In this document: in pieces, positions 1 to 64,000 of the stretch
Layout: every line of letters starts with the position of its first letter
How positions within the stretch are numbered: position 1 is the stretch's first letter
Assembly: GCA_029858255.1 (NCBI GenBank)
Contig: JAOUFJ010000003.1
Location: forward strand, 62,001 to 126,000
Origin: a candidate division WOR-3 bacterium
Lineage (GTDB): Bacteria > Hydrothermota > Tepidihabitantia > SM23-42
Length of the DNA: 64,000 bases
Direction of reading: 5' to 3'
The notes under the pieces: model-generated
The model's database searches: none
Seen by the model: the letters and a program-made list of their open reading frames with translations, nothing else
What the model was told of the DNA's origin: nothing
Translations under genes and position numbers: made by a program

Positions 1-714
1 GTCGATGAATTTCTTGACATCACCCTTTGGCTCATCTCGCAGCAGTAGCAAGAAGGGACGTGCGAAACGGTATTGTTCGGTTGTGAGATTGGCGAGAGTA
101 GGCTTCACCCCATCGAGCGCAATCGCTTTTTCCCGGTCATCAACCAGGCCCACCGAAATATAACCTACTCCCTGAGTAGTAGTGGCGATGATTTCACGAA
201 CCGCGCCATTTGAATCCTGGACAAGACATGCGTCGCTGATAACATCCTCGCCCATTATCATATCTTCAAATGAAGCCCTCGTACCAGACCCTTCCTCTCT
301 GGTCACAGGTATTATTATGCTGTTCAAACCACCGAGCTCCTGCCAGTTGGTCGTCTTGCCGGCAAAGATATCCCGCACTTGTTCGACAGTGAGGTTCTCA
401 ATAGGGTTATCTTTATGAACGATCACCGCGATACCATCAAGAGCAATGAGAACGACTTCCAACCCCCGTTCACTCGGCTTGAGATTACGCGAGCTCGCAC
501 CGACATCGCATGTTCCGTTGATCGTCGCCTGGACACCAGCCGTTGAACCACCACCCTGTACGTTCACCGCAATGCCGGGATTCTTTTCCATAAAGTGTTC
601 AGCGACTTTTTCTATGAAAGGCTGGACTGAGGTCGAACCGGCGATAATAACACCGCATTTGTTGGGTGCACAACTCAGCATTAAAAACAAGAAGATAAAG
701 AAGAAGAGCCGCAC
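1..714 (-). CDS. pstS: Phosphate ABC transporter substrate-binding lipoprotein PstS (C-terminus beyond window)
   Basis: Binds phosphate outside the inner membrane and hands it to the PstCAB permease. The window edge removes the C-terminus, leaving about 238 residues. The start is GTG at 714: VRLFFFIFLFLMLSCAPN is a short hydrophobic signal ending in a lipobox (LMLSC, lipidated Cys15). Motifs typical of the family follow: AGSTSVQPF, the phosphate-binding GSGTRASFE, and AGKTTNWQELGG. No SD precedes the GTG; instead a promoter ends 5 bases upstream, so the transcript is probably leaderless. The rest of a pst operon, if any, lies to the left. Confidence 0.88.
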   Translation of the reverse strand, partial: MRLFFFIFLFLMLSCAPNKCGVIIAGSTSVQPFIEKVAEHFMEKNPGIAVNVQGGGSTAGVQATINGTCDVGASSRNLKPSERGLEVVLIALDGIAVIVHKDNPIENLTVEQVRDIFAGKTTNWQELGGLNSIIIPVTREEGSGTRASFEDMIMGEDVISDACLVQDSNGAVREIIATTTQGVGYISVGLVDDREKAIALDGVKPTLANLTTEQYRFARPFLLLLRDEPKGDVKKFID

Positions 715-719
715 GTTCT

Positions 720-747
720 ATTATATTCAAAAAGCACAGCGAGTCAA
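720..747 (-). promoter_or_regulatory. Promoter of pstS, leaderless geometry
   Basis: On the minus strand TTGACT (747-742), 16-base spacer, TATAAT (725-720), then 5 bases and the GTG start. The expected transcription start coincides with the start codon. Confidence 0.75.
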
Positions 748-862
748 CATTACTTCGTGGAAATCTTGATTCGTACTCGTAAATCAATCCTGGCCGTTCG
801 GATCATTACGATCGCTATTGCCGTTTATATCGTTATTACCGTTTTGGTCATTCGGATTTTGA

Positions 863-935
863 TGTTTTGAATTTGTTTCGATATTCGGATTTCGGATTTT
901 GTCTTTGGCTATTGGGCATCGTTACCGACCAACGT
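863..935. repeat. Degenerate intergenic repeat (TTTCGATATTCGGATTTCGG family), copy 1
   Basis: The pstS-uvrA gap holds a run of ATTCGGATTT-like words followed by GGCTATTGGGCATCG. A second copy with the same order of words lies at 55976-56056, before tRNA-Ala. No ORF or RNA fold is evident. The rest of the gap (748-862) is AT-rich with no other recognisable feature. Confidence 0.55.
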
Positions 936-956
936 TTAACATTACCAATGCCTTGC

Positions 957-984
957 TTGACTTAGATGTTTCTGCGGATAATAT
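957..984 (+). promoter_or_regulatory. Promoter of uvrA, leaderless geometry
   Basis: TTGACT (957-962), 16-base spacer, TAATAT (979-984), then 5 bases to ATG at 990. The upstream in-frame ATG at 966 lies inside the promoter and cannot be the start of this transcript. Confidence 0.72.
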
Positions 985-989
985 ATGAA

Positions 990-3815
990 ATGCCCAGAGG
1001 AAATAACGAAAGCATTAAAGTCAGGGGAGCCAGGGTGCACAACCTGAAAAACATAGACGTTTCCATACCAAGAAACAAATTTGTCGTTATAACCGGACTC
1101 TCCGGTTCGGGCAAATCATCTTTGGCATTTGACACGCTTTATGCCGAGGGCCAGCGCCGTTACGTCGAATCACTATCTGCTTACGCACGGCAGTTCCTCG
1201 GCATGATGGACAAACCCGATGTCGACGAGATCAGCGGCCTCTCGCCGGCCATTGCTATCCAGCAGCGCAGCGCCGCACGTAACCCCAGGTCAACAGTTGG
1301 CACGGTGACCGAAATCTATGACTACCTGCGCGTGCTCTTCGCCCGCATCGGCACACCCTACTGCTATAATTGTGGCAGAAGGATCCAATCACAAACGACC
1401 GATCAAATTGTCGATACGATACTTGACCTCCCAGCAGAAACCAGGGTAGAGATCCTCGCGCCTGTAGTCCGCGGCCGGAAGGGCGAGTATAAAGATCTCC
1501 TTAATAGTCTCAAGCGCCGCGGCTACGTGCGTGCAAGGGTCGACGAAAAAATATTTGAAATCGAAAATGTCCCCGGTCTTGAGCGTTACAAAAAACATAA
1601 TATCGAGATCGTGATCGACCGGCTCATCATCAAGGATGATATCCGTAAGAGGCTTGCCGACTCCGTCGAAATAGGATTGAAAGAAGGCGATGGCATACTG
1701 ATAATTTCAACCGATGGTAAGGAAGAGCGCATGTTCAGCCAGAAACTCGCCTGTGTCCACTGCGGCATCAGCTATCCGGAGATCACACCGAGAATGTTCA
1801 GCTTCAACTCACCGTACGGTGCATGCGAGCACTGTGACGGGCTTGGCTTCAAAATGGAAATCGATCCGGCAAAAGTCATCGGTGATGAAAATCTCTCTGT
1901 GCTCGACGGCGCGATCGAACCCTACGGAACACCCGGTCGCTGGCGTTCATCACTCTTGAGAGCATTATCAAGGAAAATGAAATTCAGCCTCGAAACACCG
2001 TACAAGAAATTGTCTGCAGAAGTAAAGAAAACATTGTTGTATGGTGAGGGGATTCCGATCAGGGTCGAGTACCGGCGCAGCGATGGAAGCGGGCATGGTG
2101 AATTTGACGAGCATTTTGAGGGCATCGTGCCCGAACTCATGCGGCGGCACCGTGAAACCCAATCACCAATGATGCGCCAGGAAATCGAGGACTACATGAC
2201 CTTCACTCCCTGTCCAGAATGCAAGGGAACAAGACTGCGGCCGGAAAGTCTGGCGGTCAAGATCGGAGACAGCAACATCGCGCAGATCACTAAGTTGTCG
2301 ATCGGAAATACCCTGCAATACTTTGATAAACTCAAACTCAGCAAGAAAGAATTGCAGGTGGGTGGCGAGATCATAAGAGAGATAAAGCGCAGGCTCGGAT
2401 TTCTCAATTCAGTAGGACTGGACTATTTGACACTGGACCGAACGACCGAGACCCTGGCCGGCGGCGAAGAACAGCGGGTAAGGCTGGCAACGCAAATAGG
2501 TTCGGGACTGGTAGGCGTCCTCTATATTCTCGATGAACCATCGATCGGGCTCCATTTTAGAGATAACAAAAGACTACTTGCAACGCTCAAAGAAATGCGC
2601 GACCTTGGTAATACCGTGCTCGTCGTCGAACACGATGCAGAGACCATACTCGAGGCCGACCACATCATCGACCTGGGCCCGGGTGCCGGTGCCCAAGGCG
2701 GACGCGTCGTAGCAACCGGCACGCCCGAGCAGATCAGGAAAAACAGGAAGTCGATCACCGGCCGTTACCTGAATGGTACGGAACGCATCGAAATACCCGA
2801 ACAGCGCCGGCCCGATAAAAAACGCCGGATAACGGTCAAAGGTGCGCGCGCCAACAATCTGAAATCGATCGAGGCAGAAATCCCGCTCGGCATGTTCGTG
2901 GTCATTACCGGCGTATCGGGTTCGGGTAAATCGACGCTCGTCGTCGACACGCTGTACCGTGCCCTTGCCCAGAAATACTACCATTCCAAATACCCGCCCG
3001 GCGAGTACGACAAGATACTTGGCATGGAAAACATCGACAAGGTGATCAACATCGACCAGTCGCCCATTGGCCGCACACCACGCTCGAACCCCGGTACCTA
3101 TACGAGCGCATGGACCCCGATCCGCGAACTATTTTCTAAACTGCCGGAATCCAAGGTTCGCGGTTACCGTCCGGGAAGGTTTTCGTTCAATGTTCCTGGT
3201 GGCCGATGCGAGCAGTGCGAAGGTGATGGCATCCTGTGGATCGAGATGCACTTCCTGCCTGATGTGCATATCACGTGCGACGCGTGCGGAGGCAAGCGTT
3301 TCAACCGAGAAACACTTGAAATAAAATACCGGGGCAAGAACATCAGCGATATCCTGAATATGTCAGTATCCGAAGCCCTGGAGTTTTTCAAAAATATCCC
3401 GCAGATAAAAAGAAAATTGCAGCTACTCAACGACGTCGGTCTGGGCTACATCAAGATCGGACAGTCCGCCACAACGCTTTCCGGCGGCGAAGCACAACGT
3501 ATCAAACTTGCCAAGGAACTCTCAAAGATCGCTACCGGCCGGACCCTCTACATCCTCGATGAACCGACCACAGGACTGCACTTCGAGGATGTCAAACTGT
3601 TGCTCAAAGTATTGAACAGGCTCGTCGACAAAGGTAACACGGTCATCGTCATCGAGCACAACATGGAAGTGATAAAATGCGCGGATTGGATCATCGACCT
3701 CGGACCCGAAGGCGGTGATGAAGGTGGTCGGGTCGTCTGTGCTGGCCGCCCCGAAGAGATCACAAAAGTCAAGGAATCCTACACAGGCCAATACCTAAAA
3801 ACCCACCTCCCCTAA
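990..3815 (+). CDS. uvrA: Excinuclease ABC subunit A
   Basis: Damage-recognition ATPase of nucleotide excision repair; loads UvrB on DNA. 941 residues, the usual length. Two ABC modules are visible: Walker [11 protein letters not shown] near the N-terminus and [10 protein letters not shown] near residue 640, with Walker [13 protein letters not shown] and [12 protein letters not shown]. Zinc-module cysteines are present (CVHC...CEHC, CPEC, CEQC...CDAC). The start at 990 gives [19 protein letters not shown], matching the family N-terminus. Odd point: the signature of the first module reads LAGGEEQR instead of LSGGEAQR, while the second is the normal LSGGEAQR. No SD; see the promoter at 957. No uvrB or uvrC lies nearby. 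Confidence 0.96.
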
Positions 3816-3817
3816 GC

Positions 3818-3963
3818 GGGGACAGGCATAAACTTTTAAACTTTTTGCAGAAAAAGTCCTGTATTATCAATAAATCTCACTCTTTGAAGCCAAAACCAAA
3901 TTCTTGGTCTCTGATGAATTACCGTAACAAATGTCAAAAGTTTAAAAGTTTATGCCTGTCCTC
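3818..3963. repeat. 146-bp intergenic element with 28-bp terminal inverted repeats
   Basis: Starts two bases after the uvrA stop. The left end (3818-3845) begins GGGGACAGGCATAAAC and the right end (3936-3963) is its inverse with one mismatch in 28. There is no ORF inside; a small CTTTTT/AAAAAG hairpin sits next to the left arm. Single arms of the same family occur at 35884-35914 and 40738-40756. It could be a MITE/REP-like element or a bidirectional 3' processing or termination element shared by uvrA and the convergent cupin operon. Confidence 0.75.
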
Positions 3964-3983
3964 ACAGATTGTGTGAATAATCA

Positions 3984-4025
3984 GACCGATAACCGGCCGC
4001 TGTTATCTGATATCAGTTATCGGTC
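3984..4025 (-). terminator. Inverted repeat after the cupin gene, possible terminator
   Basis: Perfect 10-bp arms GACCGATAAC / GTTATCGGTC with a 22-base loop, 14 bases beyond the cupin stop. There is no strong T-run, so termination is only a guess. Confidence 0.35.
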
Positions 4026-4039
4026 ATCCGCCATCTTAT

Positions 4040-4363
4040 TTATTCGCGGTAGTCCTCCCTGACCGGATAGAACACGTCAAGAATGCGGACCGGGGTTTTC
4101 GCTTTGCCGCCATGTCTTATGTTCGGCGGCACGATGGCGATGAAACCCGGTTTTGCTACGTAGACCTTTCCTTCTACTGTAAAATCAAATTCACCCTCTA
4201 TCACGTTTACTATTTGTTCATGAGGATGCGCATGATCGGGCATGACGGCACCGGCATCGATATCCCAGTGGGCAACTGTCATGTTGTCACTGTGCACGAA
4301 ACGACCCCGGATACCTTTAACAACTTCCCTCTCTTTTACATCATCAACCTTCGTTATCATCAT
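4040..4363 (-). CDS. Small cupin-domain protein
   Basis: Single-domain cupin of 107 residues. The metal-binding motif is intact: HAHPHEQIVNVIEGEFDF (two His and Glu), followed by the second-motif residues PPNIRH. Proteins of this size and type are usually ligand-binding or small isomerase/dioxygenase-like enzymes; the substrate cannot be told from sequence. SD AAAGGAG lies about 9 bases before the ATG at 4363. It follows the Vms1-like gene by 43 bases and is probably the last gene of that operon. Confidence 0.85.
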   Translation of the reverse strand: MMITKVDDVKEREVVKGIRGRFVHSDNMTVAHWDIDAGAVMPDHAHPHEQIVNVIEGEFDFTVEGKVYVAKPGFIAIVPPNIRHGGKAKTPVRILDVFYPVREDYRE

Positions 4364-4406
4364 TGTGCAATCTCCTTTCTTTGATTACAGCGTTCGCGCT
4401 ACATTA

Positions 4407-5450
4407 CTACAATTTGTATCTTAACAACGCTCCCACTCCGCCAATACTCAATAGTATTTTGTTGTCACCCGGGACGAACTCAACCGCTGCCCCGGTCCTT
4501 TTCGCCAGGCTTGTTAGCTCCTCAACAATCTTGGCGTTGATCGTCCCAGATATCACGAGGGTATCCACCTGACCCTTGACCAACGCACTGCGGGTCTCTT
4601 CAACACCGGCAATGCCTAGAGCCCCGCGCCGCAATTCACCGATCATTTTCGCAAGTAGTTCTTTTTCCTCATTGCGTTCGGTTTCTTCCATTATTGGTCT
4701 GACCTTATGCAGAAAATCACTGTCAGCAGCATTGAGGTCCCACCGAACCGTGGCAATCACCTTGCTCTTCAATTTCTGGCTCAATTCTCCCTCAAGAGCA
4801 GTGATCATGCGGTCACGGCCGGCGATCAGAATACGCCGGACATTTGCCTCACCGAACACTGCCTCTGCCTTGTCGACAACATCTCTAGCGAAATGCTGCA
4901 CCTGTTTTAGACGGCGCCGCTGGTAGCGCATCTGTGACCAGCCACCGACCTTGGATAAATGATGGATCTTCTTGCAGAATCTGTCCATATCATCGATGAT
5001 CAGCCCGGCAACCAGTAATATCCGGACGCAATGCGCATCGATCATGATGACACCGATGCGCTCGTATTCATCATACTGCAAGGCAAGAGGGTGAATAATC
5101 GCTTCTTTGTCCACAGCCAACAGAGGTTCAGTAGGCATATTCAACTCCACGGTCTTAAGGTAATCAGAACCCAGGTCAGCAAAGAACGCGATACCCGGTC
5201 CTTTGAAACCATCTTTTTTCTTTTCCTTGAGTACATCATCAAGGAATGAAAGCGACGTTTCAAAATATTCCTTCTCCTCCGGTGATAACAAAGGAACGAT
5301 CCTTTTTGATTCCTGACTGATAAAACGGCGTGCTCTTTCCCAACCGTGTTCCATTTCAATATACACAGATAATACAGTACGTTCGGTCGCGGATAACAAA
5401 GAAAGCTCTCTGAGAAGCCCTTCAGTTATTTCACTGGTTTCGTAGATCAC
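4407..5450 (-). CDS. Vms1/Ankzf1-like (archaeo-eukaryotic release-factor fold) protein, putative peptidyl-tRNA hydrolase
   Basis: About 347 residues, resembling the bacterial baeRF / Vms1-like families, relatives of eRF1 domain 2. The likely catalytic loop is GGWSQMRYQRRR near residue 169, in the place of the GGQ or Vms1 glutamine loop. A helical stretch and an L7Ae-like C-terminal half follow (DTLVISG...AAVEFVPGDNKILLSIGGVGALLRY). Such proteins are thought to release nascent chains from stalled ribosomes; that role is inferred here. The start is taken as GTG at 5450, which overlaps the protease stop (GTGA) with a purine-rich GGGAGAAGAGG just upstream; ATG at 5462 is an alternative. Cotranscribed with the M48 protease gene. 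Confidence 0.75.
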   Translation of the reverse strand: MIYETSEITEGLLRELSLLSATERTVLSVYIEMEHGWERARRFISQESKRIVPLLSPEEKEYFETSLSFLDDVLKEKKKDGFKGPGIAFFADLGSDYLKTVELNMPTEPLLAVDKEAIIHPLALQYDEYERIGVIMIDAHCVRILLVAGLIIDDMDRFCKKIHHLSKVGGWSQMRYQRRRLKQVQHFARDVVDKAEAVFGEANVRRILIAGRDRMITALEGELSQKLKSKVIATVRWDLNAADSDFLHKVRPIMEETERNEEKELLAKMIGELRRGALGIAGVEETRSALVKGQVDTLVISGTINAKIVEELTSLAKRTGAAVEFVPGDNKILLSIGGVGALLRYKL

Positions 5451-6586
5451 CTCTTCTCCCATTTCTCGGCAAACGCTATTCTCTTTCCCGGAGACGGATG
5501 TGAATATTTGTACCATTCAACGATCCGGTTCGGAAACGCGATCGACAATTGTTCGTTACAGAACTTTGCGATGAGCGCAACAAATGATGCAGAATCACCG
5601 GTCAGGTTCAGCGCACCGCTATCTGCCCTGCGTTCGTAGTATCTGGAAAGAAATGCGCCGAAGGGTCTGAAAACGTATGATATCAAAGAAAAAATGATCG
5701 CGAAAACGGGAAATGCAGCTATCTCCGAAGCATGTTCAAAACCAAACCACGCATAGACGAAGGTTTGAATCCTGAAGAACAGATAGAACGTGAGCACGGT
5801 GATCATCGACTGCCACAGAATCAACCACCACATATGGTGTTCACGGTAATGTATCATCTCATGCGCAACCGCCGACAATATCTCACCGTTTTCATATTCG
5901 GATAAAAGGGTGTCGCCGATGAGGATGCGTTTTGTGTTACCGAGCCCGACTACCGCCGCGTTTGCCTTGGTCGTCTTGCTGCTCAGGTCTATGCTAAAAA
6001 TGCCTTTGACCTCAATACCCGTGCGTCTACCCAGTTCGGCTATTTGTTCTTTTAGATCACCATCTTCAACTGGCGATGATTTGTAGAACAACGGAAGGAT
6101 CAAAACTGGAAAGATATTCGCAAGGATAACGCTGAATCCAACCATTATCAACGACAACCACAACCACCATAAGCTCGGAGCAGAGGGTATCAAAAGATAG
6201 ATGACCTCGAACACCAGCAACCCGATAACATATGTAACAAGAAATGACTTCAACCAATCGATGAACCAAGCCCGCCGGTTCTGCTTAGAAAACCCGTACT
6301 TATGCTCGATCACATACCCCTCGACATATGCAAAGGGCATGGTCAGAAAAGAAAAAACGACATACAAGGCAGAGAAATATGAGGCGATGAGTAGCACCCT
6401 CGCACTCACATAGATAGACAAGAAACTCACGAAACCTTTTGAAAGGTCGAACAACAATATGACGGCGATAAATAATACACTGACGATCAACGACCCGATA
6501 CTCAATCTCAGATTGTCACTGCGATAGCGCCGGGCAATCTTCTGACGCTCTTCATCGATCAATGGATGCGTACGCTTCGATGACAT
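5447..6586 (-). CDS. M48-family membrane zinc metalloprotease (Ste24/HtpX-like)
   Basis: Inner-membrane zinc endopeptidase of 379 residues, closer in length and layout to Ste24 (CAAX protease 1) than to short HtpX. Several membrane segments occupy the first 180 residues, then the catalytic AHEMIHYREH (HExxH near residue 240), two further membrane segments, and the third zinc ligand in ERRADSGAL. Likely role is quality control of membrane proteins or processing of membrane-associated substrates. The ATG at 6586 has no SD and lies 5 bases after a -10 box. It heads an operon with the Vms1-like and cupin genes, which hints at a link to translation or membrane stress (inference). Confidence 0.88.
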   Translation of the reverse strand: MSSKRTHPLIDEERQKIARRYRSDNLRLSIGSLIVSVLFIAVILLFDLSKGFVSFLSIYVSARVLLIASYFSALYVVFSFLTMPFAYVEGYVIEHKYGFSKQNRRAWFIDWLKSFLVTYVIGLLVFEVIYLLIPSAPSLWWLWLSLIMVGFSVILANIFPVLILPLFYKSSPVEDGDLKEQIAELGRRTGIEVKGIFSIDLSSKTTKANAAVVGLGNTKRILIGDTLLSEYENGEILSAVAHEMIHYREHHMWWLILWQSMITVLTFYLFFRIQTFVYAWFGFEHASEIAAFPVFAIIFSLISYVFRPFGAFLSRYYERRADSGALNLTGDSASFVALIAKFCNEQLSIAFPNRIVEWYKYSHPSPGKRIAFAEKWEKR

Positions 6587-6591
6587 GAACC

Positions 6592-6620
6592 ATTCTACAT
6601 ATTCGGGAATTGCATGTCAA
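6592..6620 (-). promoter_or_regulatory. Promoter of the M48 protease operon, leaderless geometry
   Basis: Minus strand TTGACA (6620-6615), 17-base spacer, TAGAAT (6597-6592), 5 bases, ATG at 6586. Its -35 box lies 7 bases from that of the divergent promoter at 6628. Confidence 0.72.
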
Positions 6621-6627
6621 TGAAAAC

Positions 6628-6655
6628 TTGACTTTTGTACTGTTTGGATTAGAAT
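6628..6655 (+). promoter_or_regulatory. Promoter of the glutaredoxin-like/larE/chrA operon
   Basis: TTGACT (6628-6633), 16-base spacer, TAGAAT (6650-6655), then a short leader with SD AAGGAGGT. Confidence 0.72.
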
Positions 6656-6676
6656 AGGAAAACTCAAGGAGGTAAA

Positions 6677-6940
6677 GTGAAACAAATTTATGTTTTTGGC
6701 AAGCCAGATTGTTCTGTCTGCAAAGACACACGTGAAAAATTAATGTATTTCAAAGAAAAAAATAGATTTGATGCACCAATTAAGTACTATGATATGGAAA
6801 CCGTGGAGGGTCTTACGGAAGGAGCATATCGCGAAGTAAGCGATATTCCCACGGTCATAATTCTCGATGGTAACCAGGAGATTGTCCGCTGGGTAAAGAA
6901 ACCACCCATCAGCGAAGAATTTCTGCCATACTTAATATAG
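6677..6940 (+). CDS. Small thioredoxin/glutaredoxin-fold protein
   Basis: 87 residues, beginning KQIYVFGKPDCSVCKDTREKL: a beta strand followed by a CxxC redox motif, then DIPTVIILDG, the cis-Pro turn of thioredoxin folds. The start is GTG at 6677 with an ideal SD (AAGGAGGT). It is the first gene of an operon with larE, whose reading frame follows immediately in the same frame after this gene's TAG. A thiol-reducing role for the neighbouring sulfur-transfer enzyme is possible but unproven. Confidence 0.8.
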   Translation: MKQIYVFGKPDCSVCKDTREKLMYFKEKNRFDAPIKYYDMETVEGLTEGAYREVSDIPTVIILDGNQEIVRWVKKPPISEEFLPYLI

Positions 6941-6949
6941 GTCGCCCAC

Positions 6950-7729
6950 ATAAAAAAAATCATCAAACTCAAAACAATTCTGAGAAAATACCCTGGTGTT
7001 GTTGTCGCTTTTTCCGGCGGCGTTGATTCGACTTTCTTGTTGAGCGTCGCCAAAGAAGTCCTGGGCGACAGGGTGATCGCGGCTACCGTTGTCTCACCGC
7101 TACAGCCAAAGGTCGAAACAACTGACGCCTCCCGCATTGCCCGAAGTCTGAAAGTCAGGCATGTCGTGTGCCACATCAATGTGCTGCATAAGCCAGTAAT
7201 CAGAAAGAATTCCCCGAATCGCTGTTATTACTGTAAGACGATCTTGATGGGAAAGCTAAAGAACCTGGCAGAGCAAAAAGGCTACGTAACCGTCGAGGCA
7301 TCCAATATATCAGACCTCAGCGACCACCGGCCAGGGCTGGATGCGGTGAAACTCCTGGGAATAGAATCACCCTTGTTAGAGGCTGGCCTCAAAAAAGAAG
7401 AGATCCGTCGGGCGGCACGCCGCCGCCGGCTGCCGAACTGGAACAAACCCAGTATGGCATGTCTCGCTTCCCGCATACCATATGACGAGTTGATAACCGC
7501 TAAGAAGCTTCAGCGTATTGAAAAAGCCGAAGAATACCTTAGACGCCTGGGATTCACCCAGGTGCGTTTGCGTGACCATTTTCCCATCGCCCGCATCGAA
7601 ATCAACGCGCACGAATTCAAGAAACTGATCTCGCATCGACAAAAGATCGTGAGGTACCTGCGCAGGCTTGACTACAAGCATGTTGCCTTGGATCTCGATG
7701 GATACCATACAGGCAGCTTGAACCCCTGA
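6950..7729 (+). CDS. larE: LarE-like ATP-dependent sulfur transferase, apparent ATA start
   Basis: PP-loop enzyme of the LarE family, which adenylates and thiolates the pyridinium dicarboxylate precursor of the nickel-pincer cofactor. The PP-loop AFSGGVDST lies about 20 residues in. Three cysteines, NRCYYCK and ACLASR, match the [4Fe-4S]-type LarE described for Thermotoga rather than the single sacrificial Cys type. No ATG, GTG or TTG exists between the upstream in-frame TAG (6938) and the PP-loop; the codon at the expected N-terminus is ATA (6950), giving (M)KKIIKLKTILRKYPGVVVAF. The first TTG (7037) would delete the PP-loop. The stop overlaps the chrA start (TGATG). No larB or larC is in the window. 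Confidence 0.82.
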   Translation: MKKIIKLKTILRKYPGVVVAFSGGVDSTFLLSVAKEVLGDRVIAATVVSPLQPKVETTDASRIARSLKVRHVVCHINVLHKPVIRKNSPNRCYYCKTILMGKLKNLAEQKGYVTVEASNISDLSDHRPGLDAVKLLGIESPLLEAGLKKEEIRRAARRRRLPNWNKPSMACLASRIPYDELITAKKLQRIEKAEEYLRRLGFTQVRLRDHFPIARIEINAHEFKKLISHRQKIVRYLRRLDYKHVALDLDGYHTGSLNP

Positions 7730-8820
7730 TGGCAAGAAGCCTCCGAGAACTGACCAGGTCGATATTTAAAGTTGGCTTATTCGGCTTCGGTGGCGGCTTG
7801 GGCATGCTGGCCCTGCTGCGCACAGAATGCGTAAAGAAGAAACAATTCATCACCGATGATGATCTCTCCACGGCAGTGGCGATGGGACAGATGCTGCCAG
7901 GACCGTTTGTACCAAACTACTGCGAGTATATCGGATATCATCTGTTTGGAATACGCGGTGCAGTAGCAGCGGGTGCAGCACTGATACTACCATCATTTAT
8001 ACTAATGACCATCCTTTCCTGGTTCTACTTGACATATAATACCCTTCCCGGTATCACCCTTGTGTTCAAAGGCATCGGTGCAGTGATAACCTCGATCATC
8101 CTGTGGGCTTCTTACGAGATGGGCCGGGTACTGATAAAGAATGTCAAAGGAGTGGTGATATTCTTTTTTGCCCTAGCGCTCTTTCTTCTGAAATTCGATC
8201 CGATACTCACGGTTATCATCAGCGGCATTCTTGGTATCGTATTCGAACATGTTAGATTTACGCGCCACGCCATGTTGGCAGTGCCTCTGTTGCTCTTTGA
8301 TTTCAGAAAAGCCCTGGAACTATTCGGCATCTTCGCAAAGATCGGCACCGTAATCTTCGGAGGTGGCTACGCAGCAATTCCCTTCATCCAGAATGAAGTC
8401 TGCACCGTGCGCAACTGGCTTACGGCAAAGGAATTCGTCGATGCCGTAGCATTAGGACAGATGACACCCGGTCCAGTGGCGATAACCGCGACCTTCGTCG
8501 GATTCAAAGTTATGGGAATACCCGGAGCAATGATCGCAACGCTGGGCATATTTCTGCCCTCATTTCTGATGTTGTTGATCATGGTTCGCATTTACCAAAG
8601 GGTATCGGCCAATGTCTACGTCAGATCTTTTTTCAACGGCATTAAATCAGCCGTTGTGGCCATCCTGCTATCAACCGGTGTTTTCTTTGTAATACTCAAC
8701 TGGCAGCAACCAGTCTATGCTGTTTTCGGAATAGCTGCGTTGTTTCTACTCGTATTCATCAAATTCGAGCCGATATTCCTGATTCTTGCCGGCGCCGTAT
8801 TCAGTCTGATCGCGCGATGA
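7729..8820 (+). CDS. chrA: ChrA-family chromate ion transporter
   Basis: 363 residues with two homologous halves (long-chain CHR type). The N-half carries LFGFGGGLGMLALL and AMGQMLPGP, the C-half VIFGGGYAAIPFI and ALGQMTPGPVAITATFVG. About ten membrane segments. Family members export chromate coupled to ion gradients, but many homologues have unknown anion substrates, so chromate specificity is uncertain. Its ATG overlaps the larE TGA, so the two are translationally coupled. Confidence 0.88.
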   Translation: MARSLRELTRSIFKVGLFGFGGGLGMLALLRTECVKKKQFITDDDLSTAVAMGQMLPGPFVPNYCEYIGYHLFGIRGAVAAGAALILPSFILMTILSWFYLTYNTLPGITLVFKGIGAVITSIILWASYEMGRVLIKNVKGVVIFFFALALFLLKFDPILTVIISGILGIVFEHVRFTRHAMLAVPLLLFDFRKALELFGIFAKIGTVIFGGGYAAIPFIQNEVCTVRNWLTAKEFVDAVALGQMTPGPVAITATFVGFKVMGIPGAMIATLGIFLPSFLMLLIMVRIYQRVSANVYVRSFFNGIKSAVVAILLSTGVFFVILNWQQPVYAVFGIAALFLLVFIKFEPIFLILAGAVFSLIAR

Positions 8821-8905
8821 GAGAATTCTCAGTCCACCTTGTCCCCACTTCGAAGATATTAGCTGTCGGGTTGTGAACTGTATTTACCCGATTCTTTAAG
8901 CAGTC

Positions 8906-10204
8906 TTATTCAGTTTCGACCAACCGAAACTCAGCGACCGCGCTACGCTCCTTGCCACTGACAAGATCTTTGACCTTCAGCACGATCATATAGCTACCTG
9001 GCAGCAAATCCATAGGATGATACTCAGTGCCAAGGTATGCAGTATTGCCCGGTTCGATCCAATCTTTGATCATCACATCCACCACTTCCTGGCGCATTCT
9101 TTCTTTATTATAGACTTCGTATGTCGTTCTGACACGATACATTCCATCTCTTGTCTCAAGATTATACGCTTCGGAATACAGGTAAAAAGGATCGTGCACC
9201 GGCAAGGTCGTATTGAGAAGAGGAATCGTTCGACCAACAGGTTTTTCGAATTTTTCATGTGTGAAGGTGCGGTCGATCAGACGCGCGGGTATCAAATCGC
9301 TGATCTCCTTTACATCATCCTGATACTCGACGAGGTTCACGTCAAATTCCTTCTTGCCTATCCTTTCATTTTTCATGTCGAATAGTGAAACCTCAACATG
9401 ATATTCCTCGGGTTTGAGCCAGAGATTGATTTCGTCAACGAACATGCCCCTATCACCGTGCTCAGGCATCAGTATGTGTCTTGAGTTATGCACCATGCTG
9501 TCCCTACGGTTGAAAACCGAAATCTCTCTATATAATTCGAAATCAGCGGTGTCTTCGATATCGATACTGGCATATATCTCCAAACGAGTCAGATTCTTCT
9601 GCTGTCTGAACCGACCATATGAGATACTGAAATCAAGCGGTTCTGCGGTCAACAATTCAACACTCGTGTCTGCAATCACCTCCTTCAGATGAGGGACCAC
9701 GACCAGTTCGCCAAATTCGGAATGTGCCATGAGTTCATACGCGCGCGCCAGCCGGACAAAATCAAACATCAAACCCTCTTTCTGATATCTCCATATCTCA
9801 GCGGGATTTACGACAAGCGAAGCATTGACCCCGATTTTTTTCTCCGGAGTGATGATCTCCCTTCTTGTTGGCTCACCATATTTAACATAGATTGGAATTC
9901 GATCATCGCTCAATGGTGCGCTCCTGCCGAACTGCCTGAAGGCATATTGGCTACGCTCCTCAAACAACCGACGTTTATCATCCTTGCCGGTCCAATATTC
10001 ATTGTAGAATATCGATCGGTCACTGGCTGATTCCAGATGCAGATATTCGTAGGCAGCCAGGGTATCGATACCTCTAAAACCAAGATACTTAACCCTTTCG
10101 CCTTCGAGCAATCGGTAGTATCGTGCCGCAAATATGTTGCTCGCACAATATATGCAGAGCAGACAGACAGATCCTAGCAGGATCAAATACTTGATATATC
10201 TCAT
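8906..10204 (-). CDS. GWxTD-domain exported protein (second of a pair)
   Basis: 432 residues. N-terminal signal MRYIKYLILLGSVCLLCIYC, then a GWxTD-type region (EYWTGKDDKRRLFEERSQYAFRQFG...RIPIYVKYGEPTRREI) and beta-rich C-terminal repeats (RLEIYASIDIED, FLYSEAYNLE). Function of GWxTD proteins is unknown; they are common in Bacteroidetes-Ignavibacteria-WOR-3-like genomes and are exported. The start at 10204 is chosen because AAGGAGGG lies 8 bases upstream; longer readings run into the previous gene's stop. It follows the first GWxTD gene by 13 bases. Confidence 0.82.
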   Translation of the reverse strand: MRYIKYLILLGSVCLLCIYCASNIFAARYYRLLEGERVKYLGFRGIDTLAAYEYLHLESASDRSIFYNEYWTGKDDKRRLFEERSQYAFRQFGRSAPLSDDRIPIYVKYGEPTRREIITPEKKIGVNASLVVNPAEIWRYQKEGLMFDFVRLARAYELMAHSEFGELVVVPHLKEVIADTSVELLTAEPLDFSISYGRFRQQKNLTRLEIYASIDIEDTADFELYREISVFNRRDSMVHNSRHILMPEHGDRGMFVDEINLWLKPEEYHVEVSLFDMKNERIGKKEFDVNLVEYQDDVKEISDLIPARLIDRTFTHEKFEKPVGRTIPLLNTTLPVHDPFYLYSEAYNLETRDGMYRVRTTYEVYNKERMRQEVVDVMIKDWIEPGNTAYLGTEYHPMDLLPGSYMIVLKVKDLVSGKERSAVAEFRLVETE

Positions 10205-10217
10205 ATGATCTCCCTCC

Positions 10218-11462
10218 TTATTCAATACTCTCAAAATCCTTATACCAATTATGCGTCCCGGGCGCGATATCGGAAAGCCAATCCTCTTCGCGCGTTCCAT
10301 CCCTGAACCCGGTCTGAATTATCTGGGCTATCTCGCCAGGCTTGAGGACCCTGATGAGCCTTGGATTGTCGTCATTTTTGATGTCGCAGAACAAATAATC
10401 ATTTCTTCCATAATAATACCATACTTCAAAAGGCCGCGACCAGGTAGCAATAGGCACGGTTTCTATTTCGTCCGGTGGCCCCTGCAAAATATACAAACGG
10501 CCGCGTTCCGAATCCCTCCCCAGCAATCTACCCACCGAGAATCTCTGATCGGCCTCCATGATCCGCTTCTGAAAATGCATATAGTCATGCCGCGACCAGA
10601 ATTCCTTCAAATATATCTCCTTCTGGGTTTCGCTCAAGTTTTGGAAATCCTTATATCCGTTGGCATTGATGAGGTACTGAATTTCTGCGTAGAGATCACG
10701 GTCAGCGTAACCGCCTACTGTTTTCACCGAAAAAGAAGCCAGGCGTCCAACACTGGCTTGCGACGAAGGGTCTTCAATAATTATGCTGTAATCGTATCGA
10801 CCTTCCACCAATTGAGACAGATCCACACTGTGTGTATCGATCTGAACATAGTCATATTTAAGAACCCTCCTCTTCTCCTCGAGTACGACTGCACCTTCGC
10901 CATCAACAATTCGGTAAATTGCTTCATATAATAGACTATCTGGCACCAGACCATAAATCTCCAGATACGAAAACAGGTCATCACGATCCGTGAATTCGGC
11001 TTCTATCAAAGGCAGGAACGGGATATCGTGAAAAACGAAAACCCCATGACCAGATCGGCCGGTGATCACATCACTACAGGACAGATATCCCGTATCCGGT
11101 ATGATCCCGATCGTGCCACCCCCCTGCATCTCGCCGGTTACCGCGATTATGTGCAGCGTATATTGAAACCTGCCACTATACAGGTTAAGCGGGAAACAAT
11201 CAACGATCTGCTCACCACCATTCTCGCCGCATGAAATTATCGCCTTTTTACCTTCAAAGTATGCCGAATCACTTCCATCCACATTCTGGATATAGAAGTG
11301 ATATGAGTAGAAATCGTAGAACGTATCTGCGGTCGTCTGGAGATGTTGTGAATCAACAAGACAGGACACGGGCAACTGATACCAGACTTCGGCGTAACCG
11401 TCTTCAAAACGATATACGTTCACGTCTAGTTGCTGAAGCGCAAATAAAATCAAAATTGCCAC
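10218..11462 (-). CDS. GWxTD-domain exported protein (first of a pair)
   Basis: 414 residues with the order reversed relative to its partner: beta-rich region first, GWxTD-type segment at the C-terminus (YLKEFWSRHDYMHFQKRIMEADQRF...GRLYILQGPPDEIE, then WYYYGRNDYLFCDI). Hydrophobic N-terminus VAILILFALQQLDV resembles a signal anchor. The start is GTG at 11462: GGAG lies 7 bases upstream and the promoter -10 box ends 16 bases before it, so the longer ORF starting at 11549 would begin upstream of the transcript. Cotranscribed with the second GWxTD gene. Confidence 0.8.
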   Translation of the reverse strand: MAILILFALQQLDVNVYRFEDGYAEVWYQLPVSCLVDSQHLQTTADTFYDFYSYHFYIQNVDGSDSAYFEGKKAIISCGENGGEQIVDCFPLNLYSGRFQYTLHIIAVTGEMQGGGTIGIIPDTGYLSCSDVITGRSGHGVFVFHDIPFLPLIEAEFTDRDDLFSYLEIYGLVPDSLLYEAIYRIVDGEGAVVLEEKRRVLKYDYVQIDTHSVDLSQLVEGRYDYSIIIEDPSSQASVGRLASFSVKTVGGYADRDLYAEIQYLINANGYKDFQNLSETQKEIYLKEFWSRHDYMHFQKRIMEADQRFSVGRLLGRDSERGRLYILQGPPDEIETVPIATWSRPFEVWYYYGRNDYLFCDIKNDDNPRLIRVLKPGEIAQIIQTGFRDGTREEDWLSDIAPGTHNWYKDFESIE

Positions 11463-11478
11463 CAGATATCTCCACTCA

Positions 11479-11506
11479 ATTATAGCGCCCGACTCGCGGA
11501 TGTCAA
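11479..11506 (-). promoter_or_regulatory. Promoter of the GWxTD operon
   Basis: Minus strand TTGACA (11506-11501), 16-base spacer, TATAAT (11484-11479). The leader to the GTG is about 10 bases and is almost entirely the SD. Confidence 0.75.
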
Positions 11507-11568
11507 CTGGCACCCGAGCAGCAATCATTCGTTCAAATGGATGGCGCAAGGCAACTTCCTGACAGCCA

Positions 11569-11596
11569 TTGACAAAAAAGAGATTTGTTGTATACT
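11569..11596 (+). promoter_or_regulatory. Promoter of tRNA-Met
   Basis: TTGACA (11569-11574), 16-base spacer, TATACT (11591-11596), 8 bases before the mature tRNA 5' end. Confidence 0.72.
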
Positions 11597-11604
11597 TGCA
11601 CGCT

Positions 11605-11677
11605 GGCGGCGTAGCTCAGTTGGTAGAGCAGGAGAATCATAATCTCTGTGTCGGGGGTTCGAGTCCCTTCGCCGCTA
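11605..11677 (+). tRNA. tRNA-Met (CAT)
   Basis: 73-base cloverleaf: acceptor GGCGGCG/CGCCGCT, D arm with GTAGCTCAGTTGGTAGAGC, anticodon stem GGAGA/TCTCT with loop ATCATAA (anticodon CAT), T loop TTCGAGT. The anticodon stem lacks the three G-C pairs of an initiator, so an elongator is likely; tRNA-Ile2 (lysidine-modified CAT) cannot be excluded. The terminal pair is a weak G1-U72. CCA is not encoded. Confidence 0.9.
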
Positions 11678-11892
11678 TTTTCATATGAAAGAAAAAACAA
11701 GCATGAAATCAAATGAATATCGTCACGCAGACCCTGAGAAAGAACAAGTCACAGAACGTATCGCATTTCTCAACACCGAATTCAGGTCACCTTGCTCTAT
11801 CGTTGAATGCACATCGAGTAATGAATACGCCAAGACTCAATTTGGAGGAAACGCAGGTCGGATAACGCGGCCCCCCCTAACACAGGCACGTC

Positions 11893-13764
11893 ATGGCCAA
11901 AGAAGACGTTGATCTATTAGAAGAATTAGAGAAAAAGCTAGCCAAATTAGAGCAAGTGGAAAAAGCTCTAAAAGAAAAGGATCTGGCGATCACAGAGGCA
12001 GAAAAGAATATCGCCGATCTGAATTCCGTCCGGGACAAGCTGACGGGCGAAACCCAGGACCTGCGGCGCATCCTGGACAATCTAAAGCGAGAATCGGCAG
12101 GTCTCGAGGCTGAGCAGAAAGAATTATCAAAGACGAAAGCGGCCAGTGACGAGATCAGAAAAAACGAGCAACAAATAAGGGACGAAGTCTCAAAGCTCAC
12201 CGCAACTCGAGATGGCATGCAGGAAGAAATATTACAGCTGGAAGAAAAGAAGACCGGCCTGACAAATCTGATATCCGGTCTCGAACGGGACATTAGTAAA
12301 AGAAAGGCCGAAAAAGAAGACGAGGAAGACACTTTCTACAAACTCAAAACGCGTAATGAGGAACTGGTAAAAGAAAATCAGGTTCTCGGCGAGGAAGTGA
12401 AGCAGGCCGATTCTGATTTAAAGACGACAAAGCAAGAACTGGAAAAGAACACGAGTGATAAGATATCCCTCGAACAAGAACTCCTTGCGTTGAGAAAGGA
12501 ATACAACGATATAGCAGCGAAGCTCGAAAGCACCAAAAAGGAAGAAGCAACCCTCGCGTCAGAAATATCATCTATGCAGCTTGAACACGCAACAGTCAGT
12601 AAATCGCTGAAAGAGACAGAAAAATCGTGTAAAGAAGCGCGCAGCGAGGACGAAACGGCCCGAAAGGAACTGACAAAGAAAACACAGGAGTTGGAGCAAA
12701 CGCTCAAGAAATTGGATAAAGCACGTACTGAATACTCTCGCCTTGAAAGCCGCGTAACCGAATACAAAAATCTCGAAAAAGAATTGAAGAATATTGAACC
12801 TGAATACCGCAAAATAAAGGATGAATTCGACAAGTCCAAAAGGGAAGGCAGTGAACTGGCAAAGTCGATCGGCCACGCGAGAAAAAAACTCGATGAATTG
12901 AAGTCCGAAACGAAGACATACGAGAAAATCGAAGCGGCCTGCAAGGAAAGAAAGGAAGAGCTATCCAGACTCGATGAGCAGCTGAAGGAATACGAATCGC
13001 GGTTGAAAGAGAACGACAAAGAACATAAGACTATTCAAAAGGACCTCCCGCAAATGAGAGAAGAGCACGAAGCATTGAAAAAGGCCATCGAAGAAGATGG
13101 CCATACCAAGCAATTGGTTGAGACACGAAAGAGGGAGTTATCCATACTTGACGAAAAAATCTCTCAGCGTGAGTCCAAGATTTCAGAGATCATGAACACG
13201 CTCCGGCTCCTCGAAGACAAGGACAAAAAAGCCATCGCCGAACTTAACAAAGAAACCCGGGAACTTGCGATGCTTCGTGAAACATACGAGGGTGAGATCA
13301 AGCAGTTGCTCGACGAGAAGAAGAATGTCGAGGAGAGATTGAATGACATGAACGTACAGATATCCGAGCTAACTACGAAGGCAGAGAAAGCGCGTTTGTT
13401 CGAAAATGATATGCTGGCAAAAATCGAGAGACGGCGTGGTGAAATTGTGAAAATCGACAAAGAGCTCGAAGATAAGAGAACTCAAATGCTCAGGGAATCG
13501 GAAGAACAGAAAGTGAAAACGGAAAATGTGAAGAAGGAATTACAGGAACTGGAAGAAAAGAAGCAGGAGGCGCTCGGTAGCATTGCCGAGGTCGACGAGA
13601 TGCAAAGGCTTCTGAATGAACTGAAAGCGACAAAAGAGGAACTCGACAAAGGCGTTGCCGAGAAAACCAAGGAACTGGAGAAACTAAAGATCTTCATTAC
13701 AAGGCTCAAGGAAACAAAACCATCGACGCCTGATGAAGAGAGAAAAAATCAAATATCGTTCTGA
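11893..13764 (+). CDS. Long coiled-coil protein of unknown function
   Basis: 623 residues, almost entirely Glu/Lys/Leu-rich heptads from residue 5 to about 605, ending in a short disordered tail (KPSTPDEERKNQISF). No ATPase heads, signal peptide or membrane segment, so it is not an SMC or Rad50 subunit; a cytoskeletal or scaffold role is the simplest guess. ATG at 11893 is the first possible start (in-frame TAA 15 bases upstream) and has no clear SD or promoter. The 215 bases between it and tRNA-Met show nothing else convincing, so transcription may run on from the tRNA promoter. The YitT gene follows after 24 bases. Confidence 0.75.
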   Translation: MAKEDVDLLEELEKKLAKLEQVEKALKEKDLAITEAEKNIADLNSVRDKLTGETQDLRRILDNLKRESAGLEAEQKELSKTKAASDEIRKNEQQIRDEVSKLTATRDGMQEEILQLEEKKTGLTNLISGLERDISKRKAEKEDEEDTFYKLKTRNEELVKENQVLGEEVKQADSDLKTTKQELEKNTSDKISLEQELLALRKEYNDIAAKLESTKKEEATLASEISSMQLEHATVSKSLKETEKSCKEARSEDETARKELTKKTQELEQTLKKLDKARTEYSRLESRVTEYKNLEKELKNIEPEYRKIKDEFDKSKREGSELAKSIGHARKKLDELKSETKTYEKIEAACKERKEELSRLDEQLKEYESRLKENDKEHKTIQKDLPQMREEHEALKKAIEEDGHTKQLVETRKRELSILDEKISQRESKISEIMNTLRLLEDKDKKAIAELNKETRELAMLRETYEGEIKQLLDEKKNVEERLNDMNVQISELTTKAEKARLFENDMLAKIERRRGEIVKIDKELEDKRTQMLRESEEQKVKTENVKKELQELEEKKQEALGSIAEVDEMQRLLNELKATKEELDKGVAEKTKELEKLKIFITRLKETKPSTPDEERKNQISF

Positions 13765-13788
13765 TGACTTACTCAAGACTATGAGATC

Positions 13789-14628
13789 ATGAAAGTCGTA
13801 AAACTGCTGTATATCATATTCGGCGGAGCAATATTTGCCTTCGGCTACGCGGCCTTCTTGATACCACACAGAATAGTACCTGGAGGAGTAAGCGGCATTG
13901 CCATGATACTTCGCTTCCTGTACAACACACCGGTCGGGATAGTGGCAATACTATTGAATATTCCCCTATTCATAATCGCTTTGCGCGTACTGGGTGTATC
14001 ATTCGGGGTAAAGTCTCTCGCCGCGATCATATACACAAACCTCCTCATTGACCTTCTCGTGTACTCGGCAGGAATCAAAACGCCAACCGATAATGTAGTT
14101 CTTGCCGCGCTCTATGGAGGGATACTGCTCGGTTTGGGCTTGGGATTGATCTTCAGAGGTGACGCAAGCACCGGCGGCACTGATATCATTGGGCAGATCT
14201 TCAGTCGTCACACTAACTTGTCGGTCGGTATGTGGATAATGATCGTTGACTTCGCAGTCATCACTATGGCGGGTATCACCACCCGATCGATCGAACTTGC
14301 GCTCCTGGGTTATCTCGCCCTTTTTCTCTCTTCAAAAGTGATCGACCTCATCCTTGAAGGCATTGACTACGCACGTGCCGCGTTCGTCGTCAGCACAAAG
14401 CCCGAGAAGATAACCGATCAGATATACGAAAAAATGCAGCGCGGCGTTACGATTCTGGATGGCCATTCACCATACTCGCGTGAGAAACGACCCGTCATCC
14501 TGTGCGTCATAACGAAAAAAGAAACACCTTTTTTCAAATCATTGATCAAGAAAGTCGATGAAAATGCGTTTGTAATCCTCACGGATGTCTTCGAAGTGCT
14601 GGGCAAGGGTTTCAGGTCGCGCGTCTGA
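13789..14628 (+). CDS. YitT-family membrane protein (DUF161 plus DUF2179)
   Basis: 279 residues: five or six membrane segments in the first 200, including PHRIVPGGVSGIAMI and the conserved RGDASTGGTDIIGQI, followed by the cytoplasmic DUF2179 domain (RGVTILDGHSPYSREKRPVILCVITKKE). Members are widespread membrane proteins without an agreed substrate. Probably cotranscribed with the coiled-coil gene. Its stop is only 6 bases from the convergent symporter's stop. Confidence 0.88.
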   Translation: MKVVKLLYIIFGGAIFAFGYAAFLIPHRIVPGGVSGIAMILRFLYNTPVGIVAILLNIPLFIIALRVLGVSFGVKSLAAIIYTNLLIDLLVYSAGIKTPTDNVVLAALYGGILLGLGLGLIFRGDASTGGTDIIGQIFSRHTNLSVGMWIMIVDFAVITMAGITTRSIELALLGYLALFLSSKVIDLILEGIDYARAAFVVSTKPEKITDQIYEKMQRGVTILDGHSPYSREKRPVILCVITKKETPFFKSLIKKVDENAFVILTDVFEVLGKGFRSRV

Positions 14629-14634
14629 CGAATA

Positions 14635-16086
14635 TCACGGACCCGAATCGGTCGGGATCTGAGGACTTCTATTTTTCGTCCAAAGACTCACGAGCCATGT
14701 AGCCAGAAGAGAAAAGAAGAAACCCGGGATCAGTTCATAAAGAAAGTTCTTCAGTGCCGGAACATTGTACCAGACCACGATCGTGATCGCACCAACCACC
14801 ATGCCGGCAAAAACGCCGAATTTTGTTGTGCCGCGCCATTTTAGCGACAGTATCAACGGCGGGCCAAAGGACGCAGCCAGGCCCCCCCAGGCGTAGAGCA
14901 CTAACCAGTAAACAAGCCGCTCGGCCCGTAGCCCGAGCACGAACGCAACAATCGCAACAACTACAGTGAAGATCCGCGCCAGACGCACAAGGTATTGCTG
15001 AGTGGCTTTTGGATTGATGATCTTTCGATATATATCCTCGGTTATGGCCGAAGTCGTGACCAACAACTGAGAATCAACCGTCGACATCATTGCGGCCGTT
15101 GCTGCAGCCAGAACAAATCCGACAAGCCAGCTTGGCAGTATCTTCGCGGCAAATGCTAGAGTAACATGCTCGGGATCGGCGATCTCACCCCGCAGGTACG
15201 GGATAGCCAGAAAACCCAGGAATATCGCGCCGGCGACCGCAAGTGTTGTCCAGGTCATTGCAATGAGCATCGCCTTTTTGACCTCCTTCTCGCTGCGCAA
15301 AGCCATATAGCGCATGAGAATATGAGGCTGGCCAGCGTAACCGAACCCAATTGCCAGGCCGCCGAGGATCAATCCGAGATATAATGCAGTACCGCTCTCA
15401 CCTGCCGAGAGCATTACTGCCTTGGCATCGATAGACCCGATGCGTGAGAAGATATTGGAGAATCCACCAGAATGCACGATGCCTATTATACACATCAGCA
15501 TCAGAGCAACCACCATTATGATCCCCTGAAAAAAATCCGTCCATGATTCGGCAATGAAACCACCCATCATGGTGTAGAACAGAATAATGCTCAGGCCGAT
15601 GGCCATGCCGACAACGCGATCGATACCGAAGGTTGCCCCCAGTATCTTACCAGCACCAACGACCTGTGCTGAGACATATAATGTAAAGAAAAATACGATG
15701 AGAATTGAGGCGGTAATCCTGAGCAGATGCGAATTGTCTGAAAATCTCGATTCGAAATAGTCTGGTATTGTAAGTGCGTTGTACTTGCCGGTCAATCTAC
15801 GCAGCGGGGTGGCAATTACCAACCAGTTGAATAGACTACCAACCCATACCCCGATACCGGCCCATATAGCACCGATTCCCATCTTGAAAGCCTGGCCGGG
15901 CAGACCGATCAGAAGCCAGGCTGACATGTCCGTCCCTTTCTCAGATAGTGCGATGACCGGAGTCAACATCTTCTTACCACCCAAGATAAAATCATCCAGC
16001 GATTTTGACGCTAGCTTCGCGGTCACGATACCGGCTATCACCATGCCGACAAGATAGAGCAGAAACACAAGCAGTACCATGTCCAT
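14635..16086 (-). CDS. Sodium:solute symporter (PutP-like, SSS family)
   Basis: 483 residues with about 13 membrane segments. Matches the proline/pantothenate-type symporters: LGGKKMLTPVIALSEKGTDMSAWLLIGLPG at the N-terminus, LTIPDYFESRF, and the Na+-site region AATAAMMSTVDSQLL. Substrate is likely proline or a related small molecule, unproven. Start at 16086 (MDMVLLVFL) with GGGAGG upstream, or ATG at 16080 with better spacing; the longer reading from 16116 begins inside the promoter. Confidence 0.88.
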   Translation of the reverse strand: MDMVLLVFLLYLVGMVIAGIVTAKLASKSLDDFILGGKKMLTPVIALSEKGTDMSAWLLIGLPGQAFKMGIGAIWAGIGVWVGSLFNWLVIATPLRRLTGKYNALTIPDYFESRFSDNSHLLRITASILIVFFFTLYVSAQVVGAGKILGATFGIDRVVGMAIGLSIILFYTMMGGFIAESWTDFFQGIIMVVALMLMCIIGIVHSGGFSNIFSRIGSIDAKAVMLSAGESGTALYLGLILGGLAIGFGYAGQPHILMRYMALRSEKEVKKAMLIAMTWTTLAVAGAIFLGFLAIPYLRGEIADPEHVTLAFAAKILPSWLVGFVLAAATAAMMSTVDSQLLVTTSAITEDIYRKIINPKATQQYLVRLARIFTVVVAIVAFVLGLRAERLVYWLVLYAWGGLAASFGPPLILSLKWRGTTKFGVFAGMVVGAITIVVWYNVPALKNFLYELIPGFFFSLLATWLVSLWTKNRSPQIPTDSGP

Positions 16087-16103
16087 TAGACCTCCCGAAT
16101 TCC

Positions 16104-16132
16104 ATTTTAGCCACATGTTTTGATACTGTCAA
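16104..16132 (-). promoter_or_regulatory. Promoter of the sodium:solute symporter
   Basis: Minus strand TTGACA (16132-16127), 17-base spacer, TAAAAT (16109-16104), short SD-containing leader. Confidence 0.68.
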
Positions 16133-16156
16133 CCTGTCTCTGCCAGCCTATTACGA

Positions 16157-16185
16157 TTGACTGACGACCAGAGATGGACTATACT
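16157..16185 (+). promoter_or_regulatory. Promoter of the RlmI-like methyltransferase, leaderless geometry
   Basis: TTGACT (16157-16162), 17-base spacer, TATACT (16180-16185), 7 bases to ATG at 16193. The upstream in-frame start at 16157 is the -35 box itself. Confidence 0.68.
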
Positions 16186-16192
16186 TCTGCGC

Positions 16193-17329
16193 ATGCACAA
16201 CGTATATCTCAAGAAACGCCATCGTGGACACCCCTGGATTTTCTCAAATGAAATCAGGCGTGGGGAAGAAATCCAACCTGGCGAAATCGTGAAAATCTAT
16301 CAAGGACGGACGTTCCTCGGCCGAGGATTCTACAATCCACACTCCCTGATCGGAATCAGACACTTCTCTACAACAGACCAGGAATTCGACCAGCAGTTTC
16401 TTGATGGCCTCATTGACAAAGCATTGGCGTATCGAAAAACCTGGAGCAAAGAAAATAGCTTCCGCATGGTCCACAGTGAGAGCGATGGGTTGCCAGGATT
16501 GATAATCGACAAATACGAGAGTAATTTCGTCATCCAGATAAATTGCTACGGCATGGACAAACGACGCGATATGATCACCAAATCGCTCGCTCGCATGAAG
16601 CCGGATTTTGTCTATGAAAGAAGCGATGCTCAACTCCGTAAGCTCGAAGGACTGGAACCTGTGCAGGCACTCCATTATGGGAACCTTGTAAATCCTGTTA
16701 CCATCAAGCAGGATGATATTCCGTTTCTCGTTGATATCGAGAAAGGTCAGAAAACGGGTTTCTTTTTCGACCTGAAAGAAATAAGAAATATGGTGATGGA
16801 GAGAGCCAAAGACAAAAAAGTGCTTGATCTGTTTTGTTACACAGGTGCTTTCTCGCTATATTCTGCGTCCGGCGGCGCACGTTCAGCGACCGCAGTGGAC
16901 TCATCCCGGTCGGCAATTGAACTGGCCATGAAGAACAGCGAGAATGCAGGGGTCGCAGTCACACAGTTCGTCTGTGCAGATGTGTTCGATTTTCTAAGAC
17001 GTGATGAGCAGCTATATGACGTCATCATCGTGGATCCGCCATCATTCACAAAATCGAAGAAATCTCTAATTTCAGCACGCCGCGGCTATGGAGACATAAA
17101 TCGCCAGGCAATGAAACACCTCGCCAAGGACGGCATCCTGGTTACAACCTCATGTTCGTATCATATAAACGAACAGGATTTCCAGGAAATACTGCGCAAG
17201 GCCGCGGTTGATGCCGGCATATTGATGCAGATAACTGACCGGGCAACACAGAGTCTTGACCACCCGATCTTACTCAACATGCCTGAAAGTAACTACTTGA
17301 AGTGCTTCTTTCTACGCCGTATTGGCTGA
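16193..17329 (+). CDS. RlmI-like class I rRNA (cytosine-C5) methyltransferase
   Basis: 378 residues: N-terminal PUA domain (HPWIFSNEI...GEIVKIYQGRTFLGRGFYNPHS), a middle EEHD-like region, and a C-terminal Rossmann methyltransferase with VLDLFCYTGAFSLYSA (SAM motif I), DVIIVDPPSFTKS (motif IV) and TTSCSYH (motif VI, catalytic Cys). This is the architecture of E. coli RlmI, which makes m5C1962 in 23S rRNA; the exact target here is inferred. No SD precedes the ATG. Confidence 0.9.
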   Translation: MHNVYLKKRHRGHPWIFSNEIRRGEEIQPGEIVKIYQGRTFLGRGFYNPHSLIGIRHFSTTDQEFDQQFLDGLIDKALAYRKTWSKENSFRMVHSESDGLPGLIIDKYESNFVIQINCYGMDKRRDMITKSLARMKPDFVYERSDAQLRKLEGLEPVQALHYGNLVNPVTIKQDDIPFLVDIEKGQKTGFFFDLKEIRNMVMERAKDKKVLDLFCYTGAFSLYSASGGARSATAVDSSRSAIELAMKNSENAGVAVTQFVCADVFDFLRRDEQLYDVIIVDPPSFTKSKKSLISARRGYGDINRQAMKHLAKDGILVTTSCSYHINEQDFQEILRKAAVDAGILMQITDRATQSLDHPILLNMPESNYLKCFFLRRIG

Positions 17330-17341
17330 AGCCACCTGTTC

Positions 17342-17369
17342 TTGACTTTCTGAAGCATTTGGATACAAT
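17342..17369 (+). promoter_or_regulatory. Promoter of gdhA
   Basis: TTGACT (17342-17347), 16-base spacer, TACAAT (17364-17369). The leader is about 80 bases, one of the longest in the window, and ends in AGGAGG. Confidence 0.68.
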
Positions 17370-17453
17370 ATAATCCGTACTAGCAATCCCAGGTTCACTA
17401 AATCAGCTAGATACAAATTATCGATCAGATTTCAAGTTCTATAGGAGGTTTTT

Positions 17454-18728
17454 GTGAAAGAAGCACGTAACGAAGCGGCCAGTGTCTATGAAAATGTATG
17501 TAGGCAATTCAATAAGGCGGCTGACCTAATTGATTTTGATCCACAGATCCGCAAAATACTGGCCAAGACCCAGAATGAGGTGATCGTAAATTTCCCTGCC
17601 ATAATGGATGACGGGCATATCGAGATATTCACTGGCTATCGCGTCCAGCACAATAATGTGCTCGGCCCGTACAAGGGAGGTTTACGATACCATCCGGCCG
17701 TTGATATTGACGAGGTAAGAGCACTCGCCACATGGATGACGTGGAAATCGGCAATTGTCAACATTCCCTTCGGCGGCGCCAAAGGCGGTATTCAGGTCGA
17801 CCCTTCAAAATATTCACGGTCTGAGCTCCAGCGTATTACACGGCGATTCACCTTTGCACTGGGGTGCAACATCGGGCCGGAATTCGATATCCCTGCACCC
17901 GACGTTAACACTAATGCCCAGATCATGGCGTGGATACTCGACACGTATCTCTCGACCCAACCACCTCATACCCGCCAGGCGAATGTCCACGTTGTAACTG
18001 GAAAGCCCGTGGAATCCGGTGGCAGTTTGGGGCGTGATAAAGCTACAGGACAGGGTGTTGTTTATACCATCGAGCAATGGGCGGAAGATCGGAAATTCGA
18101 TCTCAAGGGTGCAACCTATTTCGTACAGGGGTTTGGAAATGTGGGATCCTGGACAAGTTTACTGATGAAGCCCTACGGCGCCAAATTGGTTGCCGTCGAA
18201 GACGTATGTGGAGCGTACGAAGATCCTAACGGAATTGACCCCGACGAACTCAACGCGTATTTCAAGCAGAACCATACTTTTGATGGCTTCAAAAATCTTA
18301 AGAAAATCGATCATAAAAAATTCCTGAGCACGAAAGCCGACATATTTGTTCCGGCTGCTCTTGAGAATCAGATAACGGCCGAAACCGCTCCGTTGATCAA
18401 CGTGAAGGTTATTGCAGAAGGCGCAAATGGACCAACCGATCCCGATGGCGACGAAATACTACAGCAGAAAAAAATTGACCTGATCCCCGACATCCTGTGC
18501 AACGCGGGTGGTGTTATCGTAAGTTATTTCGAATGGCTTCAGAACAAACGCAGTGAATTCTGGGATCTGGAAGAAGTCGACCGTAAACTGCGCAAGTTGA
18601 TCGTCGGTGGTTATGACCGTGTCCGCACTGCGACCAAGAAACATAATACCGACTGGCGTACCGCTGCCTATGTCGTGGCTCTGACCAGATTAGAAAAGGT
18701 CTATAAAGAAAGGGGAATTTTCCCATAA
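17454..18728 (+). CDS. gdhA: Glutamate dehydrogenase
   Basis: Interconverts glutamate and 2-oxoglutarate plus ammonia. 424 residues, a hexameric-type GDH. Substrate and catalytic motifs are intact: PYKGGLRYHP, WKSAIVNIPFGGAKGGI, PAPDVNTN, and the Rossmann FVQGFGNVGSW. Catabolic versus biosynthetic use and NAD/NADP preference cannot be assigned safely. GTG start with AGGAGG 7 bases upstream. A GGGAATTTTCCC repeat covers the last codons. Confidence 0.95.
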   Translation: MKEARNEAASVYENVCRQFNKAADLIDFDPQIRKILAKTQNEVIVNFPAIMDDGHIEIFTGYRVQHNNVLGPYKGGLRYHPAVDIDEVRALATWMTWKSAIVNIPFGGAKGGIQVDPSKYSRSELQRITRRFTFALGCNIGPEFDIPAPDVNTNAQIMAWILDTYLSTQPPHTRQANVHVVTGKPVESGGSLGRDKATGQGVVYTIEQWAEDRKFDLKGATYFVQGFGNVGSWTSLLMKPYGAKLVAVEDVCGAYEDPNGIDPDELNAYFKQNHTFDGFKNLKKIDHKKFLSTKADIFVPAALENQITAETAPLINVKVIAEGANGPTDPDGDEILQQKKIDLIPDILCNAGGVIVSYFEWLQNKRSEFWDLEEVDRKLRKLIVGGYDRVRTATKKHNTDWRTAAYVVALTRLEKVYKERGIFP

Positions 18729-18732
18729 AAAC

Positions 18733-18752
18733 ATCAGCGAATATTCGCTGAT
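18733..18752 (+). terminator. Palindrome after gdhA
   Basis: Perfect 20-base palindrome ATCAGCGAATATTCGCTGAT starting 5 bases after the gdhA stop. There is no T-run downstream, so it may terminate weakly or just protect the 3' end. Confidence 0.4.
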
Positions 18753-18813
18753 CGGCCAACCCATAGTCTCATTCTGCGCTGCGTGAAGTAGTCAAAGAAC
18801 GGGGAATTTTGTT

Positions 18814-19554
18814 ATGCAAAAGACCAACTGGCAAATCTTCTTAGGCATTGCCCTAATCGCCTTTTCGGCGGCGGTCTATGTTATACACTACCTCCTTTTT
18901 CGCGATGTCCACCATATATTCATATATCTTATCGGAGATATCGCATTCGTGTTCATCGAGGTGCTGCTCGTGACCCTCGTCATCCACAGGCTCCTGACGG
19001 TAAGGGAGAAACGTGCCATGCTCGAGAAGATGAATATGGTCATCGGTACGTTCTATAGTGATGTCGGAACAACGCTGCTTAAATCCTTTGCCGGCTTCGA
19101 TCCAAATATCGACACGATAAGAACCAGTCTCACGGCAGCAAAGAACCTCAGTGACCAGGAATTCCTCCTGCTGAGCAGAAGGCTGCGATCACATCACACT
19201 ACTATCAAGACGAGCACGAAAGATATCAAAAACCTCAAGATATTTCTCATCGGCAAGCGCGATTTCCTGATCCGTCTTCTCGAAAACCCCATATTGCTGG
19301 AACACGCATCGTTCACAAATCTGCTGTGGGCGGTTTTCCATCTTGCCGACGAACTCGGTCACCGAAGAAATATCAATAAATTACCCGGAACCGACCATGA
19401 ACACATCAACGGGGATATCAAACGTGTCTATCTGTCTCTGCTCAGCGGGTGGGCAAGTTATATGAAATACTTGAAAGACAACTACCCATACCTGTTCTCG
19501 CTGGCGATACGCACGAACCCTTTCGATCCACTAGCCAAACCCGAAGTAGAATAG
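18814..19554 (+). CDS. Two-helix membrane protein of unknown function
   Basis: 246 residues. Two membrane segments (about 8-30 and 40-62, the latter LIGDIAFVFIEVLLVTLVIHRLL) followed by a soluble, helical C-terminal domain of about 180 residues with conserved-looking FLLLSRRLRSH, LLENPILLEHASFTNLLWAVFHLADEL and YLSLLSGWASYMKYLK. I do not recognise the family. A GGGGA 8 bases before the ATG may serve as SD. It follows gdhA by 85 bases and may be read from the gdhA promoter. Confidence 0.7.
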   Translation: MQKTNWQIFLGIALIAFSAAVYVIHYLLFRDVHHIFIYLIGDIAFVFIEVLLVTLVIHRLLTVREKRAMLEKMNMVIGTFYSDVGTTLLKSFAGFDPNIDTIRTSLTAAKNLSDQEFLLLSRRLRSHHTTIKTSTKDIKNLKIFLIGKRDFLIRLLENPILLEHASFTNLLWAVFHLADELGHRRNINKLPGTDHEHINGDIKRVYLSLLSGWASYMKYLKDNYPYLFSLAIRTNPFDPLAKPEVE

Positions 19555-19601
19555 AAAATTCCCGGAAACCTTTCTGCGAAACGACTGATACGGTAAGCTT
19601 G

Positions 19602-21035
19602 TTATTTATCTGAAGCCCTGGGTGCCATACGGTCTTCTTCAATCCGATCCATAAGCGCCCGCGGTATTTCGGTAGGATAGACACCGGTAAAACATGCGGT
19701 GCAGAAACCTCTTGATCCGGCACCGACACCTTTAATTAGACCTTCTGTTGTTTGATATACAAGTGCATCGGCATTTATCGATCTGCGAATATCCTCGATC
19801 GATTTGTCCCGGGCAATAAACTCTCCCCTCGTCTGCATATCAATACCGTAAACACATGGAAACCGCAGGGGAGGCGAGTATGAAGCATAGTATACCTTTC
19901 TTACACCTACGCTTCTAACCAGAGAGATTATCTCGCGTGAGGTGTTCCCTCGGACAATCGAATCGTCAATCAACAATACGTCTTTCCCTTTTATCTCCGG
20001 TTTGATGGGATTCAGCTTCAATCTGACAGCCTCGATCCTCTTCTCCTGGGTCGGCATTATGAAAGTACGGTGAATGTAGCGGTTCTTGATGAGCCCTTCC
20101 CGATGCCTCACACCAAGGATATCTGCGACCATGAGGGCTGCACCCCTCGCCGTGTCCGGAATGGGCATCACCACGTCTGGCTTGATACCTTCCTGCTTGC
20201 AGACCTTACCAAGTTCCTCTCCGAGCCTGAGTCTTGCTTCGTACACACCGATGCCATCGATGATCGAATCTGGCCTGGCAAAATATACGTATTCGAAAAT
20301 GCACGCTGCTGCATCACTTGCCGCCACCTGATCCACGTGAAGATTATTATCCCTATCGATGAATACTGCCTGTCCCGGCTTAACATCGGTCATCTCCTGA
20401 TAACCGAGAAGATCGAGGGCAACGCTCTCGGATGCGAAGCAGAAACTTGAATCATCACTTCCCATGATCAACGGCTTGATCCCCTTCGGGTCGCGAAAAG
20501 CCAATAGTCCTTTGTTCGCAATGATCGATACCACGGCATAACTGCCAATCAACTTATCATATACCCTGCGCAGGGCAGAAAACAATTTCTCCGGGGGCAG
20601 GTTCTTAAGATCCATCCTCGTCAGCTCAACCGAAAGGAGATTGAGTATGACCTCTGCATCGCAGTTGGAATTCAAATAGCGCAATTCGTTCTCGACCAGA
20701 TCCTTTTTCAATTCGAAAAAGTTGACGAGATTACCGTTGTGTGCCAGGGCAATGCCATATGGTGTGGTTATTATGAATGGTTGAGCATCCTCTGCTGAAC
20801 CAGCACCGACCGTGGGATATCTGACATGACCGATGCCTGTGTTCCCATTGAGTCGCTCGATGTTTTTCGAATTAAAGACACTGAACACCAGACCATTACC
20901 CTTTTTCAACTGAAAACCGTTCTCAAAGGTTGCGGCACCGGCCGCATCCTGGCCACGGTGTTGAAGAGCAAGTAACGCCGGATAAATCCTATCGATCGCT
21001 CTTTCTTTGCCGGTCAATCCAATGATGCCACACAT
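19602..21035 (-). CDS. purF: Amidophosphoribosyltransferase
   Basis: First committed step of purine synthesis: PRPP plus glutamine to phosphoribosylamine. 477 residues starting MCGIIGL, so Cys2 is the Ntn nucleophile after Met removal and there is no propeptide. PRPP loop VLLIDDSIVRGNT is intact. Cysteines at the positions used by the Fe-S type enzyme of B. subtilis are present (ACIFEY, FPCVYGID, GFCTACF), suggesting a [4Fe-4S] cluster. Last gene of the DUF2723 / PP-loop / HIT / purF operon, 34 bases after the HIT gene. Confidence 0.95.
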   Translation of the reverse strand: MCGIIGLTGKERAIDRIYPALLALQHRGQDAAGAATFENGFQLKKGNGLVFSVFNSKNIERLNGNTGIGHVRYPTVGAGSAEDAQPFIITTPYGIALAHNGNLVNFFELKKDLVENELRYLNSNCDAEVILNLLSVELTRMDLKNLPPEKLFSALRRVYDKLIGSYAVVSIIANKGLLAFRDPKGIKPLIMGSDDSSFCFASESVALDLLGYQEMTDVKPGQAVFIDRDNNLHVDQVAASDAAACIFEYVYFARPDSIIDGIGVYEARLRLGEELGKVCKQEGIKPDVVMPIPDTARGAALMVADILGVRHREGLIKNRYIHRTFIMPTQEKRIEAVRLKLNPIKPEIKGKDVLLIDDSIVRGNTSREIISLVRSVGVRKVYYASYSPPLRFPCVYGIDMQTRGEFIARDKSIEDIRRSINADALVYQTTEGLIKGVGAGSRGFCTACFTGVYPTEIPRALMDRIEEDRMAPRASDK

Positions 21036-21069
21036 GTCAAAGTCTTATGCTGGTCAAAGGGTAGCTCAT

Positions 21070-21564
21070 TCACTTTCCGAGGCCGTCCAACCAGAGCAAA
21101 CCCTCGATGATTTTGTCATAAGTTTTATTCAACGCCTCTGATATGACTTTAGTTTCTGAAAGCAGTGGCATGAAATTCGAATCACCTTGCCACCTCGGCA
21201 CAAGATGAAAATGGACATGGTCGACGACACCAGCCCCGGCAACGCGTCCCTGATTCACCCCGAGATTGAATCCTTGGGGCTGCATGGTGTGATCGATTGC
21301 TTTGATGACCCTGGAAATGAGCCGATGGACTGCCAGCATTTCTTCATCATCAAGCATCTCGAGTTGCCCGACATGGCGCAGCGGTGCGATCATGACATGT
21401 CCATTGTTGTAAGGATAACGGTTCATGATGGTAAATGCACGACCACTCCGCTCGACGATGAATACCTTTCTGCCATCCTTTTCTCGCAATCCGGCGCAAA
21501 GGAAACACCCTTTACCAGGATTCCTGATATATTCTACACGCCAGGGCGCCCACAATTTTTCCAT
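21070..21564 (-). CDS. HIT-family nucleotide hydrolase/phosphorylase
   Basis: 164 residues beginning MEKLWAPWRVEYI, with zinc cysteines CFLC and the histidine triad HVHFHLVPR near residue 105. Close in type to the bacterial Ap4A-phosphorylase-like HIT proteins; the nucleotide substrate is not certain. ATG at 21564 has GGAG 9 bases upstream; ATG at 21570 overlaps the upstream stop (ATGA) but lies too close to the SD. Confidence 0.87.
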   Translation of the reverse strand: MEKLWAPWRVEYIRNPGKGCFLCAGLREKDGRKVFIVERSGRAFTIMNRYPYNNGHVMIAPLRHVGQLEMLDDEEMLAVHRLISRVIKAIDHTMQPQGFNLGVNQGRVAGAGVVDHVHFHLVPRWQGDSNFMPLLSETKVISEALNKTYDKIIEGLLWLDGLGK

Positions 21565-21566
21565 TT

Positions 21567-22520
21567 TCATATTCTCCATTTTTTCAATTCATCATCATCT
21601 ATCGGCTCGACGACTATCTTCTTGATCTGTCCTTTATACCTGCAGTGTACCTCAACCTCGGCTTCTTTCTTTTTGTCGCTGTACCGTGCCGTAATGGATG
21701 CTGCCTCCTTGATACATTTTCTATCGCCTATCAGGATCGCATTTGGGCTCCCGGTATCAGGTACAAAGAGAAATGTGTGGGAATCCTGAGCAAGCTCTTC
21801 GATCTTCTTGTTCTCTTCTTCATTGCGTCCGACGATCAGTTTCGCACCAGGAGAAATCCTGAAATGGCGGCCTATTTTCAAAAACTCAATGTCTGCAAGA
21901 GCGATCTCCTCCCGGAACCTCAAAACATCGGCCAATCGACGGCAGAATCCGGGATCGGTCAGTAAACACCCTCCACTCGGTGAGAAAAATTCCTCGATCT
22001 TTCTTTTCTTCGCGATCTCCAGCGAAAGCCTGCGCGAACGTCCCTTTATCTTTAGCATAGACCGGCGGCTGATCAAACCTTTTATCTCGGGCACTGTCGG
22101 AGGCAGCAACGCCCCACTCAAAGGTCTCACCACTAATCCTTCAAGACCGGCTTTTTTCTCGATAAGCATCAAGGTCTCAAATCGTTGCGACATCTGACGC
22201 TGTTCGAGAACCTCACCGGTTACCGCGAAGTCCGCTTTTATCTCTTTCATGTATTCCTTCGCCTTCTTCAGCATCAGAATCCGACAGTCGATGCAGGGAT
22301 TAAGGTTCTTGCCATATCCGTGGTCGGGTTTCTGCACGGTCTGGGCAAATTCCTCCGTTACATCCACAATCTTAAGATCGGGCACGGTCGGCAATTGCTG
22401 CGATGAAAGGAACTTGTGCGAGATATGTAATGGATAGACTTTCACACCCCACTCTTTGACGACCTCAAGAGCAAGCGATGAATCGAGCCCACCACTGTAA
22501 AGGACTACTGCTTTTGCCAT
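21567..22520 (-). CDS. PP-loop ATPase related to ThiI/MnmA tRNA thiolases
   Basis: 317 residues. PP-loop VLYSGGLDSSLAL at the N-terminus, then NPCIDCRILMLKKAKEYM (CxxC) and SGGCLLTD with a third cysteine, an arrangement seen in tRNA thiolation enzymes. The C-terminal 80 residues (FLFVPDTGSPNAILIG...VEVHCRYKGQIKKIVVEP) form a small beta domain. Usually annotated as a MnmA/ThiI-like protein; the tRNA position modified is unknown. Only a weak SD (AGAGG) is seen. In operon between DUF2723 and HIT genes. Confidence 0.78.
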   Translation of the reverse strand: MAKAVVLYSGGLDSSLALEVVKEWGVKVYPLHISHKFLSSQQLPTVPDLKIVDVTEEFAQTVQKPDHGYGKNLNPCIDCRILMLKKAKEYMKEIKADFAVTGEVLEQRQMSQRFETLMLIEKKAGLEGLVVRPLSGALLPPTVPEIKGLISRRSMLKIKGRSRRLSLEIAKKRKIEEFFSPSGGCLLTDPGFCRRLADVLRFREEIALADIEFLKIGRHFRISPGAKLIVGRNEEENKKIEELAQDSHTFLFVPDTGSPNAILIGDRKCIKEAASITARYSDKKKEAEVEVHCRYKGQIKKIVVEPIDDDELKKWRI

Positions 22521-22562
22521 TTTTTGCAGCCTCTGAGTTTCTCTCCGCCAGGATAGAGTATG

Positions 22563-25250
22563 TTACTGACCTCTTAATTCATTAAGCATGTTACGGGCAC
22601 TGGTATCCCCCGGGTTTATTGAAAGCCAGTTCTCCAGCACACTTATGGCGGACGCCTTGTCGTCCATTGCGAGATAGGTCATCACCAAACCTGAATAGGC
22701 TTGTGAGAACCGCGGGTTCAAGTCGATCGCACGTTTGAAGTATTCGATCGATCTGTTATATAACCCGATATTCCCGAATACCGATCCGATCTGCACCAGC
22801 ATGCCTGGTTCCTGGACTTCAATTTCTGACAGATACTTGTACGCACTGTCTGGCATGCCCATTTGCGCAAATAGAACGCCGAGGTTGTATGAAAAGTAGA
22901 TATTCTGAAAGGGCTGGAACAGAAGCGCGAACCGCCACGCATCCAGCGTCCCGTCAAGATCACCTCTTTCCCGCAAAACAACGCCGAGGCTGGCTAGACC
23001 CGCCGCATAGTTCGTATAAAGCCGGCGTGTATTTTCATCCTTGTACAACCCATACCCGTAAAATTCCCCCTCTTCTTTTCGCCTCTCAAAATCAACCAAT
23101 ATCTGGGATACAAAATCCTGCTGTTCGGGGCTGAAAATACCGGTGTAGCGGTAGGTGCGATAGAAGAAATTGCCGGTCTTCTTCACATCAACCGCAAAGG
23201 TCGGATCACTGCTGTCACCTACAACCCGGTATACCAAACCTTCCAGCTGTAGATATGGACGGTATCCCTCGAAATTTTCCTGAGATACTGTGGAACCGAA
23301 ATAGATGGGTACCTTGCCGCGGTAATTCTTCAAGTAACGCTCGGCAAACTCCTGCTGAGTGATCACATAATCAGTTTCGGTAAGCCTGATACCTGCGTTG
23401 GTGGCAAGGATATTCCTTATCATGATATCCTTGACCCATATCACTCGACGGTCACGCGTCATGAAAGGTTCGAGCCGATTGATCACTCTTTCCGTAAAAC
23501 TGATCGGCACACCCCAATCCTTTAACTGTCGTATATACCAGTTGGTATTTATCAAAGATAGGTTGGCGTTGATGACCATTCGTTTCAATCCCAGCACTTC
23601 CTGGGCAAACCACAGCGGGAAAGTGTCATTGTCACCATTGGTGAACAACACACCACCATCCTCGCATGATACAAGCATGTTGTAAGCATAATCCTTTGGA
23701 ATAAAATCACCCTTCCGGTTGCTCACTCGGAAATTAGCAAGGAGAGGAATCGCCGAATAAACTAAAAACCCACTGAGGCCGAAGATCTCAATCCACCGTT
23801 TTTTCTTCATACCCTTTTTCATGGTCTGCAGGAACCCGAAGAAACCGATACCGACGAGCATACCGAAATAGGTTTGACCGGTATGGAAGAAATAATCACG
23901 CTCGCGCACCTCATGTGGCTGATGGCGCGGGTTAGAGTCGCTCGGTGAGAACTTAAGATTAAGGTAACCAACCATCGCGAATGATAGCATGAACATGATC
24001 AATGCCGTCAGGAAGAATATCTTGCGTTCTCTCCTGAAAAGTTCCACAAGACCCCAAATGCCAAAAATATAGAAAAGTGCCAATACAATACTCCGGAAGA
24101 CATTATGCGTGAATTCTGGCACAGGCTGCCAAGAAAGGTACCTTACAAAAAGAGCCATCTGCCAGAAATATCCCTGGAGCACGCCGAAGCCGGTCGATTC
24201 CTGCGTCTGCCTTGGGATCAACTTTGCCGGACCATATTGTGCCCGGTGCAGGACATTATTGAATGCCTCGAAATTCTCGCCCGGGTCACACTCATTGATG
24301 CGGGGTGCTATGTTCTCTCCGGCATAGTATCTTTCCGCCACATCCTCCTGCTTGTAGAGCGTATCCAGTACGCGAGAACGTATCGGCAGATACAATTCTG
24401 ACGAAGCGCCAACAACTACCAGGACTATTCCCGCCCAGAAGAAACGCCAATTCTTATACCTCACGGCATTGGTAATTGGCAGAAAGATCCCGGCAAGGAG
24501 TATCAATCCAAGGATAATAACCGAAGGCGTGTGCAGCGGTTTCGGCAATAGAAAGACCAGTGCGAAAAATATCGCCTGGAACGATCCCAGAAGCCAGAAA
24601 AGCGTGTCCTTGAGGTAGCGCCTCTCCACATAAAACATGAACGCATATATCGGGAAAAATATCAAGAACGGTGTCAAATGAATACCGGTAGCAAGGAATA
24701 TCAAATAGAAGCACGCCAGAAGATACTTGTTTTTCGGCTCACCCTGTTTGACGCTTTCGTACCATAAGATCATTAAATAGTTTACAAACAAAAAGACAAA
24801 TGTCGCCGCGGCATAGACTTCGGTCTCGATCGCGTTCCCCCATACCGTATAATAGAATGCCGTTGCGAGAGACGTGCCAAATGTGATGATAATGTAAGCG
24901 AGTTGATTGTTGCTCTTCTGCCACATTCTGAATATCCTGAGCATTATCCGGTAAACAAGGAAAACAGACAGCACGGTGAATGTCAGGCCCAAAAGATTCA
25001 TGTGCCACGCGACTTCCTTTGAGATCGGCAAGACGGATGCGACCAATCCAACGATCATCAGCCAGACACGGCCCAGCAGTACGTAGAACGGTGTTCCCGG
25101 AGGATGTGGCACTGCCAGCGTATGGGCGGAAGCGATGAACTCGCCGCAATCCCAGAATGACAGAGTTGGTGAAACCGTGTATAAATAAACAACAGCGACA
25201 ATCACCAATAAGATATAAAGCAGAATTTTCTCGAGTTTATTGTAATCCAT
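22563..25250 (-). CDS. DUF2723 polytopic membrane protein with C-terminal TPRs
   Basis: 895 residues. N-terminal segment with the DUF2723 hallmark SPTLSFWDCGEFIASAHTLAVPHPPGTPFYVLLGR, resembling GT-C glycosyltransferases of the O-mannosyltransferase type, then about 12 membrane segments and a large extracytoplasmic part (NLSLINTNWYIRQLKDWGVP). The last 150 residues are TPRs (GLASLGVVLRERGDLDGTLDAWRFAL, SIEYFKRAIDLNPRFSQAYSGL). Probable lipid-linked sugar transferase to surface proteins (inference). Start at 25250 (MDYNKL) with AAGGAG; a TTG at 25268 lies in the -10 box. Confidence 0.85.
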   Translation of the reverse strand: MDYNKLEKILLYILLVIVAVVYLYTVSPTLSFWDCGEFIASAHTLAVPHPPGTPFYVLLGRVWLMIVGLVASVLPISKEVAWHMNLLGLTFTVLSVFLVYRIMLRIFRMWQKSNNQLAYIIITFGTSLATAFYYTVWGNAIETEVYAAATFVFLFVNYLMILWYESVKQGEPKNKYLLACFYLIFLATGIHLTPFLIFFPIYAFMFYVERRYLKDTLFWLLGSFQAIFFALVFLLPKPLHTPSVIILGLILLAGIFLPITNAVRYKNWRFFWAGIVLVVVGASSELYLPIRSRVLDTLYKQEDVAERYYAGENIAPRINECDPGENFEAFNNVLHRAQYGPAKLIPRQTQESTGFGVLQGYFWQMALFVRYLSWQPVPEFTHNVFRSIVLALFYIFGIWGLVELFRRERKIFFLTALIMFMLSFAMVGYLNLKFSPSDSNPRHQPHEVRERDYFFHTGQTYFGMLVGIGFFGFLQTMKKGMKKKRWIEIFGLSGFLVYSAIPLLANFRVSNRKGDFIPKDYAYNMLVSCEDGGVLFTNGDNDTFPLWFAQEVLGLKRMVINANLSLINTNWYIRQLKDWGVPISFTERVINRLEPFMTRDRRVIWVKDIMIRNILATNAGIRLTETDYVITQQEFAERYLKNYRGKVPIYFGSTVSQENFEGYRPYLQLEGLVYRVVGDSSDPTFAVDVKKTGNFFYRTYRYTGIFSPEQQDFVSQILVDFERRKEEGEFYGYGLYKDENTRRLYTNYAAGLASLGVVLRERGDLDGTLDAWRFALLFQPFQNIYFSYNLGVLFAQMGMPDSAYKYLSEIEVQEPGMLVQIGSVFGNIGLYNRSIEYFKRAIDLNPRFSQAYSGLVMTYLAMDDKASAISVLENWLSINPGDTSARNMLNELRGQ

Positions 25251-25267
25251 TAGCGCTCCTTCGTTCA

Positions 25268-25295
25268 ATTATAGTCAAACACTACATGATGTCAA
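25268..25295 (-). promoter_or_regulatory. Promoter of the DUF2723/PP-loop/HIT/purF operon
   Basis: Minus strand TTGACA (25295-25290), 16-base spacer, TATAAT (25273-25268). The gap left of it to 25423 shows no other recognisable element. Confidence 0.76.
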
Positions 25296-25423
25296 TAATG
25301 CCGCACTCGATGCACTGCTTGCCATAATTGCACTGACCTGCGGCGAACGCTAGAATCGCAACAAGCATTCTCTATTACGGACTTCGCTTTGGTATATACG
25401 CCAGTGTGTTTTTTCTCGATTAT

Positions 25424-27031
25424 CTACTCTAATTTCACAACTTTCTGTATCCCAAGAAAAGCGCCAGTTTTGACATGCACAAAATACACGCCTGCTGGCA
25501 GCCGCATTCCGCGGTCATCAGTACCACCCCACTTCACCGTGGACTGATGACCGATATCAGATACAGGGACTGAAATGCTGGTGACCTGCTGACCGGTGAT
25601 GTCAAAAATATCAATATCTGAAGTCGTATTGACACCCGGCAACTGGCATCTGATTTCTGCGTAGTGCCGGAACGGATTGGGATATATTTGTAGCACAGAG
25701 GATAACTGCTGGCTCGCAAAATCATAGATCATTATCGGGATTGGATTCAGGCTTATTACAGTAAAATCCGTGCCCGTAACACTGTCAACAGTCTCGCCTC
25801 CTACATATAGATTGCTGTCGGCTCCAAAGCACAGCGCGTTGGCAATACAGAAGTCAGGTCCTCCGTAGTCATATGTCCACCGCTGGGTGCCGGAAGTATA
25901 CAAACTCACAACCGCCAGATGAACTCCCATAACACTGTCGACGCCACATCCTGCCGCATAGATTTTATTATCAGGGGCATATATTATCGAGGTCGCCCAA
26001 CTTACTGACAGTCCGTGCATATATTCCCACATGAACAATCCAGCACTGCTAATACCAAGCACCGTGAATACGGGCATGTCACTGCCATAAGAACCAGCGC
26101 AATAGATATTTCCGTCATCACCAAAAATACCGCAAGTGGCTGAAGATGGTACTGAATTCACATATGTCCAGTGCTCGTAACCTGAGTCACTGAGTTTGAT
26201 CGTAAACAGAAAGGCATAAACATATCCCGTGTTGACCGCACACGTTCCGAAGGCGTATACATTGCCATCGGCTCCATATACCACGGCATTCGCACCATCT
26301 TCATAATGCTGACCATACTGATACACCCAGCGCTCGGTTCCATCAGCCGTCACCGACAACACAACTGCATGATTATAGTCGTACGAACCGGCTGCATAGA
26401 CATTGCCGTCCGACCCGCACACAATTGAATACGCATCATCAGTGTTATTTCCGGGACCGTTATAACGGTAAACCCAGCGTTCGGTGCCAGAGGTGTCGAG
26501 GCTGACAATTATGAAATCGCGTCCTGACTGGAAACGCTCGTCATAACCGGCAGCATAGATATTGCCATCAGCGCCATAAGCAAGGGCGCGAACGCAACCA
26601 TCACCAATATATGGACCTTGATGCCGGTAGATCCAGCGCTCACTGCCGTCTGGTGTAAGACTGATCACTGTGAAATCCGAGATCGTATCACTATTATAAC
26701 TGCTACCTCCAACGTAGACATAATTGTTTGCATCACATGTAATTGTATTGGCGTCATCAATAAAATCCGCATATCCATTGTGTACATACACCCAGCGCTC
26801 CGCTCCGCTCGTTGAAAGGCTCACAACCACAATATCTATATCCGTGCCGGCATGGCAACCAGTTCCTGCTGCGTAGATATTGCCATCTGAGCCATAGCAT
26901 ATCGCATTGCACGCTTCGTTCTGCCAACCGCTCAAACCACTATATTTATACACCCAGCGCTCGGTTTGGGAAAATATGAAATGCGGTACAAGAATTACAC
27001 AGCAACAGAATAATACTTCAATATACTTCAT
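25424..27031 (-). CDS. Secreted beta-propeller (SBBP-like) repeat protein with C-terminal sorting domain
   Basis: 535 residues: signal peptide MKYIEVLFCCCVILVPHFIFS, then about eight repeats of 45-55 residues with the pattern GTERWVYxYNG...DGNxYAAG...FxVxSL, which should fold as a propeller, and a final 90-residue FlgD/T9SS-type domain (LQIYPNPF...IFDITGQQV...LPAGVYFVHVKTGAFLGIQKVVKLE). The C-terminal type matches two other proteins in this window. Function is likely structural or adhesive at the cell surface. SD GAGGAGG. Confidence 0.82.
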   Translation of the reverse strand: MKYIEVLFCCCVILVPHFIFSQTERWVYKYSGLSGWQNEACNAICYGSDGNIYAAGTGCHAGTDIDIVVVSLSTSGAERWVYVHNGYADFIDDANTITCDANNYVYVGGSSYNSDTISDFTVISLTPDGSERWIYRHQGPYIGDGCVRALAYGADGNIYAAGYDERFQSGRDFIIVSLDTSGTERWVYRYNGPGNNTDDAYSIVCGSDGNVYAAGSYDYNHAVVLSVTADGTERWVYQYGQHYEDGANAVVYGADGNVYAFGTCAVNTGYVYAFLFTIKLSDSGYEHWTYVNSVPSSATCGIFGDDGNIYCAGSYGSDMPVFTVLGISSAGLFMWEYMHGLSVSWATSIIYAPDNKIYAAGCGVDSVMGVHLAVVSLYTSGTQRWTYDYGGPDFCIANALCFGADSNLYVGGETVDSVTGTDFTVISLNPIPIMIYDFASQQLSSVLQIYPNPFRHYAEIRCQLPGVNTTSDIDIFDITGQQVTSISVPVSDIGHQSTVKWGGTDDRGMRLPAGVYFVHVKTGAFLGIQKVVKLE

Positions 27032-27058
27032 AAAACCTCCTCAATTCTACTCTGCTTT

Positions 27059-27086
27059 ATTATAAGAGAATGGCTATTGTTGTCAA
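27059..27086 (-). promoter_or_regulatory. Promoter of the beta-propeller protein gene
   Basis: Minus strand TTGACA (27086-27081), 16-base spacer, TATAAT (27064-27059), 27-base leader with SD. Confidence 0.76.
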
Positions 27087-27096
27087 GATCATCCAA

Positions 27097-28155
27097 TTAC
27101 ATATACGTGATTTTTCTGAGTGCTTTTAATTTGTCGCTCTCACCTATTTTAGACCGCTTGATCGCCGATTCCAGATAGGCGATGGACTGATTATAGGTAT
27201 TTCTGTCTACTGGATATGGAAACCCATCCTTGCCGCCGTGGGCAAATGAGTATCTTGCCGGGTCGCGAAAAGACGGTCTTGTCCCGTACAATAATTCCCC
27301 TATCAGGGCCAGCGCCCTGACCGTCTTCGGTCCCACTCCGCTAACGCCGATGAGTTCCTCGAAATTGCGGGGTGATTGTTCATATGTTCTTAGAAGGATT
27401 TTATGAAAGTACTTCGGGCTTATATCCAACGCCAATACAGGATGTCGGCGTGGCATCTTCAGGATTTTTTCGGCTTCCTTGATCGTTTTATCGGGATTTT
27501 CTCTGGCAATCTCAGTAACACTCTCACGCGATCCCGAGCTCTCCACTGCAACCATGTTGAGGGCATCCTGATTCCGGTCGCAGCAAACCGCCGCATGTGG
27601 TTCATTTACATACGATCTAAGATCCAAGGAAAGCCAATGGTAACGGCGGGCATAGCGATTATCAGGATTCATTCCCTGTTGCACAACGCTCCAAGCACCA
27701 TCAGCAGTGAAAATGAACAGGTGATGGTAAAGATTATAACCATCCTGGACACAGGAATTGTCCACCTTTGCCGATGTTTTTGACGCATGAATCAGACTAT
27801 CACCATCGAGCGATATCGCATTGGCAACCTCCTGAATCTGGAGCGGTGTCTTACGAGACGCTCCACCCTTTCCGCCACAAAAAAACAATCCCAGTTCACG
27901 ACTGATTTCCCTCGTCCCCTCCTTCATTGCTCCACATACGGTCGTGGTCAACCCTGATGAGTGCCAGTCAAAGCCAAGCACAGAGCCGAAAGCCTGGAAC
28001 CAGAACGGATCTGACACACGACGCATGAATTCATGACCGCCCTGTTCAATTACTATGGTCTCTATGATGGCTCCGGCAAGTTTTGCCATCTTGGCAAAGA
28101 GCCATTTAGGCGCGCGTCCGTGATGCAAGGGAAGATCAGCAGTGCCAGTACGCAT
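27097..28155 (-). CDS. DUF763 protein
   Basis: 352 residues beginning MRTGTADLPLHHGRAPKWLF, the family hallmark, with GFDWHSSGLTTTVCGAMKEG and a helix-hairpin-helix-like stretch FEELIGVSGVGPKTVRALALIGELLYG in the C-terminal third. DUF763 is known from archaea and thermophilic bacteria; the HhH suggests DNA binding, biochemical role unknown. No SD; ATG lies 6 bases after a -10 box. Confidence 0.85.
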   Translation of the reverse strand: MRTGTADLPLHHGRAPKWLFAKMAKLAGAIIETIVIEQGGHEFMRRVSDPFWFQAFGSVLGFDWHSSGLTTTVCGAMKEGTREISRELGLFFCGGKGGASRKTPLQIQEVANAISLDGDSLIHASKTSAKVDNSCVQDGYNLYHHLFIFTADGAWSVVQQGMNPDNRYARRYHWLSLDLRSYVNEPHAAVCCDRNQDALNMVAVESSGSRESVTEIARENPDKTIKEAEKILKMPRRHPVLALDISPKYFHKILLRTYEQSPRNFEELIGVSGVGPKTVRALALIGELLYGTRPSFRDPARYSFAHGGKDGFPYPVDRNTYNQSIAYLESAIKRSKIGESDKLKALRKITYM

Positions 28156-28161
28156 ATATTA

Positions 28162-28189
28162 ATGATACAGTAGTCAAGCACCTTGTCAA
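28162..28189 (-). promoter_or_regulatory. Promoter of the DUF763 gene, leaderless geometry
   Basis: Minus strand TTGACA (28189-28184), 16-base spacer, TATCAT (28167-28162), 6 bases to ATG at 28155. Confidence 0.66.
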
Positions 28190-28237
28190 TCACCTCAGGC
28201 ATGAGACATAACGATCGGTTTAAGTCTCACAAAACAC

Positions 28238-28265
28238 TTTACAAAAATACAAATATTACTATAAT
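28238..28265 (+). promoter_or_regulatory. Promoter of the GGDEF gene, leaderless geometry
   Basis: TTTACA (28238-28243), 16-base spacer, TATAAT (28260-28265), 7 bases to ATG at 28273. The longer in-frame start at 28183 lies upstream of the promoter. Confidence 0.68.
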
Positions 28266-28272
28266 ACTCTTA

Positions 28273-29820
28273 ATGAAAAAATACCTAATGCCGATATATG
28301 AATCCATGGTCATTATTCTTGGTATCGGGGCCCCATTGATCCTTGCTTTATTACTGCGTCCTGCTTTCCCGCCGCTGGCGGACAGCATGGTCTTTATTCT
28401 CACTTCGATCATCTGCGCGCTGGTCTACATATCCTTGAAAAACACAATACTATCCTTCGAAGTCGTAATCTATTTCTTTATCTTGTTGGTATTCGGAGGC
28501 ATAGTAGCATCTGTCATGGCGATAATCACCCTGCTGATCGTCTGGACCATAAAGAGTTTCAAGTATATACTCAGAAAGGACATCGCCGAGTTCCGGGTCA
28601 CGATCAAGACCGGGGTATACAATGCCGGTGTATACGGATTGATGTATCTCCTCGCAGGCCTATTGATGGTTAATTTCCCGCGCAGCGCACAGTGGATCCT
28701 GGCAATACCTACGATAATAATCCTCAATGAACTATTCTTCTCCATACACACGCTCCTGAAAGGACAGTCATACTGGACATATCTGAAAGAAGAGGCGCTT
28801 GTCAGTGACCTCATGGAGATGTTGATCTACCCGATCGGGATCTCAATGACACTGCTCTATGACGAGTACGGGCTTGTCTCAATAATACCGCTCGCCATAA
28901 GCATTTCGGTTTTCTCCTATATTGGATATCTGATGTCTCAATATCAGGAAAAAATGAGGCAAAGGATCACGGAAGAAGAAGACCTAAATGAGATCGCCCG
29001 TAAACTGGAAGGCATTCTGGATTTCGAATTACTGATAACTACAATATTACGAAAAGTCCATTCATTCATCCATGCCGAGGAAGTCACACTCAGACTGGAA
29101 GACCAGGAACAGGGTATTAATCTGATGCGCAACTATGATGGTACAAAGATCCGTAATCTCAATTTTGCCATTCCCCCGAAATCAATAAATGCGGTTGAGC
29201 TGCCTCTGGTAACAAGAGACCGGAACATAGGTACCCTGATCGTCAAACCACAAGAACCACTCGACAAAGAGAGCCTGGTTCTCCTTACGAACCTCGTCAA
29301 GCACATCTCACTTTGCCTTGCCAATTCAATGCTTTATAAGATTTCCATAGAGGACACCCTGACCGGACTTTATACAAGACGCTATTTCGAGCAGAAGTTA
29401 ACCGAAGGCATCGCTGAAGTTCAGCGTGATAATAGAAAACTCGCAATCGTCCTTTTTGACATAGACAACCTGAAGGACGTTAATGATCAATTGGGACATA
29501 AAATGGGTGACCACGTGCTTCGGAGCTTCTCTCAGATCCTGAAAGTCCATTCGCGCAAGCGAGACATTATCGCTCGCTGGGGTGGGGATGAGTTCGTTGC
29601 CATCATTCCGGGTGCATCAGAAGACGAAGCGCATGTTTTTGGTGAAAGAATGAAGGAACTGTTGTCAAACGAAACTTTCATCGCAGAGAACAAGAACATG
29701 AAGTGCAGCGTCTCTTACGGTTCTCTTGAGTATCACCCCAAATCGAGGATTCGCGACAGTGAAATCTTCCATGAGGTCGATAAGAGACTACTCTTAATGA
29801 AAAAAGCCGTCAACCGGTAA
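28273..29820 (+). CDS. Membrane-bound diguanylate cyclase (GGDEF)
   Basis: 515 residues: an N-terminal block of about seven membrane segments (to residue ~235), a short linker helix, a GAF-like sensor (LLITTILRKVHSFIHAEEVTLRLE...IGTLIVKPQEPLDKESLVLLTNLVKHI), and a C-terminal GGDEF domain with FDIDNLKDVND and RWGGDEF. The inhibitory I-site RxxD is present exactly five residues before GGDEF (RKRD). All catalytic residues are intact, so it should make c-di-GMP; no EAL, HD-GYP or PilZ protein is in the window. Confidence 0.92.
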   Translation: MKKYLMPIYESMVIILGIGAPLILALLLRPAFPPLADSMVFILTSIICALVYISLKNTILSFEVVIYFFILLVFGGIVASVMAIITLLIVWTIKSFKYILRKDIAEFRVTIKTGVYNAGVYGLMYLLAGLLMVNFPRSAQWILAIPTIIILNELFFSIHTLLKGQSYWTYLKEEALVSDLMEMLIYPIGISMTLLYDEYGLVSIIPLAISISVFSYIGYLMSQYQEKMRQRITEEEDLNEIARKLEGILDFELLITTILRKVHSFIHAEEVTLRLEDQEQGINLMRNYDGTKIRNLNFAIPPKSINAVELPLVTRDRNIGTLIVKPQEPLDKESLVLLTNLVKHISLCLANSMLYKISIEDTLTGLYTRRYFEQKLTEGIAEVQRDNRKLAIVLFDIDNLKDVNDQLGHKMGDHVLRSFSQILKVHSRKRDIIARWGGDEFVAIIPGASEDEAHVFGERMKELLSNETFIAENKNMKCSVSYGSLEYHPKSRIRDSEIFHEVDKRLLLMKKAVNR

Positions 29821-29908
29821 TCCAAGTTAAAACTACTTTAAAACTACTTCATAGTTTCCTTCAAAAAATCTAACGAAGAACGTGAGTCCAATCAGGGACA
29901 AGTTTCAT

Positions 29909-29964
29909 CGAAAAAACTTCCTCGGTTTTTCGCAATAGCGATGGAGAAATCCATCTGCGAAAAA
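29909..29964. repeat. Overlapping, mutually exclusive hairpins in the GGDEF-apt gap
   Basis: Stem A pairs CGAAAAAAC (29909-29917) with GGTTTTTCG (29924-29932). Stem B pairs TTTTTCGCA (29926-29934) with TGCGAAAAA (29956-29964) and encloses GATGGA-GAAA-TCCATC, a perfect 6-bp stem with a GNRA loop. A and B share bases and exclude each other. The element lies between convergent genes; it may be a terminator pair, a palindromic repeat or a small RNA. Confidence 0.5.
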
Positions 29965-30027
29965 AAATATTAGATAATGTTTTGCTGATTTGCAGTTGGG
30001 TTAATTCGACCGCTGTTCAGTGTAGCG

Positions 30028-30540
30028 TCAGTACTGCACCAGGGAAAATACCTCGTATCCCTTCAGTTTTTCGCGGCCTTTGAGGTAGGTCAAATCACTT
30101 ATGAATACACAAGCAACGATCTTGCCGCCAAGTTTCTCGACCAGCTTGCATGTCGCCTGAACCGTACCGCCAGTGGCCAGAACATCATCAAAAACCAACA
30201 CTCTTTCCCCTGAATCTATCGCATCTTTGTGGATCTCGATCGTATTCGTACCGTATTCCAGGGTGTAATCCAGAGCAACTGTCTCGGCCGGCAATTTACC
30301 CGGCTTTCTAACTGGCACAAAACCGCAATCAAGTTTGTACGCGATTACGCCGCCGAAAATATAACCGCGAGCTTCTACCGAGACTAACTTGTCAACCTGT
30401 TGGTTTTTATACTTTTCGACTATTGTATCGATAACATACTTGAAAGGTCCGGATTCTTTCAGCAGTGTAGTAATATCCCGGAACATCACTCCCTTTTGTG
30501 GAAAATCCGGAATGTCACGGATATACTTCTTCAGATCCAT
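30028..30540 (-). CDS. apt: Adenine phosphoribosyltransferase
   Basis: Salvages adenine with PRPP to AMP. 170 residues, normal length. IRDIPDFPQKGVMFRDITTLL at the N-terminus, VSVEARGYIFGGVIAYKL, KPGKLP and the PRPP loop VLVFDDVLATGGT are all present. ATG at 30540 with AAAGGAGG upstream. Third gene of an operon with the LOG-like and acylphosphatase genes, after a 68-base gap. Confidence 0.95.
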   Translation of the reverse strand: MDLKKYIRDIPDFPQKGVMFRDITTLLKESGPFKYVIDTIVEKYKNQQVDKLVSVEARGYIFGGVIAYKLDCGFVPVRKPGKLPAETVALDYTLEYGTNTIEIHKDAIDSGERVLVFDDVLATGGTVQATCKLVEKLGGKIVACVFISDLTYLKGREKLKGYEVFSLVQY

Positions 30541-30608
30541 CACGCCTCCTTTATCTCAACTCGCCTTGAATTGCCTTCAACTACCAAAAATTGCTTCATG
30601 TGTCATTT

Positions 30609-30878
30609 TTAATTTTGCAGCCGGAATTCGGTGAATCCAGAATCTCTCTCTGACCACTTCACTTTGACGCCGGTCACGTGAGCCGAAACAGGACCGATCT
30701 TTAGATGGTCGATAAAATCTTTGATTATACCCTTACCACCCTCAGCAACAACTTCAACTGTTCCATCCGGCATATTTCTTACATAACCCTTTACATCATA
30801 CAAACGAGCCTGGTTCATGACAAAAAACCTGTAACCGACCCCCTGCACAACACCTTGAACAATGATTTCTGCTTTCAT
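30609..30878 (-). CDS. acyP: Acylphosphatase
   Basis: Hydrolyses acyl phosphates. 89 residues with the catalytic signature VVQGVGYRFF (phosphate-binding Arg) and GYVRNMPDGTVEVVAEG (catalytic Asn). ATG overlaps the upstream stop (ATGA), so translation is coupled to the LOG-like gene. Confidence 0.93.
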   Translation of the reverse strand: MKAEIIVQGVVQGVGYRFFVMNQARLYDVKGYVRNMPDGTVEVVAEGGKGIIKDFIDHLKIGPVSAHVTGVKVKWSERDSGFTEFRLQN

Positions 30879-31333
30879 TCTGATATCGCCTTGAATGCAC
30901 GTTCAACGGCATCGGCAGCATTTTTAGCATTTATTATCGGTGCTTCTATGCGCCAGGTATCAATACCAATTACCGGCACATTATACATCAGGCAAAATGC
31001 GATCTCGGTCAATGTCCCGTACTTACCGTCTATGGCAATCGCGCAGTCACACGTGCGGGCGATGATGAAGTTACGCGCTTGACCCATACCGGTGACGATC
31101 GGAATATCAACGTAGGGATTAGCGCTTGCCTTTTCGGCCGTCGGCAAAATACCGATGACCACACCCTCTGACTGACTTGCACCCTTCGAAGCCGCGGCCA
31201 TGATCCCGCCCATGCCTCCGGTTATCAGAATTGCGCCGCGCTTAGCGACGAGGGAGCCGACCTCTTCGGCGATCTTGAGGTGTTCCTCACTCGCCTCTGA
31301 TCCACCGATCACTGCTATGATCTTTCGTTTCAT
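30875..31333 (-). CDS. TIGR00725-type LOG/DprA-like nucleotide-binding protein
   Basis: 152 residues with a Rossmann-like fold: IAVIGGSEA, ILITGGMGGIMAAASKGA, GQARNFIIARTCDCAIAI and YGTLTEIAFCLMYNVPVIGI, a variant of the PGGxGTxxE motif of LOG proteins (lysine decarboxylase-like phosphoribohydrolases). With apt downstream, a nucleotide-base salvage or hydrolysis role is plausible. TAAACT lies 5 bases before the ATG, like the leaderless promoters, but the -35 box is poor. Confidence 0.85.
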   Translation of the reverse strand: MKRKIIAVIGGSEASEEHLKIAEEVGSLVAKRGAILITGGMGGIMAAASKGASQSEGVVIGILPTAEKASANPYVDIPIVTGMGQARNFIIARTCDCAIAIDGKYGTLTEIAFCLMYNVPVIGIDTWRIEAPIINAKNAADAVERAFKAISE

Positions 31334-31424
31334 GGACTAGTTTAGTGTATTGATCTTCCGGTTATTAACACCACTGCTAACTTCTCAACTCAAAGCTTAT
31401 CGACACGTCCCCCATCTCCGTCAC

Positions 31425-31461
31425 GAATTCTGTACAAATCTCTGATTTGTCCACAGAATTC
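31425..31461. repeat. Long imperfect hairpin
   Basis: GAATTCTGT (31425-31433) pairs with ACAGAATTC (31453-31461); inside, ACAAATC pairs with GATTTGT around a TCT loop, giving 16 bp with a 2-base bulge. No gene nearby reads into it. Confidence 0.6.
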
Positions 31462-31490
31462 AGTGTCCCGAAATCCCATAGGGATGAGGG

Positions 31491-31545
31491 GATCTCCCCG
31501 TCTCTGCGTCTCCGTTTCACCGTATCTCCCTGTCTCCGTGTCTCA
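31491..31545. repeat. GTCTC/GAGAC low-complexity tract
   Basis: Degenerate tandem of TCTCCGT/GTCTC words (AGAC/GGAGA on the other strand). No ORF support. Confidence 0.5.
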
Positions 31546-31548
31546 AAC

Positions 31549-31566
31549 TCGGGGCGGTGGGATTTG
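31549..31566 (-). repeat. Duplicated 3' end of tRNA-Pro
   Basis: TCGGGGCGGTGGGATTTG is identical to 31712-31729, the discriminator, 3' acceptor strand and part of the T arm of tRNA-Pro. The copy lies 163 bases downstream of the tRNA in its own orientation. Consistent with an att-type duplication or a decayed tRNA copy. A second hairpin (CGCAAAA...TTTTGCG around CGAAATC-TGC-GATTTCG, 31570-31606) follows. Confidence 0.6.
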
Positions 31567-31711
31567 TCCCGCAAAAACCGAAATCTGCGATTTCGTTGAT
31601 TTTGCGAGGATCCCGTTTCATCAATCAAGTAAATAAGGTGAAGGAAACGGGGAACCCACGACTCAGATTTCGTTCGTGCAACCTTCCAAAGATCCTGCTT
31701 ATGCATATCGA

Positions 31712-31785
31712 TCGGGGCGGTGGGATTTGAACCCACGACCTCATGGTCCCGAACCATGCGCGCTAAACCACTGCGCCACGCCCCG
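31712..31785 (-). tRNA. tRNA-Pro (CGG)
   Basis: 74-base cloverleaf on the minus strand: acceptor CGGGGCG/CGCCCCG, anticodon stem CATGG/CCATG with loop TTCGGGA (anticodon CGG), T loop TTCAAAT, discriminator A, no encoded CCA. The mature 5' end touches the pcm stop codon with no base between, so it is probably cut out of the pcm transcript. Confidence 0.94.
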
Positions 31786-32439
31786 TTATTCTTTCCAACC
31801 TTGTTTGCCAAGTAACGGTACAAAGGTGCACTCAAATATTTCCTTGCGGAATATTCTTCCCCTTTGTTTTGTCACTAGATTCAACGTCTGGTATAGCTCG
31901 CTGCCGACCGGAATGACCAGTCTACCCTTCTCAGCCAACTGGTCGATCAAAGCATTCGGCACTTCAGGAGCTCCAGCAGTTACTATTATACCATCATAAG
32001 GAGCATACTGAGGCCAACCAAGACTGCCGTCTCCGGTCATAAAAGCTATGTTCTTGAAACCCAATCTGTCCAGTTTATCCCGCGCACTTTCCTTCAGTGC
32101 AGACAGCCTTTCGATCGTGTACACCATCTTAGATAACAGCGCAAGAATCGCGGTCTGGTAACCAGAACCAGTGCCGATCTCGAGGACCGCATCGCCAGGT
32201 TTCAGTTCCAGCAATTCGGTCATCACCGCAACCATGTAGGGCTGCGATATCGTCTGCCCGTGACCGACCGAAAGCGGATAGTCATTATATGCCTGGTGCA
32301 CGTAGATATTATCAACGAAGAAATGCCTGGGCACACACATCATGGCGTCGATCACTCTCGCGTCTTCGACGCCACGGGCGACAATCTGTTCCTTTACCAT
32401 TCTTTCCCGCTCGTGCCGCCATTCCTGGGTCTCGATCAT
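31786..32439 (-). CDS. pcm: Protein-L-isoaspartate O-methyltransferase
   Basis: Repairs isoaspartyl residues in aged proteins using SAM. 217 residues: PRHFFVDNIYVHQAYNDYPLSVGHGQTISQPYMVAVMTELL is the family substrate region, VLEIGTGSGYQTAILA is SAM motif I, and IIVTAGAPEVPNALIDQL follows. No SD; ATG lies 9 bases after a -10 box. Sits behind surE, as often seen in other bacteria, but has its own promoter. Confidence 0.94.
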   Translation of the reverse strand: MIETQEWRHERERMVKEQIVARGVEDARVIDAMMCVPRHFFVDNIYVHQAYNDYPLSVGHGQTISQPYMVAVMTELLELKPGDAVLEIGTGSGYQTAILALLSKMVYTIERLSALKESARDKLDRLGFKNIAFMTGDGSLGWPQYAPYDGIIVTAGAPEVPNALIDQLAEKGRLVIPVGSELYQTLNLVTKQRGRIFRKEIFECTFVPLLGKQGWKE

Positions 32440-32448
32440 CGTCCCATT

Positions 32449-32476
32449 AGAATAACCGAAAAGACGCGAAAGTCAA
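32449..32476 (-). promoter_or_regulatory. Promoter of pcm / tRNA-Pro
   Basis: Minus strand TTGACT (32476-32471), 16-base spacer, TATTCT (32454-32449), 9 bases to ATG at 32439. Confidence 0.62.
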
Positions 32477-32525
32477 TGCCGATTTGGAAATCAATCCTCG
32501 ACATGTCCATCCAACGGCTTCCAAC

Positions 32526-33266
32526 CTACCCGGATTTTCCTCCGATATAGCCGTCCAGGTTCTGCATTATATCATAGTCAGTCAAATCCAATTTCAATGG
32601 TGTGATCGAAACATAATGCTTGTCGATGGCCTTGAAATCGGTGTCATTATCCGCCCGGTACGACAGCACACCATCAATAATAGAATATATGACGTTTTTC
32701 TTCTCTCTATCCCTTATCACCTTGTCTTTGTATATACGCTTCCCCATACGCGTTATTTTTTCACCCTTGATCTTACCGCTCGGTATATTGACGTTAAGAA
32801 TAATATCGTTCCTGTCCGACGCGAGGACACGGCCGATCAGGTCACGGGAATATTTGACTGCGTTCACAAAATCGCACGAAGCATCGACCGCGATCGAAAT
32901 CGCCAGCGATCTTATTCCCATACTCGCACCCTGCAAAGCCGCGGCGACTGTCCCGGAATAGAATACATCGCTGCCCATGTTCGGCCCGTGGTTTATCCCG
33001 GAAACAACGAGGTCTATTTTCATGCCTATCAAGTCGTGATATGCCAGAAGCACGCAGTCAGTAGGCGTGCCGGCAACAATGTAGAAATTCTCATGAAGCT
33101 TTTCAACTCTTATCGGCTTTCTCAGCGTCAGTGAATGACTTGCCCCGCTCTGCTGCGTACTCGGTGCCACGACCATGACGGTGTAATCTTTCTTCAGTTC
33201 CTTGTACAGTGCTTGGAGACCAGCAGCATCATAACCATCGTCATTGGTCAACAATATCAACGCCAT
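32526..33266 (-). CDS. surE: 5'/3'-nucleotidase SurE
   Basis: Metal-dependent nucleoside monophosphatase, survival protein. 246 residues with the metal site LLTNDDGYDAAG, VAPSTQQSGASHSLT, SGINHGPNMGSDVFYSGTVAAA. Its ATG overlaps the end of the GT2 gene by 10 bases, so the two form an operon. Confidence 0.95.
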   Translation of the reverse strand: MALILLTNDDGYDAAGLQALYKELKKDYTVMVVAPSTQQSGASHSLTLRKPIRVEKLHENFYIVAGTPTDCVLLAYHDLIGMKIDLVVSGINHGPNMGSDVFYSGTVAAALQGASMGIRSLAISIAVDASCDFVNAVKYSRDLIGRVLASDRNDIILNVNIPSGKIKGEKITRMGKRIYKDKVIRDREKKNVIYSIIDGVLSYRADNDTDFKAIDKHYVSITPLKLDLTDYDIMQNLDGYIGGKSG

Positions 33267-33931
33267 AAAAACCTCACTGCCATAGTTATAAACCGTACCG
33301 TATCGACCATGGGGCTGATGTGACTCTTTTCACTGCCATATATCGTGCTGACCGGTACAAAGCCGATTCTGAATTTCTTCCTGGCTGCCTCTATCACCAT
33401 TTCCGATTCGATCTCATATTTATTTGTCCTCAATTCTATCTCATCAAATATTTTCAAGTCTATGTACCTGAAACCGCACTGAACATCTGTCGTTCGCACG
33501 CCGGACAGTAACGATACAACAAGATTCACAGTTCGATTTGTCAGCAGCCTGTCCAGGGGCATGTGTTTGAATATATTTTCACGTTCTCCGATTGTTATGT
33601 CATAGCGACCGTTTATTTCCAGGAAAGAATCTATTTCCGATACTTTATGCTGCGCATCGGCGTCGATCACAAAAATCTTTTTGATGTGGCTCTTCCGTGC
33701 AAGATTGAAACCATTTCTCAACGCCGCACCCTTACCAAGGTTCTGTTCATGTTTCAGCAGATTTACACCTTGCTTCTTTGTCAGTTCTTCAGTCCTGTCT
33801 GACGAACCATCATTAACCACGATTATGTTGTCCCTGCTGAATCCATAATTAACTAGATCGTTTATCACCGTGCTTATGGTCTTTTCGGCATTAAATGCTG
33901 GAATTACAGCACCGATATCTCTCAAATCCAC
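33257..33931 (-). CDS. Family 2 glycosyltransferase (DPM1-like)
   Basis: 224 residues, single soluble GT-A domain: VIPAFNAEKTI, VVNDGSSDRTEE, NLGKGAALRNGF and the metal-binding IDADAQH, then QCGFRYIDLKIF. Similar to polyprenyl-phosphate mannosyl/glucosyltransferases without a membrane domain. The start is GTG at 33931, 5 bases after a -10 box and with no SD; the longer reading from 33985 would begin upstream of the promoter. Confidence 0.87.
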   Translation of the reverse strand: MDLRDIGAVIPAFNAEKTISTVINDLVNYGFSRDNIIVVNDGSSDRTEELTKKQGVNLLKHEQNLGKGAALRNGFNLARKSHIKKIFVIDADAQHKVSEIDSFLEINGRYDITIGERENIFKHMPLDRLLTNRTVNLVVSLLSGVRTTDVQCGFRYIDLKIFDEIELRTNKYEIESEMVIEAARKKFRIGFVPVSTIYGSEKSHISPMVDTVRFITMAVRFLWR

Positions 33932-33936
33932 GATCA

Positions 33937-33964
33937 ATTTTACTGCTGTACAGGAAGAAGTCAA
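33937..33964 (-). promoter_or_regulatory. Promoter of GT2-surE, leaderless geometry
   Basis: Minus strand TTGACT (33964-33959), 16-base spacer, TAAAAT (33942-33937), 5 bases to GTG at 33931. Confidence 0.7.
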
Positions 33965-34086
33965 GCGACCAATATATACGGTCATATCAAAAGGGACGCG
34001 TCTCCCGTCAGGTCATTACCCTTCGAGCTCGCCGAGAAGTAATAATCCACATCTAACACCATGCTGTCGAACCACGATTTACCGTA

Positions 34087-34114
34087 TTGACTTAAAACCT
34101 GTGTCGGATAGAAT
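34087..34114 (+). promoter_or_regulatory. Promoter of purN, leaderless geometry
   Basis: TTGACT (34087-34092), 16-base spacer, TAGAAT (34109-34114), 5 bases to ATG at 34120. Confidence 0.74.
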
Positions 34115-34119
34115 AATCC

Positions 34120-34731
34120 ATGAAGAATATTGCTGTGCTGGCTTCAGGAAGGGGCTCCAATTTAGAGGCAATAATCAAAAGCATTGAGAACGGGACGCTA
34201 CAGGCGAATCTCGCCTGCGTGATCAGCGATAACAAAGATGCGCGGGCCCTGCAGATCGCCCGAGACCATGGATTCAAGGCAATATGGCTGGACCCCGGGC
34301 CGAAAAAGACCTGGCTGTTGCCTGAGTTCGAAGAAAATTACGTGAAGACGCTGCAGGAACATAAGGTAGATCTGATCTGCCTTGCCGGTTTCATGCGGGT
34401 CATAAAGAAACCTTTGCTAGAAGCGTTCAAAGGCAGGATCCTTAACATACATCCGGCATTGTTGCCTTCCTTTCCTGGACTCGACGTGCAGCGAAAAGCG
34501 CTCGAATACGGCGTGAAGTTCTCCGGATGCACGGTTCATTTCGTAAACGAAGATGTTGATGCGGGTGCTATCATAACCCAAGCCGCAGTGCCGGTGCTTG
34601 ATGACGATACACCTGAAACACTCGCCGCGCGGATACTGAAAGAAGAACACCGTATCTACACCGAAGCCATCAACATCATCGTATCGGGTAAATATAGGAT
34701 TGAAGGTAGAAGAGTAATAAAAACTGGTTAA
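34120..34731 (+). CDS. purN: Phosphoribosylglycinamide formyltransferase
   Basis: Folate-dependent formylation of GAR in purine synthesis. 203 residues: IAVLASGRGSNLEAI binds GAR phosphate; LAGFMRVIKKPLLEAFKGRILNIHPALLPSFPG carries catalytic Asn and His; GCTVHFVNEDVDAGAII contains the catalytic Asp. Complete and normal length. Not linked to other pur genes; purF and purC are elsewhere in the window. Confidence 0.95.
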   Translation: MKNIAVLASGRGSNLEAIIKSIENGTLQANLACVISDNKDARALQIARDHGFKAIWLDPGPKKTWLLPEFEENYVKTLQEHKVDLICLAGFMRVIKKPLLEAFKGRILNIHPALLPSFPGLDVQRKALEYGVKFSGCTVHFVNEDVDAGAIITQAAVPVLDDDTPETLAARILKEEHRIYTEAINIIVSGKYRIEGRRVIKTG

Positions 34732-34826
34732 AGGGTTGAGGTTGGGATGCTGGAAAAGCACGAGTCCGTCATTCCTCAGTTGTATTCCAGCTTCCAAATC
34801 ATTCAGCCACAGACGAGGTTGTCATA

Positions 34827-34900
34827 GGGCGGTTAGCTCAGTTGGTTAGAGCGTCGGTCTCACATACCGAAGGTCACCGGTTCAAATCCAGTACCGCCCA
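34827..34900 (+). tRNA. tRNA-Val (CAC)
   Basis: 74-base cloverleaf: acceptor GGGCGGT/ACCGCCC, anticodon stem TCGGT/ACCGA with loop CTCACAT (anticodon CAC), T loop TTCAAAT, discriminator A, no encoded CCA. No clear promoter; it lies 95 bases after purN. Its bases 34857-34882 recur at 35752. Confidence 0.94.
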
Positions 34901-35055
34901 TGCGAAATTCACTTGCATTTGTAGTGTAATGCAAAGGTGAATTTCAGCATCCCGAGCGTTAGCGAGGGGAGCAAATTCGATCATTAGTTTCAGCATCCCG
35001 AGTCCGCCGGCAATTATGCGGACGAGGGGATTTTTGTTCATACGGAGAACTGATC

Positions 35056-35232
35056 ATGGTAGACGCACACATCAGAACGGTCCAGGAACTTCTCGGACAC
35101 AAGGACATCAAAATGACGATGAGGTATAGCCATCTCTCTACCGCACACAAGCAAAACGCGGTGAGGAAATTGGATGTTTGCACAGAAAAGAAAGATGATG
35201 TAGGTATGTTGAAGGTCATAATCGGAGGATAA
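35056..35232 (+). pseudogene. C-terminal fragment of a tyrosine recombinase/integrase
   Basis: 58 codons, ending just at the SD of the next gene. HIRTVQELLGHKDIKMTMRY followed by SHLS contains the conserved LGHxxIxMTxRYxH block: second catalytic His and the nucleophile Tyr. The N-terminal core-binding domain and the first catalytic Arg are missing, and no frame upstream restores them, so the gene is truncated. Confidence 0.82.
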
Positions 35233-35233
35233 C

Positions 35234-35719
35234 ATGCGAAGAAAAATCATTGCGGTGACTGTAGGATTCTTGGTGTCATTAGGAATGCTGTTTATCATTA
35301 ATATCCTATATCACCCAGGTCGCTATCCCGTAATTGTTCCTGTCATTGCACATTCTCTGTTTGCTCTTGTTGGCGGTTTCACTGCTGGTTATCTGATAGG
35401 CCGTCGCGGATTAATATACGGGTTGTTAGTAGCAATAATGCTTGAGACACTCGGTATTGCAAATCATTTCAGGGTAACCCCAATAAGCATTCATACTCTG
35501 ACTGGAATAGTCCCGACACCATTGTTTGTGTTCGCATGGCACAACTACGTTTGGGGACCATATCATTTCGTTGTTTTCTTCTGGAAGAACATGTATGGAT
35601 TCCCAATCGTCGCACTTATCTCTGGTGCCGCAGGTGGTCATCTCGGTCAACTTTTGGCACAAAAATGGCACAAGCGTTCACAGAAGAAATCCGATGCTTC
35701 AAAGAGTGAAACCAGATAA
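35234..35719 (+). CDS. Small polytopic membrane protein of unknown function
   Basis: 161 residues with about four membrane segments: IIAVTVGFLVSLGMLFIINIL, VIAHSLFALVGGFTAGYLIG, GLLVAIMLETLGIA and GFPIVALISGAAGGHLGQLLA, then a basic tail (KWHKRSQKKSDASKSE). Glycine patterns suggest tight helix packing. SD GGAGG 6 bases before the ATG, inside the end of the integrase fragment. It is the only intact gene of the tRNA-Val element and may be its last cargo, or a bystander. Confidence 0.72.
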   Translation: MRRKIIAVTVGFLVSLGMLFIINILYHPGRYPVIVPVIAHSLFALVGGFTAGYLIGRRGLIYGLLVAIMLETLGIANHFRVTPISIHTLTGIVPTPLFVFAWHNYVWGPYHFVVFFWKNMYGFPIVALISGAAGGHLGQLLAQKWHKRSQKKSDASKSETR

Positions 35720-35751
35720 TGCTTCGTCGAGGTCTGCCTGAATGTGCTTAT

Positions 35752-35777
35752 GTCTCACATACCGAGGGTCACCGGTT
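35752..35777 (+). repeat. Duplicated piece of tRNA-Val (attR-like)
   Basis: 26 bases starting GTCTCACATACCGA match tRNA-Val 34857-34882 except for one A to G. The match ends in the T loop. Confidence 0.75.
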
Positions 35778-35883
35778 TCCCGTTTTCATATGACAATTCT
35801 ATATAGCAAGGAAACGGGATGTCGAGTCCGCCAATTAATCGCACGAATGAGAAAAGCGAATTTTCGATGAGTCTTTCTGCGGT

Positions 35884-35914
35884 CAAAAAGTGTAAAAAGT
35901 GTATGCCTGTCCCC
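35884..35914 (-). repeat. GGGGACAGGCAT motif, copy downstream of the BNR gene
   Basis: Minus strand GGGGACAGGCATACAC followed by two ACTTTTT words; same family as the arms of the 3818-3963 element, in sense orientation 41 bases after the BNR-protein stop. Confidence 0.62.
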
Positions 35915-35917
35915 GGC

Positions 35918-35945
35918 CAGGGCTGGGATCAATATCCCAGCCCTG
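35918..35945 (-). terminator. Strong hairpin after the BNR-repeat gene
   Basis: Perfect 12-bp stem CAGGGCTGGGAT / ATCCCAGCCCTG with a 4-base loop, 10 bases after the stop, followed on the minus strand by the GGGGACAGGC motif with its T-rich words. Confidence 0.7.
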
Positions 35946-35955
35946 AGCCAAATTT

Positions 35956-37398
35956 TCACTTAAACTTGATGAGCTTTTGGGTCTCTGCCTGTTCGTTCAA
36001 TTCAATACGCAGGAAATATACTCCTGGAGCAAGACGCAGAATTCTTGTATCTCCCAGAGTCACAGAAAGAGGAACGGATGTATAGGTCGCAGAATATGCT
36101 GATGCACCACAGATATCGTAGAGTGCGATACTCAGCGGCCCTTTCACTGACTCATCAAAACTTACGGTAATCCTTTCATTGAAAAAAGAAGGAGCAGAAA
36201 ACAAGCGGTGAGATGCAGCAACGGCTTCCCCATGCTCGATTACTCCCACATTACCGGTCGGATCGCACTTGTAATAGATCTCCCAATTTCCATCACGATC
36301 GTCATGCCAGACTACATGCACATGTGAACCGGAAACCGCCACCGAAGGCTCCCTCGACTCGGAAACATTGTCCGTAAGTCTTGTATCTACGCCCCAGTTT
36401 ACGCCATCATCGAAAGAACATTTGTAGTAGATCTCAGATGGATCTTCGTTCCGGTCATCCGGCCAGACAACATGCACATGAGAACCGGAAACCGCTACTG
36501 AAGGATACCACGAAGCAAAACTATCAGCGAGCATTACTTCCGTCTCCCAATTTGTGCCGTCATCCAGAGACCGCGTGTGAAAAATCTTGGGGCTATCGAC
36601 CCCGAAGCGAAAATCAGCGTAGACAACGTGCACAATGGAATCAGAGACCGCCACCGAAGGAAACTGCGAGGTGGCAGGAGTAATAGGCCTATCCGTCTCC
36701 CATGACGTACCATTATCAAGGGAACGTGTATAATAAATCTGCGGGGCGGCACGCATGTCCATCCAGACCACGTGCACGATCGAATCAGAGACTGCCACCG
36801 AAGCAAGGTTCTTTCCAGCGGGCGGGGCAGCAGGAGTGATTATTGTATCTGTCCCCCAGGTCGCGCCATTGTCCAGAGAACGTGCATAGTAGATCTGAGG
36901 TCCGGCACGCATGTCCGTCCAGACTACATGCACGATCGAATCACAAACAGCCACCGAAGGATGGTACCCCACGCCGGCAGTGGGAGTGAGGCCAATATCC
37001 GGACCCCAGGTTGCACCATTATCTAAGGAACGTTTGTAATAGATCCTTGGTGGTCCAATACGGCCGTCATACCATGCAACGTGTATTATTGAATCGCAAA
37101 CCGCCACTGATGGGCGTTCTGACCAAGCAGCATCTTCAGTAATGCGACTATCCGCCTCCCAGATCATGCCATTATCCGTGGAACGCTTGTAGTAAATCTC
37201 AGTATTGCCATCACGATCGTCATGCCAGACCACATGAACCATATCACCGGAACACGCAACACACCAGGCATTGTTAAAAGAAGTCACGGATTCGGAAGGG
37301 TCATTGGTCAACCGTACATCCGGCTCCCATTGAGCCAACAATACAAGAGGCATGAACACCCCAAAGACTATTGTCAGCAGATACTTTTTTCTGTCCAT
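35956..37398 (-). CDS. Secreted BNR/sialidase-like repeat protein with C-terminal sorting domain
   Basis: 480 residues: signal peptide (MDRKKYLLTIVFGVFMPLVLLAQ), seven repeats of 55-58 residues with SVAVxxSxVHVVWxDxRxGxxxIYYKRSxDNGxxWG (Asp-box type, a propeller), then a C-terminal domain ending LAPGVYFLRIELNEQAETQKLIKFK, like the sorting domains of two other surface proteins here. No glycosidase catalytic set is evident, so an enzymatic role is doubtful. Start at 37398 with AAAGGAGG upstream. A TATAAT at 37489-37484 may be its -10 box. Confidence 0.82.
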   Translation of the reverse strand: MDRKKYLLTIVFGVFMPLVLLAQWEPDVRLTNDPSESVTSFNNAWCVACSGDMVHVVWHDDRDGNTEIYYKRSTDNGMIWEADSRITEDAAWSERPSVAVCDSIIHVAWYDGRIGPPRIYYKRSLDNGATWGPDIGLTPTAGVGYHPSVAVCDSIVHVVWTDMRAGPQIYYARSLDNGATWGTDTIITPAAPPAGKNLASVAVSDSIVHVVWMDMRAAPQIYYTRSLDNGTSWETDRPITPATSQFPSVAVSDSIVHVVYADFRFGVDSPKIFHTRSLDDGTNWETEVMLADSFASWYPSVAVSGSHVHVVWPDDRNEDPSEIYYKCSFDDGVNWGVDTRLTDNVSESREPSVAVSGSHVHVVWHDDRDGNWEIYYKCDPTGNVGVIEHGEAVAASHRLFSAPSFFNERITVSFDESVKGPLSIALYDICGASAYSATYTSVPLSVTLGDTRILRLAPGVYFLRIELNEQAETQKLIKFK

Positions 37399-37573
37399 TT
37401 CAACCTCCTTTATCGACAAGGTATCCTCAATCTAAATCTACTCTCAACACCAACATCACAATGTTCAGAATACACAACAATGCATTATAGGTTGAATTGT
37501 GTGCATTTTCGAGTCCTGAGGTGGTCTCGAAAGCGTTTGTATTTAAACATTTGTTAAGGGCATGGCTTCATTG

Positions 37574-37601
37574 TTGACTTTATTTTGGTTTTTTGTACAA
37601 T
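37574..37601 (+). promoter_or_regulatory. Promoter of the HTH-TPR-SARP regulator
   Basis: TTGACT (37574-37579), 16-base spacer, TACAAT (37596-37601), 10 bases to ATG at 37612. The earlier in-frame ATG at 37600 overlaps the -10 box. The 175 bases left of it hold no other clear feature. Confidence 0.66.
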
Positions 37602-37611
37602 GTTTCCGCAT

Positions 37612-39840
37612 ATGGACAACAGACAGCGTCTGCGGCTCAAGGTTACGCATCACTACCTTCAGAACGAAGTTTCATTCAGACAGACCGCTCTGAAGTTTCA
37701 CATTGCTTATCGCACGGTCTTCAAGTGGGTTAGATTGTATAAGGAACAGGGTGAAGAAGCGCTTTTGTCAGCTTACAGAAGACCCTGGAACCGGGCAAAG
37801 CCGGATTTTGAAACAAAAGTCGCCCTGATGAAGGAACATGAACCGGGGTTGACCGTGCGTCAGGCAAAAGAGATCCTGGAAAAAGAAGGCGTCAGAATTT
37901 CCATCAAAGGGATATGGGGGATCTGGAAGAGGCATGGTTATGCAGGATTCAATCAAGAAAATATGAGCAGCAACTTCACCGATTGTCCTTGGACCGAGGA
38001 AGCAAAAAAGAAATATGAGTTAGCGCAACAACTCTTTGAACGCGGAGCAGTCGATAGGTCGGCTGAGATACTGAATTCTATTCCTGCACTACATGAAAAT
38101 GAACTTCTTCCACAGATCCCTGATTCACTGCTCAACATGAGAAGGCAGATCGAGAAAATGGGCCTTCTGTTCGGTAAAATTCCCGTCCGTTCCTATCTGG
38201 GACGATTGCGGGTTTTATATGAAGAGTGTCACAACCAGAATCTGCACTATTCAATCTTCATCGTGGGATCGCTGGAAATCAAGGCATTATCATGGAGCGG
38301 CGAACCGTTGGAGATGTTGAACAGAGTAGTGGAACTAAGAAAGATACTCAAAAGAACCGGAGATAAATATTCTTATTCACTCTTCGCCCCAAGGCTTTCG
38401 CTCCTGATCTCCGAGGGATTTGCACAGACCGGGCTTCTAAACATAAAAGCGGCATCGGACATAGCCAGAACCTGCCGTATCTTGCTTAGGAGACGAAAAC
38501 GTGTATCTCCGTTTTTCATGCGGGATCTTGGACAACTTTATGCACAATTGGAGGATTTCAGAGAAGCCAAATATTGGTATTTAAAATCAAGAGGTAGACT
38601 GAATGAGGAAGAAGAGAAGATCACCACATCATTCCTCGCTGATATATTCATTGTGAAGGGGGAGTATAAGAAAGCCCTCGAAATCTGGAAAAATGAAGAA
38701 TTAGACCATTGGGGGAGTCATTCCAAAATGCTTCGCATAAAATCCATGTGGTCGCTCGTCAAAGGAATGCCCCATAGAGCAATATCGCTCGCCACCGAGG
38801 TGCTTGCTTCGTTAGAGAAAGAGGAGGCAAAAGGTAGTATTTTTGGTTGTTATTTGACGATTGCAGGCGCATATTGTAGTCTGGGTGAAAACACCAGAGC
38901 CAGACGCATCCTCAAGGGCCTCCTTCCCTTTGTAGCAAAGAACCAACTGGAAATCTTGACAACTATTATCGAAATTCTTGCCTCTCAGGCACCGCATGAG
39001 AAAGATTCCATTGCAGTAGACAAACAATCCATGCCCACCATAAAACTCGCCCTCTTACTCAGGAACGGGCAATACGCAAAAGCCGTGAAACATGCGGAGG
39101 ACAAGGGTATTACAGGGTTCCTGCAGAGGTATATCTTTTTCTTTCCGGAGGTAATCACGGATCTGTTAGAGAAAGGAAAACCGACAAACCTTCCACGGAC
39201 GATGCTCAACTTGCCCGCCTTCCGAAAGGAAATACCGGTCTACTCTGTGAACTTTCTGGGAAGGCTCATTGTTATCAGAAACCAGCAATATCAGAGGATG
39301 AAATTGGCGCCAAAAGACGCCGCTTTCCTGATCCATTTAGCAACTGCAAAAAACCGATGGATCGCTCTTGATAGGATCTATGAAAATTTCTGGCCGGACA
39401 GCAAGAACCCTTCAAGAAATCTGGCGCATCTTTTGGTCAGATTAAGAAAAGCACTCTGTCTGCCTTCACATTTCTTGTACATCAAAGAGAATAGTCTCTC
39501 TTTTGACTGCCATTTCATCACTGATTACAATGAGTATCAGGAGCACCTTGCCCGGGCAAAGGCATTCTCAATTGCTGGTGAATGGGCGTTTGCTAGGACT
39601 GAGTACCTACATGCCTTCTCACTGTTTCGAGACGCACCATTCAAGAGAATGTATGATGACTGGTCAGAAAACATGCGCAACACGATCCTTGGTAACCTGG
39701 AAAATGAAACAATGAAATATGCCGAAGCCTGCTCTGCGTACGGTGAACGGGAAAAGGGCATTGAGACACTGCAGAAAATCTCCAAGGTCATCCCCTTTTC
39801 GGATGAAATCGAAAACCTTATAAATAGTCTAACTGCCTAA
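37612..39840 (+). CDS. Large regulator: transposase-type double HTH, TPR-like middle, SARP-like winged helix plus BTAD
   Basis: 742 residues. Residues 1-110 look like the paired HTH of IS481/IS630-type transposases (RQTALKFHIAYRTVFKWVRLYKEQGEEALLSAYRRPW, then TVRQAKEILEKEGVRISIKGIWGIWKRHGY) but no DDE catalytic core follows. The middle, about 120-510, is helical with TPR-like units (DLGQLYAQLEDFREAKYWYLKS, GCYLTIAGAYCSLGENTRARRILKGL). Residues 545-625 resemble the OmpR-type winged helix of SARP/AfsR regulators (DAAFLIHLATAKNRWIALDRIYENFWPDSKNPSRNLAHLLVRLRKAL), and 635-742 the bacterial transcriptional activator domain. Two DNA-binding ends are unusual. Cytosolic; targets unknown. Confidence 0.78.
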   Translation: MDNRQRLRLKVTHHYLQNEVSFRQTALKFHIAYRTVFKWVRLYKEQGEEALLSAYRRPWNRAKPDFETKVALMKEHEPGLTVRQAKEILEKEGVRISIKGIWGIWKRHGYAGFNQENMSSNFTDCPWTEEAKKKYELAQQLFERGAVDRSAEILNSIPALHENELLPQIPDSLLNMRRQIEKMGLLFGKIPVRSYLGRLRVLYEECHNQNLHYSIFIVGSLEIKALSWSGEPLEMLNRVVELRKILKRTGDKYSYSLFAPRLSLLISEGFAQTGLLNIKAASDIARTCRILLRRRKRVSPFFMRDLGQLYAQLEDFREAKYWYLKSRGRLNEEEEKITTSFLADIFIVKGEYKKALEIWKNEELDHWGSHSKMLRIKSMWSLVKGMPHRAISLATEVLASLEKEEAKGSIFGCYLTIAGAYCSLGENTRARRILKGLLPFVAKNQLEILTTIIEILASQAPHEKDSIAVDKQSMPTIKLALLLRNGQYAKAVKHAEDKGITGFLQRYIFFFPEVITDLLEKGKPTNLPRTMLNLPAFRKEIPVYSVNFLGRLIVIRNQQYQRMKLAPKDAAFLIHLATAKNRWIALDRIYENFWPDSKNPSRNLAHLLVRLRKALCLPSHFLYIKENSLSFDCHFITDYNEYQEHLARAKAFSIAGEWAFARTEYLHAFSLFRDAPFKRMYDDWSENMRNTILGNLENETMKYAEACSAYGEREKGIETLQKISKVIPFSDEIENLINSLTA

Positions 39841-39988
39841 TAAATCACGAATTCTTTCATCTTCGTAGCACACGCCCGCAAATCTCGACACATATACCCA
39901 TCTGCTATTCTTTGTTGGCGAATCGAGAATTCGGAGTCTACTCTGTGCTGAACGGAGCGTGTCCCCTGCGGATCCCTGTGGTGATTTT

Positions 39989-40633
39989 CTAGATCCCTAA
40001 TTCTTCGCCGACTATTACCACATTGATGACTGGCCTGTACTTATTGTTGTCGTACTCCCTCTCTATGATAACTGTTTTGTTGCAGATCCTCCACGGCGAG
40101 GAGCAATCACTGCATACACCTGTCGAGCCGCATGGCGGCATTGGATCGAATTCCGGGTGGCGTTTCACGTTCGCCGGAGCAGTCCTTTCTTTGATCTTCT
40201 TTAATGCTCCCTCGAGGTTCTCTACGATCTTGTTAATTCCCACCACAATGACAACCTTGTCTGGACCGAAAAGCATTGCGGCAACACGGTTCCCGTGTCC
40301 GTCGACGTTGACTATTTTACCATCCAACGTCAACGCGTTCGTGCCCGTCACAAATACATCCGAAGTCAAAGCCCGTTTTTTAAACCTAATACTTTCCTCA
40401 ACACTGATTCCGGGTTTCCATGGATCCAGGAAAATATAATCGCCTTTCGCAAGCGCATCTACAACACCTATTTGCCTCAACGTTAGCGAATCACCGAATC
40501 CGACGATACTGCCCTCGGGTATCATAGACATGACCTTCTCAAAAGCCTGCTTCCTGTTTTTCACATAGAACGCCGATATGTTGTTATCTCCAAGTCTACC
40601 GATCAACTCCTGGATTTTTTGTTTAATCTTCAT
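39989..40633 (-). CDS. LUD-domain protein (LutC-like) with C-terminal Cys cluster
   Basis: 214 residues of the lactate-utilization/DUF162 type: KKIKERTAPANVKRHPEF and GSIVGFGDSLTLRQIGVVDAL, TSDVFVTGTNALTLDGKIVNVDGHGNRVAAMLFGPDKVVIVVGINKIV. A cysteine group PPCGSTGVCSDCSSPWRICN near the C-terminus could bind a metal or Fe-S cluster. Not accompanied by lutA or lutB, so a lactate role is not supported. ATG at 40633. The 148-base gap to the convergent regulator shows nothing recognisable. Confidence 0.82.
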   Translation of the reverse strand: MKIKQKIQELIGRLGDNNISAFYVKNRKQAFEKVMSMIPEGSIVGFGDSLTLRQIGVVDALAKGDYIFLDPWKPGISVEESIRFKKRALTSDVFVTGTNALTLDGKIVNVDGHGNRVAAMLFGPDKVVIVVGINKIVENLEGALKKIKERTAPANVKRHPEFDPMPPCGSTGVCSDCSSPWRICNKTVIIEREYDNNKYRPVINVVIVGEELGI

Positions 40634-40737
40634 CACACCACCCCGCGCTTTATTTTAGCGGCCTTTCCCCGAGCGTTAGACGACTTCCACACGGCAGTTT
40701 CGCATAGATTATGCCTGCAGGGCATATTCACAGCCCA

Positions 40738-40756
40738 AAAGTGCATGCCTATCCCC
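40738..40756 (-). repeat. GGGGATAGGCAT motif, copy downstream of the pseudoprotease gene
   Basis: Minus strand GGGGATAGGCATGCACTTT, starting 9 bases after the stop of the pseudoprotease gene and in sense orientation. Third site of the family seen at 3818-3963. Confidence 0.55.
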
Positions 40757-40765
40757 AAAGAGGGC

Positions 40766-41512
40766 TTATTCCATTCTACTGATCACATCCGCTACTTCTT
40801 TCACGGGCAGCACGACCGGCAGGATATCAAACCCACCGCTGCGCATCATCATTTCAAATGGAGACGATTGAGCAGCTACATCCACTTTCAGCAGGACGAA
40901 TCCGACTATCATACCGTCAGTATCAAACACCGGCGCGCCGAGGTCACTCATGTCAGGTGAAATGTTCAAGACATACCAGGTGCGTGGTTTTGTGATAATA
41001 CCAACTATCCATGCCGGCACTGCGAGCGGCGTGTAGTTGGCCGAACTTCCGAGTTTTGACAGGAGAACCACTTGGTCCAGCATTTCTGGCATTGCACCAT
41101 CTTTCAGCGCAACATGAACCAAGGTTTGCTCGATTTTCTCGATGGGGCGCAGCAATGCCAGATCAAGGTCCGTATCACGGAGAACGATCTTAGCTGGTAT
41201 CTCTATTTTATCTGGCAGTATGACCGTTATGTCTTTGACCTGGATGTCAACACCGCTCGGGAACAAACCAAGCGATGAAGGATCAATGCTCGCCAGGGAC
41301 ATGACCATAAGGCCGGAAGGATCGACCACCGTCGCCAGCCGTTCGACCGTCATCTCGGACTTACGAACCTCAAGCACGATGCGTACGCTAACCAGAGCAT
41401 CCTGTGACTTCTCTGATATTTCCCGGGCACTCTCGGCAATCGGATCCGACCATGCTGGAATGACCGTAATATAACACATTAAAAGAACAAAAGTAATACT
41501 ACGTCCAAACAT
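40766..41512 (-). CDS. Exported trypsin-fold protein lacking the catalytic triad (HtrA-like pseudoprotease)
   Basis: 248 residues with signal peptide MFGRSITFVLLMCYITVIPAWS. The layout follows the HtrA protease domain, but catalytic positions are lost: the TNHHV histidine region reads VMSLASID, and the GNSGGP serine loop reads MSDLGAPVFDTDG; only the Asp-type strand DTDLDLALLRP survives. No PDZ. Start at 41512 with GGGAGGG upstream, 13 bases after the htrA stop, so it is cotranscribed. It could bind substrate for, or regulate, the active protease. Confidence 0.74.
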   Translation of the reverse strand: MFGRSITFVLLMCYITVIPAWSDPIAESAREISEKSQDALVSVRIVLEVRKSEMTVERLATVVDPSGLMVMSLASIDPSSLGLFPSGVDIQVKDITVILPDKIEIPAKIVLRDTDLDLALLRPIEKIEQTLVHVALKDGAMPEMLDQVVLLSKLGSSANYTPLAVPAWIVGIITKPRTWYVLNISPDMSDLGAPVFDTDGMIVGFVLLKVDVAAQSSPFEMMMRSGGFDILPVVLPVKEVADVISRME

Positions 41513-41525
41513 TATCCCTCCCCTC

Positions 41526-43595
41526 TTAGTAATCTGTGGTCCAGGAAGGCACCAACTCAATGAACATATTGTGTATTCCTCTCAACACATGAAAGACTAC
41601 ATGCTTTCTTTTCTCGTCGGCGATTTTCTCCATGATACTGGCAAATGCATCGATATCAGCGATATCTACTCCATCAACGGAAAGCACTAGATCACCGACT
41701 TCAAGATTTGCCAGCGCTGCCCAACTTCCCTCGCTTACATTGTCCACGAGCACGCCTTTTTGTTCCGGCTCCCAGCGCTGGTCAACACGGTCCTCAAAGG
41801 CGATATCGCGTGCCGTGAACTCGAAATCTTCATCTGTATACTTCTTCATCTCATCTTTAGTTGCAGGTGAAGAACCCAATACTACTGACGACTGCATCTC
41901 TTTCTTGTCCCGGAGCACTGTCAGGGTTACTTTGCTACCGATATCGTATTTCCGCAGCATTACCGGCAGCACTCCAATGTCTGAAGCCATCGACGCTTCG
42001 ATCTGTTCGCCCTCAACGGCGACAATGACATCACCGATCCTGATGCCGGCTTTTTTGGCTGCGCTGTTGTCGAAAACCTGCGTTACGCGCACGCCCCTGT
42101 ATTGTTGAATTCCGAGCGCGTCTGAAATATCCCTGGTCAAAACCTGGGTCTCGATACCTAACCAGGCTTTCTGCAACTCCCTGCCCTGGTCTTCCAGGGT
42201 AACCGTATCTAGCTTTACAACCGTGATATAGCGACTATTCTTGCGTTCAAAAGCAACCAGGATCGACGTCACTTCTTCATTCCTTGCAGAAAATTCCTCG
42301 GTCAGCCCCACCAGATCTCCGACCCTATACATCTTCTTTCCATTCACTTCAGTTATGACGTCGTTGCGTATCATGGCAGGCTCTGCTTTACCACACGGTC
42401 CTCCAGGACGGACTGATGTCACAAGCACGCCATCCCGGCTGTCCCTTTTCAATTCTTTTGCCGCCATCAAGGAAATATCGCGTGCTGTAATCCCCCACCT
42501 CTTCACCTCAACGGGCCGGGGCCAGATATACTCCCGCTCTTTGGGTATGACCGTCAATTCTCTTCTCTTTCCATCCCTGAGGACTGTCGCATTCACCTTT
42601 TTGCCGATCTCAGAGTTCATCAACAATTGGTTGAATATCGGCAACTCTTCGTTGAACCGAACCGTCACATCCTCTCCTGCATAATGCACGAGAATATCAC
42701 CGGAAAGAAAACCCGCATCGGCTGCCGGAGACCCGCTGATAACACTGCTGATAAGAGCGCCCGTTTCCCCGTCATACGATTCGAGCAACGGCTGTACTTC
42801 AATTCCGATCCAGGATCGGGTAACCTTTCCGTTTTCGATCAACTGCCTGACAACATCCTTTGCCAGGTTTGCCGGTATAGCACCCGCGATGCCGAAACTT
42901 ATTTCATTTATGCCCACGACTTCGCCATTGAGATTAACAAGAGGTCCGCCTGAGTTACCCGGGTAGATCGGAGCGTCGTGTCCGATCCAGCGTACAACAG
43001 AACCAACATCTTCACCTTCAAGGGTGAGTTTGAAAGGCCTGAAAACATCGGGCATGACCATCTCCGTATTGCTCACAATCCCCATGGTCACTGACTGCGA
43101 AAGGGCAAGTGGGCTGCCCATCGCCAGTACGTATTCACCGACCGACAGCACATCAGAATTGCCGAAGTCTACATATGGAAAATTACGTTTCTCTGGACTG
43201 CGAAGTTTGATCACGCAGATATCAGACAGTGGATCAGTGCCAACGACATCGGCTTCGATCTCCTCCTTGCTAAAAAGAGTACATCTCAACCTTATCGCCC
43301 TGCCGGCAACGTGATGATTGGTAACAATGTGACCATCTCGATCTATGATAACGCCACTGCCAGAAGATTCCCGTTTGATCTCGCGTCCCTGGCGGTCGAA
43401 CACCGATACCGCGTGTATCCTTACCAGAGCAGGTTTCACGACTGAGATCGCTTCTTCCACCACCTCATTCAAAACAAGGTCTGCTGGTTTGGTGTCAACA
43501 ATTCCCTCTGCTGTTTCACTCTGTCCGTGCATCCGCGCCGTCCAGGGCATAAGAACAAGGCTGAAAATGATGATTGATATTGGTTTTGCACCCAC
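41526..43595 (-). CDS. HtrA/DegP-like S1C serine protease with several PDZ domains
   Basis: 689 residues: signal peptide, protease domain with complete triad (VTNHHVAG, SDICVIKL, PGNSGGPLVN) in residues 70-260, then PDZ-like modules at about 265-360, 365-460, 470-575 and 600-685 (for example GALISSVISGSPAADAGFLSGDILVHYAG and GVRVTQVFDNSAAKKAGIRIGDVIVAVEG). Four PDZ modules is more than the one or two in classic HtrA. Periplasmic quality control is the likely role. Start is GTG at 43595 with GGAGGA upstream. Confidence 0.9.
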   Translation of the reverse strand: MGAKPISIIIFSLVLMPWTARMHGQSETAEGIVDTKPADLVLNEVVEEAISVVKPALVRIHAVSVFDRQGREIKRESSGSGVIIDRDGHIVTNHHVAGRAIRLRCTLFSKEEIEADVVGTDPLSDICVIKLRSPEKRNFPYVDFGNSDVLSVGEYVLAMGSPLALSQSVTMGIVSNTEMVMPDVFRPFKLTLEGEDVGSVVRWIGHDAPIYPGNSGGPLVNLNGEVVGINEISFGIAGAIPANLAKDVVRQLIENGKVTRSWIGIEVQPLLESYDGETGALISSVISGSPAADAGFLSGDILVHYAGEDVTVRFNEELPIFNQLLMNSEIGKKVNATVLRDGKRRELTVIPKEREYIWPRPVEVKRWGITARDISLMAAKELKRDSRDGVLVTSVRPGGPCGKAEPAMIRNDVITEVNGKKMYRVGDLVGLTEEFSARNEEVTSILVAFERKNSRYITVVKLDTVTLEDQGRELQKAWLGIETQVLTRDISDALGIQQYRGVRVTQVFDNSAAKKAGIRIGDVIVAVEGEQIEASMASDIGVLPVMLRKYDIGSKVTLTVLRDKKEMQSSVVLGSSPATKDEMKKYTDEDFEFTARDIAFEDRVDQRWEPEQKGVLVDNVSEGSWAALANLEVGDLVLSVDGVDIADIDAFASIMEKIADEKRKHVVFHVLRGIHNMFIELVPSWTTDY

Positions 43596-43705
43596 TTATT
43601 CCTCCATCGTGTTATGAATAAAAGACGTTACGCAGGTGAAGGTTGACAGGCCTGCCTACTATGGTCTCCTTGTACAAAACTAGTGATAATACGCACTCTA
43701 TTCTA

Positions 43706-43807
43706 TCACCAATCCGACGTGGATTTCTGTCTCTTTTCTTTCTTCGTTTGTTTTTCTTTCTTAGTTTTTTGTTTCTTTTTTTCTTTCTTCTCGGGCTGCT
43801 TCTGCAT
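43706..43807 (-). CDS. 33-residue Lys-rich small protein
   Basis: Starts MQKQPEKKEKKKQKTKK and ends QKSTSDW; 14 Lys and 1 Arg in 33 residues, no hydrophobic segment. Supported by SD AAGGGGG 5 bases before the ATG and a perfect-consensus promoter 98 bases upstream with no other gene between. It precedes htrA by 110 bases and may share its transcript. Could be a ribosome- or nucleic-acid-binding peptide, or a leader peptide sensing lysyl-tRNA; the sequence does not decide. Confidence 0.6.
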   Translation of the reverse strand: MQKQPEKKEKKKQKTKKEKQTKKEKRQKSTSDW

Positions 43808-43904
43808 AAATTCCCCCTTAGTATGAAATTTCTATGCTATTCATCACTCAAAAGGCCCCAGCACCGCTCAACCAATGTTTCAAACATACTGTTCATTGTG
43901 GATT

Positions 43905-43932
43905 ATTATAAATACAGTGATTTATTTGTCAA
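43905..43932 (-). promoter_or_regulatory. Consensus promoter of the Lys-rich peptide/htrA unit
   Basis: Minus strand TTGACA (43932-43927), 16-base spacer, TATAAT (43910-43905), both hexamers perfect. The leader of about 90 bases contains a small ATGTTT-G-AAACAT hairpin (about 43877-43889). Confidence 0.8.
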
Positions 43933-43977
43933 TGACGCACCAAAGTGAGGGACGCCATAGGTAACCCCGACATCATA

Positions 43978-44682
43978 CTAATAGAATTCCATCTTGAGCA
44001 GGGGGATTTCGATTGACATTCTACTTAGCCCTCTATGTTCGCAATGAAGCTCATTTGCCTTATGAAAATCCATCGAGTGATCATTTGTTTCTTTATATCC
44101 TGCATAATAACCACCAACTGCCCCCATGGCCGGCAGCCCCGCAGCAAGACCAATCAAGTAGTACCCGTTATCAGGTGGATCATACATAAGACTCCATACT
44201 ACTAAGGTGATGAAGGAAATACCTCCCCCCAAGGTGGCTCCTACTGTCGATCCAGCAAAACTCCGCAGGAAAGAGCCGTCCGGTTCCATTAAGGCATTCC
44301 CGACAATAGTCGCGCCCAGCGCGGGTCCAATTGTCGCCCCGATTCCATAAGACCAGATCGGTTGTTTGGTTACGGCAAACGTAAGACAGGTAAGAAGAAC
44401 CCCACTTCCTCCTGCACTAAGTGTCTGCAATAACAACTTTGTGCCAGTTATCCTGCCTGCACCGGGCTGATATGTTTGAGTTTTGAACAAAACATCGGTC
44501 TCGGTTATATGATCGCCGTTTTGCAGGAACAGACCTGTCGCATAACCACGATTGTGCCGATAATCTATCCTGACGATCCAATCGTGACTGCATGTTGGAT
44601 ATCTTCTATTGAACAAATCACTCATCCCCGGTTTGCTAGAACCGACCTGACATAGCATCAGTATACAAATGAATACATGCAT
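43978..44682 (-). CDS. Glycine-rich membrane protein of unknown function
   Basis: 234 residues with a weak N-terminal signal (MHVFICILMLCQVGSS), a soluble part, then three or four Gly-rich membrane stretches (LLLQTLSAGGSGVLLTCLTFAV, YGIGATIGPALGATIVGNAL, GSTVGATLGGGISFITLVVWSL, GLAAGLPAMGAVGGYYAGY). The Gly-zipper pattern resembles outer-membrane-associated or glycine-zipper proteins. Family not recognised. Promoter present, SD weak (AGAGGCGG). Confidence 0.68.
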   Translation of the reverse strand: MHVFICILMLCQVGSSKPGMSDLFNRRYPTCSHDWIVRIDYRHNRGYATGLFLQNGDHITETDVLFKTQTYQPGAGRITGTKLLLQTLSAGGSGVLLTCLTFAVTKQPIWSYGIGATIGPALGATIVGNALMEPDGSFLRSFAGSTVGATLGGGISFITLVVWSLMYDPPDNGYYLIGLAAGLPAMGAVGGYYAGYKETNDHSMDFHKANELHCEHRGLSRMSIEIPLLKMEFY

Positions 44683-44705
44683 TCTTATCGTACCGCCTCT
44701 ACATA

Positions 44706-44734
44706 ATTATACAAGTCCCTTCATCTCAGGTCAA
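44706..44734 (-). promoter_or_regulatory. Promoter of the glycine-rich membrane protein gene
   Basis: Minus strand TTGACC (44734-44729), 17-base spacer, TATAAT (44711-44706). Confidence 0.7.
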
Positions 44735-44835
44735 GACACCAGAACAACACATCCAAGATGTTCCCCCCTCACTTTTTCGCAAAAGCGCCGAAGTGCAATA
44801 ATTCACTTTTGCCATACGGGATAGTAATTAATAAA

Positions 44836-44864
44836 AAAGGGGAGTGACTGAGCCACTCCCCTTT
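44836..44864 (-). terminator. Rho-independent terminator of the Ig-like lipoprotein gene
   Basis: Minus strand stem AAAGGGGAGTG / CACTCCCCTTT (11 bp) with a 7-base loop, followed by TTTTTTATT; 22 bases after the stop. The most textbook terminator in the window. Confidence 0.88.
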
Positions 44865-44885
44865 GACAACGTTCTGCGATAAAAA

Positions 44886-45719
44886 TTATTCTACGGTGCC
44901 GGACACCCAGAAGTCATCGATCGCACAGTGCCAGTTCGTACCGCCGGACGCCTCTGCCTCGAATCTGACATAGGCATCCTGTCCGTAACCGGTAAGGAAC
45001 GCGGTTAGATCAACAGATGTATTCGTCGGTGTGGTCGTCGTTGAGATGTTGAACTGGTCCGTTACGTCCACCCAGGTGGTATCGTCGGGAGAGACAAGAA
45101 CATATATTTCGGCATTCGTATCTTCGATATAGGCAAACCCGACGGTCAGGCTAATGATATTCGCCTGGGCAGTCAGGTGGTACGTTGCGTGATTGTGAGA
45201 GCTGACCGGAAATTCGCGGACCATGATGTAATTGCTGTCAAATGCAATCTCTTCGCGCATCACATTCCAATCAGTCGAAGACCAGTTCCCATTACCGTCC
45301 AATAGCGCATATACCGAGTCGAGATACGAAGAAGATGGATAAGAATTGAAGTCGTCGGATTCATAGAAACCGTTGAAGACGATCACGCTGATGGTAGGTG
45401 ATATTCCTTCATTATCGTCGGCATCATACGCCTTCGCATAAATCGTGTGGCTTGAACTATCTACAAGCCCAGCCGTCGACCACGAATGAGCATAGGGCGC
45501 TAACGTGTCCGTTGAGACCAGCGAGTCATCGATATAGAATTCCACGCTCACAACGACACTGTCATCTGTAGCATCAGCAGTTATTTCGACTGTTCCGCTT
45601 ACTGCGGAACCATCAATCGGAAAGGTGATCTCAACCTGTGGTATCTCAGATTCATCCTCTCCCCCGCACGCGATCCACAACATCATGCACATGAGGCATG
45701 CTGCTAAGAATTTTTTCAC
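44886..45719 (-). CDS. Ig-like-domain lipoprotein
   Basis: 277 residues. N-terminus MKKFLAACLMCMMLWIACGG has a lipobox (WIAC). An Ig-like domain follows (VEITFPIDGSAVSGTVEITADATDD...SVEFYIDDSLVSTDTLAPYAHSW), then a jelly-roll-like beta domain (NGFYESDDFNSY...WHCAIDDFWVSG). Probably exposed at the cell envelope, perhaps carbohydrate binding. Start is GTG at 45719 with AAAGGAGG. Confidence 0.82.
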   Translation of the reverse strand: MKKFLAACLMCMMLWIACGGEDESEIPQVEITFPIDGSAVSGTVEITADATDDSVVVSVEFYIDDSLVSTDTLAPYAHSWSTAGLVDSSSHTIYAKAYDADDNEGISPTISVIVFNGFYESDDFNSYPSSSYLDSVYALLDGNGNWSSTDWNVMREEIAFDSNYIMVREFPVSSHNHATYHLTAQANIISLTVGFAYIEDTNAEIYVLVSPDDTTWVDVTDQFNISTTTTPTNTSVDLTAFLTGYGQDAYVRFEAEASGGTNWHCAIDDFWVSGTVE

Positions 45720-45784
45720 TGTTCCTCCTTTGTTTGCAGGATATACCAGGCTTTATTGAGTTGGTATCATCCTCGTGCGAGGTG

Positions 45785-45812
45785 ATTATATCTATACTAT
45801 ACTGAATGTCAA
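45785..45812 (-). promoter_or_regulatory. Promoter of the Ig-like lipoprotein gene
   Basis: Minus strand TTGACA (45812-45807), 16-base spacer, TATAAT (45790-45785), just beyond the stop of the upstream barrel gene; leader about 60 bases. Confidence 0.78.
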
Positions 45813-45828
45813 GCCACTTATGGGGTAT

Positions 45829-47232
45829 TCAGTCGCCCGCTTCGGTTATCAGGTGTTTCATGTATATAAAAAAGATATGGTCTTTTATCCTCTCATCAGT
45901 ATACAAATCGGTCTTGGTCTGTTTGTAATTATACCCGATATCGAATCGAGTTTTACCAGCAGCGTTGAAGCCGAACCCGCAGGTAATCGTGTTCGTCTTC
46001 GCAATATCATCTTCAATATTGACATCAGGATCAACAGTAATATAGTTGAATCCGCCCCTCAGGGCGATCTGCCTGACCGGTCTGATTTCAAGACCGATTT
46101 TGACGCCCCACTCATCGCCTTTTACGATTTCTTCAATGACCCGATCGTCAGTACTCACTTTCTGCAGAAAACCCTCTGCACCTATGAGCGCCGGGCCGTG
46201 GACAATACCCAGACCACCACCTAAAACGTAGTTCTGGTATGCGGTCTCGAATTCAACGCTGTCGCCCGGATCTGTATATATAGGCACCTGCTGGTCGAAT
46301 GATCCGTATACCGCGATGCGCAGGAACCGCAGCTTATATAACAGCTGTGTCTTCGCAGAATAAGCGGTTATCCCCAGATCACCCAGCTCATTGCCATTAT
46401 AAGACCCTGCCAATCCTATCCACCTGTAGCCAAGCGCATTCGCCCAAGTTAGACCTGCAACCTTGATGATCGCGCCCAGTGCCGGCGCAATTGCGTGTCC
46501 GCTAAAGGATTCTTCAGTCCCGGAAGGATATTCAAAAATGAAATTCAAATAATGATACTCGGTATTAAACCCCAAATCAAATTTGGCATCATTGTAGCTC
46601 AAGCCGGCACCACCACCCAGGGGCACAAGTGATGCGCCATAATTACCGCCTGGCGAACTATAGCTACCATAGAACGCATCAAAAGCAACACCGAAATCAA
46701 GGTGATCTGAAAAAGGGCGCGCGTAGATCAAATTGAGAGCCGGGGTGCTTATCGATTCGGTTTCTTCGTCGAACGTACGGCTCAATCTCGAATATCCACC
46801 CCAGAACCCCCATGATTGCCGCGACAATTGACCACCGAAGTAATCATAACCTTCCTCAGTTCTACGCGAAACATAAATAATCTCCCACGGTATTGTCTCG
46901 AAGGCCGGTATTGACTGGTAGTATCCAAGGGCCTCTACCGGCGCATATGCCTGCAACTTTTCAGGTAACGCCTGTCCGATCGCCCAGTAGACGACTGAAT
47001 CCCGTTCCCATTCCTCCCGTAACACAGATCCATGCAACCCGGCGAATGAAACGGTGTCGTTCCTGAAGAAACCGGACGATATCCCCGCGAAATCGTACAG
47101 GTCAAGTCTTTGATAATCATCCTGGAATAGAAACGAGAGATTACCCATTCCCATAAACCGTGCGTCTGCCGCAAAGCTGCATGCTGCTGTCAAGAATGCT
47201 ACTATTAATACTATTTTATACGTATACGACAT
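45829..47232 (-). CDS. Outer-membrane beta-barrel protein
   Basis: 467 residues: signal peptide MSYTYKIVLIVAFLTAACSFAADARFMGMGN, with the start of mature protein typical of PorV/FadL-like or UPF0164-type barrels (ARFMGMGNLSFLF), then alternating amphipathic strands throughout (LDFGVAFDAFYGSY, AKFDLGFNTEYHYLNFIFEY, LRIAVYGSFDQQV) and an aromatic C-terminal region (IFFIYMKHLI). Suggests a diderm cell. Function may be transport or surface-protein export. SD GGAGGA close to the ATG. Confidence 0.8.
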   Translation of the reverse strand: MSYTYKIVLIVAFLTAACSFAADARFMGMGNLSFLFQDDYQRLDLYDFAGISSGFFRNDTVSFAGLHGSVLREEWERDSVVYWAIGQALPEKLQAYAPVEALGYYQSIPAFETIPWEIIYVSRRTEEGYDYFGGQLSRQSWGFWGGYSRLSRTFDEETESISTPALNLIYARPFSDHLDFGVAFDAFYGSYSSPGGNYGASLVPLGGGAGLSYNDAKFDLGFNTEYHYLNFIFEYPSGTEESFSGHAIAPALGAIIKVAGLTWANALGYRWIGLAGSYNGNELGDLGITAYSAKTQLLYKLRFLRIAVYGSFDQQVPIYTDPGDSVEFETAYQNYVLGGGLGIVHGPALIGAEGFLQKVSTDDRVIEEIVKGDEWGVKIGLEIRPVRQIALRGGFNYITVDPDVNIEDDIAKTNTITCGFGFNAAGKTRFDIGYNYKQTKTDLYTDERIKDHIFFIYMKHLITEAGD

Positions 47233-47250
47233 ATCTCCTCCAGTTTGAAT

Positions 47251-47278
47251 ATTATAAATCTGGTATCATGGTTGTCAA
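47251..47278 (-). promoter_or_regulatory. Promoter of the barrel protein gene
   Basis: Minus strand TTGACA (47278-47273), 16-base spacer, TATAAT (47256-47251). Confidence 0.77.
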
Positions 47279-47339
47279 TAACGATATGGCACAGATATGA
47301 CGTCTTGTGAAGTATGGAGATAAGACCCCGAGGCTTATC

Positions 47340-48800
47340 TTATCTCAGTAGAATAAGCTTTGCCGTTTCCGAGTGTTCGCCTGCTACAAGCTGTGCAAAA
47401 TAAACACCGCCTGGCAGCTTCCTGTTGGCACTGTCAGCCCCATCCCACTTCACTGATGCCTGATAACCGATCTCAGGTAACTGCCCAAAGTCTTTGACTC
47501 GTCTGCCACTCACGTCGTAGATAGTCAATGTCGGGTTGTCTATCAAGTGTCCGGTATCGAGAATCGAGTATCGTATGATGGTATAATCGCCGAATGGGTT
47601 GGGATGGATTTGCAGCATGCTCACAGATTGTGTTTGAAGGGTGAGCTCACCAGTGCCGGGCAATGTCATCCAGGGTTCATAGTCAACATAATCGCTCACC
47701 GTATCACCCATGCCACCCGGGTTGGTAACCGGATGATATGGACCGGAAGCATCTCCCCACCAGTTATTTTCGGCAACAACGAGTTCGTCCGGATCGTCGT
47801 TTCGGACAGCAAAACCAACGTTACCCGTGATGTTGTTGTTGATGACCAGCGGCGACGAATTATACCCACTGTATATCCCATCCCCGGCATTACCTGATAT
47901 GATGTTGCTGTCGATGATCGGCGAGGATGCAAGATAAGACCAGATCCCGCCGCCTGCAGAATCAGCGGAGTTCTCTGTTATTGTATTCATGGTGATCGCC
48001 AGCAGGGGATTGATCACATAGTAACAGGCTAAGCCGCCTCCGTAATTGGCCGTGTTGCCGGAAATCACGTTTTCCCTGACAACGGTCATCGTGAACGGGC
48101 AATCGATATAGACACCGCCGCCCGCGTGTGCCGTATTCGCCGTAATAGTGTTGTTCATGACCAGGGGAGCGATATTCGCCGCGTCGCAGAAACAGGCAAC
48201 GCCGCCTCCCTGATAGGAAATGTTTTCACTTATCACATTATTGACTATCACGGCCGATGACCACTCGGTATAGATACCTCCGCCTTGTGGCGGCGGACCG
48301 AGTGTCGAAAATTCTGACGAGCGACCAACGCGAGGATATCCATATTCATACCCCGCGCTTAAACGGTTGTTTCGCGATTGCCACTGCGAGGTGTTGTTGG
48401 TAATGATATTATTGGTGATCCTTGGTCTGCCCCCGACAGAGTGTATTCCACCACCTTGCCATGCGTCGCCGTTTCTTATCGTGAAACCGCGGATCGATGT
48501 CGTCGAATCCGTTGGCATCAAAGACAGGTATATGACACCGCTTTCTTTACTGCCGTCAATAACCGTGGTATCGGGACCGTATTCACTCAGAAGGTTGATC
48601 CCCTGAACATATGGCCAGTCTATATTCTCGTAATAGACTCCCGGGCCAACCAGCACCGTATCATTAGTAGAACATGAATCCAGAGCCACCTGTATCAAAT
48701 TCAGAGTAGAATCTGGATGAACGTAAAGAATTATCGCGTTGCCAATGGAAAAGAAGCACAGCAAGCCCAATAAAATCATGCATCGTATACATTTCTTCAT
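47340..48800 (-). CDS. Secreted parallel beta-helix protein with C-terminal sorting domain
   Basis: 486 residues: signal peptide, then PbH1-type repeats (GFTIRNG, GGGIHSVGGRPRITNNIITNNTS, GGGVACFC...APLVMNNTITANTAHAGGG, GGGIWSYLASSPIIDSNIISGNAGDG) as in right-handed beta-helix/pectate-lyase-fold proteins, and a C-terminal FlgD/T9SS-like domain (LQIHPNPFGDYTIIRYSI...LTIYDVSGRRV...LPGGVYFAQLVAGEHSETAKLILLR). No lyase active site is obvious. Likely a large surface adhesin or polysaccharide binder. Confidence 0.83.
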   Translation of the reverse strand: MKKCIRCMILLGLLCFFSIGNAIILYVHPDSTLNLIQVALDSCSTNDTVLVGPGVYYENIDWPYVQGINLLSEYGPDTTVIDGSKESGVIYLSLMPTDSTTSIRGFTIRNGDAWQGGGIHSVGGRPRITNNIITNNTSQWQSRNNRLSAGYEYGYPRVGRSSEFSTLGPPPQGGGIYTEWSSAVIVNNVISENISYQGGGVACFCDAANIAPLVMNNTITANTAHAGGGVYIDCPFTMTVVRENVISGNTANYGGGLACYYVINPLLAITMNTITENSADSAGGGIWSYLASSPIIDSNIISGNAGDGIYSGYNSSPLVINNNITGNVGFAVRNDDPDELVVAENNWWGDASGPYHPVTNPGGMGDTVSDYVDYEPWMTLPGTGELTLQTQSVSMLQIHPNPFGDYTIIRYSILDTGHLIDNPTLTIYDVSGRRVKDFGQLPEIGYQASVKWDGADSANRKLPGGVYFAQLVAGEHSETAKLILLR

Positions 48801-48860
48801 ACTCTATCCACCCCCTGGTCCAGATTATCAAAAAACTTTGTAATACATCGCCAATAAGTC

Positions 48861-48888
48861 ATTATGCAGAATGATTCCGTCATGTCAA
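48861..48888 (-). promoter_or_regulatory. Promoter of the beta-helix protein gene
   Basis: Minus strand TTGACA (48888-48883), 16-base spacer, CATAAT (48866-48861). Back-to-back with the purC promoter. Confidence 0.7.
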
Positions 48889-48900
48889 GATACTCGATGC

Positions 48901-48928
48901 TTGACAAGGTTTGTTTCATAAATAGAAT
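48901..48928 (+). promoter_or_regulatory. Promoter of purC, leaderless geometry
   Basis: TTGACA (48901-48906), 16-base spacer, TAGAAT (48923-48928), 5 bases to ATG at 48934. Confidence 0.76.
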
Positions 48929-48933
48929 ACGTC

Positions 48934-49809
48934 ATGGACACAGCAGTAGGGTCGATCGATATACCGGGACTCAAAAAACTGAGATCGGGAAAAGTCCGCG
49001 AGGTATTTGACTTGGGCGACCAATTGCTGATATGCGCCACAGACCGCATTTCCGCGTTCGACTATATTCTGCCGACGCTTATTCCCAAGAAAGGCGAAAT
49101 CCTTACCCAATTGTCCATATTCTGGTTCCAGGCAACAAACCATATTATCGAAAACCACTTTATCACCGATGATGTCAACAAGTATCCCCCGGCCGTCCTG
49201 GATTATAAAGAAACCCTGCAAGGCCGTTCGATGCTCGTGAACAAAGCAGAATTGATCGAAGTCGAATGTGTTGCGCGCGGGTATATTGCCGGTTCAGCGT
49301 GGAATGAATACGAGAAGACCGGCATAGTAGGTGACGTAGCGTGCAGCAATCTAAAGAAAGGTGACAAATTCCCGATACCACTTTTCACACCTGCCACCAA
49401 ATCGTTTTCAGGACACGATGTCAATATCAGCTTCGAAGAAATGAAGAAAACGGTACCAGCAAGAGACGCTGAATACATCAAGCACAAAACGATCGAAATC
49501 TATAACTTCACCCATGATTACGCGCTTGAACGGGGCATCGTGATCGCAGACACAAAGTTTGAGTTCGGAAGGTTGAACGACAAGATTATACTCATCGATG
49601 AGATATTTACGCCTGATTCAAGTCGCTTCTGGGACAAGGAGCTGTACGACAAAGAACGTTCCCTCATTGCCTTTGATAAGCAGTTCGTACGCGATTATCT
49701 GCTCAGCACTGATTGGAACAGGAATTCAGAACCGCCCGAGTTGCCGCTCGACATCGTCGAGAAAACGGTTGAGCGTTACAAAGAAGCGCTGAAAAGACTG
49801 ACTCGATAA
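48934..49809 (+). CDS. purC: Phosphoribosylaminoimidazole-succinocarboxamide synthase
   Basis: SAICAR synthetase of purine synthesis: CAIR plus aspartate plus ATP. 291 residues, the longer (eukaryote-like/Bacteroidetes) form. Motifs LRSGKVREVFDLGDQLLICATDRISAFD, VECVARGYIAGSAW, DTKFEFG and DEIFTPDSSRFW are intact. No SD before the ATG. Confidence 0.96.
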   Translation: MDTAVGSIDIPGLKKLRSGKVREVFDLGDQLLICATDRISAFDYILPTLIPKKGEILTQLSIFWFQATNHIIENHFITDDVNKYPPAVLDYKETLQGRSMLVNKAELIEVECVARGYIAGSAWNEYEKTGIVGDVACSNLKKGDKFPIPLFTPATKSFSGHDVNISFEEMKKTVPARDAEYIKHKTIEIYNFTHDYALERGIVIADTKFEFGRLNDKIILIDEIFTPDSSRFWDKELYDKERSLIAFDKQFVRDYLLSTDWNRNSEPPELPLDIVEKTVERYKEALKRLTR

Positions 49810-49835
49810 GACGACAATATCCTCTTTCGGATTTC

Positions 49836-51959
49836 TTACCGAGCCCGAACCGTTGCCAGCCCGATCCCAACCAAGCAATTCATCAAGGCAAAAACAAAGA
49901 GCGTAAATACAATTCCCAGTATCGGTATCAGAAGCATTGCTGTGACGAGTGCGCCGATACTTGACCCGATCAGGTCGACACCGTAGACAAAACCAGGCCG
50001 TTTACTTTCCAACGCCGCGATACTCAGAGGAAAGTGCATTCCGCCTATCAAACCGCCCGCAAACACCAAGAATGCAACGATCAGATTAATGCAGGGTAGC
50101 TGGAAAAGGGCGACAGCGATAATTACGGCGAAATACACACTCAACACAAATTCTATTCTCAACAGGTTACCGACCGGTCTACTTCTCAACCCCGGAACTC
50201 TCAAGTAGATCAATGTACCAGCCGCCAGCCCCAGCATGTAAAAGGCGATGATCGCACCGATCCAGCCGTAGACATACCCATAGAACACCTGGAAGAGCAC
50301 GATCAGAATCACTTCGGCCGATATTTCGCTCGCACCCACGGCGAGCACCGAGACATAAATAATGGATCTTCGTCTGTAGAAGAAGAATACAAGCAGGAGC
50401 GACAAGAGGAAGAACACTGCAGGTATATTGAACAAGCCAACGAATACCTTTCTCGTGGAACCGGACAGAATACCGCCCCAGAGGATCGAGGAGAAGTAAT
50501 AACACACCGGCTTGAGGTCGCTGTTATAGTAACCCTTGGATCCGGCAATGCGTTCCCTTATGTAGCCGAGTTTTTCTGCTGACAGGTCATATCTGAAGTA
50601 ATATTCATTGACGTAGGTCAAAGCGAGGCCCCTTCTTTTGATCCTGGCGCTCAGGGTATCGACGATACCGTCCGTGGCCAAAGCACCATTGCTGGCAATG
50701 AACGTAATCTTCGACGCAGGCAGAACAATGATATTGCCGAAAACCGTATTCAACGTATTGTATGTCGTCCTCAATAATTCACCGTATACAGGGCTAATGA
50801 TGTCTGGTGGTGCTGTTATGCGCACCGACAACAGACCTCCAGGGCTGAGAGTTCTGTTTGCCTCGCCGAAGAATTCCTTTGTGTAGAAACGGTTTATCTG
50901 GGCGTTCACCGGATCGGGTAGATTAACTATGACAACATCGTATTTCACATCTGCATGTTTCACATGGTACCTCGCATCGCCGAAGATGACGGTGAGTTTC
51001 TCGCTGCGGCTCAAACTTTCGCCAAGATATCTCTGACCAATTTCAAATAGCATCGGATCCAGCTCGACGTAAGTAATGTTCTGCACACTCGGATGCTTGA
51101 GGACCTCGGTAATACTACTGCCGATGCCTCCTCCAACGAGCAAGACATTCTTCGGCTCCGGGTGGAGCAAGAGCGCATAGTGGACGGCTTCTTCACTCGA
51201 ATAAGGATCAGGGTATGAAAAATCATAGAGGCCATTTGTATAGAAATTATACTGTTCACCGGATTTCGTAACCGCAATCACACCATATCTTGATTCGTTC
51301 AGACCGATGAGATCAACGCTACCCATTTGCACTTTCCTGAAATGCATCTCAACCGAGTCAATCCAAAGGAACAATACGGCAAGCAGCAAAGGCATCCAGA
51401 GCACCTTCCTCATCTGCAGGAAGTAAAGCGTGATCAACAACAGGATGATGCCGGACAATAGCATAATGCCAAAAGGAGGTAGGATTGTCACAAAGAGAAA
51501 TGAGAAAAGGATACCGCCGGCGAATGCACCAATACCCTCGAGGAAATACACTCTCTCAGGTTGGAGGATCCGTGATGCGCTCGGGAATAGCGCACCTATA
51601 ACCATACATACGGGCGCCACGGTAATAACCGATATTACAATTATTCTGTTCAGATCAATGACTTCACCAAGCGGCAGGCTGAATATCCGCGGGGCAATTC
51701 TGATGAAGCACAGTGAAAAGAACTGGAGGAGGCAAAGAATAAATAGTAATATCGCATATACCCTGGCCGGATTAGTCCGTAAGCGGATGCTGGAGAAAAC
51801 AATGCTGCCGATACCGCCCCAGATCAGCCAGAAACACAAAAGGATTCCAGAGACAAGTTCATTGCCGCTGAAAAGCGCGAGTGCCTCGCGTATGATAAGG
51901 GTCTGCGCCACAACCGCTGCGAATCCCGAAACAAACACAACCAGATCTTTCCGCCGCAT
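49836..51959 (-). CDS. Membrane-embedded spermidine synthase-like protein
   Basis: 707 residues: seven or so membrane segments, a central spermidine synthase/SAM-fold domain (residues 210-430: NVLLVGGGIGSSITEVLKHPSVQNITYVELDP, VIFGDARYHVKHADVKYDVVIVNLPDP), and another seven membrane segments. Such fused proteins are common in diverse bacteria; whether they make polyamines is unclear. The usual DTDSSD aminopropyl motif is replaced by VIVNLPDP. No SD; ATG lies 6 bases after a -10 box. Confidence 0.84.
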   Translation of the reverse strand: MRRKDLVVFVSGFAAVVAQTLIIREALALFSGNELVSGILLCFWLIWGGIGSIVFSSIRLRTNPARVYAILLFILCLLQFFSLCFIRIAPRIFSLPLGEVIDLNRIIVISVITVAPVCMVIGALFPSASRILQPERVYFLEGIGAFAGGILFSFLFVTILPPFGIMLLSGIILLLITLYFLQMRKVLWMPLLLAVLFLWIDSVEMHFRKVQMGSVDLIGLNESRYGVIAVTKSGEQYNFYTNGLYDFSYPDPYSSEEAVHYALLLHPEPKNVLLVGGGIGSSITEVLKHPSVQNITYVELDPMLFEIGQRYLGESLSRSEKLTVIFGDARYHVKHADVKYDVVIVNLPDPVNAQINRFYTKEFFGEANRTLSPGGLLSVRITAPPDIISPVYGELLRTTYNTLNTVFGNIIVLPASKITFIASNGALATDGIVDTLSARIKRRGLALTYVNEYYFRYDLSAEKLGYIRERIAGSKGYYNSDLKPVCYYFSSILWGGILSGSTRKVFVGLFNIPAVFFLLSLLLVFFFYRRRSIIYVSVLAVGASEISAEVILIVLFQVFYGYVYGWIGAIIAFYMLGLAAGTLIYLRVPGLRSRPVGNLLRIEFVLSVYFAVIIAVALFQLPCINLIVAFLVFAGGLIGGMHFPLSIAALESKRPGFVYGVDLIGSSIGALVTAMLLIPILGIVFTLFVFALMNCLVGIGLATVRAR

Positions 51960-51965
51960 ATATTG

Positions 51966-51993
51966 AGTTTAGGCAAAAAGGCAGGAAAATCAA
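51966..51993 (-). promoter_or_regulatory. Promoter of the spermidine synthase-like gene, leaderless geometry
   Basis: Minus strand TTGATT (51993-51988), 16-base spacer, TAAACT (51971-51966), 6 bases to ATG at 51959. Confidence 0.58.
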
Positions 51994-52030
51994 CCGGATG
52001 ATTATGTGCCTCAATCTCTGTCGTGTGGAC

Positions 52031-52058
52031 TTGACTTGCTCATATTTATGACTAATAT
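52031..52058 (+). promoter_or_regulatory. Promoter of the yebC-ruvCAB operon
   Basis: TTGACT (52031-52036), 16-base spacer, TAATAT (52053-52058), 20-base leader with AAAGGAG. Confidence 0.74.
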
Positions 52059-52078
52059 TAGTACAAAAGGAGTACTCT

Positions 52079-52837
52079 ATGTCCGGACATTCGAAATGGT
52101 CCAAAATCAAGAGGAAAAAAGGTAGCGCTGATGCAGCACGCGGCAGACTCTTCTCAAAACTTATTAAGGCAATCACGATCGCTGCAAGACACGGCGGTGG
52201 AGATCCCGATTCCAATGCAAGACTTCGCACGGCAGTCGACGAGGCTAAATCGAACAACATGCCGTGGGATAACATAGAACGCGCCATCAAGAGAGGAACT
52301 GGCGAAATTGATGGTCAGGCGCTCGAAGAAGTCACCTATGAAGCTTACGGACCGGGTGGTGTGGCGATCCTCATTGAGATCGTGACCGATAACCGTAACC
52401 GGGCGACATCCGAAATCCGCCATGTACTCTCACGGTTAAATGGCTCGCTCGGCACAAGCGGGTCAGTTGCTTGGCAGTTCAGCGCCCAGGGTATGATATC
52501 AGTAGATGCCAAAAAATACGACGAAGATACGATAATCGCCTATGCACTGGAGGGAGGCGCAACCGATGTCAAGACTGAAGATGAAACCTATCTGATAGTA
52601 ACAGCTCCCGATACTTTTTCCAAGGTGAAAGAAATCCTGCAGAATAATAAGATCGAGATCTTAACTGGTGAAGTCACAAAAGTCCCGCAGAATACTGTCC
52701 CGCTCACAGACAAGGAGGCGGAAAAAATGCTGAAACTCTACGAAGCCCTCGATGCTCTGGATGATGTGCAGCAAGTCTACGCAAATTTTGACATCTCCGA
52801 TGAAGTAATGGAAAAAATCTCCTCGGAAGCAGGTTGA
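52079..52837 (+). CDS. yebC: YebC/PmpR/TACO1-family protein
   Basis: 252 residues beginning MSGHSKWSKIKRKKGSADAARGRLFSKLIKAI, the family signature, and GPGGVAILIEIVTDNRNRATSEIRHVLSRLNGSLGTSGSV. Reported roles are transcriptional regulation and relief of ribosome stalling at proline tracts. Heads the ruvCAB operon, a common arrangement. SD AAAGGAG. Confidence 0.95.
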   Translation: MSGHSKWSKIKRKKGSADAARGRLFSKLIKAITIAARHGGGDPDSNARLRTAVDEAKSNNMPWDNIERAIKRGTGEIDGQALEEVTYEAYGPGGVAILIEIVTDNRNRATSEIRHVLSRLNGSLGTSGSVAWQFSAQGMISVDAKKYDEDTIIAYALEGGATDVKTEDETYLIVTAPDTFSKVKEILQNNKIEILTGEVTKVPQNTVPLTDKEAEKMLKLYEALDALDDVQQVYANFDISDEVMEKISSEAG

Positions 52838-53316
52838 AGCTTATCGGCATTGACCCGGGGATCAACGCTACCGGCTATAGCATAATAGACGACAAGAACT
52901 GTATAACGGCTGGTACGATTCGAACAAAACAAACCAATACCTACAAGAAAATAAGTGAAATATGCATACGCGTGGAAAGTCTGGTGAACGAACACAATCC
53001 AGATTATGTAGCTCTTGAAAAGGTTTTCCATCACAAGAACGTGCAAAGTCTCATACGCTCATCCGAGTTAAGAGGAGCGATCATAATGACGATATTGTCA
53101 TGCGGAAGGGATGTCGTCGAATACACACCGGCGCAGATAAAATTGACGACAACCGGCAATGGGCGGGCGTCAAAAATGCAGGTCAGATATTTCATTGAGA
53201 AAGCGATCATGAAAGACCACAAGCGACTTTCGAGTCATGCGATAGACGCGGTCGCCATCGCGTATACAGCAACCCGTAAGATACGCCATGATCTCAGGCA
53301 CCGTCAACAGGGGTAA
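52834..53316 (+). CDS. ruvC: Holliday junction resolvase RuvC
   Basis: Nuclease that cuts Holliday junctions. 160 residues. Catalytic acids visible: IGIDPG (Asp7), ALEKVF (Glu), and SSHAIDAVAIA (last Asp, with His). Start TTG at 52834 overlaps the yebC stop (TTGA); no other start fits the conserved N-terminus. Confidence 0.94.
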   Translation: MKLIGIDPGINATGYSIIDDKNCITAGTIRTKQTNTYKKISEICIRVESLVNEHNPDYVALEKVFHHKNVQSLIRSSELRGAIIMTILSCGRDVVEYTPAQIKLTTTGNGRASKMQVRYFIEKAIMKDHKRLSSHAIDAVAIAYTATRKIRHDLRHRQQG

Positions 53317-53324
53317 CAATCTCC

Positions 53325-53867
53325 ATGATCGGTAGAATAAGAGGCAAGGTCATCGAAAAAAATCCTCCCTACTTCACCGTAGACGTATCCGGGATTGGTT
53401 TTATCGTACAAGGACCGTTTTCTATTTTTGACAAGATAATCGAGAACGAAGAAATTAATATTTACACAAAATGTCTTTTCAAAGAGGAAGAAGCATTTGT
53501 CTATGGTTTTCTCACTAAAGACCAGCTCGACATCTTTAACACACTGACCTCGGTGCCAGGATTGGGACCAAAATGTGCACTGAACCTGCTTTCCAAATTC
53601 ACACCCGAGGAAATCACTCAGGCGATAGAGACCGAATCACTGGAAATGCTATCATCGGTTCCGAAGATCGGCAAGAAGCTGGCAAGCAAGATAATCCTTG
53701 AGCTGAAGGGTAAGATCACGCTGACTTCGAAACCAACTCAGTTTGACCAGGCCGTCAATGCCCTTTGTTCCCTTGGTCTCACGCGCATGGAAGCTGTACA
53801 AAGGGTAAAAGACCTGCCTAACGACCTGAGCCTCGAGGAACTGGTCAAGCGTGCATTGAGGACATGA
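53325..53867 (+). CDS. ruvA: Holliday junction branch migration protein RuvA
   Basis: 180 residues: OB-fold N-terminus MIGRIRGKVIEKNPPYFTVDVSGIGF, tandem HhH motifs (SVPGLGPKCALNLLS, SVPKIGKKLASKIILELKGK), and the C-terminal RuvB-binding domain. 8 bases after ruvC. Confidence 0.95.
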   Translation: MIGRIRGKVIEKNPPYFTVDVSGIGFIVQGPFSIFDKIIENEEINIYTKCLFKEEEAFVYGFLTKDQLDIFNTLTSVPGLGPKCALNLLSKFTPEEITQAIETESLEMLSSVPKIGKKLASKIILELKGKITLTSKPTQFDQAVNALCSLGLTRMEAVQRVKDLPNDLSLEELVKRALRT

Positions 53868-53868
53868 T

Positions 53869-54879
53869 ATGCCGAAAATGACCACCAATCGATTATTGGA
53901 AGGCGAAGAAGTCTATGAGATAGCCTTAAGGCCCAAACGCATCAGTGAGTTCGTCGGACAGAAATCCATCATCGACAATCTGAAGGTATTCATCCAGGCC
54001 GCAAAGAAACGACGTGAACCTCTTGAACATATCTTGCTCTTCGGGCCGCCCGGTTTGGGGAAAACGACGCTGGCGCATATCATCGCGCGTGAAATGGATG
54101 CGAATATATATCCGACCTCCGGACCGATAATGGAGCGTCCCTTTGACCTTGCCGGTGTATTGAGCAATCTCAATGATACCGATGTCCTTTTTATCGACGA
54201 GGTGCATCGTATCAACAAAGCGGTAGAAGAATACTTGTATCCGGCCCTGGAGAGCTTCTGTCTCGATGTGATGCAGGACAAGGGTATCGGCGCTCAGGTG
54301 TTGCGGCTGAAACTCAACCGCTTCACTCTCATCGGTGCCACCACCCGATCGGGTCTCCTTACTTCGCCCTTGCGTTCAAGGTTCGGTATTACATTCCGTC
54401 TCGACTATTACCCGGCTGAGGATTTACGGCATATCGTGCTTCGCTCGGCACAACTTCTCGCGGTCAAGATCAAAGACAATGCCGCCATGGAAATAGCGGG
54501 CCGCTCTAGGGGCACCCCGCGCATCGCAAACCGTCTTCTGCGCAGGATCAGGGACTTTGCTCAGGTCGAAGGCAAGGAAGAGATCGACCTTCAGATCTGC
54601 GAATATGCACTGGAAAAGCTCGAAGTGGATAAACGGGGGCTCGATGAAATGGATAAAAAAATAATCCGGACGATAATTGAAAAATTCCAGGGCGGGCCGG
54701 TTGGTATCAGCAGTCTTTCCGTAGCTGTGGGCGAAGACTCCCAGACGATCGAAGAAGTCTTCGAACCTTTTCTTATAATGGAGGGGTTCATAAAGAGAAC
54801 TTCAAGGGGACGCGAGGCAACCCAGCTCGCATACGAGCACTTCAACATAAAGCAGAACCACGGGTCACTCTTCAAATAG
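53869..54879 (+). CDS. ruvB: Holliday junction ATP-dependent helicase RuvB
   Basis: AAA+ motor for branch migration. 336 residues: RPKRISEFVGQKSIIDNLKVFI, Walker A GPPGLGKTT, Walker B LFIDEVHR, sensor IGATTRSGLL, Arg finger region RSRFGI, C-terminal winged helix GPVGISSLSVAVGED. One base separates it from ruvA. Last gene of the operon. Confidence 0.96.
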   Translation: MPKMTTNRLLEGEEVYEIALRPKRISEFVGQKSIIDNLKVFIQAAKKRREPLEHILLFGPPGLGKTTLAHIIAREMDANIYPTSGPIMERPFDLAGVLSNLNDTDVLFIDEVHRINKAVEEYLYPALESFCLDVMQDKGIGAQVLRLKLNRFTLIGATTRSGLLTSPLRSRFGITFRLDYYPAEDLRHIVLRSAQLLAVKIKDNAAMEIAGRSRGTPRIANRLLRRIRDFAQVEGKEEIDLQICEYALEKLEVDKRGLDEMDKKIIRTIIEKFQGGPVGISSLSVAVGEDSQTIEEVFEPFLIMEGFIKRTSRGREATQLAYEHFNIKQNHGSLFK

Positions 54880-54958
54880 ACGGTTACGGCATACGGTTTC
54901 GTACTTCGGTATCGAATCGTCGTTTGCCACCGACCAACGTGAAATGCTTCATTCCCGC

Positions 54959-54987
54959 TTGACTGAAACAATCAATCCGAATATAAT
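54959..54987 (+). promoter_or_regulatory. Promoter of the 289-residue barrel gene, leaderless geometry
   Basis: TTGACT (54959-54964), 17-base spacer, TATAAT (54982-54987), 5 bases to ATG at 54993. Confidence 0.74.
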
Positions 54988-54992
54988 CAGCC

Positions 54993-55862
54993 ATGATTAA
55001 GAAGTTGTCGATGGTTGCTACCATGTTCCTCCTCGCTGCGAATATTGCATCGGCTAATCACACGCGTATGTCTGCGTTGATGGCCGGGGACTATATTGAC
55101 GACATCATCCACATAGACCTGTATCCGCATCGTCTGCTTGCATACGCTAACAATCTCTATCTCGACATCGGACCAGATAATAGAGATTTCGGTGCTTTTG
55201 TCACGCCGAACGAGAAATACGGAGCCCTGGGTCTCTGGCAGAATCCGGTCGCGGAAAACGGTTTCAATATAGGCTATGCGGTCAGCCTGTACAAATTCGA
55301 CCTCGGCTTCTCTTTTTCTCCGAACAAAGATAATCTCAGGCTGGGATTCGGCATCGGTCGTGATCTTTTCGACCAGAGCATCGAAGTTTCATTTCTAACT
55401 CTTGAGGGGACAGCCGAAGACCGGCACACCTTCCGCGTCCGCTATTCACGGCGCATGGGTGATTTCAATATCATACCAAGATATACGCTGGATTACGTGT
55501 CGGATCCACTGGATTACAAGAAACACAGGCTCGGCATAATGTTTCAACGGATGATCCTTAATGAAGGCTTTGTCTATGTGGGTGCCGAGTACGACTTTAC
55601 GCGCGGCGATCTCGAAATCGACTCCACACATGTTCATGCCGGCGTCGAATTGAGACTGAATCGATATCTGGTACTCAGATGCGGCGTCGCCGAGCATTTC
55701 GAAGACGGTTTCGAAAATGGCACCTGGTACATCGAGCCGGGCATCGGTCTGCGGATACGCGATTTCAGTATCGACTTTCATCTTAACGAAGAAAGGCTCT
55801 TTGACAAAGAACAGACTTTTTTCAAATCCTTTGGATTGGATTTTTTCTTCGGGAGATTTTAA
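54993..55862 (+). CDS. Exported protein, probable outer-membrane beta-barrel
   Basis: 289 residues: signal peptide MIKKLSMVATMFLLAANIASA, then strands alternating polar and hydrophobic residues (NGFNIGYAVSLYKFDLGFSFSP, NLRLGFGIGRDL, HTFRVRYSRRMGDFNIIPRYTLDY) and a C-terminal aromatic strand ending FGLDFFFGRF, as expected for Bam-dependent insertion. Family not recognised. It is unusual here in being an exported protein with a leaderless start. Confidence 0.75.
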   Translation: MIKKLSMVATMFLLAANIASANHTRMSALMAGDYIDDIIHIDLYPHRLLAYANNLYLDIGPDNRDFGAFVTPNEKYGALGLWQNPVAENGFNIGYAVSLYKFDLGFSFSPNKDNLRLGFGIGRDLFDQSIEVSFLTLEGTAEDRHTFRVRYSRRMGDFNIIPRYTLDYVSDPLDYKKHRLGIMFQRMILNEGFVYVGAEYDFTRGDLEIDSTHVHAGVELRLNRYLVLRCGVAEHFEDGFENGTWYIEPGIGLRIRDFSIDFHLNEERLFDKEQTFFKSFGLDFFFGRF

Positions 55863-55975
55863 CGGAGCATGTTACGACGGTCGGTTGCAAAAAATGATAA
55901 GATGTCGTAGTCGCGCGTCGTTGATAGCATCCGTTATGTTCCTGATGTATCATAGCCTGTTTTGATCATTGTGGC

Positions 55976-56056
55976 TTTGAAATTCGGGTTTGTTTAGTAT
56001 TTCGATATTCGAATTTCGGATTTGATTCTGGCTATCGGTCATCGTAAACGGTCAGC
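55976..56056. repeat. Degenerate intergenic repeat (TTTCGATATTCGGATTTCGG family), copy 2
   Basis: TTTCGATATTCGAATTTCGG followed by GGCTATCGGTCATCG matches 863-935 word for word with scattered differences. Shorter related words appear at about 54890-54950 and 56232-56262. Confidence 0.55.
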
Positions 56057-56071
56057 CATTACGAATCGTAC

Positions 56072-56144
56072 GGGGGTGTAGCTCAGGTGGGAGAGCGGTG
56101 CGTTTGCAACGCACAGGCCAGCGGTTCGAGTCCGCTCACCTCCA
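56072..56144 (+). tRNA. tRNA-Ala (TGC)
   Basis: 73-base cloverleaf: acceptor GGGGGTG/CACCTCC with the G3-U70 pair that is the alanine identity element, anticodon stem GTGCG/CGCAC with loop TTTGCAA (anticodon TGC), T loop TTCGAGT, discriminator A. Confidence 0.95.
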
Positions 56145-56161
56145 TTTTCTTTCAGAAAATA
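56145..56161 (+). terminator. Hairpin after tRNA-Ala
   Basis: ATTTTCT-TTC-AGAAAAT directly after the tRNA 3' end; short AT-rich stem, possible terminator or processing signal. Confidence 0.4.
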
Positions 56162-56289
56162 GATTTAGAAGGATGTAGCCAGATACAAACAGATAGTGAC
56201 CCGTTCATGCAGTGCACGTGTCTTCAAATTTCCAGATATGAAATTCGAATTTCTAAACAATTTCAAAATGTGAAAAATGAGACCGTCGG

Positions 56290-57174
56290 TTAGAGTCTTT
56301 TGAATACTCTCAGGAAATTGCCGGAGAAGATCTGCTGTATGTCTTTCTTCTTGTATCCTTTTGCCAGAAGCGCTTTTTCAATGCGTCTTATGCTTCCGGG
56401 TCCGGGGATCACCGGATCATTGATACCATCAAAATCGCTGCCTATGGCAGCATATTTGACTCCGTATTTTTCACACAGATAGTCGAGATGATCGACAATA
56501 CCGAATTTACCCAAATGGTATTTGGAGAAATTCACCCCGACGACACCCCCGCATTCACATATAGCCTTTATGGCCGGGTCTGCAATGTTCCGCAGAAAAG
56601 AAGAGTTCAACGCCCTCACACAGGAATGAGATGCGATTACCAAGTTTTCACATATTTCACAGACGTCGAGCACGGTGCGCGTGGAAGCATGGGACATATC
56701 CAGGATCACATTGTACTTGCGCAAGTTCTTGATGTATGCGCGACCTTTCTTTGTCAGTCCTTTCCTGTCATACTCCAGCGCGGAATGAGCTAACCCGTTT
56801 GAATTATTCCAGGTCAATGTAAAAACCCTTACCCCTAATCCATAAAGCGCTTCCACCTGTTGGAAAATATTGTCGTAGATATGACCTCCCTCGACACCCA
56901 AAAGGATATTCGCTCGATGCGAGGACATTTCACTGTATGTTCTTACAGGATGCAGCTTTTTCCTACCCTTCAAATAATCAACCGTTGAGGCGAGCATGTT
57001 GACCGCTTCTATGAATGGATATTTCGACTTCGGGTACACAAAATGCGCGAATACTGCACCGGCATAACCTTGTTCATAGAGCCGCGAAGGCTTAATATGA
57101 CGGGTTTTCTTATTTGTCAGATGATACGGCGTATCACAATGTAAATCAAAAACCGCTGATGGACTGAGCTTCAT
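56290..57174 (-). CDS. Membrane dipeptidase (renal dipeptidase family, M19)
   Basis: Zinc dipeptidase of 294 residues. Metal and catalytic residues are present: FDLHCDTP (HxD), GVEGG (bridging Glu), DMSHAS and ASHSC (His ligands), GSDFDG. Slightly shorter than typical (about 320-370). Acts on dipeptides, possibly from peptidoglycan or diet. ATG overlaps the phosphoesterase stop (ATGA). No signal peptide, so probably cytoplasmic. Confidence 0.92.
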   Translation of the reverse strand: MKLSPSAVFDLHCDTPYHLTNKKTRHIKPSRLYEQGYAGAVFAHFVYPKSKYPFIEAVNMLASTVDYLKGRKKLHPVRTYSEMSSHRANILLGVEGGHIYDNIFQQVEALYGLGVRVFTLTWNNSNGLAHSALEYDRKGLTKKGRAYIKNLRKYNVILDMSHASTRTVLDVCEICENLVIASHSCVRALNSSFLRNIADPAIKAICECGGVVGVNFSKYHLGKFGIVDHLDYLCEKYGVKYAAIGSDFDGINDPVIPGPGSIRRIEKALLAKGYKKKDIQQIFSGNFLRVFKRL

Positions 57175-58238
57175 TTCCCTGCCTTCTCCTTGACCAGCAT
57201 GTCAAATACCGTACCGTCGGGTTTTATTACCTGCAACGTCATTCTTATCCCGTGTATCTGAACCAAACAAAAATGATATGCTGCTTCGCCACACGCAAGC
57301 CAATCACGATCTTCGACGTCATAAAGGACAGCGCTGCCGCCGCCGCTGATCACATATATCACTCCATTGATCTCCTCAGTACGTTGATAATTGTGGTCGT
57401 GCCCGGCAAACGCAATATCCACATCATATTGTTCAAACAATGAAGACCATGCCTCCCGGATATGAGTGCGATCGCCGTACCTGCCTGCTGAGTATGCAGG
57501 GCGGTGAAAAACGACAAAGAGCCAATCAGTAGTTTCGTCTTCGCGAACCGCTGCGAGACGGCAGGCCAGCCATTCCTTCTGGAAACCATCGATATCGCTC
57601 TCTGAATTCAGGATAATGAACATGACATTACCGTATCTGACCGAATAGAAGAATTCAGAGTCGGGCAAGGCGAAAAGTGTATCATAGGGCCAGTAGGGTT
57701 TCTCATGATTACCCAGTGCCGGAATCAAGAGAGTATGCTGCAGGAGTGTATCTTCGACGTTGAAAAATGTGCGCCAGTTATTTGTGTCATCACCGTCAAG
57801 GACGAGATCACCGGTATGTACAAGAAAATCGATGTCGCGAGTAGCAATCCGGTCAATCACTGATTGATGAACTATCGAATCACCGCGCGTATCTCCGAAT
57901 ACGACAAAAGACACGGTGTCGGTATATTCGGGAAACGTTGCGAACTTCTTGATGTCATGATTCGGGAGGACCCGGTAAAAGTATTCGGTGCCGGCATCAA
58001 GACCGTCGAGAAGGACGTGATGATGATAACGAACTCCGTCGATTCTCACAGTATCCTCCAAAGCTGCAGTCAATCCGAATGCCACAATCGTGGATTCATA
58101 ACTTTCCGTGTTCCAGTTGATGAATACCGAATTAGTTGGCGCTGCAGTCGGCGTCAAATAGGGTTTGCTATCGAACGGCTCAAAACCCCAGCCGTAAGAA
58201 AGAAATGCATATAATGCAAGTAATAATATTTGTCTCAT
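57171..58238 (-). CDS. Exported metallophosphoesterase with purple-acid-phosphatase-like N-domain
   Basis: 355 residues: signal peptide MRQILLLALYAFLSYGWG, an FN3-like domain (NSVFINWNTESYESTIVAFG...LDGLDAGTEYFYRVLP), then the calcineurin-like phosphoesterase domain with VVFGDTRGD, LVHTGDLVLDG, ALGNHE, VVFHRPAY and FAGHDHNYQR. All metal ligands present. Likely a periplasmic phosphatase. The start at 58238 lies 7 bases after a -10 box; longer readings begin in or above the promoter. Coupled to the dipeptidase gene. Confidence 0.88.
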   Translation of the reverse strand: MRQILLLALYAFLSYGWGFEPFDSKPYLTPTAAPTNSVFINWNTESYESTIVAFGLTAALEDTVRIDGVRYHHHVLLDGLDAGTEYFYRVLPNHDIKKFATFPEYTDTVSFVVFGDTRGDSIVHQSVIDRIATRDIDFLVHTGDLVLDGDDTNNWRTFFNVEDTLLQHTLLIPALGNHEKPYWPYDTLFALPDSEFFYSVRYGNVMFIILNSESDIDGFQKEWLACRLAAVREDETTDWLFVVFHRPAYSAGRYGDRTHIREAWSSLFEQYDVDIAFAGHDHNYQRTEEINGVIYVISGGGSAVLYDVEDRDWLACGEAAYHFCLVQIHGIRMTLQVIKPDGTVFDMLVKEKAGK

Positions 58239-58245
58239 GAAATCC

Positions 58246-58273
58246 ATTATAGTGATATTTCCAGGAGCGTCAA
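58246..58273 (-). promoter_or_regulatory. Promoter of the phosphoesterase-dipeptidase operon, leaderless geometry
   Basis: Minus strand TTGACG (58273-58268), 16-base spacer, TATAAT (58251-58246), 7 bases to ATG at 58238. Confidence 0.68.
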
Positions 58274-58365
58274 CGGAATCCTTTGCTCGCATTTTGTATG
58301 CTGAACTACAATCGCAACGGTGTTACGCTGTTAGTAGTCGGTTAAGTGTTGAGTCAGTCCGGTCT

Positions 58366-58518
58366 TCAACAGACGATTATCCCGTAGAGTACGACCAGTA
58401 GGACGAATGTCGCTATGATCCCAACTCCCACGAAGCGGAAAGGTTTTGGGTACTTCTTCTTCGGGATCAGGCGTCTTACTTTAACTTCCTGTTTTTTCTT
58501 TCTGAAATCTAACCCCAT
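58366..58518 (-). CDS. 50-residue single-pass membrane protein
   Basis: MGLDFRKKKQEVKVRRLIP, then PKKKYPKPFRF, and one membrane helix GVGIIATFVLLVVLYGIIVC at the C-terminus: a very basic cytoplasmic N-tail (about 12 Lys/Arg in 28) and a tail anchor. ATG is 4 bases after the dacB stop, with GAGGAG of the dacB tail 10 bases upstream as SD. Probably the last gene of the hslU-dacB operon. Function unknown; could regulate envelope enzymes. Confidence 0.68.
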   Translation of the reverse strand: MGLDFRKKKQEVKVRRLIPKKKYPKPFRFVGVGIIATFVLLVVLYGIIVC

Positions 58519-58522
58519 TACT

Positions 58523-59896
58523 TCATGTCTCCTCTTTCAGGAAGGCCCATATTGCCTCGAGCAGGTCCTCCTGTGTTCTTTCGATCTGCTTGCGAGGACA
58601 CGCGAAATTGTTGAACATGATGGAAAAACAGTAGTACCGTTCATCAATGTTCAGATAACCAGATAGGCATGATACGGCATGCAATGTGCCTGTCTTCGCC
58701 CGAAGGAAACCTTTCAATCCATTGAACCGTCCTATCAAGGTGCCTTCTCCAGGACCGGGGAGCAAGTTATAGAAAGTATCGAACAGATCCGAATGGTACA
58801 TGCGCCGCAATACAAGCGCAATATCGTATGGTGATATGAGGTTATGGCGGGAAAGGCCAGAACCGTCATACCATGCAACAAGACTCGTGTCCACACCGCA
58901 TCGCCTCAGAAACTCCTTCAAGATTGACACCCCACCCAGAAAACTACCGTCCCGACGGTAGTGTGAACCCAACGTCTTGAGTATCGCCTCCCCAAACAGA
59001 TTAACGCTCTCCGAATTCAGCTCCTTGATTATCTCTAACATGGGTGGGGACAATACCGAATCAATCACATTGTATGTGGCAACCATTCCGTGACTACTCG
59101 CTTCAGTACCCTCTATGCACCTGCCGCTGATACGTATGTTCGACGCAACCAGCCTTTCCTTCAGAAATTCGCCGAAGTACAATGTCGGATTCTTCACCGA
59201 GACTTCAATGTCACGCTTGTTCCGGAAACCAATACCGCCGTCAACGTAAATAATGTTCGCCTCGGGCCTTCGGAATATGATAATACTGTCATCACCCATC
59301 TTTGTGACCATATTGTTCACCAATTTGACGTACCGCGTGGTTGGCTCGATGGTTACATTTGCGGGCTGTCCTGGTCCTGTCGATTCAATATGGATATTTA
59401 CCACATTGCGGTTGAGCGAAAGCGCGGAGACTTCGGCTGCATAGCGCGCATCGAGATAGTGCCAGGCCCAACCGACAGGTAATCTCTCATCTGTGAAATA
59501 TGAATCATCCAGTATGATATTACCCTCTATTTCCGTGATGCCCCGATTCTTTAAAGCATTGACGAATTGTTCGAGATTTTCGAGAGAGAAATTCGGATCG
59601 CCGCCGCCGGAGACAAAAACATTGCCCAGCAATTTACTGCCCCGGACGTGGCCGTCTGTGCCGATACGGGTTTTGAACCGAAAATCCTGGCCCAGAAACA
59701 TAAGGGCAGCTGCACTAGTAACGATCTTTGCGTTGGAAGCCGGCACGAGAAGTTTCTGAGAATTGTTTGCATAGATAACACTATCTCTTTCCAGATCAAG
59801 AACGATCATTCCTACATGAGCATGATCTAACCATTGTTGATTCAGAATGCTATCGAAAGCAAGCGACGAAAGTAGAATAAGTAGCATGCTAGCCAT
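58523..59896 (-). CDS. dacB: D-alanyl-D-alanine carboxypeptidase/endopeptidase (PBP4 type)
   Basis: Periplasmic peptidoglycan hydrolase of the S13 family. 457 residues with signal peptide MASMLLILLSSLAF. Catalytic motifs: SxxK in PASNAKIVTSAAAL (residues ~53-56), SxN in ELNSESVNLFGEA, KTG in RAKTGTLHAVSCLSGY. The inserted domain typical of PBP4 lies between the first two. No clear SD or promoter; probably expressed from the operon, 69 bases after yceD. Confidence 0.93.
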   Translation of the reverse strand: MASMLLILLSSLAFDSILNQQWLDHAHVGMIVLDLERDSVIYANNSQKLLVPASNAKIVTSAAALMFLGQDFRFKTRIGTDGHVRGSKLLGNVFVSGGGDPNFSLENLEQFVNALKNRGITEIEGNIILDDSYFTDERLPVGWAWHYLDARYAAEVSALSLNRNVVNIHIESTGPGQPANVTIEPTTRYVKLVNNMVTKMGDDSIIIFRRPEANIIYVDGGIGFRNKRDIEVSVKNPTLYFGEFLKERLVASNIRISGRCIEGTEASSHGMVATYNVIDSVLSPPMLEIIKELNSESVNLFGEAILKTLGSHYRRDGSFLGGVSILKEFLRRCGVDTSLVAWYDGSGLSRHNLISPYDIALVLRRMYHSDLFDTFYNLLPGPGEGTLIGRFNGLKGFLRAKTGTLHAVSCLSGYLNIDERYYCFSIMFNNFACPRKQIERTQEDLLEAIWAFLKEET

Positions 59897-59965
59897 GAAT
59901 ATGCGATATCAATACCATTTCCGCATAAGTGTCATCATCAAACACTATTTGGATTATTCGTTGCA

Positions 59966-60499
59966 TTATTTTTTTGCCGTGTCTGATTGTGGCGTGAAAA
60001 GACCGGCTTTCTTTACTTTGCAGGCACAACGTTTCAGATTCAAATTTGTGCCGCATTCCGGACATAATCCGAGACAAGCCTCCCTGCATACAGGAGTAAT
60101 CGGTTGCGAAAGCAAAATCGCCTCTCTGATGCCCACACTCAAATCGATATGCGGTCCTCGATAATATACCCTATCTGCGTCATGTGGGGTCAGTTCAACA
60201 TTCTCTATGTGCACGTAGGGATCATCGCCTTCAACGTAATCAAGATGCAGTGTAAAATCGAAATCGTTAGAGAATCCAGTTAAACAGCGCATACATACGT
60301 ACTCTCCATGAAAGACAACGTGAAAATCTGCGTTGATGCCAATCGCGGATTTTTGCAGCGTTACTGTAGCCTGAATGTTGCTGATGTTCATCGACCGGTT
60401 GCCCTTGATGTCGAGCTCCTCAGGGTCGAGGTCATGTAATTCATAGAAACTCTCTCGGTCGAGGTCTTTTGTTTTAATGAGGAATTTTGATCTGTCTAT
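59966..60499 (-). CDS. yceD: YceD/DUF177 protein, apparent ATA start
   Basis: 177 residues counted from ATA at 60499. Core: HGEYVCMRCLTGFSNDFDF and a C-terminal Cys group VCREACLGLCPECGTNLN typical of many YceD proteins. The family acts in ribosome/23S rRNA or L32-related maturation. The first ATG (60391) would remove 36 conserved-looking residues (DRSKFLIKTKDLDRESFYEL). No ATG, GTG or TTG lies between the in-frame stop at 60517-60515 and that ATG, yet a strong SD (AAAAAGGAG) sits 8 bases before ATA. The ATA overlaps the upstream TAG (ATAG). rpmF is not found next to it. Confidence 0.8.
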   Translation of the reverse strand: MDRSKFLIKTKDLDRESFYELHDLDPEELDIKGNRSMNISNIQATVTLQKSAIGINADFHVVFHGEYVCMRCLTGFSNDFDFTLHLDYVEGDDPYVHIENVELTPHDADRVYYRGPHIDLSVGIREAILLSQPITPVCREACLGLCPECGTNLNLKRCACKVKKAGLFTPQSDTAKK

Positions 60500-61737
60500 G
60501 TCTTCAACTCCTTTTTACGGGCTGCTGGGAACAGAACGTTATTAAGTATCAACCGGTACCCGGGTGAATTTCTATGCAAGCCGAGATCGGTCGGTGGATC
60601 TCCTACAAAGTGTTGATAGTCCTCGGGATCATGACCGGCTAAATATGTGAAAGTGCCTTTTCCGTAGTCACCGTGCAGATATTTGACTTCCTCCGTGCCA
60701 ACAACTTCGCCAAGGTTCAGCACGGCGACCTTTATTGTGCTCCTCCTGAATCCCGAGCACTGACCCAGGAACTCTTTGACGAGCGCAGTATGGTTCTGCA
60801 CCAGCATACTCGGCACTGGATCGAACTTTGCGGAAAATTCGAATAAGGATACGTAAGTATTGGGTCCTCTACGGCTCGATTCCTGCATTACATCGATCGT
60901 CGAGTGCTCATAAACCAACGGGTCGAGCACAACCTGAAATTTCTCGAAAGCCAGGCAAAGAGAAAAATCGAGCTTCTTATTAGCCTGTTGATCGAATGGA
61001 TCACCATCATAAATACCGTGACATATATCCGTTTCTGCTGCGGCCAACGCTATCTCGTAAGTGTCGCAAGCCGAGCACATGGAGAAAACAAAACCACCCT
61101 CTGATATATATGCTTTAATGGCGAGCGCTACGGCAAGTTTCATCCTGGAGACTTTGGCAAATCCAAGACGGTGACATATTTCTTCGTTCATGCGTACCTC
61201 AGCCTGGTACCATTCGGTCTGACGCTGGCTGCCATAGAACTTACCGTACTGGCCGGTAAAATCCTCATGATGCAAGTGAAGCCAATCATACTTCGGGAGC
61301 ACTCCATTGAGAACATCATCATCCCACACTTGTTCATAAGGTATTCCCGCGTATTCCAGAGCCAGTGTAACCGCATCGTCCCATGGCTCGAAGTTTTCGG
61401 GTATATAAACGGCTATCCTGGGCGCCTTTTCCAGAAGCACGGTCTCCATGTTATTTTCTTCGATGGTCTGATAGATCTCCAGCACATCAGATGCCGACAC
61501 ATGCTCCCAACGTACACTGTTGACCGCACAATCTTTTTCTATGTTCCTGTCGTATTCCATCATGAATGAACCGCCCCTGAAATTAAGCAACCATTCAACA
61601 TCAAGCCCTTTGCTTATGGCGCGGTAGGCAACTCCATATGCACGTAAATGGTCGGATTGCGATAGATCCATTGGAACCAGCAATTTGTCTGCCTGGAGCG
61701 CAGCAAAGATTGTGAATAGTAGAAGACCCCTAAGCAT
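60496..61737 (-). CDS. Conserved exported protein, often mis-labelled asparagine synthetase B-like
   Basis: 413 residues with N-terminal signal MLRGLLLFTIFAALQA and a first conserved block KLLVPMDLSQSDHLRAYGVAYRAISKGLDVEWLLNFRGGSFM. Further blocks: RIAVYIPENFEPWDDAVTLALEYAGIPY, DWLHLHHEDFTGQYGKFY, GGFVFSMCSACDTYEIALAA, LGEVVGTEEVKYLHGDYGKGTFTYLAGHDPEDY. No amidotransferase or ATP-pyrophosphatase motif, so not an asparagine synthetase. Possibly a glutamine-amidotransferase-like fold. Function unknown. ATG at 61737 (GAGGAG 10 bases upstream); TTG at 61743 is an alternative. Confidence 0.72.
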   Translation of the reverse strand: MLRGLLLFTIFAALQADKLLVPMDLSQSDHLRAYGVAYRAISKGLDVEWLLNFRGGSFMMEYDRNIEKDCAVNSVRWEHVSASDVLEIYQTIEENNMETVLLEKAPRIAVYIPENFEPWDDAVTLALEYAGIPYEQVWDDDVLNGVLPKYDWLHLHHEDFTGQYGKFYGSQRQTEWYQAEVRMNEEICHRLGFAKVSRMKLAVALAIKAYISEGGFVFSMCSACDTYEIALAAAETDICHGIYDGDPFDQQANKKLDFSLCLAFEKFQVVLDPLVYEHSTIDVMQESSRRGPNTYVSLFEFSAKFDPVPSMLVQNHTALVKEFLGQCSGFRRSTIKVAVLNLGEVVGTEEVKYLHGDYGKGTFTYLAGHDPEDYQHFVGDPPTDLGLHRNSPGYRLILNNVLFPAARKKELKT

Positions 61738-61744
61738 GAACAAC

Positions 61745-62206
61745 TTACTCCTCGTTCTCCTTTATTATAGTCATGATTTCCTTTGGATCCTTGGCATTCC
61801 GAAGCATCTCCCTCACCGGATGCTTGCGCAGCAATCTTGAAAGTTTCGCCAAGGCCATGATGTACTCTGATTTCTGGCTCTCAGGCGAAGCAATAAGGAA
61901 GATAATATAGGAAGGCTTGCCATCGATAGAGGAAAAATCTATTCCTTTGGGCGACCTGGCAAAGGCTAGAAGCAGATCCTTGACCGCATTCGTTCTTGCA
62001 TGGGGTATCGCAATACCATCACCTATACCCGTAGATTCGAGGTTTTCCCTTTTTGCCAATGCCTTTATGAATTCCTTACCGTCACTCACCAGCTTACTTT
62101 TCACCATATGCGCCACCAATTCATCTATGGCAGCAAGCTTTTCTTTGGCCTTTATCTCCATCATTATTGCCTCTGGTTTGAGATACTCAGAGATTTTTAG
62201 TTGCAT
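61745..62206 (-). CDS. ptsN: PTS IIA-like nitrogen-regulatory protein (PtsN type)
   Basis: 153 residues of the EIIA-Ntr/fructose type. Phosphoacceptor His in GDGIAIPHARTNAV (near residue 67), then SPKGIDFSSIDGKPSYIIFLIASPES. No PTS sugar permease nearby, so a regulatory role is likely. ATG at 62206 with GAGGAGG upstream. Confidence 0.87.
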   Translation of the reverse strand: MQLKISEYLKPEAIMMEIKAKEKLAAIDELVAHMVKSKLVSDGKEFIKALAKRENLESTGIGDGIAIPHARTNAVKDLLLAFARSPKGIDFSSIDGKPSYIIFLIASPESQKSEYIMALAKLSRLLRKHPVREMLRNAKDPKEIMTIIKENEE

Positions 62207-62276
62207 CAAACCTCCTCTGATTCAATTGCGTTCACCAACACTAAGTAGAGAAACGTGACGCAAAATATCCTAATCA

Positions 62277-62672
62277 TCATAACCCAATCACCGGTATCGT
62301 AGATGATACGAATATCTTCTTCGATTCATCTTTCCGCTTGATCAGCAATGCATCAATCTGATAAGTATCAACGTATCGCTTAGTTATGTCAAGCAGACTT
62401 CCCTCTTCAAGATGCAATGAAGTCCACACCCCGTTTTCGACCGCCTCATCTTCCACCAGGTACAGTAATTGCCATCCATTCTCTTCGGTCTTGTCGTAAA
62501 CGACCTTGACCTTTTGATGAGTTAGACTCGCCAGCCGGGATATTCTGTTGGGTTCGATTACGAATAATACGAATAATTTACCGCTCAGATTTTTACACAA
62601 CTGAACAGCTGCTGATAGAATCGTCTGATCCGTATCACCAGTCAACATTAACAGAAATTTCTTGAATTCCAT
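62277..62672 (-). CDS. Universal-stress-protein-like domain protein
   Basis: 131 residues: KKFLLMLTGDTDQTILSAAVQLCKNLSGKLFVLFVIEP, a beta-alpha start typical of UspA, and LLIKRKDESKKIFVSSTIPVIGL at the end. The canonical ATP-binding G-2x-G-9x-G(S/T) is not present, so nucleotide binding is doubtful. Three bases after the hslU stop, so translated in the hslU operon. Confidence 0.68.
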   Translation of the reverse strand: MEFKKFLLMLTGDTDQTILSAAVQLCKNLSGKLFVLFVIEPNRISRLASLTHQKVKVVYDKTEENGWQLLYLVEDEAVENGVWTSLHLEEGSLLDITKRYVDTYQIDALLIKRKDESKKIFVSSTIPVIGL

Positions 62673-62675
62673 CTT

Positions 62676-64000
62676 TTATAGTATATAGCGGGAAACATCT
62701 ACGTTACGGACTATCTCACCTAATTTCTCATCTACATACACCCTGGTGATCTTTGCTTTCTTGGCTGTTGCAGGCGCATTATACAGAAGGTCTTCAAGAA
62801 GTTTGGTCATGACAGTATGTAGACGGCGCGCGCCAATATTCTCCGTAGTCTCATTCACCTTACTGGCGATTTGTGCAATTGTATCGATAGCATCCTCCGA
62901 GAATTCCAATTCCACACCATCGCTTGCCAGCAGCGCAATATACTGCTTGATAAGTGAGTTCTCGGGTTCGACAAGAATGCGCCGGAAATCATCCTCAGAC
63001 AGCGCCGAAAGCTCAACCCGTATGGGAAATCTTCCCTGCAATTCAGGTATCAAATCGGAAGGCTTCTTATTATGAAATGCTCCTGCAGCTATGAATAGTA
63101 CATGGTTCGTCTTGATCATCCCATACTTGGTCATGACATTCGAACCCTCAACGATTGGCAGCAGATCTCGCTGTACCCCTTCCCTGGAAACATCCGGACC
63201 TGCAGTCGTGCCTCCACCAGCGATCTTGTCGATCTCGTCAACAAAGATGATCCCAGAGTTCTCGGCTCTTAGTCTGGCCTCGTTTATCACTTCATCCATA
63301 TCGATCAACTTCTCTGCTTCTTCACTCTGCAGGTACTTGATCGCCTCACTGACCGGCATTTTCCTCTTCTTTTTCCGCTTCGGCAACCTGCTACCGAACG
63401 CCTCTTCAACAGCCATCCCCAGTTCCTCGATACCGCCCTGACCGAAAATCTCTATGATCGGAGCAAATCCCTGCCGTGAAACTTCTATTTCGACGACACG
63501 CTCGTCGAGCTTACCGGCATGCAACATCGCACGCATCTTTTCCCTCGTATCAAGGGTCTTTTCGGGCACAGTGACAACCTTATTTGGGTCGGGTCGCGGC
63601 AGCGGGGGTATCAGGATATCAAGAACCCTTTCCTCGGCATAGAGTTTTGCCTTATCCTGAACCGACTCCGTCTTCTCCTGCCGCACTATGTTAACTGATA
63701 TTTCGACAAGATCGCGGACCATTGACTCAACATCACGACCCACATAGCCGACCTCCGTAAAACGCGATGCCTCGACCTTGATAAAAGGCGCGCGTGCCAG
63801 CCCGGCTAATCTGCGTGCTATCTCTGTCTTACCTACTCCGGTCGGACCTATGAGTATTATGTTGTTGGGATAAATCTCTTCTTTTATCTTCCCTTCTACT
63901 CGTTGACGCCGCCACCTATTTCTCAGGGCAATAGCCACCGCCTTTTTAGCTTCGGATTGACCGATGATGTAGTTGTCCAGTCGGGCGACTATTTCTTCGG
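62676..64000 (-). CDS. hslU: ATP-dependent protease ATPase subunit HslU (N-terminus beyond window)
   Basis: AAA+ unfoldase of the HslUV (ClpQY) protease. The window cuts the first few residues; the visible part starts [29 protein letters not shown]. Walker [10 protein letters not shown], intermediate domain 150-250, Walker [12 protein letters not shown], sensor and C-terminal VDVSRYIL tail that docks into HslV are intact. hslV is expected just upstream, outside the window. Confidence 0.95.

Follow-up and report, generated by a model that had tools for sequence, protein, structure and literature searches.

The SARP family of regulators (AfsR, DnrI, EmbR) is built around a module in which an OmpR-type winged helix is followed directly by a BTAD; that module normally lies at the N-terminus of the protein, the sites recognized normally contain 11- or 22-bp direct repeats, and the neighboring genes are antibiotic genes. 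SARPs bind those repeats, the nearest of which is located 8 bp from the −10 element, and use sigma region 4 and the beta flap to bring in RNA polymerase (PMC10936776). A second architecture, found in MalT-type or LAL proteins that carry a SARP module at the C-terminus, joins a TPR middle to the winged helix and BTAD. The IS481 and IS630 transposases, for their part, open with a pair of helix-turn-helix motifs, as do the Paired/Tc1-type domains, and carry in addition a DDE catalytic core. The protein described here combines elements of all these systems: to judge from its sequence, it is a SARP/MalT-like regulator with an unusual head, a dedicated divergent neighbor, and an unusually regular promoter design. 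Its gene is found in a stretch of 64,000 nucleotides from a candidate division WOR-3 bacterium, which we refer to as the window, and the gene and its parts are the following.

37612–39840, + strand: regulator gene, 742 aa (open reading frame; full-length homologues of the same layout)
37633–37956, + strand: IS481/IS630-type bipartite helix-turn-helix head, residues 8–115 (NCBIfam, Pfam, and PAI/RED-like profile matches)
38209–39216, + strand: TPR-like helical middle, residues ~200–535 (TPR families in the members; least conserved part)
39229–39507, + strand: OmpR/SARP-type winged helix, residues ~540–632 (CadC/AfsR profile matches; low-confidence model)
39517–39816, + strand: BTAD-like activation domain, residues ~636–735 (BTAD in the members; profile match to a MalT-type protein)

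The frame is intact from its ATG through 742 codons, without a frameshift, and is present as a single copy in its own genome (2.72 Mb, 82 contigs). A search for full-length homologues, which an earlier note on this DNA had proposed, recovered sequences of the same layout that align from end to end and that, with the window copy included, make up a family alignment of 59 members spanning both ends; since full-length homologues thus possess both ends, we rejected the possibility that the gene is an assembly join or the product of a frameshift.

The earlier note had read the beginning of the protein as the DNA-binding part of a transposase devoid of the DDE core, and the profile searches bore this out. 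Residues 8–115 corresponded to positions 2–112 of the 284 in the NCBIfam IS481 transposase model (E 5e-12), residues 17–110 matched the initial part of IS630 in the same collection (E 1e-8), and Pfam recognized HTH_28 (1.8e-7), HTH_23 (3e-6), and HTH_32 (1.3e-5) in the head; no DDE or rve catalytic core was matched by Pfam anywhere in the 742-aa protein, the IS481 model being covered at the cited positions only. A profile of 55 homologues retrieved, in addition, the Sleeping Beauty PAI (residues 3–48) and RED (residues 68–113) as well as the Paired domain, all of them weakly (E 0.01–0.09). These matches in the head are consistent with a bipartite helix-turn-helix pair, which the regulator would have in common with the IS481/IS630 transposases and the Paired/Tc1-type domains, while being without the catalytic core of the former.

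The TPR-like nature of the middle, likewise anticipated, was confirmed at the level of the family, TPR_12 being found in 44 of the 59 members and TPR_MalT in 20; with a mean entropy of 2.44 this is the least conserved part of the protein, conservation being generally higher in the two DNA-binding ends. Regarding the C-terminus, the Pfam matches of the single sequence to Trans_reg_C (E 0.005) and to BTAD (E 0.04) both fell below the cut-off, and the predicted winged helix and BTAD were recovered by way of the family: BTAD was matched in 21 of the 59 members (best 2e-5) and Trans_reg_C in 8, and the family profile matched CadC at E 2e-4 and AfsR, over the winged helix plus the BTAD, at E 0.28. 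The same profile matched two proteins encoded in the same genome (L107 and L108; E 1e-12 and 2e-8), and the protein matched at 1e-12, which is of the MalT type, has a BTAD match of its own at E 9.5e-20. AlphaFold models from two-sequence alignments were of low confidence (pLDDT 46 and 51) and placed the helices and strands of the C-terminal part in the order expected; in a fold search with the low-confidence model, AfsR was the top match at a nonsignificant E of 0.5. Taken at the level of Pfam, NCBIfam, and family profile matches, these results support a protein with two putative DNA-binding ends and a regulator-like design, as had been supposed.

The two MalT-type proteins share with the regulator the TPR middle and the terminal winged helix plus BTAD, and carry an N-terminal MalT NTPase (NCBIfam MalT, E 7e-79 and 4e-65), whereas the regulator has the helix-turn-helix pair instead; neither Pfam nor NCBIfam matched a STAND-type NTPase in the latter. 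One of these two proteins adjoins a second MalT-like frame. Because both MalT-NTPase/TPR proteins end in the same module, a C-terminal SARP module is ordinary in this genome, and the architecture, which the earlier note considered unusual at both ends, is odd with respect to the transposase head and not with respect to the C-terminal winged helix and BTAD. The domain matches thus place the unusual feature in the head, which appears to stand where the MalT-type proteins have their NTPase. Relative to the SARPs, in which the module is N-terminal, the regulator bears it at residues ~540–735 of 742 and possesses the IS481-type head as an extra.

Relatives of the regulator occurred in 28 of the 147 genomes of the phylum, with up to 11 copies or matches per genome, and none was found in the plasmid and phage records searched. 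The sequences form a real family of predicted regulators, of which, as of the pairing between regulator and surface protein considered below, our searches of the open-access literature found no description. In many pairs of paralogues the 3′ ends were far more alike than the remainder of the gene: the DNA identity jumped upward at the 3′ end in 81 pairs, with one pair showing the opposite, and in the six pairs examined at fourfold degenerate sites the identity rose from 0.15–0.30 to 0.50–0.84 toward that end (residues ~640–742). These data indicate that the BTAD part has been homogenized by gene conversion, rather than by protein-level selection alone.

Certain members exhibit local peculiarities. 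The variants L069, L070, L071, and L088 are missing approximately residues 116–175, between the head and the TPR region, and two copies of a single-contig genome (G010:C1:356120-357814 and G010:C1:2484123-2486348) contain one in-frame TAG each, which may mark a pseudogene, an error, or a site of read-through. In L032, L059, L064, L065, and L087 an in-frame, stop-free insert of ~100 bp (shorter in L087) is located near query residue 562, within the winged helix; this insert has the inverted, co-varying ends CACCCCGTTAGAA...TTCTAACGGGG, is absent from the window copy, and was not found outside the regulator gene in the four genomes searched. In L037, L038, L040, L045, L047, L049, and L050 an in-frame palindromic insert of ~57 bp (ATCCGCC...GGCGGAT), mostly 91–97% identical between paralogues, occurs near query residue 712. 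Both inserts look similar to the Rickettsia palindromic elements but differ from those in not being dispersed; accordingly, we rejected their interpretation as a dispersed mobile repeat, both being confined to the regulator family in the genomes searched.

The gene that faces the regulator, together with the control region between the two, comprises the following features.

35956–37398, − strand: divergent partner, an exported BNR/beta-propeller protein with a T9SS type A sorting tail (TIGR04183, BNR_2, signal-peptide-like N-terminus)
37484–37502, − strand: partner promoter, ACACA (37502–37498), 8 bp, −10 TATAAT (37489–37484), without a −35 (motif finder, gap scan, −35 test)
37503–37573, no strand: spacer of 71 bp between the partner ACACA and the regulator −35
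37574–37601, + strand: regulator promoter, −35 TTGACT (37574–37579), 16 bp, −10 TACAAT (37596–37601) (sequence; conserved across homologues)
37603–37607, + strand: TTTCC just 3′ of the −10, conserved in the family

In the window partner, TIGR04183 was matched with 24.4 bits against a cut-off of 23, the sorting tail lying at ~35965–36171, and BNR_2 was matched as well; the N-terminus is signal-peptide-like, and the ATG at 37398 is accompanied by a Shine–Dalgarno sequence, AGGAGG, near 37400–37409. Since the genome also encodes the T9SS pore SprA (381.9 bits), the partner combines an export signal and a sorting domain with a T9SS in the same genome, and is thus a predicted T9SS cargo, in place of the antibiotic genes that adjoin the SARPs. 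The pairing recurs in the family: an upstream gene was visible in 57 homologues, and in 53 of these it was divergent and came from one connected group of secreted proteins. A signal-peptide-like start was present in 49 of 57 partners, and TIGR04183, the T9SS type A sorting domain, was detected in 41 of the 56 scanned, a count from which the tail of some partners may be missing because a contig end truncates 15 of 57. With only ~99 T9SS tail matches in the whole of the window's own genome, a chance neighbor would rarely be a T9SS cargo. The bodies of the partners vary, and include BNR and other beta-propellers, subtilases, C25 peptidases, and FG-GAP repeats. Regulators more than ~70% identical usually had the same partner, where comparable, and those at 55–70% identity often had different ones, from which circumstance we suggest that cargo has been swapped behind a retained regulator.

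The promoters of the two genes are of different types. In the window the regulator ATG is situated 10 nt downstream of the −10, so that the transcript would be leaderless or have a very short leader; in the homologues, a near-perfect TTGACA, 16 or 17 bp, TATAAT, and then TTTCC precede an ATG that is commonly 7–23 nt past the −10 and without a Shine–Dalgarno sequence. The predicted leaderless or very-short-leader transcripts of the regulators contrast in this regard with the partners, which have Shine–Dalgarno sequences. An EM motif search of the partner promoters returned aaaAT.ACACAnTTnnnnnTATAAT with an LLR of 223 versus 86–101 in shuffles, and an unbiased scan of the gap from ACACA to the −10 in the partner regions gave 36 instances (19 of them perfect) at 8 bp and no more than 13 at any other gap; not every member has an intact ACACA at that place, the element being degenerate, missing, or shifted in L051, L057, L063, L068, and others. 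The mean match to a −35 was 2.73 of 6 positions in the partners, where chance would give 2.56, and 5.5 of 6 in the regulators. The distance from the regulator −35 to ACACA was 66–72 bp in 38 of 45 instances, whereas shuffles averaged 2.1 such instances and never exceeded 5, and this geometry was present in 12 of the 16 clusters into which the regulators fell when grouped at 45% identity. The window's own genome contained two exact occurrences of the ACACA/−10 pattern, one of them at the partner, and a single exact match to the regulator-type promoter with TTTCC, at the regulator.

The partner promoter therefore resembles the SARP promoters in having a conserved element 8 bp upstream of the −10 and no −35, but differs from SARP sites in the direct repeats, the control regions having no autocorrelation peak at spacings of 11 or 22 bp; because such repeats were not found, any SARP-like action of the regulator would be no more than partial. 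A helical periodicity of conservation across the spacer was looked for and not found. We also considered and rejected a variable inverted repeat between the promoters, which visual inspection had suggested, the best dyads scoring 5.95 versus 5.60 ± 1.30 in shuffles; by that measure, the conserved inverted repeats near the genes for which the earlier note had proposed to look do not exceed chance. Nor was its idea of a protein bridging distant sites supported, in that the evidence indicates one compact region of ~70 bp between divergent promoters.

On an architecture, a pairing, two promoter types, and a near-constant spacing that are all read from the sequence, we infer a mechanism whose conjectural parts are the DNA binding by each head, the sign of the regulation, the autoregulation, and the sensing. 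Our full explanation, which we consider likely, is that the protein regulates, and most likely activates, the adjoining divergent T9SS-cargo gene as a dedicated local factor, and acts in a SARP-like manner. The C-terminal winged helix would bind ACACA 8 bp upstream of the partner −10, and the BTAD would recruit RNA polymerase, SARP-style, to a promoter devoid of a −35; given the SARP spacing, the lack of a partner −35, and the SARP-type output, C-terminal activation from ACACA is the best reading. The IS481-type head might provide a second contact, either within the spacer of ~70 bp or at the near-consensus promoter of the regulator itself, and the two contacts would result in a fixed spatial arrangement and probably in autoregulation; the near-constancy of the spacer suggests a single protein assembly that reaches across it. 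The TPR middle might sense a signal. The back-to-back pairing and the near-constant geometry of the control region suggest a private switch for each surface protein.

If, alternatively, the regulator were a repressor, ACACA and the spacer would constitute an operator and the −10 would be blocked until the TPR region sensed a signal. ACACA is indeed near enough to the −10 to block the polymerase, and the near-consensus promoter of the regulator would cause the protein to be made constantly; nevertheless, a partner promoter without a −35 is expected to be weak without an activator, the C-terminus bears an activator-type BTAD, and the 8-bp spacing is that of the SARP activators (PMC10936776), so that we regard repression as unlikely. 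More improbable still is that the regulator acts mainly on genes elsewhere and that the pairing reflects shared genomic islands or hitchhiking: although a number of copies lie together in islands with many secreted genes and many regulators 55–70% identical have different partners, this possibility would not predict a shared promoter pair with the 66–72-bp geometry in divergent clusters, nor an ACACA/−10 motif that in the own genome is essentially restricted to the partner. That the gene is not a regulator but the remnant or a component of a mobile element, such as a degenerate IS481 transposase, as its IS481/IS630-type head, the multicopy and patchy distribution, and the in-frame palindromic inserts of some relatives might lead one to think, is very improbable in view of the absent catalytic core, the long open frames conserved in 59 sequences, the intergenic inverted repeats no higher than chance, the lack of a match in plasmid and phage records, and the single copy in its own genome.

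Dedicated, probably activating control of the adjoining cargo gene is, then, the reading that we prefer, and it can be tentatively extended to the family as a whole: possibly, though we would not yet lean toward it, two-headed regulators of fixed geometry, each of them reserved for switching a single T9SS surface protein, have expanded to many copies per genome, their activator ends being gene-converted while heads, sensors, and cargo diverge, so as to form a modular system for alternative surface proteins in WOR-3. In a phylum for which hardly any regulatory biology exists, the locus connects a new regulator architecture, composed of a transposase head, a TPR middle, and a SARP output, with a specific target whose promoter design can be tested. 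If the proposal is correct, SARP-like activation would extend beyond antibiotic regulation to an arrangement of one regulator per surface protein, and a captured transposase DNA-binding domain would acquire a concrete role.
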